Made by a program: the position numbers and the translations under genes. Below, piece after piece: positions 1 to 64,000 of a DNA stretch of 64,000 nucleotides (the first letter of the stretch is position 1; each line of letters starts with the position of its first letter). The notes beneath the pieces were generated by a model. That model saw only the letters and a list, made by a program, of their open reading frames with translations, searched no databases and had not been told where the DNA came from. The DNA is from Pseudomonas sp. gcc21 (GTDB taxonomy: Bacteria; Pseudomonadota; Gammaproteobacteria; Pseudomonadales; Pseudomonadaceae), in contig NZ_CP051625.1 in NCBI RefSeq assembly GCF_012844345.1, positions 496,001 through 560,000 of the forward strand. The letters are read 5' to 3'.

Positions 1-115
1 GGCAACGGCTGAGCCCATAGTTTTTCAGCGATTGCCTGGCTTCTTCGAGAGTTGTGTCGTTCAGACCCGTGGCGCAGCCTGACACCAGCAGTGCCGCCAA
101 TAGCAGGGCTTTCAT
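1..115 (-). CDS. Tai4-like T6SS immunity protein, partial
   Basis: The gene starts at the ATG at 115-113, which shares one base with the stop codon of the Tae4 toxin gene, and runs off the left edge of the window. The 38 visible codons show a hydrophobic signal sequence ending in a lipobox-like VSGC, followed by an Asp/Glu/Lys-rich segment (NDTTLEEARQSLKNYGLSRC). Tai4 immunity proteins are small exported helical proteins encoded directly after Tae4 that block the amidase in the periplasm. The call rests mainly on that position and the export signal; too little is visible to confirm the domain. It could be another small periplasmic lipoprotein. Confidence 0.6.
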   Translation of the reverse strand, partial: MKALLLAALLVSGCATGLNDTTLEEARQSLKNYGLSRC

Positions 116-687
116 TATTTCAGCTCCCAATAAAGTATCCGCACGGGCGAAACGCTGGGGTTGCGGTAGGAACTGCTGGCAGGGTTCTGGTAATCGGAGC
201 CATCACCTGTAGCGCTTCCGTCCCAAAGTGTGACATGCCCGGTTGCATCGCCCCAGCCCTGTACCTCGATAACAATCAGACCCTTGAGGCCGTTGAGTGT
301 AGCGGACTGAGCAGGAGTGAGAGTTTTGTCCGGCTGTCCCCAGTTGTGCCGTATGAAGTCAATCACACCCGTGACCCTCATTATGTAAGGCAAGCCGTCG
401 CCGCCGCGGACGCGGTAGATATTGGTGCGGGGAGTGATAGTGCCGGAGGGGACTTGATAACTTCCGTAATTGAAGGCTCTGCTCATGCGCAGCGCGCAGG
501 CATTGGTATAGTCGTCGGGGTTGCCGCGACGCAGTGCGGCGACGTTGCCACCGACCAGGTCATAAACGCCCTGATAATCCATCATTCCAACTTCGGCATA
601 GGCGTTTCAAAGGTCATCGAAACGAGGCCTTTTGATAATGATGCTGGATGAGACATTTCCGGCGGATACTGTCAGGGTGTTTGGCAT
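115..687 (-). pseudogene. tae4: T6SS amidase effector Tae4, interrupted by in-frame TGA at codon 27
   Basis: Tae4 effectors are D,L-endopeptidases that cut peptidoglycan stem peptides in rival cells. The ATG at 687-685 directly follows the TGA of the PAAR gene. The frame reads MPNTLTV..., then KRPRFDDL, a TGA at 609-607, then NAYAEVG and an uninterrupted domain to 117-115. Homologues as I recall them have Trp at the stop position (F..LW..Y), so one TGG-to-TGA change explains it. Both catalytic residues are present: Cys in NACALRMSRAFNYG and His in GDATGHVTLWDG. Full length would be about 190 residues, normal for Tae4. A shorter product of about 156 residues could start at the ATG at 585 or 582, but no good ribosome binding site precedes them. 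Either a nonsense mutation, a base-call error, or re-initiation. Confidence 0.85.
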
Positions 688-1269
688 TCAGATATCTCCC
701 TGCAGTGACAACGAACGAGAGGTGAATGCCGCAGGTATAAACACCTTGCCGTCATTGCCCACGCGCCCACTGAATGCAGCGTCTACTACCCCGGCAACAG
801 CTATTTCGACAACGTCACCTGGGGCAAAGCCGGACGTGTCGGCGTGGAGATTTACATCGGTGTAGAAACGAGAGTTGTCACCAAGCGGCGTCCGGTCTTT
901 GCCAAAGGTGAAGTAAAGACGATCGACTGACTTGTTGGCCGGTTTGACTCCGCCACTAAGACCCAATGCCGAAGCCGGCGAGTCTGAGTGAACATTGCTG
1001 ACGCGAATGGTGCCGTGTGGCAGTAACGTATTAGAACCGGGGGGGCACCCGCAGGCTACATAATCGCCCGCCCGAGCAGCCGGTCCAGCGGGCAGGTTCA
1101 CGGTCCTGCCGCCCACCGCCACAATTTCGCCAATACCTTGGTTGCACGCGGGGCAAGTAGCCTTGTGACCCACTGAGCTGGCTACCAGACCGTCAAACAC
1201 AAGGCCTTGGTTACCCTCAATTACCTCACCGCCGGTTGAAGTTTTGGAACCGATCCCAATGCTGAGCAT
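688..1269 (-). CDS. PAAR-domain T6SS spike tip protein
   Basis: PAAR proteins cap the VgrG spike of the type VI secretion system and carry effectors into target cells. The first ~95 residues have the PAAR repeat layout with a metal-binding patch (VGHKATCPAC and GDYVACGCPPG). A ~95-residue C-terminal extension with no cytotoxic motif follows and may hold the effector. The ATG at 1269 is chosen because a GGAG lies 11 bases upstream; a GTG four codons earlier overlaps that GGAG. The stop abuts the Tae4 start (TGAATG), so PAAR, toxin and immunity gene form one transcript. No VgrG or other T6SS gene is in the window, so this is an orphan cassette here. Confidence 0.88.
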   Translation of the reverse strand: MLSIGIGSKTSTGGEVIEGNQGLVFDGLVASSVGHKATCPACNQGIGEIVAVGGRTVNLPAGPAARAGDYVACGCPPGSNTLLPHGTIRVSNVHSDSPASALGLSGGVKPANKSVDRLYFTFGKDRTPLGDNSRFYTDVNLHADTSGFAPGDVVEIAVAGVVDAAFSGRVGNDGKVFIPAAFTSRSLSLQGDI

Positions 1270-1559
1270 GACGTGTGACACTCCATGTGAACAATATCCA
1301 ACCTGTCTGTAATCAGGCTTGGCAGCCAGCTTTGCAGCGTTCGGCCGTCTTCCATGGTAGATGACCTTAATGGGTGATGAGGTTAGGTCAATTTCTGACA
1401 GGCCGCATTGTAGCTAGGTCACAATTTGATTGAGCGTTCTACCGCGGAGAGCTACCGGGACGGTCATCAGCCTAGCTGACGCCTTTGTAGTAGCCACCTG
1501 TTACCCGCAGCCATGCGTTCCCGTGCATGCTGGCCCCATCATAAACAGGAGGGCCGAAC

Positions 1560-2141
1560 ATGAGTGCCAAGAAACTACTGCTGCTGGCTGGTGACTTCAC
1601 CGAAGACTATGAAACCATGGTGCCGTTTCAGGCGCTGACCATGTTGGGTTATGAGGTGCACACGGTGTGTCCGGACAAGAAAGCCGGGGACACGGTGCGT
1701 ACTGCGATTCATGACTTCGAAGGTGATCAGACCTACACCGAGAAGCCGGGGCATAACTTCGCGCTGAACTATGATTTCGACAAGGTGAAGGTTGAGGACT
1801 ACGTCGGCCTGGTAGTACCGGGCGGCAGGGCGCCGGAATATCTGCGGTTGAACCAGCGGGTCATCGAGATCGTGCAGCAGTTCAACACGGCCCAGAAGCC
1901 GATCGCCGCGGTATGTCACGGTCCGCAGTTATTGGCAGCGGCTGGCGTACTGGAAGGCCGGGAATGCAGTGCGTATCCAGCCTGCGGACCGGATGTAAAA
2001 ATGGCCGGCGGCACCTATATGGATATTCCCGTCGATCAGGTGCACGTGCAGGGTAACCTGGTCACAGCACCCGCCTGGCCGTCGCACCCAGCGTGGCTGG
2101 CCGCTTTCGTTAAACTGCTGGGCGCTCAGATAACTCTCTAA
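1560..2141 (+). CDS. DJ-1/PfpI family protein
   Basis: The 193-residue protein is a complete DJ-1/PfpI (class I glutamine amidotransferase-like) domain. The nucleophile elbow is Cys119-His120 in [10 protein letters not shown], and Glu16 is placed to interact with the cysteine as in the family. Members include deglycase/chaperone-like and protease-like proteins; the exact activity cannot be told from sequence. A strong ribosome binding site (AGGAGG) precedes the ATG. A ribbon-helix-helix gene follows 15 bp downstream on the same strand and is probably co-transcribed. Confidence 0.9.
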
Positions 2142-2156
2142 TCAGGTGATAGCCGC

Positions 2157-2462
2157 ATGTGTGAGCTTTACGTCAAAGCTGATCCGATTCTGTATGAGTC
2201 ACGTTCGCGCTCACTGCGCATACGTGGCGTGGTGACCACGCTGCGGCTGGAGAATCAGTTCTGGCAGATCCTGCAGGAAATCGCCGAAGTTGATGGCATG
2301 ACCACCAACCAGCTGATCACAAAACTCTATGAAGAGATCATGGAACTGCGAGGCGAAGTGGTTAACTTCGCCTCGTTCCTGCGGGTCAGCTGCACCCGTT
2401 ATCTGGCACAGCGCGAAGCGCGCCCGGTGCCCTTGACGGTTGTGCGAACCGCCGCAGGCTAA
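2157..2462 (+). CDS. Ribbon-helix-helix domain protein (RHH_4-like)
   Basis: This 101-residue protein matches the RHH_4 type of ribbon-helix-helix protein: a short strand (SRSLRIRGVVTTLRLEN) followed by two helices (FWQILQEIAEVDGMTTNQLI). Such proteins are usually small DNA-binding regulators. It follows the DJ-1/PfpI gene closely and may regulate it or itself; no target site can be named. It ends 19 bp before the convergent nadE stop. Confidence 0.8.
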   Translation: MCELYVKADPILYESRSRSLRIRGVVTTLRLENQFWQILQEIAEVDGMTTNQLITKLYEEIMELRGEVVNFASFLRVSCTRYLAQREARPVPLTVVRTAAG

Positions 2463-2481
2463 CGCGACCGGGCAGGGGCGA

Positions 2482-3309
2482 TTACGGCGCCAGAGGCAAC
2501 TGGCGCTTGTGCGCGGTCATATCGTAGCGCTCGATGATCTTTCTCGCGGTCACGTCATCCACCGGATGGCCCAGCAGAAAGGCATCGATCTGCTCATAGC
2601 TCAGCCCGTATGCATCCTCATCCGGACGGCCGGGTTCCAGCTCTTCAAGGTCGGCGGTGGGAATCTTGCCGACCAGATGAGAAGGCGCACCCAGTTCCGC
2701 AGCGATACGCCGAACCTGACCTTTGACCAGCCCTGTCAGCGGCGCCAGGTCACAAGCGCCGTCACCGAACTTGGTGAAAAAGCCCATTACTGCTTCAGCA
2801 GCATGGTCAGTCCCGACCACCAATCCATTTACGAAATTGGCCAGCGCATACTGCGCCACCATGCGGGTGCGGGCCTTCACGTTGCCCTTGGCGAAGTCAC
2901 GCTTGGCTGCATCCACCGGCTCGTCAGCGAAGTCTTCCATCAGTGCGTCCACAGAGCCCTTTATGTCGACCGTGCGAATCTGATCAGGCTGGATGAAATC
3001 CAGTGCCGCCTGCGCATCGTGTTCATCCATCTGCACCCCATAGGGCAGGCGCATGGCATAGAAAGTAGCCTCATAGCCTTCCTGACGAAGGGATTCAACA
3101 GCCAACTGGCACAGCCTGCCGCCAGTCGTTGAATCCACACCCCCGCTGATTCCCAGCACCAGCGCCCGCGTACCGGAGCGGCGCACGGTGTCCTTGATGA
3201 ATTCGATCCGCCGCTCGATCTCCTGCTTCAGCTCAGTGGCTTCCTTCAGGTTGGGGTTCACTTGCAGTGCGCTGCGGATTTCAGAGCCCCGACTTGCTGC
3301 AGTGTTCAT
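2482..3309 (-). CDS. nadE: Ammonia-dependent NAD+ synthetase
   Basis: NadE converts nicotinic acid adenine dinucleotide, ATP and ammonia to NAD+, the last step of NAD biosynthesis, in the cytoplasm. The ATP-pyrophosphatase loop GISGGVDST is at residues 53-61. No glutaminase domain is present, so it is the ammonia-dependent form. The ATG at 3309 has AAGGAG six bases upstream and gives 275 residues, the length of the E. coli enzyme; an upstream ATG at 3345 would add 12 residues without a good site. Confidence 0.96.
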   Translation of the reverse strand: MNTAASRGSEIRSALQVNPNLKEATELKQEIERRIEFIKDTVRRSGTRALVLGISGGVDSTTGGRLCQLAVESLRQEGYEATFYAMRLPYGVQMDEHDAQAALDFIQPDQIRTVDIKGSVDALMEDFADEPVDAAKRDFAKGNVKARTRMVAQYALANFVNGLVVGTDHAAEAVMGFFTKFGDGACDLAPLTGLVKGQVRRIAAELGAPSHLVGKIPTADLEELEPGRPDEDAYGLSYEQIDAFLLGHPVDDVTARKIIERYDMTAHKRQLPLAP

Positions 3310-3616
3310 GCTTGTCTCCTTGGTATTCGGTACGGAAATGCCCAACGGCCTGATAGTTCGACACGATAAACGAGGTTAGTGCCGACACCAAGACGGTGTG
3401 TGTGCCATGCAAGCGTCACGCCGAGGTGTGTTGGTGGTGGTTTTCGGCCTGCTGGGAGTTCTCTTCGTAGGTCCAGGCTCGGTCGTCTGGCTGGGGTTGC
3501 ATTGGTGTATTTGCTTAACCGAAGGGTGAACCTACATAGCGCCTGAAAGGCGTTTCCCTGGTGGCTGCGGTCGGAGCGCTCAGCCTGCTCATAATCAGGC
3601 GGATTACTGGATTGCG
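3310..3616. other. Intergenic region, no gene seen
   Basis: This 307-bp stretch between the nadE start and the end of the membrane-protein gene holds the nadE ribosome binding site at its left edge. I see no convincing ORF, RNA gene or terminator in it. It marks the border between the conserved nadE region and the accessory patch. Confidence 0.5.
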
Positions 3617-4672
3617 CTAATTATCTCGGGCAGTTGAGCGAACGAGCGAGCGGACAAACTGAGCAGGAATCTGAACATGGCGCGGTTGATCGAGCGAAGG
3701 GCGCAGGACGATTGATTCGCCGAAGGACCAAACCACGTGCACGTCCCTTAGCGTGCAGTCCTCGGAGACTCCAAGCTCGCTGAGGTCACGGTCGCAGAAC
3801 GCCGGATCGAGGATAATCATCTCCGCTTCGTATGCTCCAAGGCCCAAACTCTTGACGGTCTTTTCAGGCAGCGTTGTAAGCAAGCCGCTATAGCCCGCCA
3901 AGAGGATTCCAAAAAACAGGCCAAAATGGAAAGCAGCGCTCCAGCCTGCAAAATGAGCCATCGAACAGATCGATACCAGACAGGCGATGATCAGCGGCAC
4001 CGCCCAAAGGATCGGGTAATGCCAGAAGGTGTTCAGTTGCTGGACGATGGGCAGGCTGCTTTGGAACACGAGCGATAACAAGACAACAAAAATGAGCAGT
4101 GCTAAGTAAGCGGCCCAGCTGTAATTCCAGAAACTCCAGCGAGGCAGCTCGAAACGTATCTGCAGCGCAATGCCGAAGCCTAGCGCGACAAATGCGGGCC
4201 ATAGCAAAACGGTGGTGAGGAAGAGACTCGGGGCGAGCGCTAGCACTGTCATCATGCCGAGGGCTGCTACGCAGAAAGGTCCGAAATACGCTAACCCTAC
4301 GAGTTGCCACACGGTTCTTATGCGCGCATTTTCCGAATAGGGCAACGCGTACATAAGCTCTTCCTTGACCTTCTTGGTGTTAAGACACCAGTGAAAAATG
4401 GCGGCCCCCGGCGCGACCATTGTGATGATGACTACGCCGACGATAGCGAATCCAATGCAAGCCGCTGCCAATAATAGCGACGAGAACTGGAACAGATCGA
4501 AACTGGGAAAAAAGCGATTTCGGTAGAAATACAACAGAAAGATGCCAAATCCAACGAGGGGAGGGAGCGCTTTCGCAAGCAAGGCGCCATACTTGTTGAG
4601 AAGAGCGGGAGAGACTCGAAGTACGACTTCAATCGCGTCCTCGCTGGGCGGGCGATCGCTCCATTTTTGCAT
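3617..4672 (-). CDS. Polytopic membrane protein of unknown function
   Basis: The 351-residue protein has about seven to eight hydrophobic segments between residues 35 and 275, then a soluble tail of about 75 residues (from TLPEKTVKSLGLG) that ends basic. I do not recognise the family. A Shine-Dalgarno sequence (AAGGA) precedes the ATG. It is transcribed divergently from the HNH endonuclease gene 129 bp away, so the two could share a control region. Codon use looks less GC-biased than in the neighbouring housekeeping genes, which fits accessory DNA; this is an impression, not a calculation. Confidence 0.7.
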   Translation of the reverse strand: MQKWSDRPPSEDAIEVVLRVSPALLNKYGALLAKALPPLVGFGIFLLYFYRNRFFPSFDLFQFSSLLLAAACIGFAIVGVVIITMVAPGAAIFHWCLNTKKVKEELMYALPYSENARIRTVWQLVGLAYFGPFCVAALGMMTVLALAPSLFLTTVLLWPAFVALGFGIALQIRFELPRWSFWNYSWAAYLALLIFVVLLSLVFQSSLPIVQQLNTFWHYPILWAVPLIIACLVSICSMAHFAGWSAAFHFGLFFGILLAGYSGLLTTLPEKTVKSLGLGAYEAEMIILDPAFCDRDLSELGVSEDCTLRDVHVVWSFGESIVLRPSLDQPRHVQIPAQFVRSLVRSTARDN

Positions 4673-4801
4673 GTGGCTTCCTTGCTGGTTTGCTGAGAGA
4701 CGATCATATCCTTAGCGTACTCCCTGAGCTATCCTGGCGATGCCTTACGCTATTGTTGAAGTCGTGAGCGTTTTCATTACGGAACGAGAAGGAAGTCCGT
4801 T

Positions 4802-5572
4802 TTGTCGCAAGTACGCTGGACCGCCGAAGAGCTCAAATTAGCTTTTTACTTGTATTGCCAGCTTCCGTTCGGTCGCCTCCATCGAGGGAACCCAGACATC
4901 ATCCGCCTGGGGCAACGCCTTGGCAGGACGCCCTCATCGGTAGCAATGAAACTTGTCAACTTCGCCAGCCTCGATCCTGCGATTACCGGAACGGGGCGGA
5001 AGGGCTTATCCGGCGCTTCAAAGTTCGACCGAGTCATTTGGGAACAATTCAATGACGATTGGCAGGGCTTGGTAGATGAATGCAGTGCGCTACTCGCATC
5101 GCCTGAAGACGTTTCGCCAGTTGATTACCCAAAGGTCGCTGAAGCCGCCGCCAATTACTTTGGCGAAACGCGGGAGGCTCAGGTTCAAATACGAGTTCGA
5201 CAGAGCTTCTTCCGCAAAGCCGTACTGGCAAGCTACGGCGGGAAGTGCTGCATGTCTGGCTTAAGCGAGCCGCGACTGCTTCTGGCAAGCCATATCGTCC
5301 CGTGGAGCGTCGACACCGCAAATCGACTAAACCCAGCAAACGGCCTCTGTCTTTCAGCTCTCCATGACCGGGCGTTTGACCAGGGGCTTATTGCGTTGAC
5401 TGATGAGTTCACTGTGATGGTGAGTGACGAGCTGAAGGCAAAGGCAACCGCTGATTCGTTTGCGCGGTCTGCTTTGGTGGGGCTGGAGGGGGCTGACATC
5501 GTGTTGCCTGAGCGGTTTATGCCGGATCACGGGTTTGTTAGATGGCATCGGGAGAATTTGTTTCTTGGGTAG
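4802..5572 (+). CDS. HNH endonuclease (HNH_2 type)
   Basis: The 256-residue protein has a helical N-terminal part with an HTH-like segment (RLGQRLGRTPSSVAMKL) and a C-terminal HNH_2 nuclease domain. The nuclease core is ASHIVPW, then NPANGLCLSALHDRAFD, the layout of predicted restriction-type HNH proteins. It is expected to cut DNA; target and modification dependence are unknown. The start is a TTG with AAGGA eight bases upstream; no ATG fits the conserved N-terminus. No methyltransferase is adjacent, so it is not a classical restriction-modification pair. A type IV or standalone defence role is possible but unproven. Confidence 0.82.
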   Translation: MSQVRWTAEELKLAFYLYCQLPFGRLHRGNPDIIRLGQRLGRTPSSVAMKLVNFASLDPAITGTGRKGLSGASKFDRVIWEQFNDDWQGLVDECSALLASPEDVSPVDYPKVAEAAANYFGETREAQVQIRVRQSFFRKAVLASYGGKCCMSGLSEPRLLLASHIVPWSVDTANRLNPANGLCLSALHDRAFDQGLIALTDEFTVMVSDELKAKATADSFARSALVGLEGADIVLPERFMPDHGFVRWHRENLFLG

Positions 5573-5574
5573 GG

Positions 5575-5640
5575 TTCAGGCCGCTATCGACCCAAAGCGG
5601 TCATTCGTGACGGATCGAAACCGACCAGAAGCGGCCTGAA
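5575..5640. repeat. 11-bp inverted repeat after the HNH gene
   Basis: TTCAGGCCGCT at 5575-5585 and its exact reverse complement at 5630-5640 enclose 44 bp. No T run follows the stem on either strand, so it is not a standard terminator. It resembles dispersed intergenic hairpin elements of Pseudomonas; related GC-rich text recurs near 6333-6370. Confidence 0.55.
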
Positions 5641-5764
5641 AAGCGACCGCTCGCGCACGAATGAGTCTGAACTTGGCCAGACTATAGACCTGCCAAATTG
5701 AGGAGAGTTATGGGCGAGCAATAGATTTCGCCCTGCTTTGCAGGGTCTCTGGCACTTAAAGCGA

Positions 5765-6142
5765 TTACTTCTTGTAGTCCACGTGGAGCGTCGAGCTGAA
5801 AGGTTGCTTTCCAATTTCGTAATCAGGGTTCAGTGTCGCGAGGTTGTGAGCGGCGATGCCAACTCCGGCGAGCATGCCTATTGCAAGCGCTCCAAGTGCC
5901 ACCGGAGCGCCAACAACGCTAGCCCCAGTAACGCCGGCAACACTTCCCATCGATAGCCTTCGAGCCCGCAAATATATTCTAACTGACATGTCCTGGTTTT
6001 CAATCGCCTGCTCAAGCCACGTCAACGTATTCGTGTAACGATTATATTCCTGGCATTCCAAGACAAAGCTCTCATGCGCTTTGATCTTTTCGATGATGAA
6101 TTCATTGGTGACTTCAGAGATTTTATAAATGCCAACGTCCAT
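5765..6142 (-). CDS. Small membrane protein of unknown function
   Basis: The 125-residue protein has a soluble N-terminal half (MDVGIYKISEVTNEF...), one long Gly/Ala-rich hydrophobic hairpin around residues 68-98, and a polar C-terminus ending DYKK. I do not recognise it. The ATG at 6142 is chosen because AAGGA lies eight bases upstream; an ATG at 6208 would add 22 residues that do not look conserved. It lies in the accessory patch and faces the HNH gene tail to tail. Confidence 0.6.
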   Translation of the reverse strand: MDVGIYKISEVTNEFIIEKIKAHESFVLECQEYNRYTNTLTWLEQAIENQDMSVRIYLRARRLSMGSVAGVTGASVVGAPVALGALAIGMLAGVGIAAHNLATLNPDYEIGKQPFSSTLHVDYKK

Positions 6143-6655
6143 GGAGAGAGTCCTTAAGTGTGTATATGCAGTTATCGGCCATGATCCAGCAACCTTTAAG
6201 GCATTCATTTAAAAGTCAGGCTAATAGTGGCCTCAGGAACCTCCCTATAGGCCAGGCGGTTCCAGGAATCAAGTGCAAGCTAGTTATTGATAAATAGGGG
6301 CTCCGAAAGCGGACAGATTTATTTTTAGGACAGACCGGCTGCTTCTGGCCGATAGCGGCCGGTGGAGCTAGCCAGCGCTTGGCCAATTTCACACCCGGCA
6401 CCTAGTTGGTCGTTTCTACGTTCCTGACCCTTCACATGATTGCGCCAGCATCGCCATCGACGCCGGTTTTCGCGCTAAAAAGCGTCGAGCGCCACCGCGC
6501 TAAAACTCCGGCACTTCACCTCTTGCAATAGAGTTTCTGCAAGCTTCCAATTGTAGCCACAACAGATCTCAACCAGACTGTATCCATCCGATCGGTTCAA
6601 GCCGAGTTTTACTGTCGGCTGCGCAGCAGCTGACTTTTATCAAAGGAAACCCTTC
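6143..6655. other. Intergenic region between divergent genes
   Basis: This 513-bp region must hold the promoters of the small membrane protein (left) and of the flavin oxidoreductase (right). Around 6333-6370 there is a GC-rich inverted stretch (GGCTGCTTCTGGCCGATAGC) of the type that recurs between Pseudomonas genes. I see no convincing ORF or RNA gene. Confidence 0.4.
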
Positions 6656-7642
6656 ATGATCCCGCTTTCTATTCTTGAACTTGGCCGTGTGCGCCAAGGG
6701 GCAGACGCACGTACTGCACTCAACGAGGCTCGCGCGCTGGCTCAGCATGCTGAGCGTCTGGGCTACCGCCGCATGTGGGTGGCTGAGCATCACAATATGC
6801 CGGGTGTGACGACGGCGGCGACTTCGGTCGTGATTGCTCACATTGCCGCCGGCACCAGCAGTATCCGCGTGGGCGCTGGCGGCATCATGCTGCCCAATCA
6901 TGCGCCTTATGTGATCGCCGAGCAGTTCGGCACCCTGGAAACCCTGTTTCCCGGACGCATCGATCTCGGTCTGGGCCGTGCGCCGGGGACTGATCAGATG
7001 ACGTTGCGCGCCTTGCGCCGCAATCCGGCCAATGCCGAGAATTTTCCCCAGGATGTTCAAGAGCTACAGCAATTTCTGGGGCCCAGACAGGCCGGACGGG
7101 GCATCGAGGCCATACCTGGCGTGGACACCAATGTGCCGCTCTGGATTCTGGGCTCCAGCCTGTTCGGTGCGCAGTTGGCGGCGGCACTGGGGCTGCCGTA
7201 CGGCTTCGCATCGCATTTCGCGCCCCAGGCGCTTCACCAGGCATTGGATGTTTATCGGTCGACCTTCAAGCCATCGGCGCAGGCGGACAAGCCCTACGCG
7301 CTGGTCGGGGTTAACGTGATCGCAGCCGAGACGGATGAGGAGGCGCGTTTTCTCGCTACCTCACAGCAGATGTCGTTCGCCGATCTGTTTCGCGGGACAC
7401 GCGGCCTGATGCAGCCACCGATCGAGGATATCGAGACCTACTGGACGCCCCAGGAAAAGTACCAGGCGGGGCAGATGCTCAGTTGCAGTGTGGTTGGCAG
7501 CCGAGAAACCGTCCGCCGCGGCCTTCAACAGCTGATTGCGGAAACCGGAGCGGACGAACTGATGATCGTCTGTGATATCTTCGATCCGGAGAAGCGGCTG
7601 ATGTCGGTGCAGCTCATTGCAGAGGCTCTGCAGGAGGGTTGA
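6656..7642 (+). CDS. LLM-class flavin-dependent oxidoreductase
   Basis: The 328-residue protein is a full-length bacterial luciferase-like monooxygenase of the MsnO8/YhbW subgroup. The opening [20 protein letters not shown] and the motif [13 protein letters not shown] are typical of the family; such enzymes bind FMN or F420 in a TIM barrel. The substrate is unknown. AAAGGA lies just before the ATG. The gene stands alone; the next gene is convergent. Confidence 0.9.
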
Positions 7643-7793
7643 TGGCCGAAGGATAAGCCAGCGGTGTGCGGAATGTCCGAGTGAAGGCGAGTATTGGCGT
7701 AGTGCAGGCGCGCTACACCCCCAGGAGCGCATTTGAGTTGCGAGCCTCGAGTATGCCGCTCAGTTACCGCCCCGCTGGATAGGGGCTCCTTGC

Positions 7794-9050
7794 TCATTTA
7801 ACAGTTCCCGACGTTTCAGGAGACTGAACCGGCACCGCCTGCGGCTCGCCGACGGCCCATTCCTTGGGAAAGCGACGTATCAGCAATGTCATCCCAAAAC
7901 CCACCGACAAAACCACAAAGGTGAAGCTGAACGCGGCGGTAAAGCCGCCGGTGGTTTCGATCAGCCAGCCGGCGATGGCGGGGCCGAGAAACTGGCCGAA
8001 GGCAAAAAACAGCGTGGCGAAGCTGAACGCGATAGGGATGTAGCGGGGCGCGACCTGATCGGTTGCGCTGGTCTGGATCATGGCGAACAAGCCGTTCACC
8101 GAAGCGCCCATCACCATGAAGTGAAAGAAGAAGTAGGGCAGGGTCTGACCGGTGAGGGGTAAGCCCATGCCCACGATCACCAGAAAGATGCACAGCGCCA
8201 GTGCGTTGCCCCGGCCCCATTTGTCCGACAACCAGCCCCACAGTGGCCCGGCGGCTATGGACATCAGGCCCATCATGGCCATGAAGCGTCCCGCTATGGC
8301 TTCGTTATGGCCGCTTTCGACCATGAAACTGACCATGAATACGGTTTGGACGATATAGCCCAGACCGATAATGCCGTAGGTGGTGGCGACGATCAACACG
8401 CGTGGGTTGCGGTAGATGCGCCACTTTTCATCCGACGGCAGCTGGCCGGCAGCGCTGGCCGGGGCCTTTGGCGGATTGCGTACGAACAGTCCGATCATGA
8501 CGGCTACAGACAGAGCCGCGCAAGCAAACAGGCCCCAGCTGACCCGCCAGCCCTGCTCGCCAAATGTGCTGAACAGAAAGGGTACCAGGACGCCGGAGAT
8601 CAGAATGCTGATACCGACACCACTGGTCATGCAACCAATCACCAGCCCCCGTTGATCCGGATACCAGGTTGCCAACAGCGCCACCATGGGCGCGAAAGCA
8701 AACGCGGTGCCGAAGCCGAGCAAGCCCATCAGGAGCATCACCAGCCAGTAGTTGGTGGCGATTGCCAGGCCCAAGAACCCCGTGGCAACTGTCAGCATGC
8801 CGAACATGACCGAAGATTTTGCTCCCCAGCGGGCAGCGGCCAGGCCGCCGGCCAGCACAAAGGACACATAGCACAGGGCGGTTACGGTACTGAGAATACC
8901 GGCTTGCTGGTAGGACAGGCCAAGGTCAGCGCGCATTGCCGGCAGGATGATGCCGTAGGCCAGGCGGGCGAACCCGATTACAACGAGGGAGGTGAGGGTG
9001 CCGCACAGCACGGTGAGGACCATGTTCGGGCGGTCGGCATTCTGGGACAT
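7794..9050 (-). CDS. MFS transporter, YbfB/YjiJ-like
   Basis: A 418-residue major facilitator with 12 predicted membrane segments. The opening (LVVIGFARLAYGIILPAM) and the loop after helix 4 with TWYPDQRGLVIG fit the YbfB/YjiJ-type MFS group. The substrate is unknown. It lies 45 bp downstream of the DUF6064 gene and is probably the last gene of an operon with that gene and the aldo/keto reductase. Confidence 0.88.
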   Translation of the reverse strand: MSQNADRPNMVLTVLCGTLTSLVVIGFARLAYGIILPAMRADLGLSYQQAGILSTVTALCYVSFVLAGGLAAARWGAKSSVMFGMLTVATGFLGLAIATNYWLVMLLMGLLGFGTAFAFAPMVALLATWYPDQRGLVIGCMTSGVGISILISGVLVPFLFSTFGEQGWRVSWGLFACAALSVAVMIGLFVRNPPKAPASAAGQLPSDEKWRIYRNPRVLIVATTYGIIGLGYIVQTVFMVSFMVESGHNEAIAGRFMAMMGLMSIAAGPLWGWLSDKWGRGNALALCIFLVIVGMGLPLTGQTLPYFFFHFMVMGASVNGLFAMIQTSATDQVAPRYIPIAFSFATLFFAFGQFLGPAIAGWLIETTGGFTAAFSFTFVVLSVGFGMTLLIRRFPKEWAVGEPQAVPVQSPETSGTVK

Positions 9051-9095
9051 CGGTGCTCTCTTTTCTTGTCTGACACTTCGCAGCCGGTCAGATTA

Positions 9096-9785
9096 TCAGC
9101 TTTCCTTCGTGGTGGCCGAGTGTGACGTGGTTCTCGTTAACCCCAGGCCGAGCAAAGCCGTGACCAACACAGCGAACAGGGCGATGGATCCGGACGCGCC
9201 CAGTACCTGCAATGTGATCGCCGAAATCAGCAACAAGAGCGCGGGAAGGATGATGGCGATCCAGAGGGCCAGGCCGCGCAACATGATCAGTATCAGACCC
9301 AGGGTGGTCATAGCGGTGGGGTCGGGATGAATGCCGAATACCTCTGCCTGATACCACGATTTGCCGGTTAGCGGTCCCAGCAGCGGCAGCACGGTCAGGC
9401 CGAACAGGACGATTGCGATACCGATAACGGCCGGCGGGCTGGTGGGGTGGGATGCTCTATCCAGTCCAGACCCGGTCAGCGCTATCAAGACCAGCAACAA
9501 GCCCTGAGCGATGAGGGCGTAGCCAATATAACCGCCGGCCCAGTTGAGTTCTGCATAGCGCTGAATAAAGAACGCAACGCCAATGAATGCCCAGAGCGGA
9601 GCGTGCAGCAGGCAGGCAAGCCGAAGTCGGCCTTTCAGCGCGAGTACAACCGAGGCTGCGCCCAGCGCGACTGTCAGCAGGTGCAAAGGCCAGAACGTCT
9701 CGCCCATGCGCTCCAGCAGGCGGAAGTACACGTCTGCGGTGAAGGGGATGAAGTCCTGCAGTTGGTAGGTCGCCCACTCGTTCAT
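9096..9785 (-). CDS. DUF6064 family membrane protein
   Basis: The 229-residue protein opens MNEWATYQLQDFIPFT and has about six membrane helices, the pattern of the DUF6064 family, whose function is unknown. Its start overlaps the stop of the aldo/keto reductase gene by four bases (ATGA), so the two are translationally coupled. Confidence 0.78.
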   Translation of the reverse strand: MNEWATYQLQDFIPFTADVYFRLLERMGETFWPLHLLTVALGAASVVLALKGRLRLACLLHAPLWAFIGVAFFIQRYAELNWAGGYIGYALIAQGLLLVLIALTGSGLDRASHPTSPPAVIGIAIVLFGLTVLPLLGPLTGKSWYQAEVFGIHPDPTAMTTLGLILIMLRGLALWIAIILPALLLLISAITLQVLGASGSIALFAVLVTALLGLGLTRTTSHSATTKES

Positions 9786-10693
9786 AGCGACTTGATGTAG
9801 GCGGCCATTCGCTGCCGTGCCTCGGTTGAAGGCATGGGGCCCTGGCCAGCGCGCATGTTTTCATGCAGATGCTCGACCTTGGTGGTCGCAGGGATGGCGC
9901 AGCTAATCGCCGGGTGGCTGACAATAAACTTCAGCAGAAAATCCGCCCAGGTGGCGCAGCCGCATTCGGTTATCGCCCACTCTGGCAGTGGCGTGTTGCG
10001 GCCTTTGAGGTTTCTGATCAGGCTGCCGCCATCGTATGGCCGGTTGGCGATCACTCTGACGCCGCGTTCCTGCGCCAGCGGCAATAGCCGGTCTTCTGCG
10101 TCGCGGTTAGCGATGTTGTAGGTGAGCTGAACGAAGTCGATATCTTCTGATGTGATGATCTGTTCGATCTCCCGATGGCGACGGCCGTGGGAGGTCGTGA
10201 TGCCGATATGGCCGATGCTGCCCTCGGTTTTCAGTTCCTTGAGCGCGGCCAGATGTTCGCGCCAGTCGGTCAGGTTGTGTACCTGCACAAGATCGAAGTG
10301 CTCGACATTCCAGCGGTCTTTTAACTCGGCCACCTGCTCGCGGGCTGAACCGCCAGCCGGGCTCCAGACTTTCTCTGCGGAAAACAGACTTTCAGGCGTG
10401 CCGAGCTGCTGTAACGCATAACCCATGACATCCGGCGCAGAGCCGTACATGGGTGAGGAGTCGATCAAGCCGCCGCCGTGTTGGAAAAACGCTTTCACCA
10501 CCTCGGTGCGGGCATCAAGCATTTCCGGGTCGCTGCCCACATTGAAGGTGCGCCAGGTGCCCAGGCCGATGCGGGGGAGCGCCTTAGGCTGTCCGCTTGT
10601 GTTGGCCCGCAGCGATACAGAAGGAAGCAGCATAGAAGCCAACGCCACGCCGATGAGCTTGAGGCTTTGTCTGCGTGAGATGCGGTGGTTCAT
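9782..10693 (-). CDS. Aldo/keto reductase with Tat signal
   Basis: The 303-residue protein starts with a twin-arginine signal (RRQSLKLIG at residues 7-15, then a hydrophobic stretch ending LRA), so it should be folded in the cytoplasm and exported by Tat. The mature part is an aldo/keto reductase barrel: GLGTWRTFNV near the start, the active-site region DSSPMYG (Asp and Tyr), then the HFDLVQVHN strand. The periplasmic location is odd for an NADPH enzyme; similar Tat-exported members exist in Pseudomonas. First gene of a probable three-gene operon. Confidence 0.87.
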   Translation of the reverse strand: MNHRISRRQSLKLIGVALASMLLPSVSLRANTSGQPKALPRIGLGTWRTFNVGSDPEMLDARTEVVKAFFQHGGGLIDSSPMYGSAPDVMGYALQQLGTPESLFSAEKVWSPAGGSAREQVAELKDRWNVEHFDLVQVHNLTDWREHLAALKELKTEGSIGHIGITTSHGRRHREIEQIITSEDIDFVQLTYNIANRDAEDRLLPLAQERGVRVIANRPYDGGSLIRNLKGRNTPLPEWAITECGCATWADFLLKFIVSHPAISCAIPATTKVEHLHENMRAGQGPMPSTEARQRMAAYIKSL

Positions 10694-10787
10694 AGCGACC
10701 GCTTCCCGTTTCCATCAATCGGCGCCCTGTTGGCGACGCCTGCCTGGATATCAGTCTAGCCAACCCTGTTTGGGTCGACACCGGAGG

Positions 10788-11831
10788 CTAAACTGGTGTG
10801 TTCGGCATGTCGGCGGCCAGCCGTTCGAGGAACATCGCCAGTGCAACTTCCTCAGCTTTCAAACCCTTGCGCACGCGCGGCTTGGGCAGTTTGGTTAACT
10901 CGCCGAGGCTGAAATGCTCAAGCACGGCGGGGTGGATATAGCATTTGCGGCATACGGCGGGGGTGTTTCCCAGTTGCCTGGCAACCTCCTTGACCACCGC
11001 AACCACGTGCTGTTTTGCATGCGATTCTGGCTGCCATTCCAGCTCTCGGAGTACCGCCAGTGCGATCGCCGTTCCGGCCCAGGTGCGGTAATCCTTCGCC
11101 GTGAAGTCCGCCCCGGTAAGGCTGTGCAGGTAGTCATTGACGTCGGAGGAGGTGACGGTATGGCGCTCACCATTTTCGTCCAGATACTGGAAGAGATCCT
11201 GTCCCGGTAGTTCCTGGCAGCGTTTGACCACTCTGGCCAAACGTCGGTCTTTCACGCTGATCTGATGCTCGACGCCGCTTTTCCCGCGGAACTGGAACTT
11301 GATCTCACTGCCCTTGATATCGACATGGCGGGTGCGCAGGGTGGTCAGCCCGTAGGACTTGTTTTCTTTCGCGTACTGAGCATTGCCGACGCGAATGAGC
11401 GTGGCATCCAGCAGCATCACCACGGTTGCCAGGACTTTTTCGCGGGTGAACCCGGGCTCCGCCATTTTCGCTTCCAGCTGCTTGCGCAGTTTTGGCAGCG
11501 CCTTGCCGAAGGCTTGCAGGCGCGCATATTTGTCGGCATCGCGTACTTCCCGCCAGCGTGGGTGGTAGCGGTATTGTTTGCGCCCGCGAGCGTCGCGACC
11601 GGTGGCTTGCAGGTGCCCGCGCGGGTCTGAACAGATCCATACGTCGGTGTAGGCGGGCGGCACAGCCAAGGAATCGAGGCGTTTGATCTCGTCAGGGTCA
11701 GTGATGCGCTCACCCTTGGCACTGAAATAGCGGAACTTGCCGCGGTATTTCTTGCGGCTGATGCCGGGTTGGGTGTCGTCGACGTAATGCAGGTCGCGAG
11801 GCAGATCGGTTTGCAACGCGGAGTCGGGCAT
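10788..11831 (-). CDS. DNA topoisomerase IB (poxvirus type)
   Basis: This 347-residue enzyme relaxes supercoils by a transient 3'-phosphotyrosyl bond. The catalytic set is complete: Arg147, Lys184, Arg249 (in KDYRTWAGT), Asn289 and the nucleophile Tyr298 (CYIHP). These match, by regular spacing, the five residues I recall from the Deinococcus enzyme, where Asn replaces the poxviral His. The N-terminal domain (HYVDDTQPGISRKKYRGKF) is the standard bacterial one. It is a monocistronic minus-strand gene. Confidence 0.93.
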   Translation of the reverse strand: MPDSALQTDLPRDLHYVDDTQPGISRKKYRGKFRYFSAKGERITDPDEIKRLDSLAVPPAYTDVWICSDPRGHLQATGRDARGRKQYRYHPRWREVRDADKYARLQAFGKALPKLRKQLEAKMAEPGFTREKVLATVVMLLDATLIRVGNAQYAKENKSYGLTTLRTRHVDIKGSEIKFQFRGKSGVEHQISVKDRRLARVVKRCQELPGQDLFQYLDENGERHTVTSSDVNDYLHSLTGADFTAKDYRTWAGTAIALAVLRELEWQPESHAKQHVVAVVKEVARQLGNTPAVCRKCYIHPAVLEHFSLGELTKLPKPRVRKGLKAEEVALAMFLERLAADMPNTPV

Positions 11832-12175
11832 GGGTTGTTTCCCTGTCTACACTTCAGGCGGGTATATCTGATTGACCGCTGCGTTTTGCAGTTGTGCCAG
11901 TAAGGATGGGAACAAAGTGCTCAGTTTCGTTTCCTGGCCTGGGGTTGAGCCCATGACCGAACAGGCTTGACTGGCGTTCCTTCGATTAATGCCTGCGTTC
12001 GGTTATTTGAAGTTTACCGGTGAGGCGTTTGGATCGGGTCTGGCTGGCAATTGAAGCGGTTAGATTCCAGGCCCGAGGTCGACCGGTTCTCGTCTCAGTT
12101 CGCGTGAGATTGTCTCGATCCAGTCGTTATGCATTATTGGTCTGCACATCCTGATCACTGCTGGAGATCCAGAAC
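11832..12175. other. Intergenic region, nothing recognised
   Basis: A 344-bp gap between divergent genes (topoisomerase IB and a small membrane protein). It must contain both promoters, but I see no convincing -35/-10 pair, RNA gene or ORF. Confidence 0.4.
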
Positions 12176-12568
12176 ATGCAGAAAGTTATCGCCGGCCTGC
12201 TGGTGCTTGTCGGCATTATCCATCTGCTCCCCGTTTCTGGTGTGCTCGGAGTGGACAGCCTGGCTGCCTTGTATGGCGTGTCGCTGGGCGAGCCCAACCT
12301 TGAGATCCTGATGCGGCATCGTGCAATTCTGTTTGGATTGCTTGGTCTGTTTCTGGTCTACGCGGCGTTCAGGCCGGGGCTGCAATTGCTGGCGATAGGT
12401 GCGGGCTTCATCAGTGTGGTGTCATTTATCGCCATCGCATGGGCGGTGGGGGATTACAACGAGGCGATCGGCAGGGTGGTGATGGCGGACGTGGTTGCGG
12501 CTGTTGCGCTTGTTGTTGCCGGGGCTGTGTGCGCTGTTAGTCGCAATGAAAAACGCGCCGGGGTGTAA
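12176..12568 (+). CDS. Small four-helix membrane protein
   Basis: A 130-residue protein with four membrane segments. The motif VGIIHLLPVSGVLG followed by ALYGV and MRHRAILFGLLG is common to a Pseudomonas family of unknown role, sometimes mislabelled phosphopantetheine adenylyltransferase; no nucleotidyltransferase motif is present. It is similar in build to DUF4345/DoxX-like proteins. Confidence 0.75.
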   Translation: MQKVIAGLLVLVGIIHLLPVSGVLGVDSLAALYGVSLGEPNLEILMRHRAILFGLLGLFLVYAAFRPGLQLLAIGAGFISVVSFIAIAWAVGDYNEAIGRVVMADVVAAVALVVAGAVCAVSRNEKRAGV

Positions 12569-12815
12569 CCATTCGGCCGGGATTGCGGCGGTCTTGTTGA
12601 GTGTTGGGCGGTAGTCCGCGCAGGGGTGAATAATATTTATGTTGCTATGTCGCGGCGATGCTGTACATTGGGCGCCAGCTTGAAAGACAGTCTTTAGTTC
12701 AGATCTTTGCTTCGCAGTATCGCTAGTCGTGCTCGTCCTGAAGTGTCTAAGTTACCGCATCTCTCCAGCATTCCGGTCCATATGGGCCATCACTTGTCAA
12801 TTCAGGATGTACATC
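12569..12815 (+). promoter_or_regulatory. Probable long 5' leader of the cold-shock gene
   Basis: 247 bp separate the upstream stop from the cold-shock start. CspA-type genes typically have a long structured 5' leader that controls translation by temperature. No promoter can be fixed with confidence here; the AGGA at 12804-12807 is the ribosome binding site that selects the ATG at 12816. Confidence 0.35.
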
Positions 12816-13025
12816 ATGTCTACTACCACTACTGGCACCGTAAAATGGTTTAACGAAGCAAAAGGCTTTGGTTTCATCGAACAGGCATCCGGTCCGGATG
12901 TGTTCGCACATTTCAGTGCCATCAGCGGCTCGGGTTTCAAAACCCTCGCTGAAGGTCAGCGCGTTGAGTTCACGCTCACGCAGGGCCAGAAAGGCCCGCA
13001 AGCTGAAAACATCGTCGCCGTCTAA
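12816..13025 (+). CDS. Cold-shock protein, CspA family
   Basis: The 69-residue single-stranded nucleic-acid-binding protein has RNP1 (KGFGFIEQ) and the RNP2 region (DVFAHFSAI). It acts as an RNA chaperone. The start at 12816 gives the family's usual length and has AGGA eight bases upstream; in-frame starts at 12807 and 12729 would extend into non-conserved sequence. A strong terminator follows 37 bp after the stop. Confidence 0.95.
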
Positions 13026-13062
13026 GCCCCCGGGTGCCTTGAGCACCTGAGCGCGAAGAACC

Positions 13063-13090
13063 AAAAAGCCCAGCGAATGTTGGGCTTTTT
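13063..13090 (+). terminator. Rho-independent terminator after csp
   Basis: AAAAAGCCCA (13063-13072), an eight-base loop, and TGGGCTTTTT (13081-13090) form a perfect stem with A and T tracts on both sides, so it can work in both directions, including for the convergent molybdoenzyme gene. Confidence 0.9.
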
Positions 13091-13192
13091 GTTGGGCGGT
13101 CGATAAGCCTCAGTTGAGGCCGTGATGTAGCTAGCGAGGCACAGTATGGCTGTGCCCTGACCAGAGTCATCACGGTCTGGCGGTAGTCCGAA

Positions 13193-16100
13193 TCAAACAG
13201 CTACCACCGATACCGGAATGCCGTTGAATACCGCGTTGCCGGACAGTACATCGACGACCTGATCATCAGTGATGTCGTTGACGTTGATGCCCGGATTGCT
13301 CTGCGCCACCCGCAGGCTCACACCTTCACGGTCATGACCCCAGCCATGGGGCAGGCTGACCACGCCCGGCATGATGTCGTCGCTGATTTGCACGCTGACC
13401 AGCAGCTCACCGGTGCGCGACATGATGCGTGCCTGCTTGCCGGTTTCCAGTCCCAGACGCGCGGCGTCGGCCGGGTTGATCATCAAAGCGCAGCGGTCGG
13501 ACCCTTTCACCAGGCGCTGACTGTTGTGCATCCAGGAATTGTTGGTACGCAGGTCGCGACGACCGATCAGCATCAACTCACTGCGCTCAGTGCCGCGCAG
13601 ATCAGCCAGGGCACGACCCAGGTCGGTGACCAGCTCGGTGGGTGTCAGGTGCAGCGTGTTGTCAGCGGTGAACAGGTAGCCGGGGAAGGACTCGCGCATC
13701 GGCCCCAGATCAAGGCCATGCGGGTAGCGCTTGAGTACTTCAAGGCTGAGCGGCTCGTCACGCTGCACCGGCTCGCCACTGTTGTATTCAGTAAAGCCCT
13801 GCCCATATGGCCCGGTTTTCAGGCCATGGTCGAGAATCTGTTCCGGGGTGGGTGCTTTGCGTGCCGGCGCGCCGTCGGGATTTTTCAGGGCCATGATCCG
13901 GTCGGTAAGACCCTGGACGATGTCCCAGTCACCACGCGCGTCTTCCGCCGGCTCGAACACAGGGTCACTGAAGCGTGCCAGATTGCGCACTGCGAGCATG
14001 TTGAAGACGATGTCGTACTGCTCGTGTTCCAGCGGGCCGGTAGGCGGCAGGATGATGTCGGCATGCCGTGAGGTTTCGTTCAGATAGAAATCGATCGAGA
14101 CCATGAATTCGAGCTGTTCCAGCGCTTCATCCATTTGCCGCCCGTTGGGCGTGGACAGTACCGGGTTGCCCGCTACGCAGATAAAACCACGCACCTGACC
14201 TTCGCCAGGGGTGAGCATTTCCTCGGCGAGCGTGACGGCGGGGAAGTAGCTGTCAAATTCCGGCAAACCGCGGGCGCGGCTCTGATAGGTATTGAAGCTG
14301 CCCATGGGCCGGCTCTGCGCCTTGTTGAAAGCAGGCGTGGTGAACATCATGCCGCCAGGACGATCGAGGTTACCGGTCAGGATGTTCAGTACCAGCATCA
14401 GCCAGTGGTTGAGCGCGCCGTAGCTCTGAGTGGCGACACCCATGCGGCCGTAACACACGGCGCATTCGGCAGCCGCGAAGTCTTCGGCGATGCGTTTGAT
14501 GTCTTCGACGGCAATCCCGCAACGGGCGCTGACCTGCTCAAGTGATATACCGTCGAACAGCGGCTCCAGAGCATCCCAGTTATCGGCCAGTTCCCGCAGG
14601 CGGCCGGGTTTGGTCAGGCCCTTGTCGAGCACGTGGCGGATCAGGCCGAGCAGGAAGAAGGCATCGGTACCCGGGCGGATAAACAGATGCTGGTCCACAT
14701 AACGCGCAGACTCGGTGCGACGCGGATCAACGAGAATGATCTTGCCGCCGCGTTCGCGAATATTTTCCATGCGCTTGAGAATGTCGCCGGCTGTCATCAG
14801 GCTGCCATTGGATACCGCAGGGTTGGCGCCGAGCATCAGCATGTATTGGGTGCGGTCAATGTCCGGAATGGTAAACAGCGTGCTGTGACCGAACATCAGG
14901 TAGGACACCAGCTGATGCGGCATCTGATCCAGCGATGCGGCCGAGGAAATATTGCGGGTGCCAATGGCCTTGCGTAACGAGCCGGACGCCATCATCAGGC
15001 CAAGGTTATGGGACGCAGGATTACCCCAGTACCCGGCGATGGAATCGTTGCCGTGGCGCTGCTGAATATCGACCAGTTTGGCAGCAACCTTGTCCAGCGC
15101 GCTGTCCCAGTCGATGGGCAGCCACTCGCCGTTGACCTTTTCCAGCGGGGTGCGCAGGCGGTCCGGGTCGGTGTGCAGGTCCTGCAGGGAATAGCCCTTG
15201 GGGCAGATGTGCCCCAGGCTGTGCGGATCGTCCGGATCACCGGCGATGGACAGAATCTGCTCGCCCTGGGTTTTGATGACCACGCCGCACATGGCTTCAC
15301 ATAGCGTGCACGCACGATGGTGGGTTTTTACCGGCATCCGCGCCTGCTCGGCCTCGCGTGCGCGCGCGTCGCGGATGACTGTCAGCATCTCTTCGATATT
15401 GACGATCTTGCGGCGTGTCCGCCCCTGGGACCGACCGCGAGCCTGTTCGTGCTGATCCAGCAGACGCCAGTCTGCCAGGCTGACGGTGTCCACCTGTCGG
15501 GCTTTCAGCAGCATATCAATGTCTTCGTCACCGACGGCCGGCAGGCTGCTGCCCAGATCATCCAGAAGGCGCTGTACGCTTTCGGTCGCACACTGACGGT
15601 TGCTGCCGATCACGCCGCTGGCGCCGCGTTTGATCCAGCCTGCAACATAATCGCGGGCGTCAGCGTGGCCAGTGATGCGTCCCTGCTCGTGCTGAATCAC
15701 GCCACGGCCAGTATCGAAGGGCAGCTCGTCAATGGCTGAGCCCTGATAGCCGATGGCGTGCACCACAAGGCTGGCCGGTATATCCAGCGTCTGTTCAGAG
15801 AGGCGGGCTATCAGATCGCCCTGATCATTGCGGACCAGTTCGGTGCGTTGCGCATGCACGGTGCTGACCTGGCCGTTGTCGGCGCTGAAGCCGGTCGGGC
15901 TGGTATAAAACATGAAGCGAATGCGCTTGCCTTCAGCCTGTGGGCGAGCCGCGATTTCACGCAACAGGATGAGGTTCTGACGCGCCTCGGCGAATTCGGG
16001 CTGCTCAAGCTGGCGCGCGGTGGCGTCGTCCAGCTCAAGATCTGCCGGATCGACCAGCAATTGCAGGCCATCAATGCCCATCAGCTGCTCGAGTTCCTTG

Positions 16101-17002
16101 GGTGTGAAAGCGGCCTGTGCCGGACCACGGCGAGCCAGCAGACGTACTTCTTCAATGCCACTGGCGGCCAGAGCATGCAGTGCGTCATCTGCAATATCGG
16201 TCTTGGCCAGTTGATCTTGTGGCAGCACCAGCAGGCGGGCGATATCCAGCGCCACGTTACCGATGCCGATGATTACCGCCGTGGGGCCAGCCAGCGCAGG
16301 GGCAAGCTGGGCTTCGTCAGGATGGCCGTTGTACCAGCCGACAAAGTTGGACGAGCCGAATATGTTCTTGCTGTCTGCACCCGGCAGACTGAGCGCTCGG
16401 CTCTGGGAGCCGCCGGTGGCGTATACCACGCCATGGTAGTGCTGGCGCAGCTCGGCGCTGGATAGATCCTGGCCGATGTGCACGTTACCGAAGAAGCGGA
16501 ATTGCGCCGACTCAGCGATGCGCTCGAAACCGGCTGTAACGGACTTGATGCGCGGGTGGTCGGGCGCCACACCGTAGCGGACCAGGCCGAATGGCGTCGG
16601 CAGGCGCTCGAACATGTCGATACGCGCCGCAGGCATCTGCTTCATCAGGGCCTCTGCGGCGTAAAAGCCGCTGGGGCCCGAGCCGACAATGGCAAAGCGA
16701 GCGGGCAGGCGGGCGAGTGGGCTCGCTGCATGCTGGCCGGTCTGGATGCTTTCGCGAATGACCGGATGTGTCTTGGCGCCTTCCGCGTTCAACGTAATAA
16801 AGGACTGTTGATCTTCCGGCACCATGCTGCGCGGGAAAATCGCGCCTTCGGGGCAGGCCGAGACGCAGGCGTTGCAATCGATGCAGGTGTCGGGGTCAAT
16901 GAACAGCATTTCCGGCGCTTCGCGGAAAGCCTCGACCGGGCACACATCAACGCAACTGGTGTGTTTATTGCCGATACAGCTCTGGGTCACTACGTATGCC
17001 AT
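13193..17002 (-). CDS. Ferredoxin / FAD-NAD(P) reductase / molybdopterin oxidoreductase fusion
   Basis: One 1269-residue chain carries three redox modules. Residues 1-57 are a seven-iron type ferredoxin (Cys9, 17, 21, then Cys40, 43, 46, 50). Residues ~100-545 are an FprA-like ferredoxin-NADP reductase with FAD loop GSGPSG (107-112) and an NAD(P) fold near IIGIGNVALD. Residues ~560-1269 are a molybdopterin oxidoreductase with a 4Fe-4S site (Cys565, 568, 572, 600) and a C-terminal cofactor-binding domain. Electrons could pass between NAD(P)H, FAD, clusters and Mo within one protein; the substrate is unknown. No Sec/Cys ligand is seen; Asp692 aligns by eye with it. The ATG at 17002 has GGAG upstream; a longer ORF from 17167 runs into the divergent regulator's promoter. 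Confidence 0.88.
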   Translation of the reverse strand: MAYVVTQSCIGNKHTSCVDVCPVEAFREAPEMLFIDPDTCIDCNACVSACPEGAIFPRSMVPEDQQSFITLNAEGAKTHPVIRESIQTGQHAASPLARLPARFAIVGSGPSGFYAAEALMKQMPAARIDMFERLPTPFGLVRYGVAPDHPRIKSVTAGFERIAESAQFRFFGNVHIGQDLSSAELRQHYHGVVYATGGSQSRALSLPGADSKNIFGSSNFVGWYNGHPDEAQLAPALAGPTAVIIGIGNVALDIARLLVLPQDQLAKTDIADDALHALAASGIEEVRLLARRGPAQAAFTPKELEQLMGIDGLQLLVDPADLELDDATARQLEQPEFAEARQNLILLREIAARPQAEGKRIRFMFYTSPTGFSADNGQVSTVHAQRTELVRNDQGDLIARLSEQTLDIPASLVVHAIGYQGSAIDELPFDTGRGVIQHEQGRITGHADARDYVAGWIKRGASGVIGSNRQCATESVQRLLDDLGSSLPAVGDEDIDMLLKARQVDTVSLADWRLLDQHEQARGRSQGRTRRKIVNIEEMLTVIRDARAREAEQARMPVKTHHRACTLCEAMCGVVIKTQGEQILSIAGDPDDPHSLGHICPKGYSLQDLHTDPDRLRTPLEKVNGEWLPIDWDSALDKVAAKLVDIQQRHGNDSIAGYWGNPASHNLGLMMASGSLRKAIGTRNISSAASLDQMPHQLVSYLMFGHSTLFTIPDIDRTQYMLMLGANPAVSNGSLMTAGDILKRMENIRERGGKIILVDPRRTESARYVDQHLFIRPGTDAFFLLGLIRHVLDKGLTKPGRLRELADNWDALEPLFDGISLEQVSARCGIAVEDIKRIAEDFAAAECAVCYGRMGVATQSYGALNHWLMLVLNILTGNLDRPGGMMFTTPAFNKAQSRPMGSFNTYQSRARGLPEFDSYFPAVTLAEEMLTPGEGQVRGFICVAGNPVLSTPNGRQMDEALEQLEFMVSIDFYLNETSRHADIILPPTGPLEHEQYDIVFNMLAVRNLARFSDPVFEPAEDARGDWDIVQGLTDRIMALKNPDGAPARKAPTPEQILDHGLKTGPYGQGFTEYNSGEPVQRDEPLSLEVLKRYPHGLDLGPMRESFPGYLFTADNTLHLTPTELVTDLGRALADLRGTERSELMLIGRRDLRTNNSWMHNSQRLVKGSDRCALMINPADAARLGLETGKQARIMSRTGELLVSVQISDDIMPGVVSLPHGWGHDREGVSLRVAQSNPGINVNDITDDQVVDVLSGNAVFNGIPVSVVAV

Positions 17003-17117
17003 GGTCCGCTCCGCACGAGGGCTGGAAAAGGCAATATGATATGTCGGCACAGGCAGATTCGTATTGGCAGGAAGTGCCCGATTGACATTTCGTGCCAGCT
17101 TCCTGATAGTGCGTTTC

Positions 17118-18164
17118 ATGATCAGAACCGATTCCATTCCTTCCGGCTTTATAGAGACGCTGCGCAATTATGTGCGCGAGCGAAACCTGCCAGCGCCCGC
17201 ACTGATGGGCCAGCTGGATAGCGGATTGGAATTGCCAAGCGTGTCAGCCCTGCAGTTTTGCGAGTTGCTGGAGTCGGTATCGCAGCTCGATCCGGTTCAG
17301 GCGCTAGGCATTCGATTGGGGTTGGCGGCCGAGCCTCGGCAGTTTGGTGTGGTGGGCTATATGGTGTCGTCCTGCGGCACGCTGGGCCAGGCACTGGCGC
17401 GCTACGATCGTTATCACGCATTGCTGCAGGAAGGGCTGACTTCTCGCGCCCGGCTAAAGGACGGCGTGCTGCACATGCGCTGGACCCAGGCAGTGGCCAA
17501 TACGCCACCGGCTACCGAGTTCAGCCTGGCGGTTTTTGTCGCCCTGTGCCAGGCGCTCATTGGCCGGCCGGTGACCCCGGTTAGGGCAGGGTTGCCCTTT
17601 GCCCGGCCGCAGGATACGAACGTGTACCAGGCGCTGCTAGGCTGCCCGGTGGACTTCGATTGCAAGGCGATCGAATTGGCCCTGCCGGCGCACCTGTTAG
17701 CGCTGCCGGTTTCAAGCAAGGATCCTTACTTGTTGCGGCTTCTGGAGCAGCAGGCCCAGGCGCTGCTGAAGCAACAACCCCGGTTTGCAGGTGAGCAGGC
17801 GGGGGCGTTCTTTTCGCAGGTGCAGGAGCAGATCGTCGAATCGATGAAGAACGGTGATGTCAGCGCGGAATTGGTCGCAGCTGCCCTCGGGTGTTCCCTG
17901 CGTACTTTTTACCGTCAGCTACGCAGCGCCGGATACAGTTACCGCGGTCTTCTGGCACACACCCGCCACACTCTGGCCCGACAGTATCTGGCAGACCCGG
18001 CGCTGGCCCAGACAGATGTGGCATTGCTGCTGGGCTATTCCGAGCAAAGCTCTTTCATCCGTGCCTTCCGCAGTTGGACCGGCATGACGCCGGGCGAATA
18101 CCGTGGCGGCTTGGTGCGCGATGTCGAAGCGGGTGGATTGGGACTCGACGCGCTACCGCTTTGA
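17118..18164 (+). CDS. AraC family transcriptional regulator
   Basis: The 348-residue protein has the arabinose-binding-like N-terminal domain of the OruR/ArgR-type AraC subgroup and a C-terminal HTH_18 domain (ALGCSLRTFYRQLRSAG, then VALLLGYSEQSSFIRAFRSW). It is transcribed divergently from the molybdoenzyme fusion, 115 bp apart, and is its likely regulator. The ATG at 17118 is preferred over a TTG at 17064, but no strong Shine-Dalgarno marks either. Confidence 0.88.
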   Translation: MIRTDSIPSGFIETLRNYVRERNLPAPALMGQLDSGLELPSVSALQFCELLESVSQLDPVQALGIRLGLAAEPRQFGVVGYMVSSCGTLGQALARYDRYHALLQEGLTSRARLKDGVLHMRWTQAVANTPPATEFSLAVFVALCQALIGRPVTPVRAGLPFARPQDTNVYQALLGCPVDFDCKAIELALPAHLLALPVSSKDPYLLRLLEQQAQALLKQQPRFAGEQAGAFFSQVQEQIVESMKNGDVSAELVAAALGCSLRTFYRQLRSAGYSYRGLLAHTRHTLARQYLADPALAQTDVALLLGYSEQSSFIRAFRSWTGMTPGEYRGGLVRDVEAGGLGLDALPL

Positions 18165-18267
18165 ATTGAATCACGCGGGTTGCAAACAGGGCGCACGGAC
18201 TGCTGGAGGGTGCGGCGCTGATGTTACAATGCCGCGCTCTGTTAGATAGATCGCGACCGAGGGAAAC

Positions 18268-18987
18268 GTGGACGAAAATGAACGCATTCTGATTGTCGAG
18301 GATGACTTGAAGCTTGCTTCCCTGATTGCCGATTTCCTCAGCGCTCAAGGCTTGCAGGCAGCAATAGAATCTGACGGCGGCAAGGCAGTCGAGCGGGTGC
18401 TGAAGCAGACCCCGGATCTGGTGGTGCTGGATCTGATGCTGCCAGGAGAAGACGGCCTTTCCATTTGCAGGCGTCTACGCGAAGCAGGTTACGCCCGTCC
18501 AATTCTCATGCTCACAGCACGCAGCGATGATAAGGATCACATCCAGGGGCTGGAGCTTGGCGCGGATGATTATGTGAACAAGCCGGTACGGCCGCAGGTA
18601 CTGTTGGCGCGTATTCGAGCGCTATTGCGGCGCAGGGGCGAGGTCGAGCAACAACCTGAGCAGCCGCCGAGCAGACTGCAGTTTGATTCGCTGATTATCG
18701 ACAGTACCCGCCGCGAAGCCTGGCTTAATTCTGAGTTGATCGACCTCACCGGAGCCGAGTTTGACCTGCTCTGGTTGCTCGCGAGCAACGCAGGCCGGGT
18801 GTTGAGCCGGGAGGAAACCTTCGTCGCATTGCGTGGCATCGGTTACGACGGCCAGGACCGCTCGATTGACGTGCGTATCTCGAAAATCCGTCCCAAGATC
18901 GGCGATGATCCTGAGCAGCCACGGATCATAAAGACCGTTCGCAGCAAAGGTTATCTGTTCGTCGCGCCCGAGACTGCCGCCCAGTGA
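18268..18987 (+). CDS. OmpR-type response regulator (RstA-like)
   Basis: 239 residues: receiver domain with phospho-acceptor Asp55 (VVLDLMLPGEDG) and conserved Lys in NKPVRPQ, then a winged-helix DNA-binding domain ending in KGYLFVAP. The start is GTG with GAGGG close upstream. It overlaps the sensor kinase gene by four bases, forming one operon. The pair resembles RstAB; the signal cannot be read from sequence. Confidence 0.92.
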   Translation: MDENERILIVEDDLKLASLIADFLSAQGLQAAIESDGGKAVERVLKQTPDLVVLDLMLPGEDGLSICRRLREAGYARPILMLTARSDDKDHIQGLELGADDYVNKPVRPQVLLARIRALLRRRGEVEQQPEQPPSRLQFDSLIIDSTRREAWLNSELIDLTGAEFDLLWLLASNAGRVLSREETFVALRGIGYDGQDRSIDVRISKIRPKIGDDPEQPRIIKTVRSKGYLFVAPETAAQ

Positions 18988-20579
18988 ACTCGATTTTCTT
19001 CCGGGTTTATGGCGGAATCCTGGCGGTATTGATCACGGTGCTGTTGCTGGGGTTGGCGGCCATCTGGCTGGTCAACGATATACGTACGGAAGAGTACCGC
19101 GAGCGCATCGCCACGGGTACGTTCCGGCTGATGGCCGATAACCTTGAGAATATGGATCACGCCGAACGCCTGCGTGCCCTGGCGGCTTGGACGCGGTTGA
19201 TCGGTGTACCCCTCGAAATGAAGCACGTCGACGAACTTGATCTTGAGACCAGCGCCTGGTCCCGGTTGACCAAGGGACGCGTGCTGGTACGACCTTCACG
19301 TAATCCGCGTCTGCAAGTCCATGCGCTGGTGAATCAGGCAGAAGGAGTGGTGTTAACAGCGGCGATTCACCGTGTATCCGAACAGTTGGGCAGGGCTACG
19401 CTGTTTCTGGTTGCTGATGAACTGGTCCGTTATCCCGAAGGCGACATGCCGGGTCGGCTGCAACAGCTCAGGGGCGACAAGGGCTTTGGTTATCCGCTGC
19501 GCCTGACTCCGGCTCGCGAGGCTGACCTGGATCCTGATCAGCGTCGCCGGCTGGAGGAAAGCGATACCGTAATGACCCTCGGGCCGGACGGCGATTCAGT
19601 GCTACTTTATCTGAAAATACCGGACAGCCAGTGGATTCTGAGTCTCGGTCCGCTGTATCAGATGAACGAATACCCCGCAGGTCTCTTGTTAATCACCGGT
19701 ATGTTGATGCTGGCGCTCTGCGGCTTGCTTATCTATTTGTTGGTCCGGCAGTTGGAAAGACGTTTGCTGACACTTGAGTCCGCGGCAGCGCATATCACCG
19801 CAGGCAACCTGAACGCGCGGGTGGATGCCCGAGGGAACGATGCGGTGGGCCGTCTGGCCCGGGCATTCAACCGGATGGCGACGCATCTTCAACGTTTGAT
19901 GCGTATTCAACAGGAGATGATCGGCGCGGTATCCCACGAATTACGCACGCCCGTGGCGCGGTTGCGGTTCGGTCTGGAAATGGTCGATACCGCGGTAAGG
20001 CCGGAAGATCGACGAAAGTATGTAGAAGGCATGGATGCCGATCTCAACGAGCTGGACGGTCTGGTGGACGAAATTCTGGTGTACGCGCGACTGGATCAGG
20101 ACGCGCCCGAACTGACCTTCAAGCGTACCAACGTCCCTGCGATGGTGGATCAGATAGTCAGCGAACTGGCTCCGCTGAATCAACAGCTTGAGGTGCGCCA
20201 CGATGACCATTCGATGGGCAGGGCGCTTCACGTTGAAGCCGAATCGCGCTATCTGCAGCGCGCCGTCGCCAATCTGGTGACCAACGCGATGCGCTACGCC
20301 AAGAGCCGCGTACTGGTTACTACTCAAGTGCAGTATGAGCGCTGCATCATCATGGTGGAGGATGATGGTCCGGGCATTGATGAGGACTTTCGGGAACGAA
20401 TCTTTACGCCATTCCTGCGCCTGGACGATAGTCGCACTCGCTCATCCGGCGGTTACGGACTCGGGCTGGCTATCGTGCGTAGAATTATCTATTGGCATCA
20501 GGGAAGCGCTCGGGTTGAGCGCTCCACCACGTTGGATGGTGCGGCCTTTATTCTGGATTGGCCGCTGCGTCGAAGCTAG
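18984..20579 (+). CDS. Two-component sensor histidine kinase (RstB-like)
   Basis: 531 residues: membrane helix at 8-30, a periplasmic domain of about 200 residues, a second helix near 232-254, HAMP, a HisKA domain with phospho-acceptor His318 (AVSHELRTPVARLR), and an ATPase domain with DDGPGI and GYGLGLAIV. The GTG start overlaps the regulator's stop. Signal unknown; E. coli RstB responds to PhoQP and acid, but nothing here shows the same input. Confidence 0.92.
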   Translation: MNSIFFRVYGGILAVLITVLLLGLAAIWLVNDIRTEEYRERIATGTFRLMADNLENMDHAERLRALAAWTRLIGVPLEMKHVDELDLETSAWSRLTKGRVLVRPSRNPRLQVHALVNQAEGVVLTAAIHRVSEQLGRATLFLVADELVRYPEGDMPGRLQQLRGDKGFGYPLRLTPAREADLDPDQRRRLEESDTVMTLGPDGDSVLLYLKIPDSQWILSLGPLYQMNEYPAGLLLITGMLMLALCGLLIYLLVRQLERRLLTLESAAAHITAGNLNARVDARGNDAVGRLARAFNRMATHLQRLMRIQQEMIGAVSHELRTPVARLRFGLEMVDTAVRPEDRRKYVEGMDADLNELDGLVDEILVYARLDQDAPELTFKRTNVPAMVDQIVSELAPLNQQLEVRHDDHSMGRALHVEAESRYLQRAVANLVTNAMRYAKSRVLVTTQVQYERCIIMVEDDGPGIDEDFRERIFTPFLRLDDSRTRSSGGYGLGLAIVRRIIYWHQGSARVERSTTLDGAAFILDWPLRRS

Positions 20580-20585
20580 AAATGT

Positions 20586-21209
20586 CTAGCGGCTGTGACC
20601 GTTGACCAGTAGCCGGAACGCCGTCTCAGCCTGTTTTGCATCAGGCGTGCGGCCGCAGATCAGGTCGCAGTAGATGGCACTCTCACCGATACGGATGATG
20701 AAATAAGCCAGGCTCTCGGCGTCCATTTCAGGGTTGATCCTGCCGGCTTGTATTTCCTGTTCGAACAGTTTGCGCCAGGTCTCGATCAAGCGGTTTTGTA
20801 GGCCTGCCACGTTGGATGTCAGTAACTGCAGCCCCCATTGCGGTTCGGCGTGCAGGAAGTTGTGCATGGGCTTTGCTTCGATCAGAGCAACGTTGATGTC
20901 GTTGTAGATCCGAGACAGAAAATCGATGCCTTCGAGCTTGGGATCCTGCTGCGCGCGTTCGATCGCCTCGTCATAGATTTCCTTGTAGAGCGACCAGAGA
21001 ATCTCGCCCATCAGCAAATCCTTGTTGCCCACCCAGCGCATCAGCGTCGCCCGACCGATATCCAATTCTTCTGCCAGCAATGAAAGATTCAGCCTACGAC
21101 CCTCCAACCACCACCGTCTCGCCATGCGAAAGGCACTCAACGGCGTCGCGCGTTCATCTGATTTACGCTGCGAGAGTGCCAGGGCCAACGGGGTGTTCGG
21201 CTTGCTCAT
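20586..21209 (-). CDS. TetR-like regulator, QsdR family
   Basis: 207 residues with an N-terminal helix-turn-helix (NLSLLAEELDIGRATLMRWVGNK) and an all-helical ligand domain (IRIGESAIYCDLICGR) typical of QsdR-type TetR regulators. QsdR in Rhodococcus controls a lactonase; the target here is unknown. The nearest candidate targets are itself and the cutinase genes downstream on the same strand side, but no operator is evident. It converges on the sensor kinase, seven bases apart. Confidence 0.85.
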   Translation of the reverse strand: MSKPNTPLALALSQRKSDERATPLSAFRMARRWWLEGRRLNLSLLAEELDIGRATLMRWVGNKDLLMGEILWSLYKEIYDEAIERAQQDPKLEGIDFLSRIYNDINVALIEAKPMHNFLHAEPQWGLQLLTSNVAGLQNRLIETWRKLFEQEIQAGRINPEMDAESLAYFIIRIGESAIYCDLICGRTPDAKQAETAFRLLVNGHSR

Positions 21210-21485
21210 ATTGACTGCCTATTTGATAGCGGGATGGTCATTGTTGGCGCCTATAGTAGCAAGGCTGATACCAAGAATAGAAGTGTCCCGGATTTGGCGC
21301 ACGTAGCAAATGCTGCTTCGCGTGTTTATTGGTGCGCTTCGCACACACTCCGCAGTTTAGTGCCTTGTCAATATGCAGTGGTTGTTTGTATCCGCTTCGG
21401 CCGGGTTGCCACTTTGTCTGCCGGGCGATCAGTCAGGTCATGACTTGCTGGTCGGGATATAGTCAGCCTGATTGTGAGGGCAAGA
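21210..21485. other. Intergenic region between TetR gene and cutinase 1
   Basis: Together with the terminator and tail to 21553 this is a 344-bp gap. It holds the TetR promoter and the 3' end of the first cutinase transcript. I see no ORF or RNA gene beyond the terminator listed separately. Confidence 0.4.
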
Positions 21486-21514
21486 GAAAAGCCGGCTATC
21501 GGATGATAGCCGGC
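21486..21514 (-). terminator. Terminator of cutinase 1
   Basis: GCCGGCTATC at 21491-21500 and GATAGCCGGC at 21505-21514 form a perfect ten-base stem; on the minus strand it is followed by TTTTCTC. It lies 40 bp after the cutinase 1 stop. Confidence 0.9.
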
Positions 21515-21553
21515 TGTCGGTCATGCTGTGCTTTAGCTCGTCAGAGCCTGATA

Positions 21554-22426
21554 TCAGTTGAAATTCTTCTTCTGAACGTCCCAGTCACGTGATGTGCACA
21601 GTGTGCAGTCGGAGCCTTCGAAGACACCGGCAGCGTTCTGATCGCCCATCAACTGGTAGCGATACCAGGCGGTAGAGGGCCCACGATAACCACCGGCATC
21701 GCCCACGGGTTCGAAGTGATCGACTCCCTGCAGCTCACCCCAGAAAACCGGAACGTTTGCGTTGCGGAAAACGGGACGTCCGTTCAATGTCGAGCCTGCC
21801 AGCGTATCGTCGCTGCCGGTCATGAGGAACATCGGACCATTCTGATTGCGCTGCGAAGACGATACATGGCCCAGGCCGAGCACGTATGGCTGGAAGGGTG
21901 CTGTGGTAGTGATGCGTGGGTCCTGGCCGGCCATGATGGTGCCGCCACCGCCTTGCGAATGGCCGGATGCGCCGACACGGTTCAGATCAAGCTTGCCGCC
22001 ATAGGTGCCACCGCTGCGGCCGTTCTGTTGGACCAGATAGTCGAGGCAGGCAATCATTTCCTCTCCGCTGCCGGCATTGGCCGTCGTGGCTGCGGCTACG
22101 ACGAAACCGTGGCTTGCCCAATGCTCATGCAGACCGGCGTAGGTTGTCGCACCACCACCCGTACCGTTACCCCAGATGATGATCGGGTGTTTAAGGCCGT
22201 CTTCGCCAAGAGTGCGCGGGCGCGAGATACGGCAGCTCGGGCCTTCGCTGTTAGCGGTTGTAGCAAACGGGCCGTCCGCAGCGAAATCGCTTACTGCTGG
22301 AAAGCCGGAATCGACCGGTAGATCGCCTGGAGGATTCTGACCGGGAGGGTTGCCAGCCAGTGCGCTGGCGGACAGTGCAAGACCGAGGGTAAGAGCGGAA
22401 AGCTTCATTACAGGTAAATTCATCAT
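21554..22426 (-). CDS. Secreted cutinase / polyesterase, paralogue 1
   Basis: The protein matches, from memory, the P. mendocina cutinase, an extracellular serine esterase that hydrolyses cutin, triglycerides and PET. About 290 residues: Sec signal peptide ending SALAG, a Pro-rich linker (NPPGQNPPGDLPVD), then an alpha/beta hydrolase. Catalytic Ser157 is in GHSQGGGG, Asp207 in GSDDTLA, His237 in VDHFEPVG; oxyanion-side motif WGNGTG. C-terminal CTLC probably forms a disulfide with another Cys. The ATG at 22426 or 22423 follows AAGAGAG; an upstream ATG at 22441 is inside that site. It has its own terminator and a 238-bp upstream region, so it is likely a single-gene transcript. It is the most divergent of the three (IIIWGNG, GEEMIACL). 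Confidence 0.92.
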   Translation of the reverse strand: MMNLPVMKLSALTLGLALSASALAGNPPGQNPPGDLPVDSGFPAVSDFAADGPFATTANSEGPSCRISRPRTLGEDGLKHPIIIWGNGTGGGATTYAGLHEHWASHGFVVAAATTANAGSGEEMIACLDYLVQQNGRSGGTYGGKLDLNRVGASGHSQGGGGTIMAGQDPRITTTAPFQPYVLGLGHVSSSQRNQNGPMFLMTGSDDTLAGSTLNGRPVFRNANVPVFWGELQGVDHFEPVGDAGGYRGPSTAWYRYQLMGDQNAAGVFEGSDCTLCTSRDWDVQKKNFN

Positions 22427-22515
22427 GATCTCTCTTAGCATTATTGTAGGGATAATTCGAACCTAGGATCTTCCCTGACATCTGCTGCGCTCATTGCGAG
22501 TACGAAACTAGCCGT

Positions 22516-22535
22516 GAGTGAATCAACATTCACTC
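22516..22535. promoter_or_regulatory. Perfect palindrome upstream of cutinase 1
   Basis: GAGTGAAT-CAAC-ATTCACTC, an exact eight-base inverted repeat about 90 bp upstream of the cutinase 1 start. It is next to the shared motif at 22544-22559, which contains a third GTGAAT half. It looks like an operator for a dimeric regulator; the protein is unknown. Confidence 0.5.
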
Positions 22536-22543
22536 GCCCAAAA

Positions 22544-22559
22544 GGGTGAATTTGAGACA
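22544..22559 (-). promoter_or_regulatory. Motif shared by cutinase 1 and 2 upstream regions
   Basis: Minus-strand TGTCTCAAATTCACCC lies 118 bp upstream of the cutinase 1 start. Cutinase 2 has the same motif with two substitutions 130 bp upstream of its start. Conservation at matching distance in otherwise diverged spacers suggests a regulatory site. Confidence 0.5.
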
Positions 22560-22614
22560 AAAACGCAATATGTATCAAACGTCGTATGGTGGGGATCGAA
22601 CGATCCAGAAACGC

Positions 22615-22643
22615 AAAAGCCGGCTACCTCTCGGTAACCGGCT
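22615..22643 (-). terminator. Terminator of cutinase 2
   Basis: AGCCGGCTACC (22618-22628) pairs with GGTAACCGGCT (22633-22643) with one mismatch; the minus strand then reads TTTTGCG. It lies about 20 bp after the cutinase 2 stop. Confidence 0.85.
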
Positions 22644-22664
22644 CCGGGACGTTACGTCTTTCGG

Positions 22665-23540
22665 TTAGTTGATGCCCTTGCGCTCGACATCCCAGCTACG
22701 ATCGCTACACAAGCCGCAGTTGCTGCCATAGAAGGTACTTTCTGCGTTGCCATCGCTCATCAGATGGTAGCGGAACCATGCGGTAGCTGGACCACGGAAA
22801 CCGCCCGCGCTACCTACTGGCTCGAAATGGCTGGCCCGTGCCAGTTCGCCCCAGAATACCGGTACGTTGGCGCGACGGAATACCGGTGCGGCGTTCAGAC
22901 TAGGGGAGGCGATGGTATCTGAGCTGCCTGTCATCAGGAACATCGGACCGCTCTGGTTGCTTTGCGAAGAGGAGCGATGCCCGAGGCCGATGGTGTAGGG
23001 CTGGAACGGAGCTGTAACCGTGACACGACTGTCCTGACCCGCCATGATGCTACCGCCGCCCCCTTGCGAGTGACCTGCGGTACCGACGCGGTTGACGTTC
23101 AATTTGCCAGCATAGGTGCCGGTGCTGCGGCCGTTCTGTTGAACCAGATAATCGAGACAGGCAATCATCTCCTGACCTGATCCGGCATTGGAGGTGCGTG
23201 CTGCTGCTACGACGAAACCATGGCTCGCCCAGTGATCAAGCAGCCCGCGATAGGTTGTCGGGCTGGAGCCGGTGCCGTTACCCCAAAGGATGATCGGGTG
23301 CTGTCGACCGCCTTCACCCAAAGTGCGCGGTCGATAAATGCTGCAGCTGGGACCTTCGTTGCCATTGGTAGTAGCGAATGAGCCAGCACGGCTGAAGTCG
23401 GAAACGGATGGGAAATCGCCACCACCACCGCCTCCGCCGTTTCCGCCGTCACCTCCGCCAGGTGGGTTATAGGCCATGGCTCCGGCCGAAAGAAGAACGC
23501 CGATGGCGACGCTTGTCAGTTTCAAAAAGGGTGCTTTCAT
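22665..23540 (-). CDS. Secreted cutinase / polyesterase, paralogue 2
   Basis: 291 residues, same family as its neighbours. Signal peptide ends GAMA, followed by a poly-Gly linker (residues 28-42, almost all Gly) before the hydrolase domain. Catalytic Ser158 (GHSQGGGG), Asp208 (GSSDTIA), His238 (SHFEPVG). It is close to paralogue 3 over the core (shared RTSNAGSG and QPYTIGLGHRSSSQSNQ). The ATG at 23540 has AGAGAG upstream; the frame stays open to 23630 but that part is not a signal peptide. The Gly linker is absent from the P. mendocina enzyme as I recall it. Confidence 0.93.
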   Translation of the reverse strand: MKAPFLKLTSVAIGVLLSAGAMAYNPPGGGDGGNGGGGGGGDFPSVSDFSRAGSFATTNGNEGPSCSIYRPRTLGEGGRQHPIILWGNGTGSSPTTYRGLLDHWASHGFVVAAARTSNAGSGQEMIACLDYLVQQNGRSTGTYAGKLNVNRVGTAGHSQGGGGSIMAGQDSRVTVTAPFQPYTIGLGHRSSSQSNQSGPMFLMTGSSDTIASPSLNAAPVFRRANVPVFWGELARASHFEPVGSAGGFRGPATAWFRYHLMSDGNAESTFYGSNCGLCSDRSWDVERKGIN

Positions 23541-23669
23541 GGTGATCTCTCTTTTTTTAGCTTTCTTATGGGATTCATCATTGAGCTCTTCAGCTACTTC
23601 CAACGACGGTGTTTCGCATTCACGGAGCAAACCCTAGCGCGTTCCCAATTGATACACAGTCGCCTGTTC

Positions 23670-23685
23670 GGGTGAAACTGAGACA
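23670..23685 (-). promoter_or_regulatory. Motif shared by cutinase 1 and 2 upstream regions, second copy
   Basis: Minus-strand TGTCTCAGTTTCACCC, 14 of 16 bases identical to the copy at 22544-22559 and at a similar distance (130 bp) from the cutinase 2 start. No matching copy was found upstream of cutinase 3. Confidence 0.5.
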
Positions 23686-23753
23686 TATTTGGGTGAGCTT
23701 TGGAGGCGGGCCCCCAAGGAGCGCGTCAATATCGGGCTGTAGACGCGTGTCAT

Positions 23754-23781
23754 AAAAAAAGGCTGCCTAAGCAGCCAAAAA
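23754..23781 (-). terminator. Terminator of cutinase 3
   Basis: GGCTGC-CTAA-GCAGCC at 23761-23776 with an A tract on the left, giving a T8 run on the minus strand. It lies about 30 bp after the cutinase 3 stop. Confidence 0.92.
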
Positions 23782-23807
23782 GAGAGGAACCAAGTGAAAC
23801 CCGGTTA

Positions 23808-24686
23808 TCAGTTGATATCTTTGCGACGCACGGTCCAGCTGCGGTCAGAACAGAGTGTGCAGTTGTTGCCATAAAAGGTACTGCGCGCGTTCTGGTCGGC
23901 CATCAGGTGATAACGCAACCAAGCCGTGGAGGGCCCGCGGAATCCGCCTGCGTTACCTACTGGTTCAAAGTGACTGGCCGAATTCAGCTCGCCCCAGAAC
24001 ACAGGCACGTTGGCACGGTTGAATACAGGTTGGGCGTTGCGTGCTGGAGCGGCAATGGTGTCTGCACCGCCAGTCATGAGGAACATCGGCCCGTTCTGAT
24101 TGCTTTGCGAGGAGGAACGATGACCCAGTCCGATAGTGTAAGGCTGGAACGGCGCGGTGGCTGTCACGCGATTGTCCTGACCAGCCATGATGGTGCCGCC
24201 ACCGCCCTGGGAGTGACCGGCAGTACCGACGCGGTTCACGTTCAGCTTGCCGCCATAGGTGCCGCCGCTGCGGCCGTTCTGCTCGACAAGGTAGTCGAGG
24301 CAGTCGATCATTTCTGCGCCCGAGCCGGCGTTGGAGGTGCGTGCGGCTGCGACGACGAAACCGTGGCTGGCCCAATGAGTCAGCAATGCGCTGTAGGTGC
24401 TGGGTGAAGAGCCGGTGCCGTTACCCCAGAGAATGATCGGGTGTTTGAGGCCGTTGTCGCCAAGGGTGCGCGGACGATAAACCGTGCAGTTCGGGCCTTC
24501 GTTGCCGTTTGTGGTAGAGAATGATCCAGAGCGGCTGAAATCAGATACGGAAGGAAAGCCGGAGCCTTCGCCGGGATTCGGATCGGGATCGGGGTTGGTC
24601 GGCGGAGTCGGGTTGTAAGCCATCGCACCAGAAGACAGCAACAGACCAAAAGCAACAGCGGTAAGTTTGTGCAAGGAAGCGTTCAT
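23808..24686 (-). CDS. Secreted cutinase / polyesterase, paralogue 3
   Basis: 292 residues. Signal peptide ends GAMA; a Pro/Asp linker (TPPTNPDPDPNPGEGSG) precedes the hydrolase domain. Catalytic Ser159 (GHSQGGGG), Asp209 (GGADTIA), His239 (SHFEPVG); conserved HWASHGFVVAAA strand and C-terminal CTLC. AGGA lies about ten bases before the ATG. First of three head-to-tail copies, each with its own 3' hairpin. Expected role: extracellular hydrolysis of cutin-like or synthetic polyesters and short-chain lipids. The activity on any given polymer cannot be read from sequence. Confidence 0.93.
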   Translation of the reverse strand: MNASLHKLTAVAFGLLLSSGAMAYNPTPPTNPDPDPNPGEGSGFPSVSDFSRSGSFSTTNGNEGPNCTVYRPRTLGDNGLKHPIILWGNGTGSSPSTYSALLTHWASHGFVVAAARTSNAGSGAEMIDCLDYLVEQNGRSGGTYGGKLNVNRVGTAGHSQGGGGTIMAGQDNRVTATAPFQPYTIGLGHRSSSQSNQNGPMFLMTGGADTIAAPARNAQPVFNRANVPVFWGELNSASHFEPVGNAGGFRGPSTAWLRYHLMADQNARSTFYGNNCTLCSDRSWTVRRKDIN

Positions 24687-24922
24687 GGAAGAATCCTGTG
24701 GATTTTTATTGTTACTGCTTACCGAGCGCTATGGCCGAGACCCAAGTCAGGCTCTGGATTCGACCAATGTATATTGAGCTGCGCGATGCTGGATCTCGCC
24801 CGATTGGGGGAGCAGCCGGTTAAAAACGTGAGCGCCGTCAGAGAAATACCATGCTCAAGACAAACTGGCGTCATGGCGATGGAGTTGTCAGCGGGTGAAT
24901 GTCCACCGGTTGTCGAAATCGG

Positions 24923-25846
24923 TCAGCCGGGTAACTTGGCGGTAACCCCTGGGAGCGTGGAGAAGGAGATGTCCTTGGCTGTAAGCAGGAAGTCCTGCAT
25001 ATAAGAAGTATCGAGCATGTCGGCTCGCACCGCGGCATACAGGGTGCCAAACAGGCCGTCTGGGCCCAGCGGTCGGGCGCTGACATAGCCACGTTGCAGA
25101 TACTCCGCCATGGCCCAGTTCGGCAGGCAACACACGCCCCGGCCGGACGCCACCAACTGCATCATCATGACTGTCATCTCGGCGTTGCGTACGGCAGGTG
25201 GCTCAATGCCCGCAGGCTCTAGAAAGTGCTTGAAGATATCCAGCCGTTCCCGATCAACCGGATAGCAGATCAGGGTTTCGTTAGCCAGGTCCGCCGGCTC
25301 GACAAAGGCGCGATTGATCAACGGGTGCTGGTTGCTGATCGCCAGTTGCGCCTCGTAGGTGAACAAGGGGACATAGGTAATGCCGGCGATTTCCTGGGGA
25401 TCAGAAGTCACCACGAGATCAAGCTCGCCTCGGGCCAGCGCGGGGAGAGGAGCGAAGAAAAAACCCGAGGCAAAATCCACCTCCACGTCCGGCCAGGCAT
25501 TGCGGAACTGGTCTATCGTAGGCATTAGCCACTGGAAACAGCTATGGCACTCGATCGCCATATGCAGGCGTCCGGCCTGTCCCCCGGCCAGACGTTGAAG
25601 GTCGCGCTCGGCCTGGCGTAGTTGCGGCAACAGGCTGTCCGCCAACCGTAGCAGGCGCAACCCCGCACTGGTGAAACGCACCGGCCGCGTCTTGCGCACG
25701 AAGAGCTGCAGACCCAGCTCATCCTCCAGATTCTTGAGTTGATGTGACAAGGCCGATTGCGTCAGATGCAAGCGCTCCGATGCTTCGACCAGGCTTTCAG
25801 CTTCGCGCAGGGTGGTGAGGGTTCTAAGGTGACGGATCTCAAGCAT
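24923..25846 (-). CDS. metR: LysR family regulator MetR
   Basis: MetR activates methionine biosynthesis genes with homocysteine as coactivator. The N-terminal helix-turn-helix (SLVEASERLHLTQSALSHQLK) and the motif HMAIECHSCFQWLMPTIDQF are characteristic of Pseudomonas MetR. The ATG at 25846 (MLEIRHLRTL) matches the family start; the frame extends seven codons to 25867 without a better site. 307 residues, full length. metE or metH is not in the window. Confidence 0.88.
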   Translation of the reverse strand: MLEIRHLRTLTTLREAESLVEASERLHLTQSALSHQLKNLEDELGLQLFVRKTRPVRFTSAGLRLLRLADSLLPQLRQAERDLQRLAGGQAGRLHMAIECHSCFQWLMPTIDQFRNAWPDVEVDFASGFFFAPLPALARGELDLVVTSDPQEIAGITYVPLFTYEAQLAISNQHPLINRAFVEPADLANETLICYPVDRERLDIFKHFLEPAGIEPPAVRNAEMTVMMMQLVASGRGVCCLPNWAMAEYLQRGYVSARPLGPDGLFGTLYAAVRADMLDTSYMQDFLLTAKDISFSTLPGVTAKLPG

Positions 25847-26100
25847 GCTGTGCTCATCATGAATCATCTAGAAGCTGAACGTTAACACGATGAGTTTGAT
25901 TCAGCCGAGCACCCGGGATAACCGAAGAACGGCAGCGGCTGTTTGATTTTCGTTGTTCTTGAGCGAGAGATCGCTCGTCGCGTCGGGGTGGGTGCCGTCG
26001 GTCAACAATCCCCGCAGGAAGCGTCACGGGAGCCTAATTCCCTTCTTCCGCGTCGGCGTACGCTGTAAAGTAGCGACCGATTACTTATCTGGGGTTTTCC

Positions 26101-27189
26101 ATGCAGGAATTGTTGTTGCACTGTCGTCCGGGCTTCGAGGGCGAAGCCGCTGCCGAGATGCAGGAGTTGGCTGCCGCCAAGGGTATTGCGGGGTATGCGG
26201 TCACGCGGGAAGGCACGGCGCTGGTGCGCTTTGTGTGTCCGGGGGAGGGCGATGCTGCCACCCTGATGCGCAAGCTGAATTTCCGCCATCTGATTTTTGT
26301 TCGGCAGTGGGCACTGGGCGATTGGCTTGATGTGTCGGCTGATGACCGGATCTCTCCGATTATCACCGCCTGCTCCAAGGGGCCACTGGCTTCCAGCCTG
26401 TGGCTGGAGACCGCCGATACCAACGACGGCAAGGCAATGGCTGCGCTGACAAAGAAGCTCGGCAAGCCGCTCGAAACAGCGCTGCTGAAGACGCGTTTCA
26501 TTCGCCCGACCAAAACCGATGCGCCGCGGCTGCATGTTTGTTTCGAGAGCGGAGAGCGGATCTTTGTCGGCTGGTCCTGGGCGGATAACGCCGCGCCCTG
26601 GCCAATGGGTATTCCACGTTTGAAGGTGCCGCGCGAAGCGCCGAGCCGGTCGACGCTCAAGCTAGAAGAAGCCTGGCATCATTTCATCCCGCGGGATGAA
26701 TGGGACAGTCGTCTGGCACCCGGCATGCTGGCAGTTGACCTCGGCGCAGCACCGGGCGGTTGGACCTGGCAAATGGTCAACCGGCACATGAAGGTCGTGG
26801 CGGTGGACAACGGTCCGATGGATCGCAAGCTGATGGACAGCGGTCAGGTCGAACACGTCGAGGCCGATGGCTATATGTACAAGCCCAAGGTGCCGGTGCA
26901 ATGGATGGTGTGCGATATCGTCGACAAGCCGGCCCGTAGCAGTTCGTTGCTGGCGCGGTGGGTGTCCAGGGGCTGGTGCCGCGAAGCCATCATGAATTTT
27001 AAGCTGCCGATGAAACGCCGCTACTTCGAAGTGTTGCAGTGTATTGACCATGTGCAGGCTGCGCTGGACGAGGCGGGTATACGCGCGACGATTTCGTGTA
27101 AACAGCTGTACTCGGACCGGGAAGAGGTGACCTGCCACGTGCGCGTATTGCATGCCGGCAGTTATCGAGTGCAGTCAGTACAGCAATAG
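26101..27189 (+). CDS. rlmM: 23S rRNA 2'-O-ribose methyltransferase RlmM
   Basis: RlmM methylates the ribose of C2498 in 23S rRNA using SAM. 362 residues: an N-terminal THUMP-like domain (LLHCRPGFEGEAAAEMQELA) and a Rossmann methyltransferase domain with the SAM loop VDLGAAPGGWTWQ and downstream MVCDIVDKPAR and MNFKLPMKRR. Length equals the E. coli enzyme within a few residues. A strong terminator follows. Confidence 0.96.
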   Translation: MQELLLHCRPGFEGEAAAEMQELAAAKGIAGYAVTREGTALVRFVCPGEGDAATLMRKLNFRHLIFVRQWALGDWLDVSADDRISPIITACSKGPLASSLWLETADTNDGKAMAALTKKLGKPLETALLKTRFIRPTKTDAPRLHVCFESGERIFVGWSWADNAAPWPMGIPRLKVPREAPSRSTLKLEEAWHHFIPRDEWDSRLAPGMLAVDLGAAPGGWTWQMVNRHMKVVAVDNGPMDRKLMDSGQVEHVEADGYMYKPKVPVQWMVCDIVDKPARSSSLLARWVSRGWCREAIMNFKLPMKRRYFEVLQCIDHVQAALDEAGIRATISCKQLYSDREEVTCHVRVLHAGSYRVQSVQQ

Positions 27190-27198
27190 ATCTACCCA

Positions 27199-27226
27199 CC
27201 GCCGGATCCCGGGATCCGGCGGTTTT
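27199..27226 (+). terminator. Terminator after rlmM
   Basis: CCGCCGGATCCC and GGGATCCGGCGG form a perfect 12-base stem with no spare loop bases, followed by TTTT. Confidence 0.88.
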
Positions 27227-27236
27227 GCAACAGGAA

Positions 27237-27521
27237 TCAGAGTGGCTCGAGCAGCGTGATTCGTTCGTCTTCCAGCAACATGGGTCTGAACTCGTTGAGG
27301 CTGTCCCGGCGTCCGTCGGAGTTCTCCCAACGCTCCCACGAATGGCGATTCTGCCAGGTCACCATGACGATGCGATGGTTCGGTCGTTCCAGGTCCCGGA
27401 ATGACTCGCCGGAAATGAAGCCTGGTGATTGGATGGCTTGCTGGATGATTCTGCGTGCCGCGGCTTCGTAATGGTCTTCCAGGCCTTCGGCAATTACACG
27501 CTCAATCAACACTTTGATCAT
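27237..27521 (-). CDS. Antibiotic biosynthesis monooxygenase (ABM) domain protein
   Basis: 94 residues forming a single ABM-type ferredoxin-like fold: IKVLIERVIAEGLEDHYE, then ISGESFRDLERPNHRIVMVTW and SWERWENSDGR. Members bind small aromatic or quinone-like ligands or haem; function here is unknown. The region between its start and tusA (27522-27717) holds no supported gene. Confidence 0.85.
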   Translation of the reverse strand: MIKVLIERVIAEGLEDHYEAAARRIIQQAIQSPGFISGESFRDLERPNHRIVMVTWQNRHSWERWENSDGRRDSLNEFRPMLLEDERITLLEPL

Positions 27522-27717
27522 GGAGTTTCCTTAGTGATGTTTAATCCCGCATATCCATAGTGTTGTCTCTGCCGGCGCTGCTGGCAAGAGAAGTACTTTT
27601 TTCGATAACCTTTTCCCCCGGAGTCACAGCTTGTTCTCGGACTCCGTTAAAGCGCTCACCTTTGCTGTCTGTATTGAAGGTGCGTCCGATAAGGAAAGCT
27701 GACCCAGCGAGAGTGTA

Positions 27718-27954
27718 ATGACCGAGCCAGCCGATATGCGTCATCTGGACACTCGCGGGCTACTGTGCCCGGAACCGGTAATGATGTTGCACAATGCAGT
27801 GCGCGATATCAGCGTTGGCGAGTTACTTGAAGTGCTCGCCACGGACCCTTCCACCCAGCGTGACATTCCACGATTCTGTGAGTTTCTCGGCCATCAGCTG
27901 GTTGAACAGGACGTGCAGGACGGTACTTACCGGTATCTGATACGCAAGGCCTGA
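27718..27954 (+). CDS. tusA: Sulfur carrier protein TusA
   Basis: TusA takes persulfide sulfur from IscS and passes it on for tRNA 2-thiouridine and molybdenum cofactor sulfuration. 78 residues with the conserved [13 protein letters not shown] motif; the Cys of CPEP is the sulfur carrier. The molybdenum link is of note because a large molybdoenzyme is encoded in the same window. Confidence 0.94.
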
Positions 27955-27965
27955 GGCTCACAGTA

Positions 27966-29042
27966 CTATTCCCGTCGTCCGGCGTCCCAGCCGGGTTGTC
28001 CCGGGCGCTGCTGGCACGCGCCCAGCACGTCCTGCCAGGCTTCGCTATGCGCCTGGATACTGCGTTGATAACGCTCCCAGAGGGAACGCTCTTCACCAGC
28101 GAGACGCTGCAGATAGGTTGCGGTCGCGCTGGGGATTTCTGCCGTGTGGCCTAACTGCAGGATCGCGGCCTGCCAGGGTTGGCCGAGTCTTTGGGCCTGT
28201 GCCATCTGTGGCTGGATCTCGCCAGCGTAAAACGTGGTGAACACAGTCAGCAGCGTGCGCGAACGGCGTGTGGGTTGTCCCAATGGACACAGAAAGGCGG
28301 GCGCTCTCGCCCGCAACATGGCGGTGGCCTGGTCCAGCGTGTGGTTCAGGCGTGCCAGGCTGTGAATCAGCTGACCGCTGCGATCGCTTCGCTGCAGGGC
28401 TTCGAACAAGGGTTCTAGCGTCGACTGCGTTGGCGGCAGACGCGCTGGCAGGGCCTGGCCGATTTCAGCCAGATGGCGCAGGGCATCTATGGCTCCGTGA
28501 TCAGTAAGCGGCTCCTGACTCACAGGCAACGGTTGATTATCGAAGCGCATGTAGTGCTCGAATTCCGAGCTCGCGTTCAGCGCATTCCAGAAGGCCCTGG
28601 GCAGACTGGCCCGTTTGATGTCCGCGATCTCGCTGAGCTGTTGGTGCAGTGCGCGGCGTTCGGCGTCGTCCTTGATGATGTCCATACAGGCGTCAAGATT
28701 GCGCAATAGCTCGCCCTCATAAGCAAGCAGGTGGCTGCCGGGCATCACCTTGCCGAGGCTGCTGTTACGCTGTGCGACGGTCTGTTGCAGGGCAGGGCAC
28801 TGGTTCGACTCAACGACCAGATCGATCATCCCCAGGCGAAGCTGAGGCACCGGTTGCATTCTGTTTCTGCGCGACGGCAACCGGTACTGGCTCAAGGTGT
28901 CCTCATCCCAGGCCTGCCAGTCCTGGCCGAGAACGCGGCCGACCCGGTCAAGATAGTTGTCCATCTGCCTGCTTGCTTCCGGCGCGCGCTGACAGGCAGT
29001 CGCAAACGCGCAAACCAGCAGAATGACGACAAGGCGCAACAT
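27966..29042 (-). CDS. DUF3080 family lipoprotein
   Basis: 358 residues; signal peptide with lipobox-like ATAC (Cys17 region, LLVCAFATACQR), then an all-helical soluble domain rich in Arg/Gln/Leu. It matches the DUF3080 family of gammaproteobacteria; function unknown, expected to be membrane-anchored in the periplasm. GGAGG lies before the ATG at 29042; the frame extends to 29141 without a signal peptide. It ends 11 bp after the convergent tusA stop. Confidence 0.82.
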   Translation of the reverse strand: MLRLVVILLVCAFATACQRAPEASRQMDNYLDRVGRVLGQDWQAWDEDTLSQYRLPSRRNRMQPVPQLRLGMIDLVVESNQCPALQQTVAQRNSSLGKVMPGSHLLAYEGELLRNLDACMDIIKDDAERRALHQQLSEIADIKRASLPRAFWNALNASSEFEHYMRFDNQPLPVSQEPLTDHGAIDALRHLAEIGQALPARLPPTQSTLEPLFEALQRSDRSGQLIHSLARLNHTLDQATAMLRARAPAFLCPLGQPTRRSRTLLTVFTTFYAGEIQPQMAQAQRLGQPWQAAILQLGHTAEIPSATATYLQRLAGEERSLWERYQRSIQAHSEAWQDVLGACQQRPGQPGWDAGRRE

Positions 29043-29112
29043 CGAGGGCCTCCCCAGGTACCACAATGACAGCTTGTCAGTATGGCAGTTCGGGTGATGC
29101 AGGTCTGAAGCG

Positions 29113-30522
29113 CTACTCGCGACCGGCCAGGCTGACGCCATGGGGCTGGTCGCGTTTACGCCGCGCCCCCACGATTGCCAGGCGGATGGACAAGAATACG
29201 GCCGCAGCGGTCAAGCCCAGAATCAGACCCTGCCAGAATCCGGCGGGACCCTGCGCAGGTCCCCAGATATCGGTCAGACCAAGAATGTAGCCGCTTGGCA
29301 AACCGATCGCCCAGTAGGCGATCATGGTCAATAGCATGGGCAAGCGCGTGTCCTGATAGCCGCGCAGAGCACCTGCACAGGCGACCTGAACCGCATCCGA
29401 GAACTGGTATAGCGCTGCGTAGAAGAACAAGGTGGAGGCGAGGGCGATGACTTCCGGGTTACGCGTGTAGAGCAGCGGGATCGCGTCCGCCAGGGCCAAC
29501 ATCAGGCTGGCGGCAATGGCGGCATACACCAGCGAGGCGAGGATTCCGGCCTTTGCAGCAAACAGGCCGGCTCGCGCGCCGTTCAAGCCAAGGTTATGTC
29601 CGACCCGAACGGTAATCGCCAGGCCCAGGCTGAAAGGCACCATAAAGGTAATGGAAGAGAAGTTGAGCGCAACCTGATGGCTCGCGACCACCTCAGCTCC
29701 CAGACCGGCGATCAGCAAGGCGATGACGCAGAACATGCTGGTCTCGGCGAACAATGCAATGCCGATCGGCAAGCCCAGGCCTAACAGGTGCCGTTGCGCT
29801 GGCCAGCGTGGCCAGTCGAAGCGCTCGAACAGCTTAGTGGCGCGGTAGACGGGGGAGCGTTTCAGATAAACCAGCATACAACCGAGCATGAACCACATGA
29901 CCACTGCGGTCGCAATCCCGCAGCCTATCGCGCCAAAAGCAGGCATGCCTAATTTGCCGTACACCAGAACGTAGTTCAGTGGCACGTTGAGTATCAGGCC
30001 GGCGAAACCGATGAGCATAGTGGGCTTGGTGCGTGACAGCCCGTCGCTCAACCCGCGCAAACCCTGGTAAATCGCCACTGCGGGGAAGCCGAGCGCTACG
30101 GCCTTGAGATAGCCCATGGTCAAAGGGATCAGGTCGTCCTGAACATCCATTACATGCAGGACAGACTCGACCGACCATAGAAAGGCTGCGCAGGCCAGGC
30201 CTACGGCGACCCCCAGCCATGCGCCCTGGCGCACCAGGGCACCGGTATCGCCAATCTGTGCCGGACCGCTGCTGGCAGCCACCTTCGAAGTGACGATCAT
30301 CAATACGCCGGTGAGAAACAGGAAGGTCGGCACCCAGAATGCGTTGCCGAGCGCCACGGCCGCCAGATCGAGGGCACTGACACGGCCGGCCATCGCGGTA
30401 TCAACGAAGCCAAGCAGAGTATGCGACATTTGCGCCGCGATAATAGGTAGCGCCAGCCAGGTCAGGCTGCGCAGTTCTGTTACACTGCGGCGCCACCGGC
30501 CGGTATTTTCAGCGATTGTCAT
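29113..30522 (-). CDS. MATE family multidrug exporter (NorM type)
   Basis: 469 residues, 12 membrane helices in two six-helix halves, with the MATE opening (LTWLALPIIAAQMSHTLLGFVDTAMAG). NorM-like pumps export cationic drugs such as fluoroquinolones using Na+ or H+. It lies divergent from epmC, 62 bp apart. Confidence 0.92.
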   Translation of the reverse strand: MTIAENTGRWRRSVTELRSLTWLALPIIAAQMSHTLLGFVDTAMAGRVSALDLAAVALGNAFWVPTFLFLTGVLMIVTSKVAASSGPAQIGDTGALVRQGAWLGVAVGLACAAFLWSVESVLHVMDVQDDLIPLTMGYLKAVALGFPAVAIYQGLRGLSDGLSRTKPTMLIGFAGLILNVPLNYVLVYGKLGMPAFGAIGCGIATAVVMWFMLGCMLVYLKRSPVYRATKLFERFDWPRWPAQRHLLGLGLPIGIALFAETSMFCVIALLIAGLGAEVVASHQVALNFSSITFMVPFSLGLAITVRVGHNLGLNGARAGLFAAKAGILASLVYAAIAASLMLALADAIPLLYTRNPEVIALASTLFFYAALYQFSDAVQVACAGALRGYQDTRLPMLLTMIAYWAIGLPSGYILGLTDIWGPAQGPAGFWQGLILGLTAAAVFLSIRLAIVGARRKRDQPHGVSLAGRE

Positions 30523-30584
30523 GAAGGTATGGTCTGAGAAAAGCGCCTCATCCTATCAATTTGCCCAATATTGTCCACCTGCAG

Positions 30585-31121
30585 ATGACCTACGATTGTA
30601 AAGATCTGGTTCGCTTGTTTGAGAACTGTTTCGCTAGTGATTTCAACACCGTACTCGTGCCTGGTGCCGACGAACCGGAATACCTGCCAGCAGACCAAAC
30701 CAGTCCGCATCACCGCATTCTGTTTACCCGCGATTACTTTCGCAGTGCGCTGCACGAGATTTCGCACTGGTGCGTGGCAGGACCGCAGCGGCGCCTGCTA
30801 CCTGACTTCGGATATTGGTACGCACCGGACGGTCGATCTGCGCAGCAGCAGCAGGCCTTTGAACAGGTTGAGGTCAAGCCGCAGGCGTTGGAGTGGCTGT
30901 TTTGCGAAGCGGCAGGCCATCCCTTCCGTGTCAGCCTGGATAACCTCAGCGGCGAGCCGACCGATCCTTTGCCATTCAAACGCAGGGTTGTAGCTCAGGT
31001 TCACAGCTATCTGGTTGAGGGTGTGCCCGAGCGGCCTCAGCGTTTCATTCAGGCTCTGCTCGATTGTTATCGGCCAGGTACCCAGCTCACCGCGGGTGCC
31101 TTTAGCCTCGAACAGCTTTAA
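30585..31121 (+). CDS. epmC: Elongation factor P hydroxylase EpmC (YfcM)
   Basis: EpmC hydroxylates the beta-lysylated lysine of EF-P. 178 residues with ALHEISHW (metal-binding His pair), FGYWYAPDGRS and FCEAAGHPFRVS, all conserved in YfcM. The ATG at 30585 fits the homologue's start better than the TTG at 30561. EpmA, EpmB and EF-P are not in the window. Many Pseudomonas rhamnosylate EF-P instead, so the substrate here is uncertain. Confidence 0.88.
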   Translation: MTYDCKDLVRLFENCFASDFNTVLVPGADEPEYLPADQTSPHHRILFTRDYFRSALHEISHWCVAGPQRRLLPDFGYWYAPDGRSAQQQQAFEQVEVKPQALEWLFCEAAGHPFRVSLDNLSGEPTDPLPFKRRVVAQVHSYLVEGVPERPQRFIQALLDCYRPGTQLTAGAFSLEQL

Positions 31122-31200
31122 TCGCACCCAGCGCCCGGTCGCTGGACAGGCGAGCGGGCGGCGGCCGACAATGAGCCACCCGCGCAAACCGGAACTCCCC

Positions 31201-32346
31201 ATGCATATTGTTGCTGACGAAAATATTCCTCTGCTTGATGAATTCATGTCCGGTTTCGGGCGCATCACGCGCCTGCCCGGACGCAAGATTGACGCGTCGT
31301 CGGTGCGTCATGCAGATGTACTGCTGGTGCGCTCGGTGACTAAGGTCACTGCTTCCATGCTGGCCGGGAGCACAGTGCGCTTCGTCGGCACCTGTACAAT
31401 CGGCACCGATCATCTTGATTTGCACGGCCTGGACAAGGCTGGAATCTGCGTTGCCAGCGCTCCGGGCTGTAACGCCCGCGGGGTAGTGGAGTATGTGCTG
31501 AGTTGTTTGCTGGCTTTCTCCGAGCGCACCGGCATTGACTGGCAACAACAGGTGGTCGGAATTGTCGGAGCCGGGCAGGTGGGCGGGCGACTTGCCCGGA
31601 CGCTGCGCCAGCTTGGTGTGGAATGCCTGCTTTGCGATCCGCCGCGGTCAGAGCAGGAGTCCGGATTTATCGGGCTGGATTCCCTGATCGAACGAGCCGG
31701 TGTGATCAGCTGCCATGTACCGCTTACTGATTCGGGTCGGTATCCAACCCGTCACCTGTTCAATACTGACCGTCTGGCGAGATTGCGGTCAGGCGCCTGG
31801 TTGATCAACAGCAGTCGCGGCCCGGTAATCGACAACCAGGCGCTGAAAGCTCTGCTTGAACAGCGAGATGACCTGCAGGTAGCGCTCGATGTCTGGGAAC
31901 ATGAGCCACTCGTTGACCCTGAGCTTGCCGCTCTCTGCGCCCTGGCGACGCCGCACATCGCAGGCTATAGCCTGGATGGCAAATTGCGTGGCACCGCGCA
32001 GATCTATCAGGCGCTTTGCCAGTTTCTAGGAGAAAAGCCTACCGTACGGCTGGACGATATTGCGCCTTCCGATGGCAGTGGAGAGCTCAGGGTCAGCGCG
32101 GGGACATCCAGCGCATGGCTGCTGGCCCGGGCTTTGCGTCTGGTATATGACGTGCGCGATGATGATGCCCGATTCAGAGCCATGCTTGGCACGGCAGACT
32201 CGGACAGCGAGATACGTAGCGGATTTGATTTATTGCGAAAGCACTATCCGTTGCGGCGGGAGAATTCGTTCTATCGCGTCAGCATGGACGCTCCGATGGA
32301 GCGTCCGGTGGCCGACAGGCTGGCTGCGGCGGGATTCAGATCCTAG
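31201..32346 (+). CDS. pdxB: 4-phosphoerythronate dehydrogenase
   Basis: PdxB oxidises 4-phosphoerythronate in pyridoxal phosphate synthesis. 381 residues, about the PAO1 length: N-terminal MHIVADENIPLLDEF, Rossmann loop GIVGAGQVGGRLA, catalytic segment with Arg and Glu, His in ATPHIAGYS, and the PdxB-specific C-terminal dimerisation domain (ending PVADRLAAAGF). The start at 31201 is set by homology; the open frame begins at 31015. Confidence 0.95.
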   Translation: MHIVADENIPLLDEFMSGFGRITRLPGRKIDASSVRHADVLLVRSVTKVTASMLAGSTVRFVGTCTIGTDHLDLHGLDKAGICVASAPGCNARGVVEYVLSCLLAFSERTGIDWQQQVVGIVGAGQVGGRLARTLRQLGVECLLCDPPRSEQESGFIGLDSLIERAGVISCHVPLTDSGRYPTRHLFNTDRLARLRSGAWLINSSRGPVIDNQALKALLEQRDDLQVALDVWEHEPLVDPELAALCALATPHIAGYSLDGKLRGTAQIYQALCQFLGEKPTVRLDDIAPSDGSGELRVSAGTSSAWLLARALRLVYDVRDDDARFRAMLGTADSDSEIRSGFDLLRKHYPLRRENSFYRVSMDAPMERPVADRLAAAGFRS

Positions 32347-32351
32347 CGTTT

Positions 32352-32546
32352 TCAGGCCCTGCTTTCGTTCAGTTCTGGACTGACCGGTTGCCAATGCTGG
32401 TCCAGCTCCGCGCAGGCTCGCTGGATCATCTGCTCGGTAATGGCGATTTCACGCCCCTGTTCGTCAATGACGTATCCGGCGGGCTCGGTATTCAGACTGT
32501 TCTCGTCCGGGCAAGCGTTCCTGGTGTCCAGCGTGTGTAAACTCAT
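32352..32546 (-). CDS. PA1571-family small protein
   Basis: 64 residues with the conserved core VIDEQGREIAITEQMIQRAC typical of the Pseudomonas PA1571 family, function unknown. The ATG at 32546 has AGGAG about ten bases upstream; the frame extends to 32669 but that overlaps the divergent gene. Convergent with pdxB, five bases apart. Confidence 0.72.
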   Translation of the reverse strand: MSLHTLDTRNACPDENSLNTEPAGYVIDEQGREIAITEQMIQRACAELDQHWQPVSPELNESRA

Positions 32547-32668
32547 GTCGTTGGTGCTCCTCTCGATCCGGCATGATGGGTCGACACTTCTTAGCAACTG
32601 ACCCTCGAAGGCAGGGTATGGCATAAAGGTGGCAACTTTGTGACAGCCAAACGGCCAGGAAAATTCCA

Positions 32669-33802
32669 ATGAAAGAGGCTTTTAAACTGGGCCTGGTTAT
32701 CAATCCGTTCGCTGGATTGGGTGGTCAGGCTGCGTTGAAGGGTTCCGATGGCTTAGCGCATGAGGCGTTGGCCATGGGAATCGAGCCCCGCGCGCACGAA
32801 CGCGTGCGCCAGGCACTGGAGCGTATCGAACCCTGGCGCGAGCGTTTGCGACTCTTCTGCGCGCCGGGTGCGATGGGTGAAGATCTGCTTGCCAGCATGG
32901 GCTTCGACTATGAGGTGGTCGGCGAACTCTCGACTGCAGAGACCACCGCAGCCGACACCGAACGCATGGTCAGGTTGCTGCAGGAATGTGATCTTGATCT
33001 GTTGCTGTTTGCCGGCGGTGACGGCACCGCGCGTGACGTATGCAACAGCATCCAGCCAGGACAGCTGGCATTGGGCATCCCGGCGGGCGTCAAGATCCAC
33101 TCCGGCGTGTATGCGGTCAATCCGCGCGCTGCCGGTGAGCTGGTTGCGCTGCTGTTACAGGGCGAGCTGGTGCGTCTGGGTGAAGCGGAGGTACGTGACA
33201 TTGACGAGGATGCCTTTCGCCAGGGATCGGTGCGCACGCGCCACTATGGTGAGCTATCGGTTCCGGAGGAGGGGCGTTTTGTCCAGCAGGTCAAACAGGG
33301 CGGTCGGGAGCAGGAAACTCTGGTTCTCGATGATGTCGCCGCCTGGCTGCAGGAACTTCAGGATGACGTGGACGGTTGGATCTTCGGGCCTGGCTCGACC
33401 AACCTGGGTCTGCTTGAAGCCATGGGTCTGCAGGGAACATTGCTGGGCGTCGATGTTGTGCGCAATGGCGAGCTGATTCTGGCCGATGCCACCGAGGCGC
33501 AGCTGTGGGAGTTGGTGAGTCAGGGAGCATGGCGGATTCTGGTCACAGCGATCGGCGGACAGGGGCATATTCTTGGCCGTGGCAACCAGCAGATTTCACC
33601 GCGGGTGCTTGAAGCCGTAGGCCTCGACAACCTGTTCGTCGTCGCCACCAAAACCAAGCTGAGAACACTGCAGGGCAGACCTTTCCTGGTCGACACCGGC
33701 GATGCGGATCTCGATCAGCGTCTGACCGGGTTGCGTCGGGTGTTGAGCGGGTATCGGGAGGAGATGCTGTATCCGGTCAGCTGGAAGGCTGAAGCGGAAT
33801 AG
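32669..33802 (+). CDS. ATP-NAD kinase family protein
   Basis: 377 residues. The N-terminus (KLGLVINPFAGLGG) and the motif LLLFAGGDGTARDV are the NAD kinase/diacylglycerol kinase GGDGT nucleotide site; ALGIPAGVKIHSGVYA is specific to this AcoX-related group. It is distinct from housekeeping NadK (longer, different C-terminus). It may phosphorylate NAD or a related cofactor; substrate unproven. Confidence 0.87.
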   Translation: MKEAFKLGLVINPFAGLGGQAALKGSDGLAHEALAMGIEPRAHERVRQALERIEPWRERLRLFCAPGAMGEDLLASMGFDYEVVGELSTAETTAADTERMVRLLQECDLDLLLFAGGDGTARDVCNSIQPGQLALGIPAGVKIHSGVYAVNPRAAGELVALLLQGELVRLGEAEVRDIDEDAFRQGSVRTRHYGELSVPEEGRFVQQVKQGGREQETLVLDDVAAWLQELQDDVDGWIFGPGSTNLGLLEAMGLQGTLLGVDVVRNGELILADATEAQLWELVSQGAWRILVTAIGGQGHILGRGNQQISPRVLEAVGLDNLFVVATKTKLRTLQGRPFLVDTGDADLDQRLTGLRRVLSGYREEMLYPVSWKAEAE

Positions 33803-33806
33803 CTTT

Positions 33807-33993
33807 GGGTGTAGCGCACCCGCGCTAGGCCAGGTTTGCGCTGACTACACCCTGTCGTCGAGCAGGCGCTCGACAACCCCAGGCAAACCCTATCGGCGCG
33901 TCCGAACGCGGCCTGAGCCGCACGTCAACCCCAGGCAAACCCAGACCGCGCCGGGCGCATCCCTGGGGGTGTAGCGCGCCTGCGCTACGCCAG
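33807..33993. repeat. Intergenic repeat cluster
   Basis: Between convergent genes. Two copies of a hairpin unit starting GGGTGTAGCGC (33807-33832 and 33967-33993); the second has a perfect stem GTAGCGC/GCGCTAC. Between them are two exact copies of a 17-mer starting CAACCCCAGG (33874-33890 and 33926-33942) and a hairpin GTCGAGC-AGGC-GCTCGAC (33857-33874). This looks like a REP-type composite element. Confidence 0.75.
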
Positions 33994-34037
33994 ATGAGCG
34001 TCTATTTCAAAGCCGTCGGCGAGCCTGAAGTGCTCGC

Positions 34038-34928
34038 TTAGTAATTGCCGGCCCGCAGTGCTGCGATGCGCTGCTCCAGCGGCGGGTGGGTCATCAATAG
34101 ACCTGCCAGCCCATTCTTCAGATTGCCATTGATGCCGAAGGCAGTCATCTCGCCGGGCATTTCTACCGGAATGCCTTGCTCCGCACGCAGGCGTTCCAGC
34201 GCTGCGATCATCATGCCGCTTCCGACCAGTTGCGCGCTGGCTGCGTCCGCACGGAATTCGCGCTGGCGCGAGAACCACATGACGATAATGCTGGCGAGGA
34301 TACCCAGTACCAACTCGGCGAAGATCGTCGCGACAAAATAGCCGATGCCCGGTCCGCTGCTCTCGTTCTTGAACACGGCGCGGTCGACGAAGTTACCGAT
34401 GATGCGCGCGAAGAACATGACAAAGGTGTTCACCACGCCCTGAATCAGGGTCAGGGTGACCATGTCACCATTGGCTACGTGGCCGATCTCGTGGGCCATG
34501 ACGGCCTTGATTTCGTTGGGGCTGAAGCGTTGCAGCATGCCCTCGGAAACGGCCACCAGAGAGTTGTTCTTGTTCCAGCCTGTGGCAAAAGCGTTAGGCG
34601 CGCGGGAAGGGAAGATGCCTACCTCAGGCATACCAATACCGGCTTTCTGCGCCAGTTCGGCAACGATATCGACCAACCACTGCTCCTGGCGGGTCTGCGG
34701 CGTGTCGATAATGCGCGTACCTGTACCGCGTTTGGCCATCCATTTGGACATGAACAGGGATATGAAGGAGCCAGCAAAGCCGAAGACCGCGCAGAAAATG
34801 AGCAGCGACTGCAAATTCATGCCGCCCTGACCATCATGGACACTGCCAACTCCCAGCAGGCTGAGAGTGACGCTGGCCACCAGGATAATCGCCAGGTTGG
34901 TCGCCAGAAACAGCACGATGCGCATCAT
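34038..34928 (-). CDS. htpX: Membrane zinc protease HtpX
   Basis: HtpX is an M48 metalloprotease that degrades damaged inner-membrane proteins. 296 residues: two N-terminal helices, the zinc motif HEIGH in [13 protein letters not shown], two more helices, and the third ligand region [14 protein letters not shown]. Length and layout match E. coli HtpX. Heat/envelope-stress control is usual but no promoter is assigned here. Confidence 0.96.
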
Positions 34929-35065
34929 CTATTCATAACTCCTTTGATATTCGATTAGGGTTCCATCCTGCTTCTGATGCGTTCAGGTCCCCGTTTTGAC
35001 TGGTGGGTATATTGGGGGATTCCGTCCGGCTTTCAATCGGCAGTCTATTTCAAATCGTGTATTGC

Positions 35066-35503
35066 TCAGCGGCGTGCCGGCGCCCTCGCAAAGCAGTGCT
35101 GAACGATCTCTGCCAGCTCGGTAGAGCTTTGTCTGGCGAGCGCGTCGCGCAGGCGTTGGGCGGGCGTAGCGCGTTGCCGGGCAATGCTCGCAGGTAACGT
35201 CTGGTCAAGCCAGTCTGTCGCGGGCGTCGAGAGCATGAGAAAGGCGCGCTCGGTCAGGCTGCACTGGTCGAGCCCCTCCTGGCGAATGGTATCGCTGTAG
35301 CGCAGAAAGCCCTCTTCAGCCATCCACAACATCGCATTGAAACAGGCGAGGTGACGGGGTGCCGGAACGCCAAAGGCATCGGGCTCGTGCGGCCCGATGA
35401 GGTCTTCGACAAAAAGGATGCTCGGTGACGGGAACCCGTTGTACAGGCTAAGCAGGATCCCCGCTACGTCCCGGTAGAAGTCGTCTATGTGCAGGTCGGC
35501 CAT
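35066..35503 (-). CDS. Conserved Pseudomonas protein of unknown function
   Basis: 145 residues, acidic N-terminal half (MADLHIDDFYRDVAGILLSLY) and a basic C-terminus. No domain recognised. Its place between htpX and the AlaA-type aminotransferase matches PA2829 in PAO1 as I recall. It is a likely soluble helical protein. Confidence 0.75.
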   Translation of the reverse strand: MADLHIDDFYRDVAGILLSLYNGFPSPSILFVEDLIGPHEPDAFGVPAPRHLACFNAMLWMAEEGFLRYSDTIRQEGLDQCSLTERAFLMLSTPATDWLDQTLPASIARQRATPAQRLRDALARQSSTELAEIVQHCFARAPARR

Positions 35504-35524
35504 ATTCGCCTCGCCCGGCAGTAT

Positions 35525-36736
35525 CTACTGACGGTAATCCTTGAGGAAATTGGCGATCCGGCCGATCGCGACTTCCAGGTCATCCTTGCGCGGTAGCGAC
35601 ACGATGCGGAAGTGGTCCGGCCAGGGCCAGTTGAATGCCGTGCCCTGAACGATGAGGATTTTTTCCTTGAGCAACAGATCCAGAACCATTTTTTCGTCGT
35701 TATGGATTGGGTAGACCTTGGGATCCAGTTTCGGGAACAGATAAAGCGCGCCTTTCGGCTTGGTGCAACTCACGCCGGGAATGTCATTGAGTAGTTCCCA
35801 GGCCGTGTCACGCTGTTCAAGCAGCCGGCCACCGGGTAGCACCAGATCATTGATGCTCTGATAGCCACCCAGCGCAGTCTGGATCGCGTGCTGCGCCGGT
35901 ACGTTGGCGCACAGGCGCATCGAGGACAGAATATCCAGCCCTTCGATATAGCTGTGAGCCTTGGCTTTGGGGCCGCTGATGATCATCCAGCCTGAACGGA
36001 AGCCAGCCACACGATAGGACTTGGACAGCCCGTTGAAGGTCAGGCAGAACACGTCCGGCGCCACCGCGGCGATGGACTCATGTTCCATACCGTCGTACAG
36101 GATCTTGTCGTAGATTTCGTCGGCGAGCAGGACCAGGTGATGTTCCCGGGCAACCTGCGCCAGCTGCTCGAGCATATCGCGCGAATAGACAGCCCCGGTG
36201 GGGTTGTTGGGATTGATGATGACCAGTGCGCGGGTGTTCGGCGTGATCTTGCTGCGGATGTCCTCGATGTCTGGATACCAGTCGGACTCCTCGTCACACA
36301 GGTAATGCACCGGCTTGCCGCCGGACAGACTCACGGCGGCGGTCCACAATGGGTAATCGGGAGCCGGGATCAGCACTTCATCGCAGTTATTCAGCAGACC
36401 CTGCATGGCCATCACGATAAGCTCGGACACGCCGTTACCGAGATAGATATCCTCGATGGTGACGCCGGGGATGTTCTTGGTCTGCGTGTAGTGCATGACC
36501 GCCTTGCGCGCAGAGAACAGACCCTTGGAGTCACTGTAGCCCTGAGCCGTGGACAGGTTATGGATGATGTCCTGGAGAATTTCCTCCGGGGCTTCGAAAC
36601 CAAAGGGTGCAGGGTTGCCAATATTCAGCTTGAGGATCCGGTGACCATCCTCTTCCAGCCGTTTGGCATGGTGCAGGACGGGCCCGCGAATGTCGTAACA
36701 GACGTTGGCCAATTTATTGGACTTGCTAACCTGCAT
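35525..36736 (-). CDS. alaA: PLP-dependent aminotransferase, AlaA-like
   Basis: 403 residues, class I/II aminotransferase, close to E. coli AlaA (alanine-synthesising transaminase). The PLP lysine is in FNGLSKSYRVAGFRSGW; VIINPNNPTGAVYS and ADEIYDKILYDG are standard. The opening SNKLANVCYDIRGP is typical of AlaA/YfbQ. It lies 21 bp upstream of the small conserved gene and may share its transcript. Confidence 0.88.
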   Translation of the reverse strand: MQVSKSNKLANVCYDIRGPVLHHAKRLEEDGHRILKLNIGNPAPFGFEAPEEILQDIIHNLSTAQGYSDSKGLFSARKAVMHYTQTKNIPGVTIEDIYLGNGVSELIVMAMQGLLNNCDEVLIPAPDYPLWTAAVSLSGGKPVHYLCDEESDWYPDIEDIRSKITPNTRALVIINPNNPTGAVYSRDMLEQLAQVAREHHLVLLADEIYDKILYDGMEHESIAAVAPDVFCLTFNGLSKSYRVAGFRSGWMIISGPKAKAHSYIEGLDILSSMRLCANVPAQHAIQTALGGYQSINDLVLPGGRLLEQRDTAWELLNDIPGVSCTKPKGALYLFPKLDPKVYPIHNDEKMVLDLLLKEKILIVQGTAFNWPWPDHFRIVSLPRKDDLEVAIGRIANFLKDYRQ

Positions 36737-36855
36737 GATGTTTCCCTTGGGTTCCTGAAGGCTGACGTAGCGCGAAGCCAGAAAAGTGAGCGAGCATGAT
36801 ACGTCGTGCAGCCATAATCGGGAAAGTCTGAAAATCGCTAGTGTGTGGAGGAAGT

Positions 36856-37254
36856 ATGGATAAGATCATCAAGTCTGAGGACGCCTGGCGCGAGCAGCTG
36901 GATGAGGCGCAGTTTCAGGTGTGCCGCCTGAAAGGCACAGAGCGACCCTATACAGGCATCTACAACAGCAATACGACGCCGGGCGTATACCATTGCATCT
37001 GCTGCGATGCGCCCTTGTTTGATACCGCTACCCAGTTCGACGCCGGGTGTGGTTGGCCGAGCTATTACGAACCGGTAAACGGGCAGGCGGTTGCCGAACA
37101 GCAGGACACCAGTCACGGCATGATTCGCACCGAGGTGCTCTGCGCCCGTTGTGATGCGCATCTTGGCCATGTATTTCCGGATGGTCCGCCGCCGACTGGT
37201 TTGCGCTACTGTATTAATTCGGTGGCATTGAAGCTGCATCCGCGCAACGACTAA
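36856..37254 (+). CDS. msrB: Peptide methionine-R-sulfoxide reductase
   Basis: MsrB reduces the R epimer of methionine sulfoxide in proteins. 132 residues. Catalytic Cys119 (RYCINSVAL), recycling Cys65 ([10 protein letters not shown]), and four zinc cysteines 47, 50, 96, 99. GGAGG sits just before the ATG at 36856. It is 18 bp upstream of the glutathione peroxidase gene, forming a repair operon for oxidised proteins and peroxides. Confidence 0.95.
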
Positions 37255-37272
37255 CTCAACGGAAGAACGTCA

Positions 37273-37770
37273 ATGAATAACAAGAACAATGTGCTCCACG
37301 TTCCCTGTACGACCATTGATGGTCGCCAGACCAGTCTCGCTGAACTGGGCGGCAAGGCGTATCTGGTGGTCAATACGGCCAGCAAATGCGGTTTCACGCC
37401 GCAGTATCAGGGGCTCGAAACCTTGTGGAAGACATACGGGGACAAGGGACTGCGAGTGGCTGGCTTTCCCTGCAATCAGTTCGGTTCGCAGGAGCCGGGG
37501 GATGAGCAGGCGATATCTTCGTTTTGCGAGATGCGTTTCGGCGTTACGTTTCCCTTGTTCAAGAAGATTGAGGTAAACGGTAGCGGCGCACACCCGCTGT
37601 TTACCCAGCTGAAGAGCCAGGCGCCCGGTTTGCTGGGCAGCAAGCGTATCAAATGGAATTTCACCAAGTTTCTGGTGAACAGCGAGGGGCAGGTAGTGAA
37701 GCGTTACGCCCCGACCACCAAGCCGGAGCAAGTGGCGAAGGATATCGAGTCGCTGCTTGCCCGGAGTTAA
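37273..37770 (+). CDS. Glutathione peroxidase family protein
   Basis: 165 residues. Peroxidatic Cys39 in NTASKCGFTPQY, Gln69 in FPCNQFGSQEPG, Trp in IKWNFTKF: the thioredoxin-fold peroxidase triad with Cys in place of Sec. Reductant may be glutathione or thioredoxin. Orthologue of PA2826 by position, which in PAO1 is controlled by OspR. Its stop overlaps that of sagS tail to tail by four bases. Confidence 0.92.
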   Translation: MNNKNNVLHVPCTTIDGRQTSLAELGGKAYLVVNTASKCGFTPQYQGLETLWKTYGDKGLRVAGFPCNQFGSQEPGDEQAISSFCEMRFGVTFPLFKKIEVNGSGAHPLFTQLKSQAPGLLGSKRIKWNFTKFLVNSEGQVVKRYAPTTKPEQVAKDIESLLARS

Positions 37771-40145
37771 TCGCTGGCAGGCGTGTCCGGACCGGCGCGA
37801 CCTGTGTCGTTGCCGAGCCACTTGTTCATCATCGCTTGCAAGTCTTCCCGTTTGAAGGGTTTGACCAGGTAATCGTCCATGCCGGCCTCGGTACAGCGCT
37901 CACGGTCCTCCTCCAGGGCGTTGGCTGTCAGTGCAATGACCGGCAGGGTCGCCCAGTGAGCTTGCTCGCGGATGCGCCGGGTGGTTTCGTAGCCGTCCAT
38001 GACCGGCATGTTGCAATCCATCAGTACCAGATCGAATTCGCGCTCATGCAATCGCTGAAGTGCGGCTTCGCCGTGCTCTGCAACGGCTACGTCGTACCCC
38101 AGGCGGCCCAGCATGCCTTTGGCGACCATCTGGTTGACCAGATTATCCTCCACCAGCAGAACCGTGTAACCGGTTTGTGTCTGCGTCAGTACAGCCCCGC
38201 CAGTGTTAGTAAGGGGTTGGGCGAACAGATCATCAATGGCGCGTGCCAGGTGGGCGCGCGAGGGCGGGCTCGCTACGTGCTGGCGCACGCCTGCGGCACG
38301 CGCGTCGGTTGTACTCAACCAGCCGGTGTAGGGGCAAACCAGCAGGCGTGGAATCTCCATACGCTGGCCGGCGAGCTGATGTGCGACCTCGGGACTGTCG
38401 AGTAACCAGAGATCGAATGGAGGGTTATTCAGCGGCGGCTGGATCTGGTCGCTGTAATTGATCAGGGCGCAGCGCATGCCCCAGTGCTCGAGTTGTTCGA
38501 GCAGGAAACTGCCTTGCAATCGGCCCAGGCGATTCCAGATCAACACGCTACGCGGAGCGGGCAACGGGAAGGTGGGCCCGGTACTGTGCGTTTTGAGCGG
38601 CAGGCTCACGGTAAAGGTGCTGCCCTGACCTTGTTCTGATTCCACTTTCAGGGTGCCTTGCATGGCGTCTGCGAGGCTTTTGCACAGCGCTAGACCAAGT
38701 CCGGTCCCGCCAAAACGCCGGGATATCTGCGCGTCGGCCTGGGTAAAGGGCGAGAATACCGACTCCAGCGCCTCCGTCTGGATGCCGATGCCCGTATCGC
38801 GCACGCTGATGTCCACCCATTGCTGCCCGCCCCGGTTGGGGTGTACGGCCAGATAAACGGAGACCTGGCCCTGCTCGGTGAATTTCAGCGCATTGGAGAG
38901 CAGGTTGCTGATGATCTGCCGGATACGCATGGGGTCGCCCAGCATCATGCCGGGCAACGCTGGATCGATCCGGCAGCTCAGTTCGATATCACGCTTGTAG
39001 GCGTTCTGGGAAAGCAGGCTGGTGGTGTCTTCCAGCAGAGCGCCCAGGTCGAAGGGGATTTCCTCCAGCTGCAGCTTGCCGGCTTCAAACTTGGACAGAT
39101 CGAGAATGTCATTGAGCAGTTCGACGAGAATCTTGCCGGAGTCGTAGGCGATGGATAGCTGCTGGCGTTGTTCGTCATTGAGAGGGCTATCCAGGGCAAG
39201 GCCAATCATGCCAAGCAGGCCATTGATCGGTGTGCGTATCTCATGGCTCATGGCAGCCAGGAACGCGGCCCTGGAGCTCGCTGTTTCCAATGCTTCCTGA
39301 CGGGAGCGCTCCAACTCCTGATTGGATACGCGCAGCTGGCGGTTGGCACTCTGCAGTTCGGTAGTGCGCGCCTCGACAATGGTTTCCAGCTCTTCGAGAT
39401 ACTGGCGGAGCCGATCCTCGGCACGCAGCTTCTGCCGCAAATTGACATCAATGCTATGCAGTTGCTGATTGATGACCTCGACCAGCGCGCCAATTTCATC
39501 CCGTTCATGCCCGGCGGGACAGGGCAGTCGACTCCGTTCATGCTCGCTTGTCATGCCGAGCAGGTCGGTGATCAGGCGCACCAATGGCTTGGTCAGCATG
39601 CCGTAAAACAGCACGACCAGTATCAGCGACAGAACCAGACACAGGATAAAGTTGGAGACCAGCGTGAGGCCTGCGCGGCGCAGAAATTGCGCGCCCTGGT
39701 GAAAGGTGTCTACCTCGATTACCAGATGGCCGAGCAGCTCGTCGGGTACGTGTTCCACGTATAGGGGGTGCGAGTAATTGCGTACGGGCTCGAATAGCGC
39801 GTCACTGACTGCGCGATAACGGCTGGCGAGCATCGGCCGACTCACGCTGGCGAGGGCTACGCCCGTATCATCAATGATTTCAGCACGTATGATCGGCGGG
39901 GACTGCAGCAAGCCGGTGGTCAGCTCGCGGGCAAGCTCGGTATCGACGTTGTAGGCGATGCGTGAAGCCGGACCCAGACTGACATTTATCTGCGCCGCGA
40001 TTTCACTGTCGATCGCGGCGTCTTCGGCCCGGTAATCGAGTCCCACCTGGATCAGCCCAAGCAGGGTGCCCAGAACGAAAGCTGCCAGAACACCCTGTCG
40101 CGCCTGTTTGAAGGATAGGCGATCAGTAAAACGTATATGGTTCAC
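37767..40145 (-). CDS. sagS: Hybrid sensor kinase SagS
   Basis: 792 residues: membrane helices at 18-34 and 160-182 flanking a periplasmic sensor domain, HAMP, a coiled coil (240-290), HisKA with His301 (MSHEIRTPINGL), ATPase (GTGLGLALCKSLADA) and a C-terminal receiver with Asp710 (VLMDCNMPVMDG). In P. aeruginosa SagS steers biofilm commitment via BfiSR and passes phosphate to HptB. The assignment rests on layout and synteny next to the peroxidase gene. The presence of pel in the same window fits a biofilm role, but no direct link is shown. Confidence 0.85.
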   Translation of the reverse strand: MNHIRFTDRLSFKQARQGVLAAFVLGTLLGLIQVGLDYRAEDAAIDSEIAAQINVSLGPASRIAYNVDTELARELTTGLLQSPPIIRAEIIDDTGVALASVSRPMLASRYRAVSDALFEPVRNYSHPLYVEHVPDELLGHLVIEVDTFHQGAQFLRRAGLTLVSNFILCLVLSLILVVLFYGMLTKPLVRLITDLLGMTSEHERSRLPCPAGHERDEIGALVEVINQQLHSIDVNLRQKLRAEDRLRQYLEELETIVEARTTELQSANRQLRVSNQELERSRQEALETASSRAAFLAAMSHEIRTPINGLLGMIGLALDSPLNDEQRQQLSIAYDSGKILVELLNDILDLSKFEAGKLQLEEIPFDLGALLEDTTSLLSQNAYKRDIELSCRIDPALPGMMLGDPMRIRQIISNLLSNALKFTEQGQVSVYLAVHPNRGGQQWVDISVRDTGIGIQTEALESVFSPFTQADAQISRRFGGTGLGLALCKSLADAMQGTLKVESEQGQGSTFTVSLPLKTHSTGPTFPLPAPRSVLIWNRLGRLQGSFLLEQLEHWGMRCALINYSDQIQPPLNNPPFDLWLLDSPEVAHQLAGQRMEIPRLLVCPYTGWLSTTDARAAGVRQHVASPPSRAHLARAIDDLFAQPLTNTGGAVLTQTQTGYTVLLVEDNLVNQMVAKGMLGRLGYDVAVAEHGEAALQRLHEREFDLVLMDCNMPVMDGYETTRRIREQAHWATLPVIALTANALEEDRERCTEAGMDDYLVKPFKREDLQAMMNKWLGNDTGRAGPDTPASD

Positions 40146-40270
40146 GGGTCATCCTGCGGTGTGCTTTCGCCATCAGATTAGCTTGGTTCCCGCTGCCTGG
40201 TGATGGAATGGTGTCGGTCGTTCGCGTTAGACGTGGCATGCTAAGTCATTTTACAAACAGGAATACAGGT

Positions 40271-41158
40271 ATGAATGAAATGACTCCCGGAGAGTTCATG
40301 AAACGTGCGTCGAGTTTCATGGATCGCTTTGAAAAGACATTCCCGCCAGCTCCGGTAGCCATTGACTGGAAGGCGACGCTGGCCGCGCGCTGGATGGGGC
40401 AGGGCGACCAGGGTTGGTTGCGGCCGCTGACGGTAGGGAAACACACAGGGCTAGCCGACTTGGTCGGCGTGGAGCGTCAGAAAGAGCTATTGCGGGCTAA
40501 TACCGAGCAGTTCGTGAAGGGTCTGCCTGCCAACAACGCGTTGTTGTGGGGTGCACGGGGCACGGGGAAGTCGTCGCTGATCAGAGCCCTGCTGAGCGAG
40601 TATGCAGATTGCAGTCTGCGTCTGATCGAGATCGACAAGAATGATCTGGTGCATCTGCCTGCGCTTATCGAGCAGGTACGCTCGCTGCCCTGGCAGTTTC
40701 TGTTGTTTTGCGACGATCTGGCGTTCGAGGCGGATGACAGTGCATACAAGACCCTGAAGACCGTCCTCGATGGAACGCTGGAGACCACCCCGGACAATCT
40801 GCTGCTCTACGCTACCTCCAACAGGCGGCACCTGTTGCCCGAACAGCGTAGCGATAATCAAGGGGCTGCGATGGTTGATGGCGAGCTGCATCCAGGTGAA
40901 GCAATCGAGGAGAAGATCGCGTTATCGGACCGCTTTGGGTTATGGGTGTCGTTCTATCCATTCTCCCAGGAGCATTATCTTGAAGTGGTTCAGCATTGGC
41001 TCGGCGCGCTGGCGAGCGAGCATGATCTGACCTGGCAATGGACTGAGGAATTGAAGAAGGAAGCGATACGCTGGGCGTTGGCGCGGGGTAATCGAAACGG
41101 GCGTTGCGCCTACCAGTTCGCCCGCTCCTGGGTAGGGCGGGCTTTGCTGGAGGTCTAG
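40271..41158 (+). CDS. DUF815 AAA ATPase
   Basis: 295 residues with Walker A GARGTGKSS (94-102), Walker B LLFCDDLAF and an arginine-finger-like NRRHLLPEQ. DUF815 proteins are single-domain AAA ATPases of unknown target. The ATG at 40271 has AGG-rich sequence just upstream; the frame is open from 40208. Divergent from sagS. Confidence 0.88.
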   Translation: MNEMTPGEFMKRASSFMDRFEKTFPPAPVAIDWKATLAARWMGQGDQGWLRPLTVGKHTGLADLVGVERQKELLRANTEQFVKGLPANNALLWGARGTGKSSLIRALLSEYADCSLRLIEIDKNDLVHLPALIEQVRSLPWQFLLFCDDLAFEADDSAYKTLKTVLDGTLETTPDNLLLYATSNRRHLLPEQRSDNQGAAMVDGELHPGEAIEEKIALSDRFGLWVSFYPFSQEHYLEVVQHWLGALASEHDLTWQWTEELKKEAIRWALARGNRNGRCAYQFARSWVGRALLEV

Positions 41159-41219
41159 GGAAGCGCTGGACCATTACTTGCATTCTGTGGCCCGGAGCGC
41201 TGCCCAGATTAGACTTATT

Positions 41220-41894
41220 TCAGCTCGGCTGTTTCTGGGCAGCGTGCGCCGCTATCTTGGCCAGCAGCTCACGCTCCTCGGTCAGGCGGTCAGCGATGCC
41301 GGGGCGTGCGCTGACGCGGTCGAGCAATCCCGCCAGACCGGGCCAGCGTTGCGGGTCGAGCGTTTCGCCGCCGTGCCCGAAGTTGATCAACTGACAGGCC
41401 ACTGCTATATCAGCCATGCTGAGCTGATCACCGACAAGATAGTCATCATCGCCCAGTTGAGCTTCAAGGTAATCAAACAGCGGCGGTAGCTTTTCGCTCA
41501 AGGCTGTCTTCACCAGTTGCTCGTCGGTGGTCTCGCCCTTCAGTGGCCGGACGATCCGGTTATAGAACACGGTGAAAGTCGCAAAGGGCGCCACTTCATA
41601 ATCGGCGTATTTCTCCAGCCAGCGGATCCTTGCAGCCTGCTCTGGCGTCGTCCCGTATAACGAGCTGCCGCGGCTTTCATGCAGGTACTGTGCGATAACG
41701 GCAGAGTCAGCCAGTGTGAGATCCCCATCCTGTATGGCCGGGACGCGGCCGAGCGGGTTGATCTTGTAATACCAGTCGGGTTGGCCGAAGGGGTTGACCG
41801 TGACCAGTTCATATTCCTGTCCGATCTCGGCAAGCAGAATGCGGACCTTGCGAACGAAGGGGGAGAGAATCGCGCCATAAAGGGTCAGTGCCAT
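41220..41894 (-). CDS. Glutathione S-transferase family protein
   Basis: 224 residues: thioredoxin-like N-terminal domain (LTLYGAILSPFVRKVRILL, with SPFVRK as the glutathione-side motif and cis-Pro in GRVPAIQDGDLTLADS) and a helical C-terminal domain. Substrate unknown. Convergent with the DUF815 gene. Confidence 0.9.
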   Translation of the reverse strand: MALTLYGAILSPFVRKVRILLAEIGQEYELVTVNPFGQPDWYYKINPLGRVPAIQDGDLTLADSAVIAQYLHESRGSSLYGTTPEQAARIRWLEKYADYEVAPFATFTVFYNRIVRPLKGETTDEQLVKTALSEKLPPLFDYLEAQLGDDDYLVGDQLSMADIAVACQLINFGHGGETLDPQRWPGLAGLLDRVSARPGIADRLTEERELLAKIAAHAAQKQPS

Positions 41895-42040
41895 GCGGGG
41901 GCTCCGTTATGTTGTTATGAGCAAGGGCCCAGAGGTTCTTACATGCCGTGGTCGCTAGATCGTAAACGCCAGCGACACGCGCATGCGGTACTCAACGGCC
42001 GCCAGAGAGCGCGGGGAATTGTTCAGCGCTTCCCTAGTCA

Positions 42041-42811
42041 TCAGTCATCGTACACGGATCGTTTTTTCCAGGCTTCATCATCTTCTTCAAGCGCGTCCAG
42101 ACCGGCGAGCAGTTCACTGTTTGCCGGGTCGGTAGTCTGTTCGGTCCGAATGGCGGCCTGCTCGGCTTCTTTGAGCTTGTGGCGCATCTGCGTAAGCAAG
42201 TCGGCGCACGCCGGATCGTTCTGCTTCTGCAGAAACGCCACCGCCCGCTCATACTGCAATTTGGCTACGCGTGGCTTGCCTTGTTGCAGTGCTTGATTGG
42301 CAAGAGCCTGGAACATCTCCAGGTTGATGGTCACGATATGCTGACGGATCCTGGCTACCCATTGCTGCAGGGTGGCACTGTCCAACAGGCCGTCCTTATG
42401 AGCCTGGGCAAGCAGCTTGTGCAGGTTCTCCAGCTGAAGGCGAACGTCGCGGGCCTGGGTCTCGTTGGTGATGGCTACCGGCGTATTGCCGATACTCAGA
42501 TCCCCGGTGGTCAGCTGCTGGCGGATCATCGCAAGTTGGTTTTCAGCTTTGGTGTTCTTCCGGTCCAGCTTCAGAAGTTGCGTTAACAGATGTTCTTCGA
42601 TGGTCAGCAGCAGGGACTTCAGCTCGACCGTCATGAACTGGCCGGGCAATTCACTGCCGAGGGAAGAACAGTATCTGATGCGAGCGTTCAGTTCGGCAAT
42701 CTGACGGGCGCGCTCCAATCGTGCGCGCTCAAGACTGTGGCTGATGAAACCGATGCTGATAAGGATCAGCACGCCGCCAGCTACCAGGGCTCCAATAACT
42801 AAAGGGGACAC
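42041..42811 (-). CDS. Membrane-anchored coiled-coil protein of unknown function
   Basis: 256 residues from a GTG at 42811: one N-terminal membrane helix (LVIGALVAGGVLILISIGF) and a long helical, charged cytoplasmic part with coiled-coil character (residues 40-230), ending acidic. GGAAGAGAG precedes the GTG; the frame extends to 42919 but without a better site. Conserved in Pseudomonas next to GST as I recall; function unknown. Confidence 0.7.
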   Translation of the reverse strand: MSPLVIGALVAGGVLILISIGFISHSLERARLERARQIAELNARIRYCSSLGSELPGQFMTVELKSLLLTIEEHLLTQLLKLDRKNTKAENQLAMIRQQLTTGDLSIGNTPVAITNETQARDVRLQLENLHKLLAQAHKDGLLDSATLQQWVARIRQHIVTINLEMFQALANQALQQGKPRVAKLQYERAVAFLQKQNDPACADLLTQMRHKLKEAEQAAIRTEQTTDPANSELLAGLDALEEDDEAWKKRSVYDD

Positions 42812-43041
42812 GATCGATCTCTCTTCCTTGGGTGATGTGCGTGGTAGAGGCCCAAGCATCGAACTAAACAGGGAACGTTGCAAGCAGGAATTTCTGTGTC
42901 GCAGTTCGCAAATCAGCACAGGCGAGGCTAGATTCGGTAGTTCAGGGAGGGAAGGGTAATGCCGAACCAGACCTGGCTGCCCGCAATCCCAGATATTTCG
43001 CGGCGCACGAAAAAAACCTGAAAAAATATCAGGTTGGGGGG

Positions 43042-43070
43042 TTGACGGTTCTCAGGACCCTGCCTAAAAT
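43042..43070 (+). promoter_or_regulatory. Sigma-70 promoter of the tRNA operon
   Basis: TTGACG (43042-43047), a 17-base spacer and TAAAAT (43065-43070), followed at once by GCGCGCC. Near-consensus with a GC-rich discriminator, the hallmark of stringently controlled stable-RNA promoters. It lies about 80 bp upstream of tRNA-Glu. Confidence 0.85.
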
Positions 43071-43153
43071 GCGCGCCACTTGCAGCGAACATTGAAACAC
43101 GGGAGCAGCAAGTAGCCAGGGTAATTTACCTCGGCACTGTGAAGTCCGGATAC

Positions 43154-43229
43154 GTCCCCTTCGTCTAGTGGCCTAGGACACCGCCCTTTCACGGCGGTAA
43201 CAGGGGTTCGAGTCCCCTAGGGGACGCCA
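43154..43229 (+). tRNA. tRNA-Glu (TTC)
   Basis: 76 nt with encoded CCA. Acceptor stem GTCCCCT/AGGGGAC, anticodon TTC in CGCCCTTTCACGGCG, T arm GGGGTTCGAGTCCCC. Complete cloverleaf. Confidence 0.97.
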
Positions 43230-43245
43230 CTTCGGCGTCAGTTTT

Positions 43246-43321
<76 letters not shown>

Positions 43322-43334
43322 GATTCATCAAAGA

Positions 43335-43358
43335 AGCCGTCCATGTGACGGCTTTTTT
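43335..43358 (+). terminator. Terminator of the tRNA operon
   Basis: AGCCGTC-CATGT-GACGGCT stem followed by TTTTT, 14 bp after tRNA-Gly. Confidence 0.9.
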
Positions 43359-43412
43359 GTGTCCGTAATTTGGCGCTCAAAGCTGAGCGCTTGCGCACTC
43401 AGCCTGGTCGAT

Positions 43413-43826
43413 TCAGCTCTGGCCCGGTTTGCTCATCAATAATTGTTTGGCTTGTGCCCAATCGAAGGCCTCGCCGCGCGCTTCAGCCTCGGCCTGATGC
43501 TCGTCGAGAAGCTGATACAGGGCGATTTCTTCGTCCGGCATGAAGTGCAGACAATCGCCGCCGAAATACCACAGCAGATCACGGGGAATCATGTGCGCGA
43601 TCTGTGGGTAGCGCGAAATGATCTGACAGATTATCTCCTGTCCTTGCTGCATTGCGTCGTCATTGCCTGCTTCGAGTTCGGTGATCAGCTCGTCGAAGCG
43701 CTCGAGGAAGAGAATATTGCTTTCCTCAGGGACCTGTTCCATCAAAACGGACTGGGCGCGCAAGGTATCGAACAGGCTCTTCAGAAGCGCCAGGTGATAG
43801 GTGTGGTAGGGCAGTGAAGTGTTCAT
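43413..43826 (-). CDS. PA2817-family protein
   Basis: 137 residues, acidic and helical (MNTSLPYHTYHLALLKSLFD ... IPRDLLWYFGGDCLHFMPDEE). Matches the PA2817 family of Pseudomonas by sequence as I recall and by position next to fadE. Function unknown; soluble. Confidence 0.8.
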   Translation of the reverse strand: MNTSLPYHTYHLALLKSLFDTLRAQSVLMEQVPEESNILFLERFDELITELEAGNDDAMQQGQEIICQIISRYPQIAHMIPRDLLWYFGGDCLHFMPDEEIALYQLLDEHQAEAEARGEAFDWAQAKQLLMSKPGQS

Positions 43827-43906
43827 CGGTGTCTCCTAAACAAGCGCGGGAGTCTAGCAGAAGACGTACTGAATGAGTGTGGAAGGGCGTATAAAGACCG
43901 GGCCCG

Positions 43907-43934
43907 GCGATGCCGGCACGCTGGCCGGCATCGC
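43907..43934. terminator. Hairpin between fadE and the PA2817-family gene
   Basis: GCGATGCCGG and CCGGCATCGC form a perfect ten-base stem with an eight-base loop, just after the fadE stop. The T-rich flank (TCTTTTC) is on the plus-strand side, so its use as a fadE terminator is imperfect. Confidence 0.55.
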
Positions 43935-43945
43935 TCTTTTCGGGC

Positions 43946-46405
43946 TCAGGTTTTAAGCGGAACAGAGGTGTCGTGCTGAGGGTTCATTTCCTCGGCGGAA
44001 AAGTCATCAACCTCGATCACTGCGCGTCTCGCGGCTATCGCAGCGTTGAGCTGCTCGGCCTCGGCTTCATTAATTGTCCCGCTGGCCAGTGCAGCGGCCA
44101 CGGGATCTTGCTGCGGGTCTGCTTCAATGTCACCTGCTTTGCTGGCCTTGCGCATGCGTGCAGTCAGTGCATCAGCGGCGATAACCTGTTCAAGGGTACT
44201 GTTCAGCAAGCCGGTGACATCCTCAGGGTCGTTGCTGCGGTAGCAGCCCGCCAGCAAGCGATCCCGCGACGCCCCGGGTGTCATCAGACGCCGGGCTATC
44301 TCCGCGCCGGTTCGGTCGCTGGGGGGAGCGAGGTGGCGTCCGAGCGGGAATACCACAATGCGCAGCAGCACGCCTGCAACCCGGTTCGGGAAATTGAGCA
44401 ATATTTCATGCATGGATTGCTCGGTGCGGGCAAGCAGATCCTCAACCCCCCAGCGTACGAACGGCAGATCCTCCTCGGGCGAGCCCTGGTCGTGGTAATG
44501 CTTGAGCGTGGCGCTGGCCAGATACAGATTGCTGAGCACATCACCCAGGCGGGCTGAAAGACGCTCGCGGCGCTTCAACTCTCCGCCCAGCATCAGCATG
44601 GTCGTGTCGGCCAGTGTGGCGAATGCGGCCGCCAGGCGGGAGAGCTGCTGGTAATAGCCTTTGGTCTCGGCATTCCCGGGCGTCTTGGCCAGCATCCCGC
44701 CGGTGAGCCCAAGCAGCAGACTGCTGGCAGCGTTGCTGACGCCGAAGCCGACATGCTCGAACAACAGCTTGTCGAAGCGCTCGATCCCACTGTTCACATC
44801 AGGATCCTGGGTGGCGGTCATTTCTTGCAGCAGATACGGATGGCAGCGGATGGCTCCCTGTCCGAAGATCATCATGCTGCGGGTAAGGATGTTCGCTCCC
44901 TCGACGGTGATCGAAATGGGGATCGACTGATAGGCGCGGCCCAGGTAGTTCTTTGGACCCATGCAAATGCCCTTGCCGCCGTGCACATCCATTGCATCAT
45001 TCAGGCACTGGCGCATCCGTTCGGTCAGATGGTACTTGACCACTGCAGACAGCACCGATGGCTTTTCGCCCTGGTCGATGGCGCCAGCGGTCATGCGCCG
45101 TGCCGCATCCATGACATAAGCGTTGCCGCCGATCCGGGCGAGTGCTTCCTGCACGCCTTCGAATTCGCCGATGGGCAGACCGAACTGCTGGCGAATGCGT
45201 GCATAGGCACCGGTCGTCATGCTTGCCATCTTGGCCGCACCCGTACTGCCGGCGGGCAGGGAGATGGAACGGCCTACCGACAGGCAGTTCATCAGCATGA
45301 CCCAGCCTTGACCAATCATGTCCTGTCCGCCGATCAGATAGTCCATGGGGATAAACACATCGGTGCCTGAGTTCGGACCGTTCATGAAGGCTGCGTTCAG
45401 CGGGAAATGCCTGCGCCCGATCTCGACGCCGGGGGTTTCGGTTGGAATCAAAGCCAGCGAGATGCCGCGCTCTTCTTCTTCGCCTAGCAGGTGTTCGGGG
45501 TCGTATACCTTGAACGCCAGCCCCAGCAATGTAGCCACCGGGCCGAGGGTGATGTAACGCTTTTCCCAGGTAACGCGCAGCCCGAGGGTTTGCTTGCCTT
45601 CCCATTCGCCCATGCAGACGATGCCTTTATCGGGCATGGCGCCAGCGTCCGAACCTGCTTCGGGTGAGGTCAGTGCAAAGCAGGGTACTTCCTTGCCCGC
45701 TGCCAGGCGGGGCAGGTAATGATTCTTCTGTTCGTCGGTCCCGTATTGCAGGAGTAGCTCAGCGGGGCCGAGCGAGTTGGGTACCATGACGGTGGAGCCA
45801 AGGTCGCCGCTGCGGCTGGCGAGTTTCATGACGATCTGCGAGTGGGCAAAGGCCGAGAAGCCTTTGCCGCCGTGTTCCTTGGGGATGATCAGGCCGAAGA
45901 AGCCGTTTTCCTTGATGAACTCCCACACATCCAGGGGTAAGTCCTGAAAAGCTGTAGTGACCTCCCATTCACGGGTCATGGCGCAGAGCTGCTCGACCGG
46001 ACCATCAATGAAATTCTGTTCCTCTGTGGTCAGGGCCGGGCGCGGAAACGCGTGCAGTTTGTTCCAGTCAGGGCGACCGTTGAACAATTCGCGGTCCCAC
46101 CAGACGGTGCCGGCTTCGAGCGCTTCCTGTTCGGTATCGGAGATAGGGGGTAGCACCTTTCTGAACCAGTGAAAAGTCGGTGTGCTGATGTTGGCGCGCC
46201 GCCAGTCAGGCAGATTCAACGGAATCGCAATACCAAGGAAAATCACCCACAGGACCAGCATCAAGAGCCAGTGCGCGGGGCTGAATACAGTCATGGCCAG
46301 TAGATATACCGCGGTGGCTATGCACCCGTTCAGCAAGCCGCTGCGCATGTGAGCCAGCACGGTGATGCAGAGTAACAGGCCGATAAGCCAGAGCAGGGTC
46401 ACCAT
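43946..46405 (-). CDS. fadE: Long-chain acyl-CoA dehydrogenase FadE
   Basis: 819 residues, the size of the large FadE type that starts beta-oxidation of fatty acids. Three N-terminal membrane segments, then the FAD-dependent acyl-CoA dehydrogenase core (FGLIIPKEHGGKGFSAFAHS, CFALTSPEAGSDAGAMPDKG, GGKGICMGPKNYLGRAYQ) and a C-terminal DUF1974 domain. A 457-bp upstream region carries inverted repeats. Cutinase products (fatty and hydroxy-fatty acids) could feed this pathway; that link is inference. Confidence 0.95.
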   Translation of the reverse strand: MVTLLWLIGLLLCITVLAHMRSGLLNGCIATAVYLLAMTVFSPAHWLLMLVLWVIFLGIAIPLNLPDWRRANISTPTFHWFRKVLPPISDTEQEALEAGTVWWDRELFNGRPDWNKLHAFPRPALTTEEQNFIDGPVEQLCAMTREWEVTTAFQDLPLDVWEFIKENGFFGLIIPKEHGGKGFSAFAHSQIVMKLASRSGDLGSTVMVPNSLGPAELLLQYGTDEQKNHYLPRLAAGKEVPCFALTSPEAGSDAGAMPDKGIVCMGEWEGKQTLGLRVTWEKRYITLGPVATLLGLAFKVYDPEHLLGEEEERGISLALIPTETPGVEIGRRHFPLNAAFMNGPNSGTDVFIPMDYLIGGQDMIGQGWVMLMNCLSVGRSISLPAGSTGAAKMASMTTGAYARIRQQFGLPIGEFEGVQEALARIGGNAYVMDAARRMTAGAIDQGEKPSVLSAVVKYHLTERMRQCLNDAMDVHGGKGICMGPKNYLGRAYQSIPISITVEGANILTRSMMIFGQGAIRCHPYLLQEMTATQDPDVNSGIERFDKLLFEHVGFGVSNAASSLLLGLTGGMLAKTPGNAETKGYYQQLSRLAAAFATLADTTMLMLGGELKRRERLSARLGDVLSNLYLASATLKHYHDQGSPEEDLPFVRWGVEDLLARTEQSMHEILLNFPNRVAGVLLRIVVFPLGRHLAPPSDRTGAEIARRLMTPGASRDRLLAGCYRSNDPEDVTGLLNSTLEQVIAADALTARMRKASKAGDIEADPQQDPVAAALASGTINEAEAEQLNAAIAARRAVIEVDDFSAEEMNPQHDTSVPLKT

Positions 46406-46862
46406 TTAGCGCTCCTTCGATTGAGGAATGTCCAGAAATTGAAGTCTGTTGACGTTTCATCACGAGCCGCGTTGTGTAGAGGGCGCAAGGTCGGGCAGCG
46501 ATCCGCTAGGCGCAGGGCTAGGTAATGGTTGCTGCCTTACCAATTTCCGCAGCGCTATAACGTCATTTGACGCGTGACCTGAAATGCCGTGGACGCGGCC
46601 GTAGTGAAACGTCAACAAACCCTAGCATAGCCGGTTAAAGCGCGAGGGTCTGTCGGGGTTGTATAGCCGCGACAGAACGGGCAGCTTCACGTTAGCTCCG
46701 GGCTGACGGTGTCTTGCTTGATGATGCGACCGCCAGATAGGAGTGCGCAGGTTGTTGTGCTCGCACCAGATCCGCATCTGGTCATTACCCAGCGCAAGGT
46801 CTTGATTTTTCGACCCGCGCCCCCATCATTAGCCATCGACTCTCAAGGCCGGAAACGTTTGC
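46406..46862. promoter_or_regulatory. fadE / ABC exporter divergent control region with inverted repeats
   Basis: TGTTGACGTTTCA at 46447-46459 recurs as its exact reverse complement at 46605-46617, and a separate palindrome CGTCATTTGACG lies at 46561-46572. The two 13-mers flank the likely fadE promoter. They could be operator sites for a regulator that loops DNA or binds twice. No match to the PsrA box as I recall it. Confidence 0.5.
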
Positions 46863-47795
46863 ATGACCTCAGCTATAAGTATCCAGGGGCTGGAAAAAAC
46901 CTACGGCAACGGGTTTACCGCTCTCAAAGGCATCAATCTGGACGTGCAGCAGGGGGATTTCTTTGCCCTGTTGGGACCCAACGGGGCGGGAAAATCCACC
47001 ACCATCGGCATCCTCTCATCGCTGGTTACCAAGACAGCGGGTCAAGTGAGTGTCTTCGGTCATGACATTGATACCGACCTGATGGCGGCCAAACGCTGTA
47101 TAGGTGTTGTGCCGCAGGAGTTCAATTTCAGTCAGTTCGAGAAGGCGATGGATATCCTGGTCAATCAGGCTGGCTACTATGGCATTCCTGCCGGGGAAGC
47201 TGCCCAGCGCGCAGAAAAGTATCTCAAGCGCCTGAGTCTGTGGGACAAGCGTGACGTTGCATCACGCATGCTTTCCGGCGGCATGAAGCGTCGGCTGATG
47301 ATTGCCCGGGCGCTCATCCATGAGCCGCGTCTGCTGATTCTCGATGAGCCGACAGCGGGTGTGGATATCGAGATCCGTCGGTCGATGTGGCAGTTCCTGC
47401 AGGAGATCAACGCGCAGGGTGTGACCATCATCCTGACCACGCATTATCTGGAGGAAGCCGAGCAGCTGTGCAAGAACATCGCCATTATCGATCAGGGTCG
47501 CATCATCTATAACACCAGCATGCGCCGTCTGCTCAAGGAGCTGCACGTCGAAACCTTCCTGCTGGATTGCCGCGAAAGCCTGCAGGCGGCGCCCGTGCTG
47601 GATGCTTACCCGTGCCGGTTGGTTGATGAGCACACCCTGGAGGTGCAGATTGACAAGGCGCAGGGTATGAACGGCCTGTTTGTCGAACTGGCCGGGCAGG
47701 GGATCGAGGTGCTGAGCTTGCGTAACAAGAGCAACCGGCTCGAAGAGCTGTTCTTGACCCTGGTGGATGAAAACGCTGAAAAGGGAGTGGCCTGA
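46863..47795 (+). CDS. ABC-2 exporter ATP-binding protein
   Basis: 310 residues with Walker A GPNGAGKST, signature LSGGMKRRL, Walker B LLILDEPTAGVD and switch His in TTHYLEEAE. Together with the permease that overlaps its stop by one base it forms an ABC-2 type exporter like YadG/YadH. Substrate unknown. Confidence 0.93.
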   Translation: MTSAISIQGLEKTYGNGFTALKGINLDVQQGDFFALLGPNGAGKSTTIGILSSLVTKTAGQVSVFGHDIDTDLMAAKRCIGVVPQEFNFSQFEKAMDILVNQAGYYGIPAGEAAQRAEKYLKRLSLWDKRDVASRMLSGGMKRRLMIARALIHEPRLLILDEPTAGVDIEIRRSMWQFLQEINAQGVTIILTTHYLEEAEQLCKNIAIIDQGRIIYNTSMRRLLKELHVETFLLDCRESLQAAPVLDAYPCRLVDEHTLEVQIDKAQGMNGLFVELAGQGIEVLSLRNKSNRLEELFLTLVDENAEKGVA

Positions 47796-48571
47796 TGTCT
47801 CACTGGCGTAGTGGTTGGGTCGCTTTTGTCACGATCCTGTCAAAGGAAGTGCGTCGTTTCTCGCGCATCTGGCCGCAGACCTTGTTGCCGCCGGGCATCA
47901 CCATGGCGCTGTACTTCGTTATCTTCGGCAACCTGATTGGCAGCCGTATCGGTGAAATGGATGGTTACCCCTACATCGATTACATCGTCCCCGGCCTGAT
48001 CATGATGTCGGTCATCACCAATAGCTATTCGAACGTGGTGTCGAGCTTCTTCAGCACCAAATTTCAGCGCTCAATCGAGGAACTGATGGTGGCGCCGGTG
48101 TCGCCGCACGTCATTCTGCTCGGCTATACCTTCGGTGGCGTGGCCAGGGGCCTGGCGGTCGGTCTGATCGTCACGCTGATGTCGCTGTTCTTCACCCGGT
48201 TGCAGGTGCAGCACGTCGGGCTGACGATTACAGTGGTTTTCTTTACCTCGCTGGTCTTTGCGCTGGGCGGGTTCATCAATGCGACCTTCGCACGCAACTT
48301 CGATGACATTTCGATAGTGCCCACCTTTGTGCTGACGCCTCTGACCTATCTGGGCGGTGTGTTCTATTCGATCAACATGCTGCCCGAGTTCTGGCAGAAG
48401 GTATCCTTGATCAATCCGATCCTGCATATGGTCAACGCGTTTCGCTACGGCATTCTGGGTGTGTCGGATATCCATATCGGTGTAGCGCTGGTGTTGATGC
48501 TGGTGTTCGTTGCCGTGCTGTATTGCTTCAGTTACTGGCTGCTCAAACGCGGCACCGGGATGCGCCAGTAG
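47795..48571 (+). CDS. ABC-2 exporter permease
   Basis: 258 residues, six membrane helices, ABC-2 signature region (FALGGFINATFARNFDDISIVPTFVLTPLTYLGG). The start overlaps the stop of the ATPase gene (TGATG), so the two are coupled. YadH-like. Confidence 0.93.
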   Translation: MSHWRSGWVAFVTILSKEVRRFSRIWPQTLLPPGITMALYFVIFGNLIGSRIGEMDGYPYIDYIVPGLIMMSVITNSYSNVVSSFFSTKFQRSIEELMVAPVSPHVILLGYTFGGVARGLAVGLIVTLMSLFFTRLQVQHVGLTITVVFFTSLVFALGGFINATFARNFDDISIVPTFVLTPLTYLGGVFYSINMLPEFWQKVSLINPILHMVNAFRYGILGVSDIHIGVALVLMLVFVAVLYCFSYWLLKRGTGMRQ

Positions 48572-48630
48572 CGCTGGTTGGCTGGGCGGGCGGCGCAGGG
48601 TATGCTGCCGGCCCGGCATGGAGAAATGTT

Positions 48631-49467
48631 ATGAATGAGCACCCGGCAGAGCAATCGCCGCTTGGTAAATCAAGTGCTTACGTAAGTGTTTACACCCCGT
48701 CTCTACTCTTTCCGATTTCGCGGCTGCCCAAGTGGCGTGAGCTGGGACTCAACCCGGACGACCTGCCGTTCAGTGGTGCAGATGTCTGGAACTGTTATGA
48801 GCTGTCCTGGCTCACGCCATCGGGCAAGCCGGAGGTGGCTGCTGCCGAGTTCGTCTTTCCGATCACTGCGCAGCGGATCGTTGAGTCGAAATCCTTCAAG
48901 CTGTATCTGAATTCGTTCAATCAGACAGTGTTTCGGGATCGCCACGAGGTGCTGCGTACACTCGAGTCTGATCTGTCGGTAACTGCGCAGGGCCCGGTAA
49001 TGGTCAAGCTGTTGACGATGGATCAGCTGTACCGCGCCGGTATGGCTGAACTTCCGGGTGAATGCCTGGATGATCAGGTCGTGGAAATCGATCAATACGA
49101 ATATGATGCGGATCTGTTGACGCTGGCGCCGAATGCCAGCCGTATCAGGGAAACCTTATATACCCATCTGTTCAAATCCAATTGCCCTGTGACTTGCCAG
49201 CCTGATTGGGGCAGTGTGGTGATCAGCTATGCGGGTGCCCGCCTGGACAGGAAGAGCTTGCTGAAATACCTGTTGTCGTTTCGTCAGCAGGCCGATTTTC
49301 ATGAGCAATGTGTGGAGCGTATCTTCACGGATGTGTATACCTTGCTCGGCAGTCGCTGCGAGCTGACGGTTTACGCTCGTTATGTGCGGCGGGGCGGGCT
49401 GGATATCAATCCATACCGTTCTACCGAACCGGGTCCGCCGGATAACTTCCGTCTGGCCAGGCAGTAA
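48631..49467 (+). CDS. queF: NADPH-dependent 7-cyano-7-deazaguanine reductase
   Basis: QueF reduces preQ0 to preQ1 for queuosine in tRNA. 278 residues, the long two-lobe form. Catalytic Cys185 (KSNCPVTCQPDWGS) and Asp192; NADPH/substrate motif ESKSFKLYLNSFNQT. The ATG at 48631 matches the family start; the frame extends to 48523 inside the permease gene. No preQ1 riboswitch fits in the 59-bp gap upstream. Confidence 0.95.
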   Translation: MNEHPAEQSPLGKSSAYVSVYTPSLLFPISRLPKWRELGLNPDDLPFSGADVWNCYELSWLTPSGKPEVAAAEFVFPITAQRIVESKSFKLYLNSFNQTVFRDRHEVLRTLESDLSVTAQGPVMVKLLTMDQLYRAGMAELPGECLDDQVVEIDQYEYDADLLTLAPNASRIRETLYTHLFKSNCPVTCQPDWGSVVISYAGARLDRKSLLKYLLSFRQQADFHEQCVERIFTDVYTLLGSRCELTVYARYVRRGGLDINPYRSTEPGPPDNFRLARQ

Positions 49468-49533
49468 GTTTGGTGACGTTCAGGGGAGCCCGGCTAGGGG
49501 AGCCCGGCCTGAAGCGCGCCGGGCTGAGTGGCT

Positions 49534-49812
49534 TCAGACGCCGATATCTACCAGCGTTTGCATAACACTGCGCAGGGTTGCCGCTGTGGTCGGGTGGCTG
49601 GCCTCAAGCCGTTCGACCATCAGGTTCACACCGTCCACCAGTGTCGGGTCTGCTTCAGCTTCCTCATTCGCGTCTCTGGCTATCAGTCTGGCTTTGATAT
49701 TGGTCGCAAGTTGTTGAAGCGAGTCGCGTTCTTCGGCCGACAAGGGCGCTTCAGGGTCACCCAGCATTTCTTCCAGTGACTCCAGTTGTTCTTTCAGATG
49801 CTGCTCGGCCAT
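49534..49812 (-). CDS. DUF4404 family protein
   Basis: 92 residues, helical and acidic (MAEQHLKEQLESLEEMLGDP, then SAEERDSLQQLATNIKARL). DUF4404, function unknown. The ATG at 49812 is eight bases after AGGAG; a GTG two codons earlier is too close to that site. Confidence 0.82.
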   Translation of the reverse strand: MAEQHLKEQLESLEEMLGDPEAPLSAEERDSLQQLATNIKARLIARDANEEAEADPTLVDGVNLMVERLEASHPTTAATLRSVMQTLVDIGV

Positions 49813-50220
49813 CTTCACTACTCCTGCGTTGGCGATCTTTTTGCACTATACCCTGTCTTTCCGGCCAGCGTCGCGCCGCCCGGTCATACCGGTCAGGTTC
49901 TCGCACAGAGCGCGTTCTGCGTGGGTGAACACCGCTGCGACCAACCTCGCCGGCATACTATCGGACCAGAACTGTTGCCGGATGATCTGCGTGCCGCAGG
50001 AAAAAAATCGGTACATTCAAAAAAGCCCCGGTTCCTATACAGCTCGCCGACCAGGTTCATCCGGTACCGCTGGCACCCCAGCTTCTCGGCTTCCCGGACA
50101 GGGGTGCGTTTCCCCCACTGACGACGGAATCCACTTATGGTGCGTTTATTTCGATTACAATTCGCGGACCACGGAGTATCCCGAACTGGCCAGGTTGATC
50201 GCTGCAATTGGAGACGCTGT
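49813..50220. other. Intergenic region upstream of mlaA
   Basis: A 408-bp gap. Open frames on both strands (49829-50224 plus, 49893-50207 minus) have Arg/Cys/Ser-rich compositions unlike real proteins. It must hold the DUF4404 and mlaA promoters; none is clear. Confidence 0.4.
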
Positions 50221-50949
50221 ATGAATAAATTGAAGTCTGTTACCCCATGGGCCCTGGCTTGCGCAGCCTCGCTTCTGGGTATGACGCCGGCCTTCGCACA
50301 GGACAGCTACGATGAGTATGCTGATGAATATACCAATCCGGACCCATGGGAACCCTTCAATCGTGCGGTGTTTCGCTTTAACGACACGATAGATACCTAC
50401 ACGCTCAAGCCTCTGGCGAAAGGTTATAACGCGGTGATGCCTGAGATGCTCAACGACGGCGTTACCAATGTATTCAGTAATCTGGGCGAGCCCAGAAATC
50501 TGGTCAATAACACCCTGCAGGGCAAGTTTCATGATGCAAGCGTGGATCTTTCGCGGTTCCTGTTGAACTCGACCCTGGGTGTAGTGGGGATCTTCGACGT
50601 CGCTACGCGCATGGGTTTGCAACGCAATGACGAGGATCTGGGACAGACCATTGGTAGCTGGGGGGCACCGAGCGGCCCTTACGTGGTTATACCCTTGCTC
50701 GGCCCTTCGACTGTGCGTGATGCCGGTTCGCGTTTGCCCGAGAGTTTCATCGGATACACCTATACGGGTCAGGTCGATCACGTCCCAACGCGCAATACTG
50801 CATTTGGTACAGACATACTTGATACCCGGGCGGCATTGTTGGGGCAGGAAAGGCTGATTCGCGGTGATCGCTATACCTTTGTTCGCAATGCTTTTTTGCA
50901 AAACCGTGAGTACCGTGTGCGTGACGGAGAGGTGGTAGACGAATTCTGA
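50221..50949 (+). CDS. mlaA: Phospholipid-removal outer-membrane protein MlaA (VacJ)
   Basis: MlaA strips mislocalised phospholipids from the outer leaflet of the outer membrane and hands them to the Mla pathway. 242 residues: Sec signal peptide ending PAFA at residue 26, then DPWEPFNRAVFRFND and the conserved LGVVGIFDVATRMGLQ. No lipobox cysteine is seen, unlike E. coli MlaA. The rest of Mla is not in the window. Confidence 0.93.
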   Translation: MNKLKSVTPWALACAASLLGMTPAFAQDSYDEYADEYTNPDPWEPFNRAVFRFNDTIDTYTLKPLAKGYNAVMPEMLNDGVTNVFSNLGEPRNLVNNTLQGKFHDASVDLSRFLLNSTLGVVGIFDVATRMGLQRNDEDLGQTIGSWGAPSGPYVVIPLLGPSTVRDAGSRLPESFIGYTYTGQVDHVPTRNTAFGTDILDTRAALLGQERLIRGDRYTFVRNAFLQNREYRVRDGEVVDEF

Positions 50950-51112
50950 GATGCGAAAGCCTCGCACCTCTGTTTTCGTGACCTGGCAGCGGTTGCCTGG
51001 CGCATTGGATGGGAGTACTGTTTGCCCCTTGAAAGCGTCAGGCAATCCTGACACGGCACACACCCTGTGGCTGTGGGACTCACTTGTACCATGGTATTGA
51101 CGTAGGGACTCT

Positions 51113-52303
51113 ATGCAGCTTCCTGGCACGACTTTACTGGTCATTGATGACGACGATGCATCGCGTCAACAAGTAACCGGTTATCTGGAAAACAGCGGCT
51201 TTGATGTATTACAGGCAAGCCGCGCGGAGCAAGGGCTCCAACTGTTCGTGAAGCACAGGCCGGAACTTGTCATGTGTGATTTGCACATCGAAGACATGTG
51301 CGGTTTCGAACTGATTCGCCAGCTTATCGACGACGCGCCCGACACCGCCGTTATCGTGATGTCGGCTGCGGGCATCATGAACGACGTGGTAGAGGCCTTG
51401 CGCCTCGGTGCCAGCGACTATCTGATCAAGCCCTTCAACGATCCGGCGGTACTTGAGCACGCGGTGCAGCGGTCGCTTGACCGTACGCGATTGAAAGTCG
51501 AGAACCAGCGTATCCGCGAGCGCCTTGAACGGGCCAACCGCGAACTTGAAAACCACTTGCAGGAACTCAAGGACGATCAAGCCGCAGGACGTCAGGTACA
51601 ACTGAACATGCTGCCGGCAAGCCCCTGGTCCAGTGGTCAGTACCGTCTGGAACACCGGATCATTCCGTCGTTGTATCTTTCCGGTGATTTTGTTGATTAT
51701 TTTCGCGTATCCGACACCCAGCTCGCCTTCTATCTGGCCGATGTTTCCGGGCACGGCGCGTCTTCGGCCTTTGTTACGGTCCTGCTCAAGTTCATGACAA
51801 CGCGCTTGTTGTATGAGCAGCGTCGACAGGAAAACAGCGGACCTATCGCGTTCCAGCCTTCGGACGTTCTCGGGCATATCAACCGCAGCCTGATCAGCTG
51901 CAAGCTTGGCAAGCACGTCACCATGCTCGGCGGCGTGATTGACGAGACCTCCCATACGCTGACCTACAGCATTGGAGGGCACCTGCCATTGCCGGTACTT
52001 TATATTGATGGCAAGGCGGAATACCTGCAGGGAAAGGGACGACCTGTCGGGCTGTTCGATGACGCGGTTTACGATAACTACCAGATCAGTCTGCCTGAGC
52101 ATTTCAGCCTGACGCTGTGCTCTGACGGAGTGCTCGATTGTCTGGAAGGGGCTACCCTTAGGGAAAAGGAAGCGCGTCTGCCCGGTCTGGTCGAACAGGC
52201 GGATGGCGAGTTCCCCAAAATTTTGGCCGAACTTGGCCTGGTACCCGGGCAAGCGATGCCGGATGACATTTCCCTACTGGTGCTAAGCAGGAACCCGAGA
52301 TGA
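51113..52303 (+). CDS. rssB: Response regulator with PP2C phosphatase domain (RssB)
   Basis: 396 residues: receiver with Asp56 (LVMCDLHIEDMCG), a coiled-coil linker (~125-165), then a PP2C/SpoIIE-type phosphatase with metal-binding acidic motifs intact (SGDFVDYF, FYLADVSGHG, TLCSDGVLD, MPDDISLLVL). In Pseudomonas this protein (PA2798-like) acts on the STAS partner encoded next, and in E. coli RssB directs RpoS to ClpXP but has a dead phosphatase. Overlaps the STAS gene by four bases (ATGA). Confidence 0.85.
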   Translation: MQLPGTTLLVIDDDDASRQQVTGYLENSGFDVLQASRAEQGLQLFVKHRPELVMCDLHIEDMCGFELIRQLIDDAPDTAVIVMSAAGIMNDVVEALRLGASDYLIKPFNDPAVLEHAVQRSLDRTRLKVENQRIRERLERANRELENHLQELKDDQAAGRQVQLNMLPASPWSSGQYRLEHRIIPSLYLSGDFVDYFRVSDTQLAFYLADVSGHGASSAFVTVLLKFMTTRLLYEQRRQENSGPIAFQPSDVLGHINRSLISCKLGKHVTMLGGVIDETSHTLTYSIGGHLPLPVLYIDGKAEYLQGKGRPVGLFDDAVYDNYQISLPEHFSLTLCSDGVLDCLEGATLREKEARLPGLVEQADGEFPKILAELGLVPGQAMPDDISLLVLSRNPR

Positions 52304-52788
52304 TGACTACTGGCAAGATCCAGTTCGCGGAATCGGAGGGCACCTTTGTCCTGAAGTTCATCGGTGACGTACGCCTGACCTTGTGTGCGGCGCTGGATGC
52401 GTATATCGAGAAAATTTTCAGTGCGCTCAGTTTCGACTCGATCATCATCGATCTGACAGAGACAGAAAATATCGACAGTACCTCGTTGGGCCTGTTGGCA
52501 AAGCTGTCCAACCTTTCCAGGCAGAAGGTCGGTTTATTGCCGACGCTGGTGTCCAATCACGACGATATGAACCGTCTGTTGCAGAGCATGGGATTCGATC
52601 AGGTGTTCAATATCCTGTCCGAAGCCGCGCCTTCCAGCGTAGAGCTGGAAGACCTGCCCGGCCAGGTTCTTTCGGAAGCGGTCGTGAAGGAAAAGGTCCT
52701 GGAGGCGCATCGGATTCTGATGAACCTCAACGATAACAACCGCGAGGCCTTCCGTGACCTAGTCAGTACCCTCGAATCAGGCGACTGA
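52300..52788 (+). CDS. rssC: STAS-domain anti-sigma factor antagonist (RssC-like)
   Basis: 162 residues: STAS domain with the conserved phosphorylatable Ser60 ([14 protein letters not shown]) and a C-terminal helical extension of ~60 residues. Likely substrate of the upstream PP2C phosphatase, forming a partner-switch module. Its target (anti-sigma factor or RpoS pathway) is not in the window. Confidence 0.8.
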
Positions 52789-53727
52789 TCTGGCTCGTTC
52801 GGCCATTAGTCGCTCCAGCTTGATCTGATCCGCTGCAAATGCACGAATACCCTCGGCCAGTTTTTCGGTAGCCATGGCGTCTTCGTTGTGTGACCAGCGG
52901 AAGTCCGCCTCGTTGAGCATCACCCGCGGCTCGCCTGCGCCAGGTTCAAGCAGGCTGGAGCGGGCAAGCTCGCCTTGCTCATCTGATAGCTGTTGCAGCA
53001 AAGCAGGACTGATGGTCAGACGATCACAACCGGCAAGCGCCTCGATCTGACTAAGGTTCCGGAAGCTCGCGCCCATCACTACGGTTGCGTACATATGCTG
53101 CTTGAAGTAGCGGTAGATACGCGCGACCGACTGAACGCCCGGATCTTCCTGGCCGACATAGTCCCGCTGTTCGTGCTGCTTGTACCAGTCATAGATGCGG
53201 CCAACGAAGGGCGATATCAGGTAGACGCCTGCATCCGCACATGCCTGGGCCTGGGCGAAGGAGAACAGCAGAGTCAGGTTGCACTGGATGCCTTCTTTCT
53301 CCAGTTCCGCCGCAGCTTGAATGCCTTCCCAGGTCGAAGCGATCTTGATCAGCACGCGGTCCCGGGTCACGCCCGCTTCCTCGTAGCGCTGTATGAGGCG
53401 CCGGGCCTTGTCGAGGGTCGCTTGACGATCGAATGAGAGTCGCGCATCCACTTCGGTGGAAACTCTGCCCGGAACGAGCTTCAGGATCTCGCATCCGAGC
53501 GCTACGGCAAAGTGGTCGCACGCATCGCTGGCGCGTTCAAAACCGCCAGTCGATTGTCGAACGGCTTGCTCGAGCATGTCTTTATATTCGCTCTGGCTGG
53601 CAGCTTTGAGCATCAGCGACGGGTTGGTGGTCGCATCGACGGGTTGCAGGGTTCGGATTGCATTGATGTCGCCGGTGTCGGCGACAATCTGAGTAAGCTG
53701 CTTGAGGCTGTCTAGTTTGCTGGTCAT
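52777..53727 (-). CDS. tal: Transaldolase
   Basis: Transaldolase of the pentose phosphate pathway; moves a dihydroxyacetone unit via a Schiff base. 316 residues; catalytic Lys128 ([12 protein letters not shown]), Asp17 and Glu in the same positions as E. coli TalB. It is TalB-like in length. Overlaps the STAS gene tail to tail by 12 bases. Confidence 0.96.
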
Positions 53728-53775
53728 GGACGGTTCCGCGAGAGACGAATATGCCTTGACCTTACCCCATGGCGA

Positions 53776-54810
53776 TCAGGCGGAGCAATCCCGTGGCGCG
53801 AGCCGTTGTGACATCTCGTCGATCAATCGATCATAGAGCGCAAGCGGCTGGTCTGTACGGTGCAGGGAGCTGCTCAATTCACGCCGGAAATGCCGCGCAC
53901 CGGGCAAACCCTGGAACAGCCCAAGCATATGCCGGGTGATGTGATTCATCATTCCGCCGCGCTCAAGATGTTGTTCAATATAGGGACGCATTGCTTTGAG
54001 TACATCAACCCGGCCCGGCACCGGCCGGGGGTCGTCATAAAAGAGGCGATCGACGTCGGCCATCATGTAGGGGTTGTGATAGGCCTCGCGTCCGATCATC
54101 ACGCCGTCCACGTGCTGCAGTTGCTCGGTCATTGCCCCGAGCTGTGTCAGTCCGCCATTGATAATGATTTCCAGCGCGGGGAAATCATTCTTGAGCTGGT
54201 GGACCACCTCATAGCGAAGCGGCGGAATATCGCGATTTTCTTTGGGCGAAAGCCCTTCAAGGATGGCGATTCGCGCGTGGACAATGAACGTCTGGCAACC
54301 GGCCTCGTGTACCTGCCCAACGAAATCGCGCAACGCCGAATAGCTGTCCCGGCCGTTTATACCAATCCGGTGTTTCACGGTGATCGGTAGATCAGAAGCG
54401 TCCTGCATTGCCTTGACGCCTTCAGCTACCAGATCAGGGCGCGCCATCAGGCAGGCGCCAATCAAGTTGTTCTGTACCCGATCACTGGGGCAGCCGACGT
54501 TCAGGTTTACCTCGGCGAAACCGGCTGTCTGCGCCAACGCCGCGCACGTCGCCAATTCCTGGGCATTGCTGCCGCCCAGTTGAAGCGCCAGCGGTTGTTC
54601 CTCCGCGGAATACCCCAGGAAGCGCTGACGATCGCCATGGATTATCGCCCCGGTCGTCACCATCTCGGTATAGAGCAGCGCGTGCCGGCTGATCAAGCGA
54701 GCGAAGTAGCGATAGTGTCGGTCAGACCAGTCCATCATCGGGGCAACGCAGAAGCGGCGTGCAGGTTCGGGTCGAGGGAGGACTGGTTGGGTTGATGATT
54801 CCAGGGGCAT
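53776..54810 (-). CDS. dusA: tRNA-dihydrouridine synthase A
   Basis: DusA reduces uridines 20/20a in tRNA using FMN and NADPH. 344 residues: FMN site CVAPMMDWSDRHYRYFARL, catalytic Cys in NVGCPSDRVQ, IKHRIG-type segment (ITVKHRIGINGRDSY), and GGLTQLGAM. Full length. The start at 54810 has no alternative nearby that suits better. Confidence 0.95.
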   Translation of the reverse strand: MPLESSTQPVLPRPEPARRFCVAPMMDWSDRHYRYFARLISRHALLYTEMVTTGAIIHGDRQRFLGYSAEEQPLALQLGGSNAQELATCAALAQTAGFAEVNLNVGCPSDRVQNNLIGACLMARPDLVAEGVKAMQDASDLPITVKHRIGINGRDSYSALRDFVGQVHEAGCQTFIVHARIAILEGLSPKENRDIPPLRYEVVHQLKNDFPALEIIINGGLTQLGAMTEQLQHVDGVMIGREAYHNPYMMADVDRLFYDDPRPVPGRVDVLKAMRPYIEQHLERGGMMNHITRHMLGLFQGLPGARHFRRELSSSLHRTDQPLALYDRLIDEMSQRLAPRDCSA

Positions 54811-55016
54811 TGGCTGAGGCCTGCTAGGTATATCCGACTAGGTGATCAACGATCATGGTTGCGCACAAGGCGTTGATGCCGCGCTTGAGCATGCGCGAGG
54901 GCCGGTATTGTAACAGTTATACCCGATCGCTCACCGTCCTTGGTGGCTGGAAATCGTTACTTTCGGTCTCAACCGGAATTTTAGCCAGGCGAAAGTAACT
55001 GTTTTACGTGGCAAAA

Positions 55017-55030
55017 GTCATCGTTATGAC
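55017..55030. promoter_or_regulatory. Candidate FleQ box upstream of pelA
   Basis: GTCA-TCGTTA-TGAC is a palindrome with the same GTCA-N6-TGAC half-sites and spacing as the FleQ consensus I recall for P. aeruginosa pel (GTCAATAAATTGAC). It is 260 bp upstream of pelA. FleQ represses or activates pel depending on c-di-GMP. Confidence 0.6.
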
Positions 55031-55153
55031 ATCGTTTTGATGTTGTAGAGGAATCGTGTTCAGTGCTTGCTCCGGGGATGTGAAGCACGTCCCTAAGGTC
55101 GCACCAGGCGAGACTTGCGAGTAATCCATCCCAAATTTTCAGGCCGATTTCTA

Positions 55154-55167
55154 GTCAAGTTTTGAAC
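55154..55167. promoter_or_regulatory. Weaker FleQ-like site
   Basis: GTCAAGTTTTGAAC keeps one GTCA half and a degenerate second half. It lies between the better box and pelA. Low confidence. Confidence 0.3.
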
Positions 55168-55289
55168 TGCTGCTAGTATTTTGACATGTCCGCTTGAGTA
55201 ACGAAGAAATGGAGCGTTTATTGACGCCATTCGCTCCCTGAAGGGCAGCGGCATTCGGAACAATCACACTTCTACAGTAAGGCACAGCA

Positions 55290-58088
55290 ATGGAAAGGCG
55301 GTTACGCCAGGGACGATTCCGCTTATCGGTCGGAACGCTGTTCGCTCTGTGTTTATTCACTTTATTAGCTCGAGCTGAACCGCTCGCTCCGACCAGCGTA
55401 GGCTTCTGGTACGGCGACAGGCCTCCATTGCCGGAGCTGGCGCAATTCGACTGGTTGGTGGTCGAGCCTGAGCACTTCGATAGGGATGATGTCACCTATA
55501 TTCGTGCCCAGGGATCTCAACCCTTCGCGTACCTGTCGGTAGGCGAACTGGATCCACATGATGCGCAAAGGAATCCATCGCTTCGGGAATTCGCTTCTCC
55601 AACGCGCAATGCTGCCTGGGACAGTCAGGTGATGGACCTGACGACCACCGGCTGGCGTAACCATCTGATGGCCGAGGCGGGCAACTTCTACGAGCAGGGA
55701 TATAGCGGCCTGTTCCTGGACACGCTGGACAGTTTCACTCTGCTTCCGGAAGCGGAGCGCAAGGCTCAAAGAGACGCTCTGGTCGAGTTATTGCTCGATA
55801 TGAAAAAACGCTTTCCCCATCTCCGGCTGATTTTCAACCGCGGCTTTGAAGTAATGGATGAGGTGGGCGATACCGTCGCGGCTGTCGCGGCGGAATCTAT
55901 CTATCAGGGGTGGGACGCCGGCACTAAACGGTTCAGGAAGGTGCCCCGGGCGGATCGGGATTGGCTGGTCGACCAGCTTGAGCCTTTGCGCAAGCGCGGC
56001 ATTCCGATTATCGCTATCGATTACCTGCCGCCACACCGTAGGACTGAAGCACGCAAGCTGGCCAAACGGTTGCATGCAGAAGGCTATATACCCTTCGTTA
56101 CCACCCCTGAACTCGATTACCTCGGCATCAGCACCCTGGAGGTGCAACCGCGCCGTATCGCCATGCTCTACGATCCCAGCGAAGGGACTCTGGATCAGAG
56201 CTCTGGTCATCACTTGTTGGGGGGACTGCTCGAGTACCTGGGATATCGGGTGGATTACCTGCCGGTGGATGGCACGCTGCCGATGAAGCGAGGCGTCGGT
56301 TTTTATGCTGGGATCGTCGTGTGGATGACCAGCGGCGTGCCGCTGCAAAGTGAAAACTTCTACGGGTGGCTAACTGCGCGGCTGGATGAAAAAGTCCCCC
56401 TGGTGTTCATGGCTGGATTACCCGTTGAGGATGCCGCTTTGTTGCGCCATCTGGGGCTGCGTCGGTCCAGTGATACCGTGCAGACCGGTGCTGAAATCAT
56501 CGAACATGACGCCGGGTTACTCGGACAGTTCGAAGCGCCTTTATCGCCCCGTACCCGTGGACTGCTGCCAGTTTCCGTACGAGGGGATCAGCTGAGAACG
56601 GCACTGTTGATCCGCGATGGAGCAGGCAAGGAATACTCGCCGCTCGTCGTTGCGGACTGGGGCGGCATGGCGTTGGCGCCCTATGTGCTGGAAGAAGGAG
56701 GCGAAACCCGCCGCTGGATTCTGGATCCTTTTGCCTTTCTGCAGCAGACCTTGCGCCTGCCGCCGATCCCTGCGCCTGACGTCAGCACAGAGAACGGTCG
56801 ACGTATTGCTACGGTGCATATCGATGGCGACGGGTTTCCATCCCGAGCCGAGATACCCGGCACGCCTTTCGCAGGCCAGCAGGTTCTGGATGCTTTCATC
56901 AAGCCTTATCCGCTGCTCACGTCCGTATCGATTGTGGAAGGCGAGGTCAGCCCCGCTGGCGCCTTCCCTGAGCTGGCGGACGAGCTGGAACCCATCGCCA
57001 GGAAGATCTTTGCAGAAGATCGGGTGGAAGTCGCTTCACATTCTTTCAGCCACCCGTTTTTCTGGCAGCCGGAAGTGGCGAGCAAGCGGGAGGGATTCAA
57101 CCCGGAATACGGTTTTCACATGGAGATTCCCGGCTACGAAAAGCTGGACTTCAGGCGGGAGATTATCGGTTCGACCCGGTACATCAACGAACAGCTTGCT
57201 CCCGCCGGTAAGCCGGTAAAGGTGATGTTCTGGAGCGGTGACGCGATGCCGGATGCCGAGACCCTGCGTCTCACCTACGAGGCAGGTTTGCTCAACGTCA
57301 ACGGCGGAACGACAAAGCTGACCTACGCTGAACCTTCACTGACCGGGCTCTCTCCTCTGCTGAGGCCGACAGCGGGCGGTCTGCACGTGTACGCCCCGAT
57401 CATCAATGAGAACGTGTACACCAATCTGTGGCACGGGCCTTATTACGGGTTTCGCGGTGTGATCGAAACCTTTGAGTTGACCGATACGCCGCGCCGATTC
57501 CGTGGCCTGCATCTGTACTACCACTTTTACTCCGGTACCAAGCAGGCTTCGATCAAGGTCATGGACGAGATCTACCAATACATGCTCGCGCAGCAACCTC
57601 TCTCTCTCTGGATGAGTGATTATCTGCAACGCGTGTTTGGACTGCATAGCGCCTCGCTGGCTCTGGCTGCAGACGGCTCGTGGCAGATTCGCTCCCTGCA
57701 AGGTTTGCGCACCGTGCGGCTGGACCCCGCGCTCGGCTGGCCTGATCTGATGCAGTCCTCTGGCGTGGCTGGGGTGCGTGATTTACCCCAAGGCCGTTAT
57801 GTGCACCTCAGTGCTGATCGCGCCCGATTAGTGCTGCGTTCAGAACGCGACCCTGCACCCGCGCTGGAAGAGGCCAATCTACCGTTGCTGCGGTGGGACT
57901 ATGACGCTGAAAACCGGGTGCGCTTCACCTTTGCCGGCGCCTTACCCCTGAGTTTTTCAGTACGGTCAGACAGACCTTGCAAGGTTAGCGTCGGCGGAAC
58001 GCGACAAGCGGGGCGCCAGGAGCAGGGCCTCTGGCATTTCGATTTCGACACCAGCGAGGTCCGCGATGCGCTACTCCTCTGCGACTAA
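55290..58088 (+). CDS. pelA: Pel polysaccharide hydrolase/deacetylase PelA
   Basis: PelA trims and partly deacetylates Pel, a cationic GalN/GalNAc polymer, in the periplasm. 932 residues: signal peptide ending ARA (residue ~29), N-terminal glycoside-hydrolase domain with catalytic Glu202 (AAESIYQGW), a reductase-like middle domain, and a CE4-like deacetylase with metal residues Asp512/Asp514 (DGDG) and His584/His588 (ASHSFSHPF). These positions equal the P. aeruginosa residues shifted by 16. Start at 55290 keeps the signal peptide. First gene of the operon; overlaps pelB by 23 bases. Confidence 0.97.
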   Translation: MERRLRQGRFRLSVGTLFALCLFTLLARAEPLAPTSVGFWYGDRPPLPELAQFDWLVVEPEHFDRDDVTYIRAQGSQPFAYLSVGELDPHDAQRNPSLREFASPTRNAAWDSQVMDLTTTGWRNHLMAEAGNFYEQGYSGLFLDTLDSFTLLPEAERKAQRDALVELLLDMKKRFPHLRLIFNRGFEVMDEVGDTVAAVAAESIYQGWDAGTKRFRKVPRADRDWLVDQLEPLRKRGIPIIAIDYLPPHRRTEARKLAKRLHAEGYIPFVTTPELDYLGISTLEVQPRRIAMLYDPSEGTLDQSSGHHLLGGLLEYLGYRVDYLPVDGTLPMKRGVGFYAGIVVWMTSGVPLQSENFYGWLTARLDEKVPLVFMAGLPVEDAALLRHLGLRRSSDTVQTGAEIIEHDAGLLGQFEAPLSPRTRGLLPVSVRGDQLRTALLIRDGAGKEYSPLVVADWGGMALAPYVLEEGGETRRWILDPFAFLQQTLRLPPIPAPDVSTENGRRIATVHIDGDGFPSRAEIPGTPFAGQQVLDAFIKPYPLLTSVSIVEGEVSPAGAFPELADELEPIARKIFAEDRVEVASHSFSHPFFWQPEVASKREGFNPEYGFHMEIPGYEKLDFRREIIGSTRYINEQLAPAGKPVKVMFWSGDAMPDAETLRLTYEAGLLNVNGGTTKLTYAEPSLTGLSPLLRPTAGGLHVYAPIINENVYTNLWHGPYYGFRGVIETFELTDTPRRFRGLHLYYHFYSGTKQASIKVMDEIYQYMLAQQPLSLWMSDYLQRVFGLHSASLALAADGSWQIRSLQGLRTVRLDPALGWPDLMQSSGVAGVRDLPQGRYVHLSADRARLVLRSERDPAPALEEANLPLLRWDYDAENRVRFTFAGALPLSFSVRSDRPCKVSVGGTRQAGRQEQGLWHFDFDTSEVRDALLLCD

Positions 58089-61000
58089 ACCCGTCCGGCT
58101 GCTACGGCTCCGTACACTGGTAGTGGCCGCTGTCGCCGTATTGGTGTTGCTGGTGTTGGTACTGGCAAAGGAAGAAGCTTTCCTGCCGGATGGGCGGGGC
58201 GCAGATGCCGTCTCGGCCAGTTATGCCGAGCTGATGCTTGCCCAGAGTCCTGAGGCAACGCAACTGCGTCAGGAGTTAGTGCAGCTGCTCATCGACCTGG
58301 GTCAGTATGATCGCGCGCGGCTTCACCTGCTCGACTGGCAAGAAACCGAGCCATTACTGGCGGATTTCTTTCGACTGTTAATCGATGCGCAGACGGCATT
58401 GCAGGCCGAGCAACCCGACAGAATAGAAGCGATCCAGAACCAGTTGCCTGCCTTCGATCGCAGCAACTTGCCCGCGTCCCGGTCGCTGACCCTGGCACAG
58501 CTGGCGCTCAGCTTCGAGCAGCCCTGGCTGGCTGCGGATATCTATCAGGAACTTGCGCAGGCGCAGCCGCTGGATCGCAGCGAATATCTCGAAGCCGCAG
58601 CGCAGTGGTATCAGGCGAGCAATCAGCCTCGCAAGGCCAGTGAGATGTATTTGATACTGCTGGAAGAAAACCGAAATCCCGAGAAGCGTTTAGCCTTTGC
58701 TCGCAAAGCCTACTCAGCGCTTCTGGAGATCGGACGGGAAGAGGACGCGACCCTGACGCTGGTTGCCGAGCTGGACCTGCTGACCAGCTCGACATCTGAC
58801 CGCACGTGGTTGGAGCAGGGCCGCAACGTGGCGATGTCACTGGCACGCCTGGATCTGGCGGCGCCTATTGTTGCGCGTTGGCAGCAGCTCCACCCTACCG
58901 ATCCCGACGCAGTACAGGCCTCCCTGGATTTTGCCCTGGCCTCCGGAGATATGCCGGGCGCGTGGGAGGCGGGAAGCTTGCTGTTACAGCTGCGCCCGGA
59001 TGATGCCGAACTGAAACGTCAGATGGCACAGGTGGCCGAGTGGAACGGTCTCAACTCTGATGCTCTGACGCTGTGGATTGCCTACCTCCGGCTGCGGCCC
59101 GATCCACAATTACAGGATTATGTGTGGCGTTTGGCCTTTCAGATTTTCGATTTCAAGCGTGGCCTGCCGCTGCTTACCGAATTGACCGCCAAAAGACAGC
59201 TGAGCGATGAGGAGCTCGATGCGCTGATCTACGCACATGAGTCTCGCGGGACCCCGACAAGGGCTGAGGGCTGGCTGCGTGACTATCTTCAAGCCTACCC
59301 CGAGCACCGGCTTGGCTGGGTCCGGCTGATTCAGAACCTCGAAAACACCTTGCAATATGAGGCCGAAGCAGAAGCCTGGCAGGCCATGGCAGAGCAATTT
59401 CAGCTAAGCATTGCTGAACGGGTCGAGTGGGCCAGCGTGCACTGGAAGTTGTATCAAGCCAATGAGGCCTGGCGTGTTCTGGACATTGATACAGAAGGCG
59501 TAGCCGACCCTGATTATTGGCGTACCCGGGCAGGATTAGCCTGGGAGCTGGAAAATGACGGGCAGTTGCGCCACGCATACGAAACCATGCGTCAGCGAAA
59601 CATCGGTCTTCAATACAGCGAAGAATCGGAGCTGATCGAGTTGTACCGCATTGAAGCGCCACGCAAGGCGCTTGATCTGACAGTTGCCAGCTGGCGCATG
59701 CGTGGGAAAACGGAGCGTCTCGTCAATGCCCTTGAGCTGGCCGAAACCTATAACGATTTCGAGCTGATCGCCGAGCTATTGGCCGATGCCGAACGCGATC
59801 CCGCTATCGTCAGCCTGCCAAAGGTCATGTTGGCTTACGGCGCGTTGGCGGAGCATCAGAATCGACTCGATGATGCAGAGCGAATCTACCGCCGCGGCGC
59901 CCGGCAATCGCCATCTGTCGGCGTATTTCGCGAACGGCTGATGTGGTTTCTGATTGACCACGGACGCACTCGGGAGCTGGCTGATCTGCTACACGAGTGG
60001 CGTATCGTCGCGATCCATTCAGGCAACCTGTGGTTGCCTTTTGCTGCCGCCAACCAGATGCTCGGCCGCTATGATCAGGCGCTGGCCTGGTATCACTTCT
60101 ATCTGCGTGGACAGCCGGAAGACCTGCTGATCAGGGCAGCCTATGCCGACGCGCTGGAGGGCGCTGGCCGCTCCGACCAGGCGCTGCGTTTACGCAAGTC
60201 GCTACTCGATCGGTTTGAGCAGGAAGCAGCTGAAACGTCACCGGAGCGGTATGCAACGTGGTTGCGGCTGGTTGCGAGTACCCGGTCGGGGCTTTATGCA
60301 CAGCGATCAGCAGCAACGCGACGTGATGACAATCCGCTGATGTTGCAGCTCTGGTTCGATCAGGTACTGGCTCATCTGGACAACACGAACCAGGCGTCTG
60401 TGAAGGATCAATGGTTAGCCTGGGCGCGCGGTCGTGGCGTGAAGATTGATCGTTATGAACAGCTTCAGCAGGGGCTGCGCCAGTACAACCGTCAAATGCT
60501 CGAGCAGGCTCTGGCCAGAAACGAACTGGACCCTGTTCAGAAAGCTGGCGCACTGTCTTTGCTTCGGCGAAACAGTGAGGCTCTGAGCACCGCGTTGGGA
60601 AATCTTGGCCAGAGTTCCTCCGCGCTGATCAACGGGCCGCTGCGACTGATGGCCACCGATATCCTCGAACAGCAACCTCAGGGGATTCGCCTTGGGTGGT
60701 TACGCCGGGATTTTGGCGGGCTAGAGCTGTCCGGACCAGAGTTGCTTATGGCCCGGTACGTCAACGATACCTGGTATGCCAGCCTGAGACTTGCGCGGGA
60801 GCGTTATCAGGCCGTCAGCCTTGATGAAAGGGCCATGGGCGCTGAATCCAACGTTTCACTGACGTTGCAACGGTCGCTGGATAACGGCGCCTTTTCATTA
60901 TCGCTGGATAACAGCTCCCGGCATGATGACGACCGTAGCGGCTTCGGGCTATCGCGGAAATGGCAGCTTGGCGCACGTGACGAACTGGAACTCGGTTTCA

Positions 61001-61617
61001 ATTGGCACCGGGAAAACCTGGATAGCGGGTTAATGCGTGCGCTGGGTCGTGAGGACTCACTGTGGTTGGCAGGGAGCCATGGCATCTCTGCGCGCGATCA
61101 GCTGTCCTGGTCTGTCGCGCACAAGGCTTTTTCGACCCGGTCGGGAGAGCATCTCGGGCAAGGACAAGCACTCAGTCTGGAACTCAGCCAGGTGCAACAG
61201 TTCCGCGGACCCACCTGGATTACCCGCGCTGGCCTCGATTATCAGAACAATCAGCTGGATGACTCATCCTTGTCGGACCTGGTGGATGACGGGCCGCTTG
61301 CTTTCGACCAGCCTGGTTCTGAAGACCTTGTACAGAGTCGTTACGGCCAGATTTATCTCGGCAGTACGCTGCGACGTGGCGCGCCGGGCGCGCTCAACCG
61401 AACCGAGGCGCAATTCACCTGGTTGTTTGATGTGCAAGCCGGTTGGGAATGGACAGAGCGTGAGTTCACTTACGGTGTGACCACTGGCGTGGGCACCGGC
61501 GTGGCGGGTGACGACGAACTGGCACTAACTCTGGGGTATCAGTCCGCGCCGCGTGGCAGCGACGGCTCCCCTGGCGGGTCATTGGGATTATCTTACAGCC
61601 GGCGTTTCGGACGCTGA
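58066..61617 (+). CDS. pelB: Pel outer-membrane export protein PelB
   Basis: PelB is the outer-membrane porin of Pel with a large periplasmic TPR scaffold. 1183 residues: one N-terminal membrane helix (LVVAAVAVLVLLVLVLA), TPR-like helical repeats through about residue 850, and a C-terminal beta-barrel region ending with Phe-Gly-Arg, close to the aromatic end expected for barrels. Length is within ten residues of P. aeruginosa PelB. Confidence 0.96.
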   Translation: MRYSSATKPVRLLRLRTLVVAAVAVLVLLVLVLAKEEAFLPDGRGADAVSASYAELMLAQSPEATQLRQELVQLLIDLGQYDRARLHLLDWQETEPLLADFFRLLIDAQTALQAEQPDRIEAIQNQLPAFDRSNLPASRSLTLAQLALSFEQPWLAADIYQELAQAQPLDRSEYLEAAAQWYQASNQPRKASEMYLILLEENRNPEKRLAFARKAYSALLEIGREEDATLTLVAELDLLTSSTSDRTWLEQGRNVAMSLARLDLAAPIVARWQQLHPTDPDAVQASLDFALASGDMPGAWEAGSLLLQLRPDDAELKRQMAQVAEWNGLNSDALTLWIAYLRLRPDPQLQDYVWRLAFQIFDFKRGLPLLTELTAKRQLSDEELDALIYAHESRGTPTRAEGWLRDYLQAYPEHRLGWVRLIQNLENTLQYEAEAEAWQAMAEQFQLSIAERVEWASVHWKLYQANEAWRVLDIDTEGVADPDYWRTRAGLAWELENDGQLRHAYETMRQRNIGLQYSEESELIELYRIEAPRKALDLTVASWRMRGKTERLVNALELAETYNDFELIAELLADAERDPAIVSLPKVMLAYGALAEHQNRLDDAERIYRRGARQSPSVGVFRERLMWFLIDHGRTRELADLLHEWRIVAIHSGNLWLPFAAANQMLGRYDQALAWYHFYLRGQPEDLLIRAAYADALEGAGRSDQALRLRKSLLDRFEQEAAETSPERYATWLRLVASTRSGLYAQRSAATRRDDNPLMLQLWFDQVLAHLDNTNQASVKDQWLAWARGRGVKIDRYEQLQQGLRQYNRQMLEQALARNELDPVQKAGALSLLRRNSEALSTALGNLGQSSSALINGPLRLMATDILEQQPQGIRLGWLRRDFGGLELSGPELLMARYVNDTWYASLRLARERYQAVSLDERAMGAESNVSLTLQRSLDNGAFSLSLDNSSRHDDDRSGFGLSRKWQLGARDELELGFNWHRENLDSGLMRALGREDSLWLAGSHGISARDQLSWSVAHKAFSTRSGEHLGQGQALSLELSQVQQFRGPTWITRAGLDYQNNQLDDSSLSDLVDDGPLAFDQPGSEDLVQSRYGQIYLGSTLRRGAPGALNRTEAQFTWLFDVQAGWEWTEREFTYGVTTGVGTGVAGDDELALTLGYQSAPRGSDGSPGGSLGLSYSRRFGR

Positions 61618-61637
61618 CTTTATCAAGGAGAAACACT

Positions 61638-62156
61638 ATGCAATCCATACGTTGTCTGAGCCTGGCAATGGCGACTTTGCTTGCCACCGGTTGCACCAGT
61701 ATTACCAGCAAGGAGAGTCCGGTTCTGCCGGCTGATGCCGACTGGGGGCTGATGCCTATCATCAACTATTCGCAGGCGCCCCAGGCAGGTGAGCGTAGCG
61801 AACAGATCTTGCTCAGCATCCTCAGCAAAGAAAATATCCAGCCGCAGGTTTACCCGTTTTCAGAGAAGCAGGATGCAGTGCTGCTCGATGATCAGACCCG
61901 CTTCGCCGAGGCCATGGCCTGGGCCCGACAGCAGGATTTTGATTATGTGGTCAGCGGAAGCGTCGAGGAATGGCAGTACAAGAACGGTCTGGACGGAGAG
62001 CCTGCCGTGGGAATCAGCCTACGCGTGATTGACCCTTCCACGGGCAAGGTTATCTGGAGTAATAGCGCGGCACGTGCCGGATGGTCCCGGGAAAGCCTGG
62101 CGGGTACCGCACAGAAGGTTCTGGCTGAGCTGGTTGATGACCTGCGGATTGAATGA
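61638..62156 (+). CDS. pelC: Pel outer-membrane lipoprotein PelC
   Basis: PelC forms a ring of lipoproteins that funnels Pel to PelB. 172 residues, same as P. aeruginosa; lipobox LATGC with Cys19, then the mature domain (ADWGLMPIINYSQAPQAGER ... GKVIWSNSAARAGWSRE). AAGGAG precedes the ATG. Overlaps pelD by four bases. Confidence 0.97.
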   Translation: MQSIRCLSLAMATLLATGCTSITSKESPVLPADADWGLMPIINYSQAPQAGERSEQILLSILSKENIQPQVYPFSEKQDAVLLDDQTRFAEAMAWARQQDFDYVVSGSVEEWQYKNGLDGEPAVGISLRVIDPSTGKVIWSNSAARAGWSRESLAGTAQKVLAELVDDLRIE

Positions 62157-63520
62157 TGGATATCGATCTTTCGCACAAGGAAGACAGCCTTGCTCCCCAG
62201 GTCGGCAGCCTAACCGCCTGGGCCGAAACACTGGGTTTTACTGCGCTGGTGTTGGCTCTTGGGTTTTGGCTGGCACCTGGCGACCCGCTTCAGGTTTTCG
62301 GATTTCCCTGGCCGATGCTTGCTCCTTTATTGCTCGGCGTGCGCTACGGTTTTTTCAAGGCCCTGGTCAGTGCCTCGTTACTGGTCTTTACGTTGTTATT
62401 GCTACGTTTTTACGGGCCGCTCTATGACGAGCTGCCGGGGCCATACATCATCGGCGTGTTGGTCAGCAGCATGTTGGTAGGCGAGTTTCGCGACTTATGG
62501 GGACGTCGCCTCGAACGTCTGAAGATGGCCAACGATTATCGCCAGTATCGCCTTGACGAGTTTACGCGTGCGCACCAGATGTTGCGTATTTCCCATGACC
62601 GTCTGGAGCAGCGGGTGGCAGGGAGTGACCAGAGTTTGCGCAGCTCGTTGCTGCTGCTGCGCGAACGTATGCGGGAGGTGAAAACCCCCGACGAGGCTTT
62701 GATCTGGATGGCCGAGCCCATCATCAGCCTGCTCGGTCAATATGGTTCGTTGCGAGTGGCCGGCTTGTACGCCGTCAACAAAGAGCAGCAGGTGCTGCCC
62801 TGGCCCCTTGCGACGATCGGCGAAATGGGAGAAATCGACGCAGATGACCGGATGATCAGGCTGTGCGTTGATCGCGGAGATCTGGTGAGTGTGGGTGCTG
62901 ATTCCATTGAGCGTGGAGAAGAGAAAACTTTTTCCTCGCTGCAGGCATGCATTCCTTTGATCGATACCCACGGCAACCTGATCGCACTGCTGGCCGTGCG
63001 CCAGATGCCGTTTTTCCTGTTCAACGATAAGACGCTGAGCTTGCTGGTTCTGCTGGCCGGGCACGCTGCCGATCTGCTCCAGAGCGATCCACGGGCATTG
63101 CAGCTACCGGGCGCAGATATGCAGAGCTTTTCGCAACACCTGTACCGCTCACTGCTGGATGCGGAACGTCATCGATTGCCAGGAACGCTGTGTCTGCTTG
63201 AACTGCCGGAGGTCGACGAGGACCTGATGCGGTTGTTTTTCGAGAGTCAGCGCGGTCTGGATCTGCATCTGCGCGTGCGCAACGGGCGTGGGCACGACTG
63301 TCTGCTTATTCTTATGCCGCTTACGCCGCAAACGGGTGTGGGTGGGTTTGTCGCGCGCCTGGAGCAACTGCTGACGAAGCGATTTGGTCCTGGCTACACC
63401 CTGCTGGAACTCGAGGTTGTGGTCAGACAATTCGAGTTGCCGACCACCGGCTCCCGCAGCGCATTACGTGAATTCCTGTTCAAGGAGTGCGAGCTGAATG
63501 AAGGTCAGATTGCTATCTAG
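62153..63520 (+). CDS. pelD: c-di-GMP receptor PelD
   Basis: PelD is the inner-membrane c-di-GMP sensor that switches on Pel polymerisation. 455 residues: four N-terminal helices (28-112), a coiled coil, a GAF domain (~175-305) and a degenerate GGDEF domain with no active site. The RxxD c-di-GMP motif is RGHD at 379-382. The third Arg known from P. aeruginosa could not be placed by eye. Overlaps pelE by 23 bases. Confidence 0.96.
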   Translation: MMDIDLSHKEDSLAPQVGSLTAWAETLGFTALVLALGFWLAPGDPLQVFGFPWPMLAPLLLGVRYGFFKALVSASLLVFTLLLLRFYGPLYDELPGPYIIGVLVSSMLVGEFRDLWGRRLERLKMANDYRQYRLDEFTRAHQMLRISHDRLEQRVAGSDQSLRSSLLLLRERMREVKTPDEALIWMAEPIISLLGQYGSLRVAGLYAVNKEQQVLPWPLATIGEMGEIDADDRMIRLCVDRGDLVSVGADSIERGEEKTFSSLQACIPLIDTHGNLIALLAVRQMPFFLFNDKTLSLLVLLAGHAADLLQSDPRALQLPGADMQSFSQHLYRSLLDAERHRLPGTLCLLELPEVDEDLMRLFFESQRGLDLHLRVRNGRGHDCLLILMPLTPQTGVGGFVARLEQLLTKRFGPGYTLLELEVVVRQFELPTTGSRSALREFLFKECELNEGQIAI

Positions 63521-64000
63521 CGGAGCCTTGATCCTGAGCGCCGTTGTGATTGAGGTCGGCGGCTGGACGCATCTTGGCCTGACTCCCGAACTGGCCGATG
63601 GGCTCCGGTATTTTCTACTGTTGCACAGCCTGGCCTGTGTGTTGCTGGCAACGGGGCTATGGCAAGTCTTGCCGGCGCGTTATCAACGACCCTTGCCATG
63701 GGCGCCATTATTGTTATTCAGCTTGGCGTTCTTTATCCCCGGGCTCGGTGCGCTGGGAATTCTGTTGGCATTGATGCCAGCTCTATGGCGTCAGCGTCGG
63801 CGCGAAAACCAGGCCTGGCGGGCGCTAAGCGCACCGCAACTCCCATTTCGTCCTTCCGCTCAGCAGCTGTCGCCCTTGTTCAATGACGGTAGTTTGCACG
63901 ACGTTGTCAAATTGGCGCCCGATCCGGAGCAACGCCTTGCCGCGCTGCTAGCCACCCGCCGCATGGTCGGAAAATCAGCCGTGTCTATTCTCAAATTGGC
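63498..64000 (+). CDS. pelE: Pel biosynthesis protein PelE, partial
   Basis: The start lies inside the end of pelD (ATG at 63498) in another frame. The visible 167 codons show two membrane helices (LILSAVVIEVG region and LLLFSLAFFIPGLGALGILLAL) followed by a soluble TPR-like part (LHDVVKLAPDPEQRLAALL). PelE links PelD to the glycosyltransferase PelF. The gene continues past the window; pelF and pelG are expected next. Confidence 0.92.
   Translation, partial: MKVRLLSSGALILSAVVIEVGGWTHLGLTPELADGLRYFLLLHSLACVLLATGLWQVLPARYQRPLPWAPLLLFSLAFFIPGLGALGILLALMPALWRQRRRENQAWRALSAPQLPFRPSAQQLSPLFNDGSLHDVVKLAPDPEQRLAALLATRRMVGKSAVSILKL

Follow-up and report, generated by a model that had tools for sequence, protein, structure and literature searches.

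To our knowledge, how bacteria sense polyesters or plastics and switch on their depolymerases is largely unknown. The locus studied here raises this question for three genes at once: what they encode, why three copies are kept, and how they are expressed. In the window, i.e., the whole stretch of 64,000 nucleotides analyzed from a marine bacterium, positions 21554 to 24686 of the minus strand hold three intact, head-to-tail open reading frames (ORFs) for secreted hydrolases, as a first-pass annotation had proposed.

Results

The first transcribed gene, P1 (23808..24686, minus strand; copy 3 of the annotation), encodes 292 amino acids, and its mature form is basic (pI 9.2). P2 (22665..23540, minus strand; copy 2) encodes 291 amino acids from the ATG at 23540, which we took as the start, while the ORF tool called a TTG further upstream at 23630; its mature form is also basic (pI 9.05). 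P3 (21554..22441, minus strand; copy 1) encodes 295 amino acids, or 290 from an alternative ATG at 22426, has an acidic mature form (pI 5.6), and belongs to a separate clade. All three carry the annotated GHSQGGGG motif with a Ser-Asp-His triad at invariant aligned positions (S159, D209, and H239, numbered as in the 292-residue P1) and, judged by eye, an N terminus resembling a signal peptide. Five more PETase-family genes lie elsewhere in the genome.

The proposed membership in the family of the P. mendocina cutinase was corroborated by Pfam PF12740 ("PETase"), for which the copies scored 45.0, 54.1, and 58.6 bits (cut-off, 28), and by alignment to solved relatives, the closest being 9w68, 9k0h, and 9hl5, followed by 2fx5. 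Excerpts of Turak et al. 2025 (PMC12442448) define type III PETases by a threonine (T88) replacing the aromatic clamp residue, Q157 and Y180 in subsite I, the disulfides C64-C126 and C273-C276, and an active site with a shortened loop 2 and an extended loop 3. With a constant offset of three, S159/D209/H239 correspond to S156/D206/H236 of HaloPETase1, and T91, Q160, and Y183 as well as C67, C129, C276, and C279, which would form the two disulfides, are invariant in P1 to P3. All three have the G-H-S-Q-G box of type III enzymes, the type I/II box (G-H-S-M-G or G-W-S-M-G) being absent, and align with type III chains nearly without gaps, a comparison made on sequences rather than structure models. 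In each sequence feature that could be tested, the array copies agree with type III PETases such as HaloPETase1 and the P. mendocina cutinase. Scores for the BHET hydrolase model NF051441 (NCBIfam) were 40.9, 48.1, and 52.8 bits, below its equivalog cut-off of 520, and PF07519 (MHETase-like tannase) gave no match in the searched genomes, with control genomes equally silent.

The enzyme class itself is not new, as type III PETases with PET activity were published in 2025. According to the available excerpts, HaloPETase1 to -4, of which 2, 3, and 4 come from one Halopseudomonas genome, hydrolyze PET (PMC12442448), as does R75estA (PMC13396203), and PET hydrolysis by such relatives is favored by high salt (Turak et al. 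2025). HaloPETase1 to -4, PmC, dsPETase05, and R75estA share with the array the GHSQG box, Thr for the aromatic clamp, the subsite I Tyr, four Cys (two disulfides), and secretion, and PMC12442448 describes one Halopseudomonas genome with three type III enzymes, the number found in this array. The tandem arrangement, the locus, and the promoter element described below are apparently unreported in both papers, neither of which contains the words "tandem," "gene cluster," "promoter," or "operon."

Other secreted polyesterases offer partial parallels, as far as the accessible sections of their reports go. The type IIa enzyme PE-H (PMC7031157) is likewise a secreted polyesterase of a marine Pseudomonas, and the secreted Ple-tan1/Ple-tan2 tandem with Ple-solo (PMC10734441) is also partly in tandem and differs in activity; unlike this type IIa tandem, the window holds three type III copies. 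Whereas the type IIa box is GWSMG, that of the array is GHSQG, and the type IIa-like genes of the same genome encode proteins only 32 to 34% identical to P1. Thermobifida has two tandem cutinase genes of similar sequence and different activity (PMC6505623), but these are actinomycete enzymes with no link to this locus.

P3 is 67% identical to both P2 and P1, and P2 and P1 are 78 to 79% identical to each other, in line with the annotated closer kinship of copies 2 and 3. An assembly artifact or recent duplication was excluded, since the genome is a single 3.98-Mb contig, the copies differ by 21 to 33%, and the same trio occupies the same place in the genomes of the close relatives G017 and G021, where the counterparts of P1 are 98% and 95% identical. 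Recent gene conversion within the window was also rejected, with no block above 83% identity in 25-codon windows. Grouping the nine array copies of these three genomes as a single clade, as a species-level triplication would, was rejected by the AU test (p 0.0016); a clade of P2 and P1 was compatible with it (p 0.34), which does not by itself establish that clade. The tree omits a gene fragment in L101. For three genome pairs, dN/dS of array copies was about 0.01 to 0.04, with dS near saturation. The annotated claim of at least two duplications with copies kept active therefore stands as to multiple duplications and intact copies, on which, judged by sequence, purifying selection is strong, and is refined in that the duplications are, by the same evidence, old.

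Of 37 congeneric (Halopseudomonas) genomes, 35 have the array, in one to three copies and always together with the same TetR gene at the locus; here and in all genus counts, the genomes include many close relatives and are not independent. Candidates in relatives were scored for up to six per genome.

Upstream of each gene we identified a predicted operator and a predicted -10 element, all on the minus strand. The operator of P1 (24796..24811, TCCCCCAATCGGGCGA) has one mismatch to TCACCC-N4-RGGCGA, and those of P2 (23660..23675, TCACCCGAACAGGCGA) and P3 (22534..22549, TCACCCTTTTGGGCGA) match exactly. The -10 elements follow at 24 nt for P1 (TACATT, 24766..24771) and at 23 nt for P2 (TAGGGT, 23631..23636) and P3 (TAGTTT, 22505..22510). 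Also, the annotated terminator of each copy was recovered as a prediction, with a hairpin and T-rich tail after every gene on the minus strand: a 6-bp stem with T7 after P1 (23761..23776; z -3.7 for a stretch that holds two hairpins), a stem of about 12 bp with TTTT after P2 (about 22617..22644; fold z -4.2 for the stretch), and an 11-bp stem with TTTTCTC after P3 (21490..21515; fold z -4.6 for the stretch). A simple terminator scan lists those after P3 and P1 and misses that of P2, which was seen by folding. Each copy thus looks like a complete transcription unit of predicted operator, -10, gene, and terminator. Within the window the operator alone is unremarkable (3 matches versus 0.85 expected; 7/100 first-order Markov resamples reach 3); when operator and -10 are combined in one pattern, relaxed enough to include P1, only the three array genes match.

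Across the genus, the operator is a 16-bp inverted repeat close to TCACCC-N4-GGGTGA. At up to two mismatches it lies upstream of 56/57 type III genes (Markov resamples, 2.4%), the motif having been derived from the same upstream regions; the scan covered 57 of 60 genus rows, omitting two partial genes, with the dispersed gene of the window genome scanned separately. A -10 lies 23 or 24 nt from the site in 54/57 of these promoters. The only test free of this derivation bias is that of the type IIa-like polyester hydrolase genes of the genus (30 to 36% identical to P1), which were not used to derive the motif: 46/53 carry the operator at up to two mismatches (resamples, 2.0%), much as the array does. 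Here "type IIa-like" is a similarity label, GWSMG having been seen in the three genes of the window genome, L158, and L162; one stretch (L236) is cut by a contig end. In this set, TTGA stands exactly 16 nt past a site 21 times, a -10 at type III spacing occurs in 13/46, and another 13/46 show neither that -10 nor TTGA at 15 to 18 nt.

The operator was also found upstream of gspC, the type II secretion operon, in 32/35 cases at up to two mismatches (29/30 plus 3/5), a test prompted by three exact sites noticed near gspC. For the 30-gene set, a coding control gave 2/30 and resamples 2.7%; the single miss (L191) has nearly no flank before a contig end, and in L178, with a short flank, distances are off. 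The gspC of the window genome has a site with one mismatch. Only 12/28 gspC genes show a -10 at type III spacing.

The scan of type III genes from other genera covered 12: the three of G358 carry one, two, and one mismatches, and of the other nine, three have two mismatches (a different, recurring repeat) and six have three to four. The GHSRG-type gene of the window genome has no site, and only 2/6 such genes in the genus have one at up to two mismatches.

Exact operator matches occur at 14 places in the window genome, while the reversed pattern occurs at 1. Of the 14, five precede PETase-family genes, one precedes an alpha/beta hydrolase gene, and eight fall inside long ORFs. The sixth of those outside long ORFs is covered by a mechanical ORF of 139 amino acids and faces a second gene as well. 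All six adjoin a hydrolase gene, which speaks against the idea that a broader regulator reads the repeat, with polyesterases only part of its regulon. For that idea speak sites with a -10 at 22 to 23 nt before a pilin-like gene (L163, Pfam N_methyl; by eye also L160, L168, and L169) and an Lnt-like gene (L159; by eye also L167), and exact sites near genes for an AMP-binding enzyme (L161) and DUF1302/DUF1329 proteins (L155); we regard it as possible but rather doubtful. Operator sites also precede genes without a clear polyester tie. The listing of site positions covered genomes up to G010.

The TetR-family gene adjacent to the array (20586..21209, minus strand) would be a candidate for a specific regulator binding the repeat, since TetR proteins bind palindromes. 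All 35 genomes with the array have its orthologue at the locus, and it is missing from two congeners without type III genes and from all 361 genomes of other genera searched (E <= 1e-45). However, G025 and G031 have an exact palindrome at gspC although they lack this TetR. In 35/35 genomes the operator does not occur within 200 bp upstream of tetR (best, three to five mismatches), and the array of G358, from another genus without this TetR, has sites with one to two mismatches. G025 and G031 are 75% and 91% complete, so that the gene may simply be missing from the assemblies, and TetR could also act at a different site; overall, we consider it improbable that the adjacent TetR regulates the operator. 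Two further leads were set aside: PA3973, a TetR-type regulator of P. aeruginosa, binds a different motif according to the accessible part of PMC9736018, and G031 was uninformative as an "empty slot," its MetR standing in a different context with 0/9 other queried genes in 19.5 kb.

The annotation had suggested a division of labor on polyesters. The conserved difference found between the copies is charge, with pI 5.6 for P3 versus about 9 for P1 and P2. In 6/6 genomes whose third gene of three belongs to the p3 clade, that copy is acidic (net charge, -6 to -12), and the first copies of these genomes range from -1 to +5. As a general rule the charge split is marginal: only 8/16 p3-clade members have a pI below 6, and charges diverge within arrays only marginally more than in matched pairs from different genomes (0.046), pairs that are not independent. 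The same promoter element precedes all three copies, which favors joint expression, and any division of labor is conjectural.

Alternatively, the copies may be redundant and serve dosage without any division of labor. The common promoter element, the identical catalytic and subsite I residues of P1 to P3, the variation between one and three copies across the genus, and PET hydrolysis by each of HaloPETase2, 3, and 4 of one genome (excerpts of PMC12442448) fit this explanation, as do the missing charge split in G006, G014, G020, and G030 and the basic p3-clade copy of G032 (pI 9.2), whose array is interrupted by contig ends. The separate clade of P3, its acidity in all six genomes with such a third copy, and the persistence of positional orthologues argue against it, and we lean slightly away from plain redundancy.

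Discussion

We consider it probable that the three secreted type III PETase/cutinase-like enzymes of this conserved Halopseudomonas locus are best explained together with the following mechanism. TCACCC-N4-GGGTGA-like sites would be recognized by an activator that acts as a dimer and is probably distinct from the adjacent TetR. At type III promoters the predicted site is centered near -43, a class II position, whereas many type IIa-like promoters have it near -60, a class I position; from there the activator would turn on the polyesterase genes of both types along with the type II secretion operon. After Sec-dependent transfer to the periplasm, the enzymes would be exported by the type II secretion system (T2SS) to the medium, where they would cut polyesters by Ser-Asp-His chemistry. 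Having three copies would increase the dose and provide both basic and acidic enzymes, which might suit different surfaces or salinities. An aliphatic polyester (cutin- or PHA-like) is the probable natural substrate, with PET activity incidental.

The operator pattern predicts one activator for the polyester hydrolases and their likely exporter, the T2SS. Whether this amounts to a dedicated Halopseudomonas polyester regulon, in which one putative activator drives type III and type IIa genes and the T2SS from sites near -43 or near -60 and the tandem copies multiplied under it, splitting into acidic and basic forms at least twice independently, we judge to be almost evenly balanced. For regulators devoted to secreted lipolytic enzymes, as proposed here, there is a precedent in LipQR, which controls the P. 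alcaligenes lipase; that system, as described in excerpts of PMC12134079, is an NtrC-type activator with sigma-54, whereas the array combines the 16-bp inverted repeat with a -10 of the sigma-70 type. Among the papers listed on regulation or secretion, as far as their accessible text goes, none could be linked with this operator or with a regulon common to polyesterases and the T2SS.

A concrete 16-bp candidate operator with fixed promoter geometry makes the control of depolymerases testable. The operator could lead to the regulator, then to its inducer, and hence to the natural substrate, and such a regulon would explain the joint deployment of the tandem PETase copies and their exporter.

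Three tandem type III genes in a genome with eight PETase-family members

The tandem genes lie on the reverse strand and are named in transcription order P1 (23808-24686), P2 (22665-23540) and P3 (21554-22441), which the first-pass annotation had numbered copies 3, 2 and 1, respectively. Their products are secreted-looking hydrolases of 290 to 295 amino acids that all pass Pfam PF12740, with 9w68, 9k0h and 9hl5 (HaloPETase1) as the closest solved structures and 2fx5 next. Alignment revealed the GHSQGGGG box, the triad, Thr91, Gln160, Tyr183 and four cysteines to be invariant across the three, matching the type III signature published in PMC12442448. The type I/II boxes are absent from P1 to P3, and their scores fall far under the NCBIfam BHET hydrolase cut-off. 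The family itself is known, and P1 to P3 add new members to it.

A protein search of the genome (a single contig of 3.98 Mb) yielded eight PETase-family genes, trio included, and a Pfam search returned the same eight plus two weak places. Outside the array, these comprise a fourth type III gene (contig positions 3623313-3624188, forward strand; 69% identity to P1), a gene with a GHSRG box (1615555-1616349, forward; 41% to P1), and type IIa-like genes with a GWSMG box, one at 461492 and a tandem pair at 1983450-1985550 on the reverse strand (at 1983450 and 1984753). Six of the 37 genus genomes carry GHSRG-type genes (36 to 41% to P1); named relatives identify the genus as Halopseudomonas.

Array conservation and history

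Type III genes are present in 35/37 genus genomes: 8 carry a tandem triplet, 5 a pair and 21 a single gene, and one has at least two in an array interrupted by contig ends. Three-copy loci include "Pseudomonas" profundi M5, P. saliphila, an H. xinjiangensis MAG and MAG NORP330; H. bauzanensis, H. formosensis and H. aestusnigri are among those with a single copy. The array slot is conserved: the same TetR-family gene occurs within the locus in 35/35, and a LysR/MetR-like gene flanks the opposite side in 29/35. A dispersed extra copy exists in three genomes (our strain, G017 and G021). Family-wide, 71 of 398 genomes, spread over 3 of 19 genera, match at 1e-60; type III genes outside the genus occur once per genome, except for three in tandem in G358.

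In a tree of 72 proteins, P1, P2 and P3 each cluster with the same-position copy of G017 and G021, and P3 sits within a clade of 16 (p3 clade). Grouping all nine array copies from our strain, G017 and G021 into one exclusive clade was rejected (AU p 0.0016), indicating that the triplication is older than these species. Exclusive pairing was also rejected for P2+P3 (p 0.003) and P1+P3 (p 0.002); P1+P2, the closest pair in the first-pass annotation, is not rejected (p 0.34). The dN/dS values of P1 to P3 (0.008 to 0.042) and the dispersed copy (0.035 to 0.055) are rough, since dS is near saturation. Between G017 and G021, dS is 0.70 for P1, 1.02 for P3 and only 0.23 for P2 (L088 9252-9998, L089 8415-9161), which suggests likely recombination at P2.

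The mature forms of P1 and P2 have a basic pI (8.8 to 9.3) in our strain, G017 and G021, and that of P3 an acidic one (5.2 to 5.6). A p3-clade gene in third position of three is acidic in 6/6 such genomes. In G019, G018 and G010, which form a separate lineage, the first copy is acidic. The split is absent in G006, G014, G020 and G030, the p3-clade copy of G032 is basic, only 8/16 p3-clade members have a pI <6, and the overall charge-divergence test is marginal (0.046).

A shared promoter architecture

Alignments of type III upstream regions contain one conserved block, a predicted 16-bp inverted-repeat operator. TCACCC-N4-RGGCGA is matched at ≤2 mismatches in 56/57 genus upstreams (46 at ≤1), 89 to 127 bp 5' of the start, vs 2.4% of first-order Markov resamples. 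A predicted -10 element, TANNNT, begins 23 nt (51 cases) or 24 nt (3 cases) past the operator, in total 54/57; no conserved -35 was found in these upstreams. At ≤1 mismatch, the motif matches the window 5' of P1, P2 and P3 and nowhere else; a count of three is weak taken alone (expected 0.85; 3 reached by 7/100 shuffles). The composite operator and -10 pattern, widened to admit P1, matched only P1 to P3 in the window. The fourth type III gene has its own predicted operator and -10, and 2/6 GHSRG-type genes carry an operator at ≤2 mismatches.

The three-copy array found in another genus (L126 in G358; L037, P. mangrovi TC11) has operator-like sites at 1 to 2 mismatches. Other-genus type III genes L127, L128 and L132 show a different repeat, T[CA]GCCC-N3-GGTGCGA, 293 to 327 nt 5' of the mature start.

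Scanning our genome for THACCC-N4-RGGYGA gave 14 places (reversed pattern: 1). Five lie 5' of PETase-family genes (P2, P3, the dispersed copy and two type IIa-like loci) and eight within long ORFs; the remaining one is 59 bp 5' of an alpha/beta hydrolase gene, with a -10 at 22 nt and a 139-aa mechanically called ORF overlying the site. Of the type IIa-like tandem pair, the first gene has a perfect palindrome (TCACCC-N4-GGGTGA) upstream and the second a site with 2 mismatches. This palindrome occurs at ≤2 mismatches within ~500 bp upstream of 46 of all 53 type IIa-like genes of the genus (resamples, 2.0%), with TTGA exactly 16 nt past the site 21 times. Among the 46, 23 have TTGA at 15 to 18 nt, 13 the -10 spacing, 3 both and 13 neither. 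Judging from these spacings, the operator would be centered near -43.5 at type III and near -60.5 at type IIa-like genes. Positions near -43.5 and -60.5 are the two classical activator positions.

Secretion genes and the adjacent TetR gene

Exact sites also lie next to the type II secretion genes gspC-gspD in three loci of other genomes (L154, L166, L170); in L154, GspC was confirmed at 101.7 bits (cut-off, 101.6) and GspD at 367.8 (cut-off, 351.35). gspC was located in 35/37 genus genomes, and the palindrome is found upstream at ≤2 mismatches in 29/30 loci, 9 of them exact (coding controls, 2/30), and in 3 of the remaining 5. The site of our strain is ACACCCGGACGGGTGA (1 mismatch). Divergent from gspC across the operator, L154 also has a lipoprotein-like gene (858-2384) with no match in Pfam or NCBIfam; similar-looking genes lie beside the L166 and, less clearly, the L170 sites.

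The TetR-family protein encoded beside the array, whose gene is present in 35/37 genus genomes vs 0/361 others, is an unlikely candidate for a regulator acting at these sites. The upstream region of this gene lacks an operator site, and exact palindromes at gspC are kept in G025 and G031, both without the gene; as both genomes are incomplete, this case against it is not final.

Novelty and extent of the putative regulon

Published work already covers type III enzymes acting on PET, three from one genome among them (PMC12442448), as well as tandem type IIa pairs differing in activity (PMC10734441) and tandem Thermobifida cutinases (PMC6505623). The texts of PMC12442448 and PMC13396203 mention no tandem, gene cluster, promoter or operon. 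The literature searched, which leaves out most subscription journals, contained no report of the operator or a regulon. What is new is the promoter architecture that the genes share; it is well supported as a sequence feature, and from it we infer a regulon.

Operator sites were also found 5' of pilin-like, Lnt-like and AMP-binding genes. In relatives, an operator with a -10 at 22 to 23 nt precedes pilin-like genes (L163 by Pfam; L160, L168 and L169 by eye) and Lnt-like genes (L159 by NCBIfam; L167 by eye). Given these sites, the putative regulon may extend beyond polyesters.
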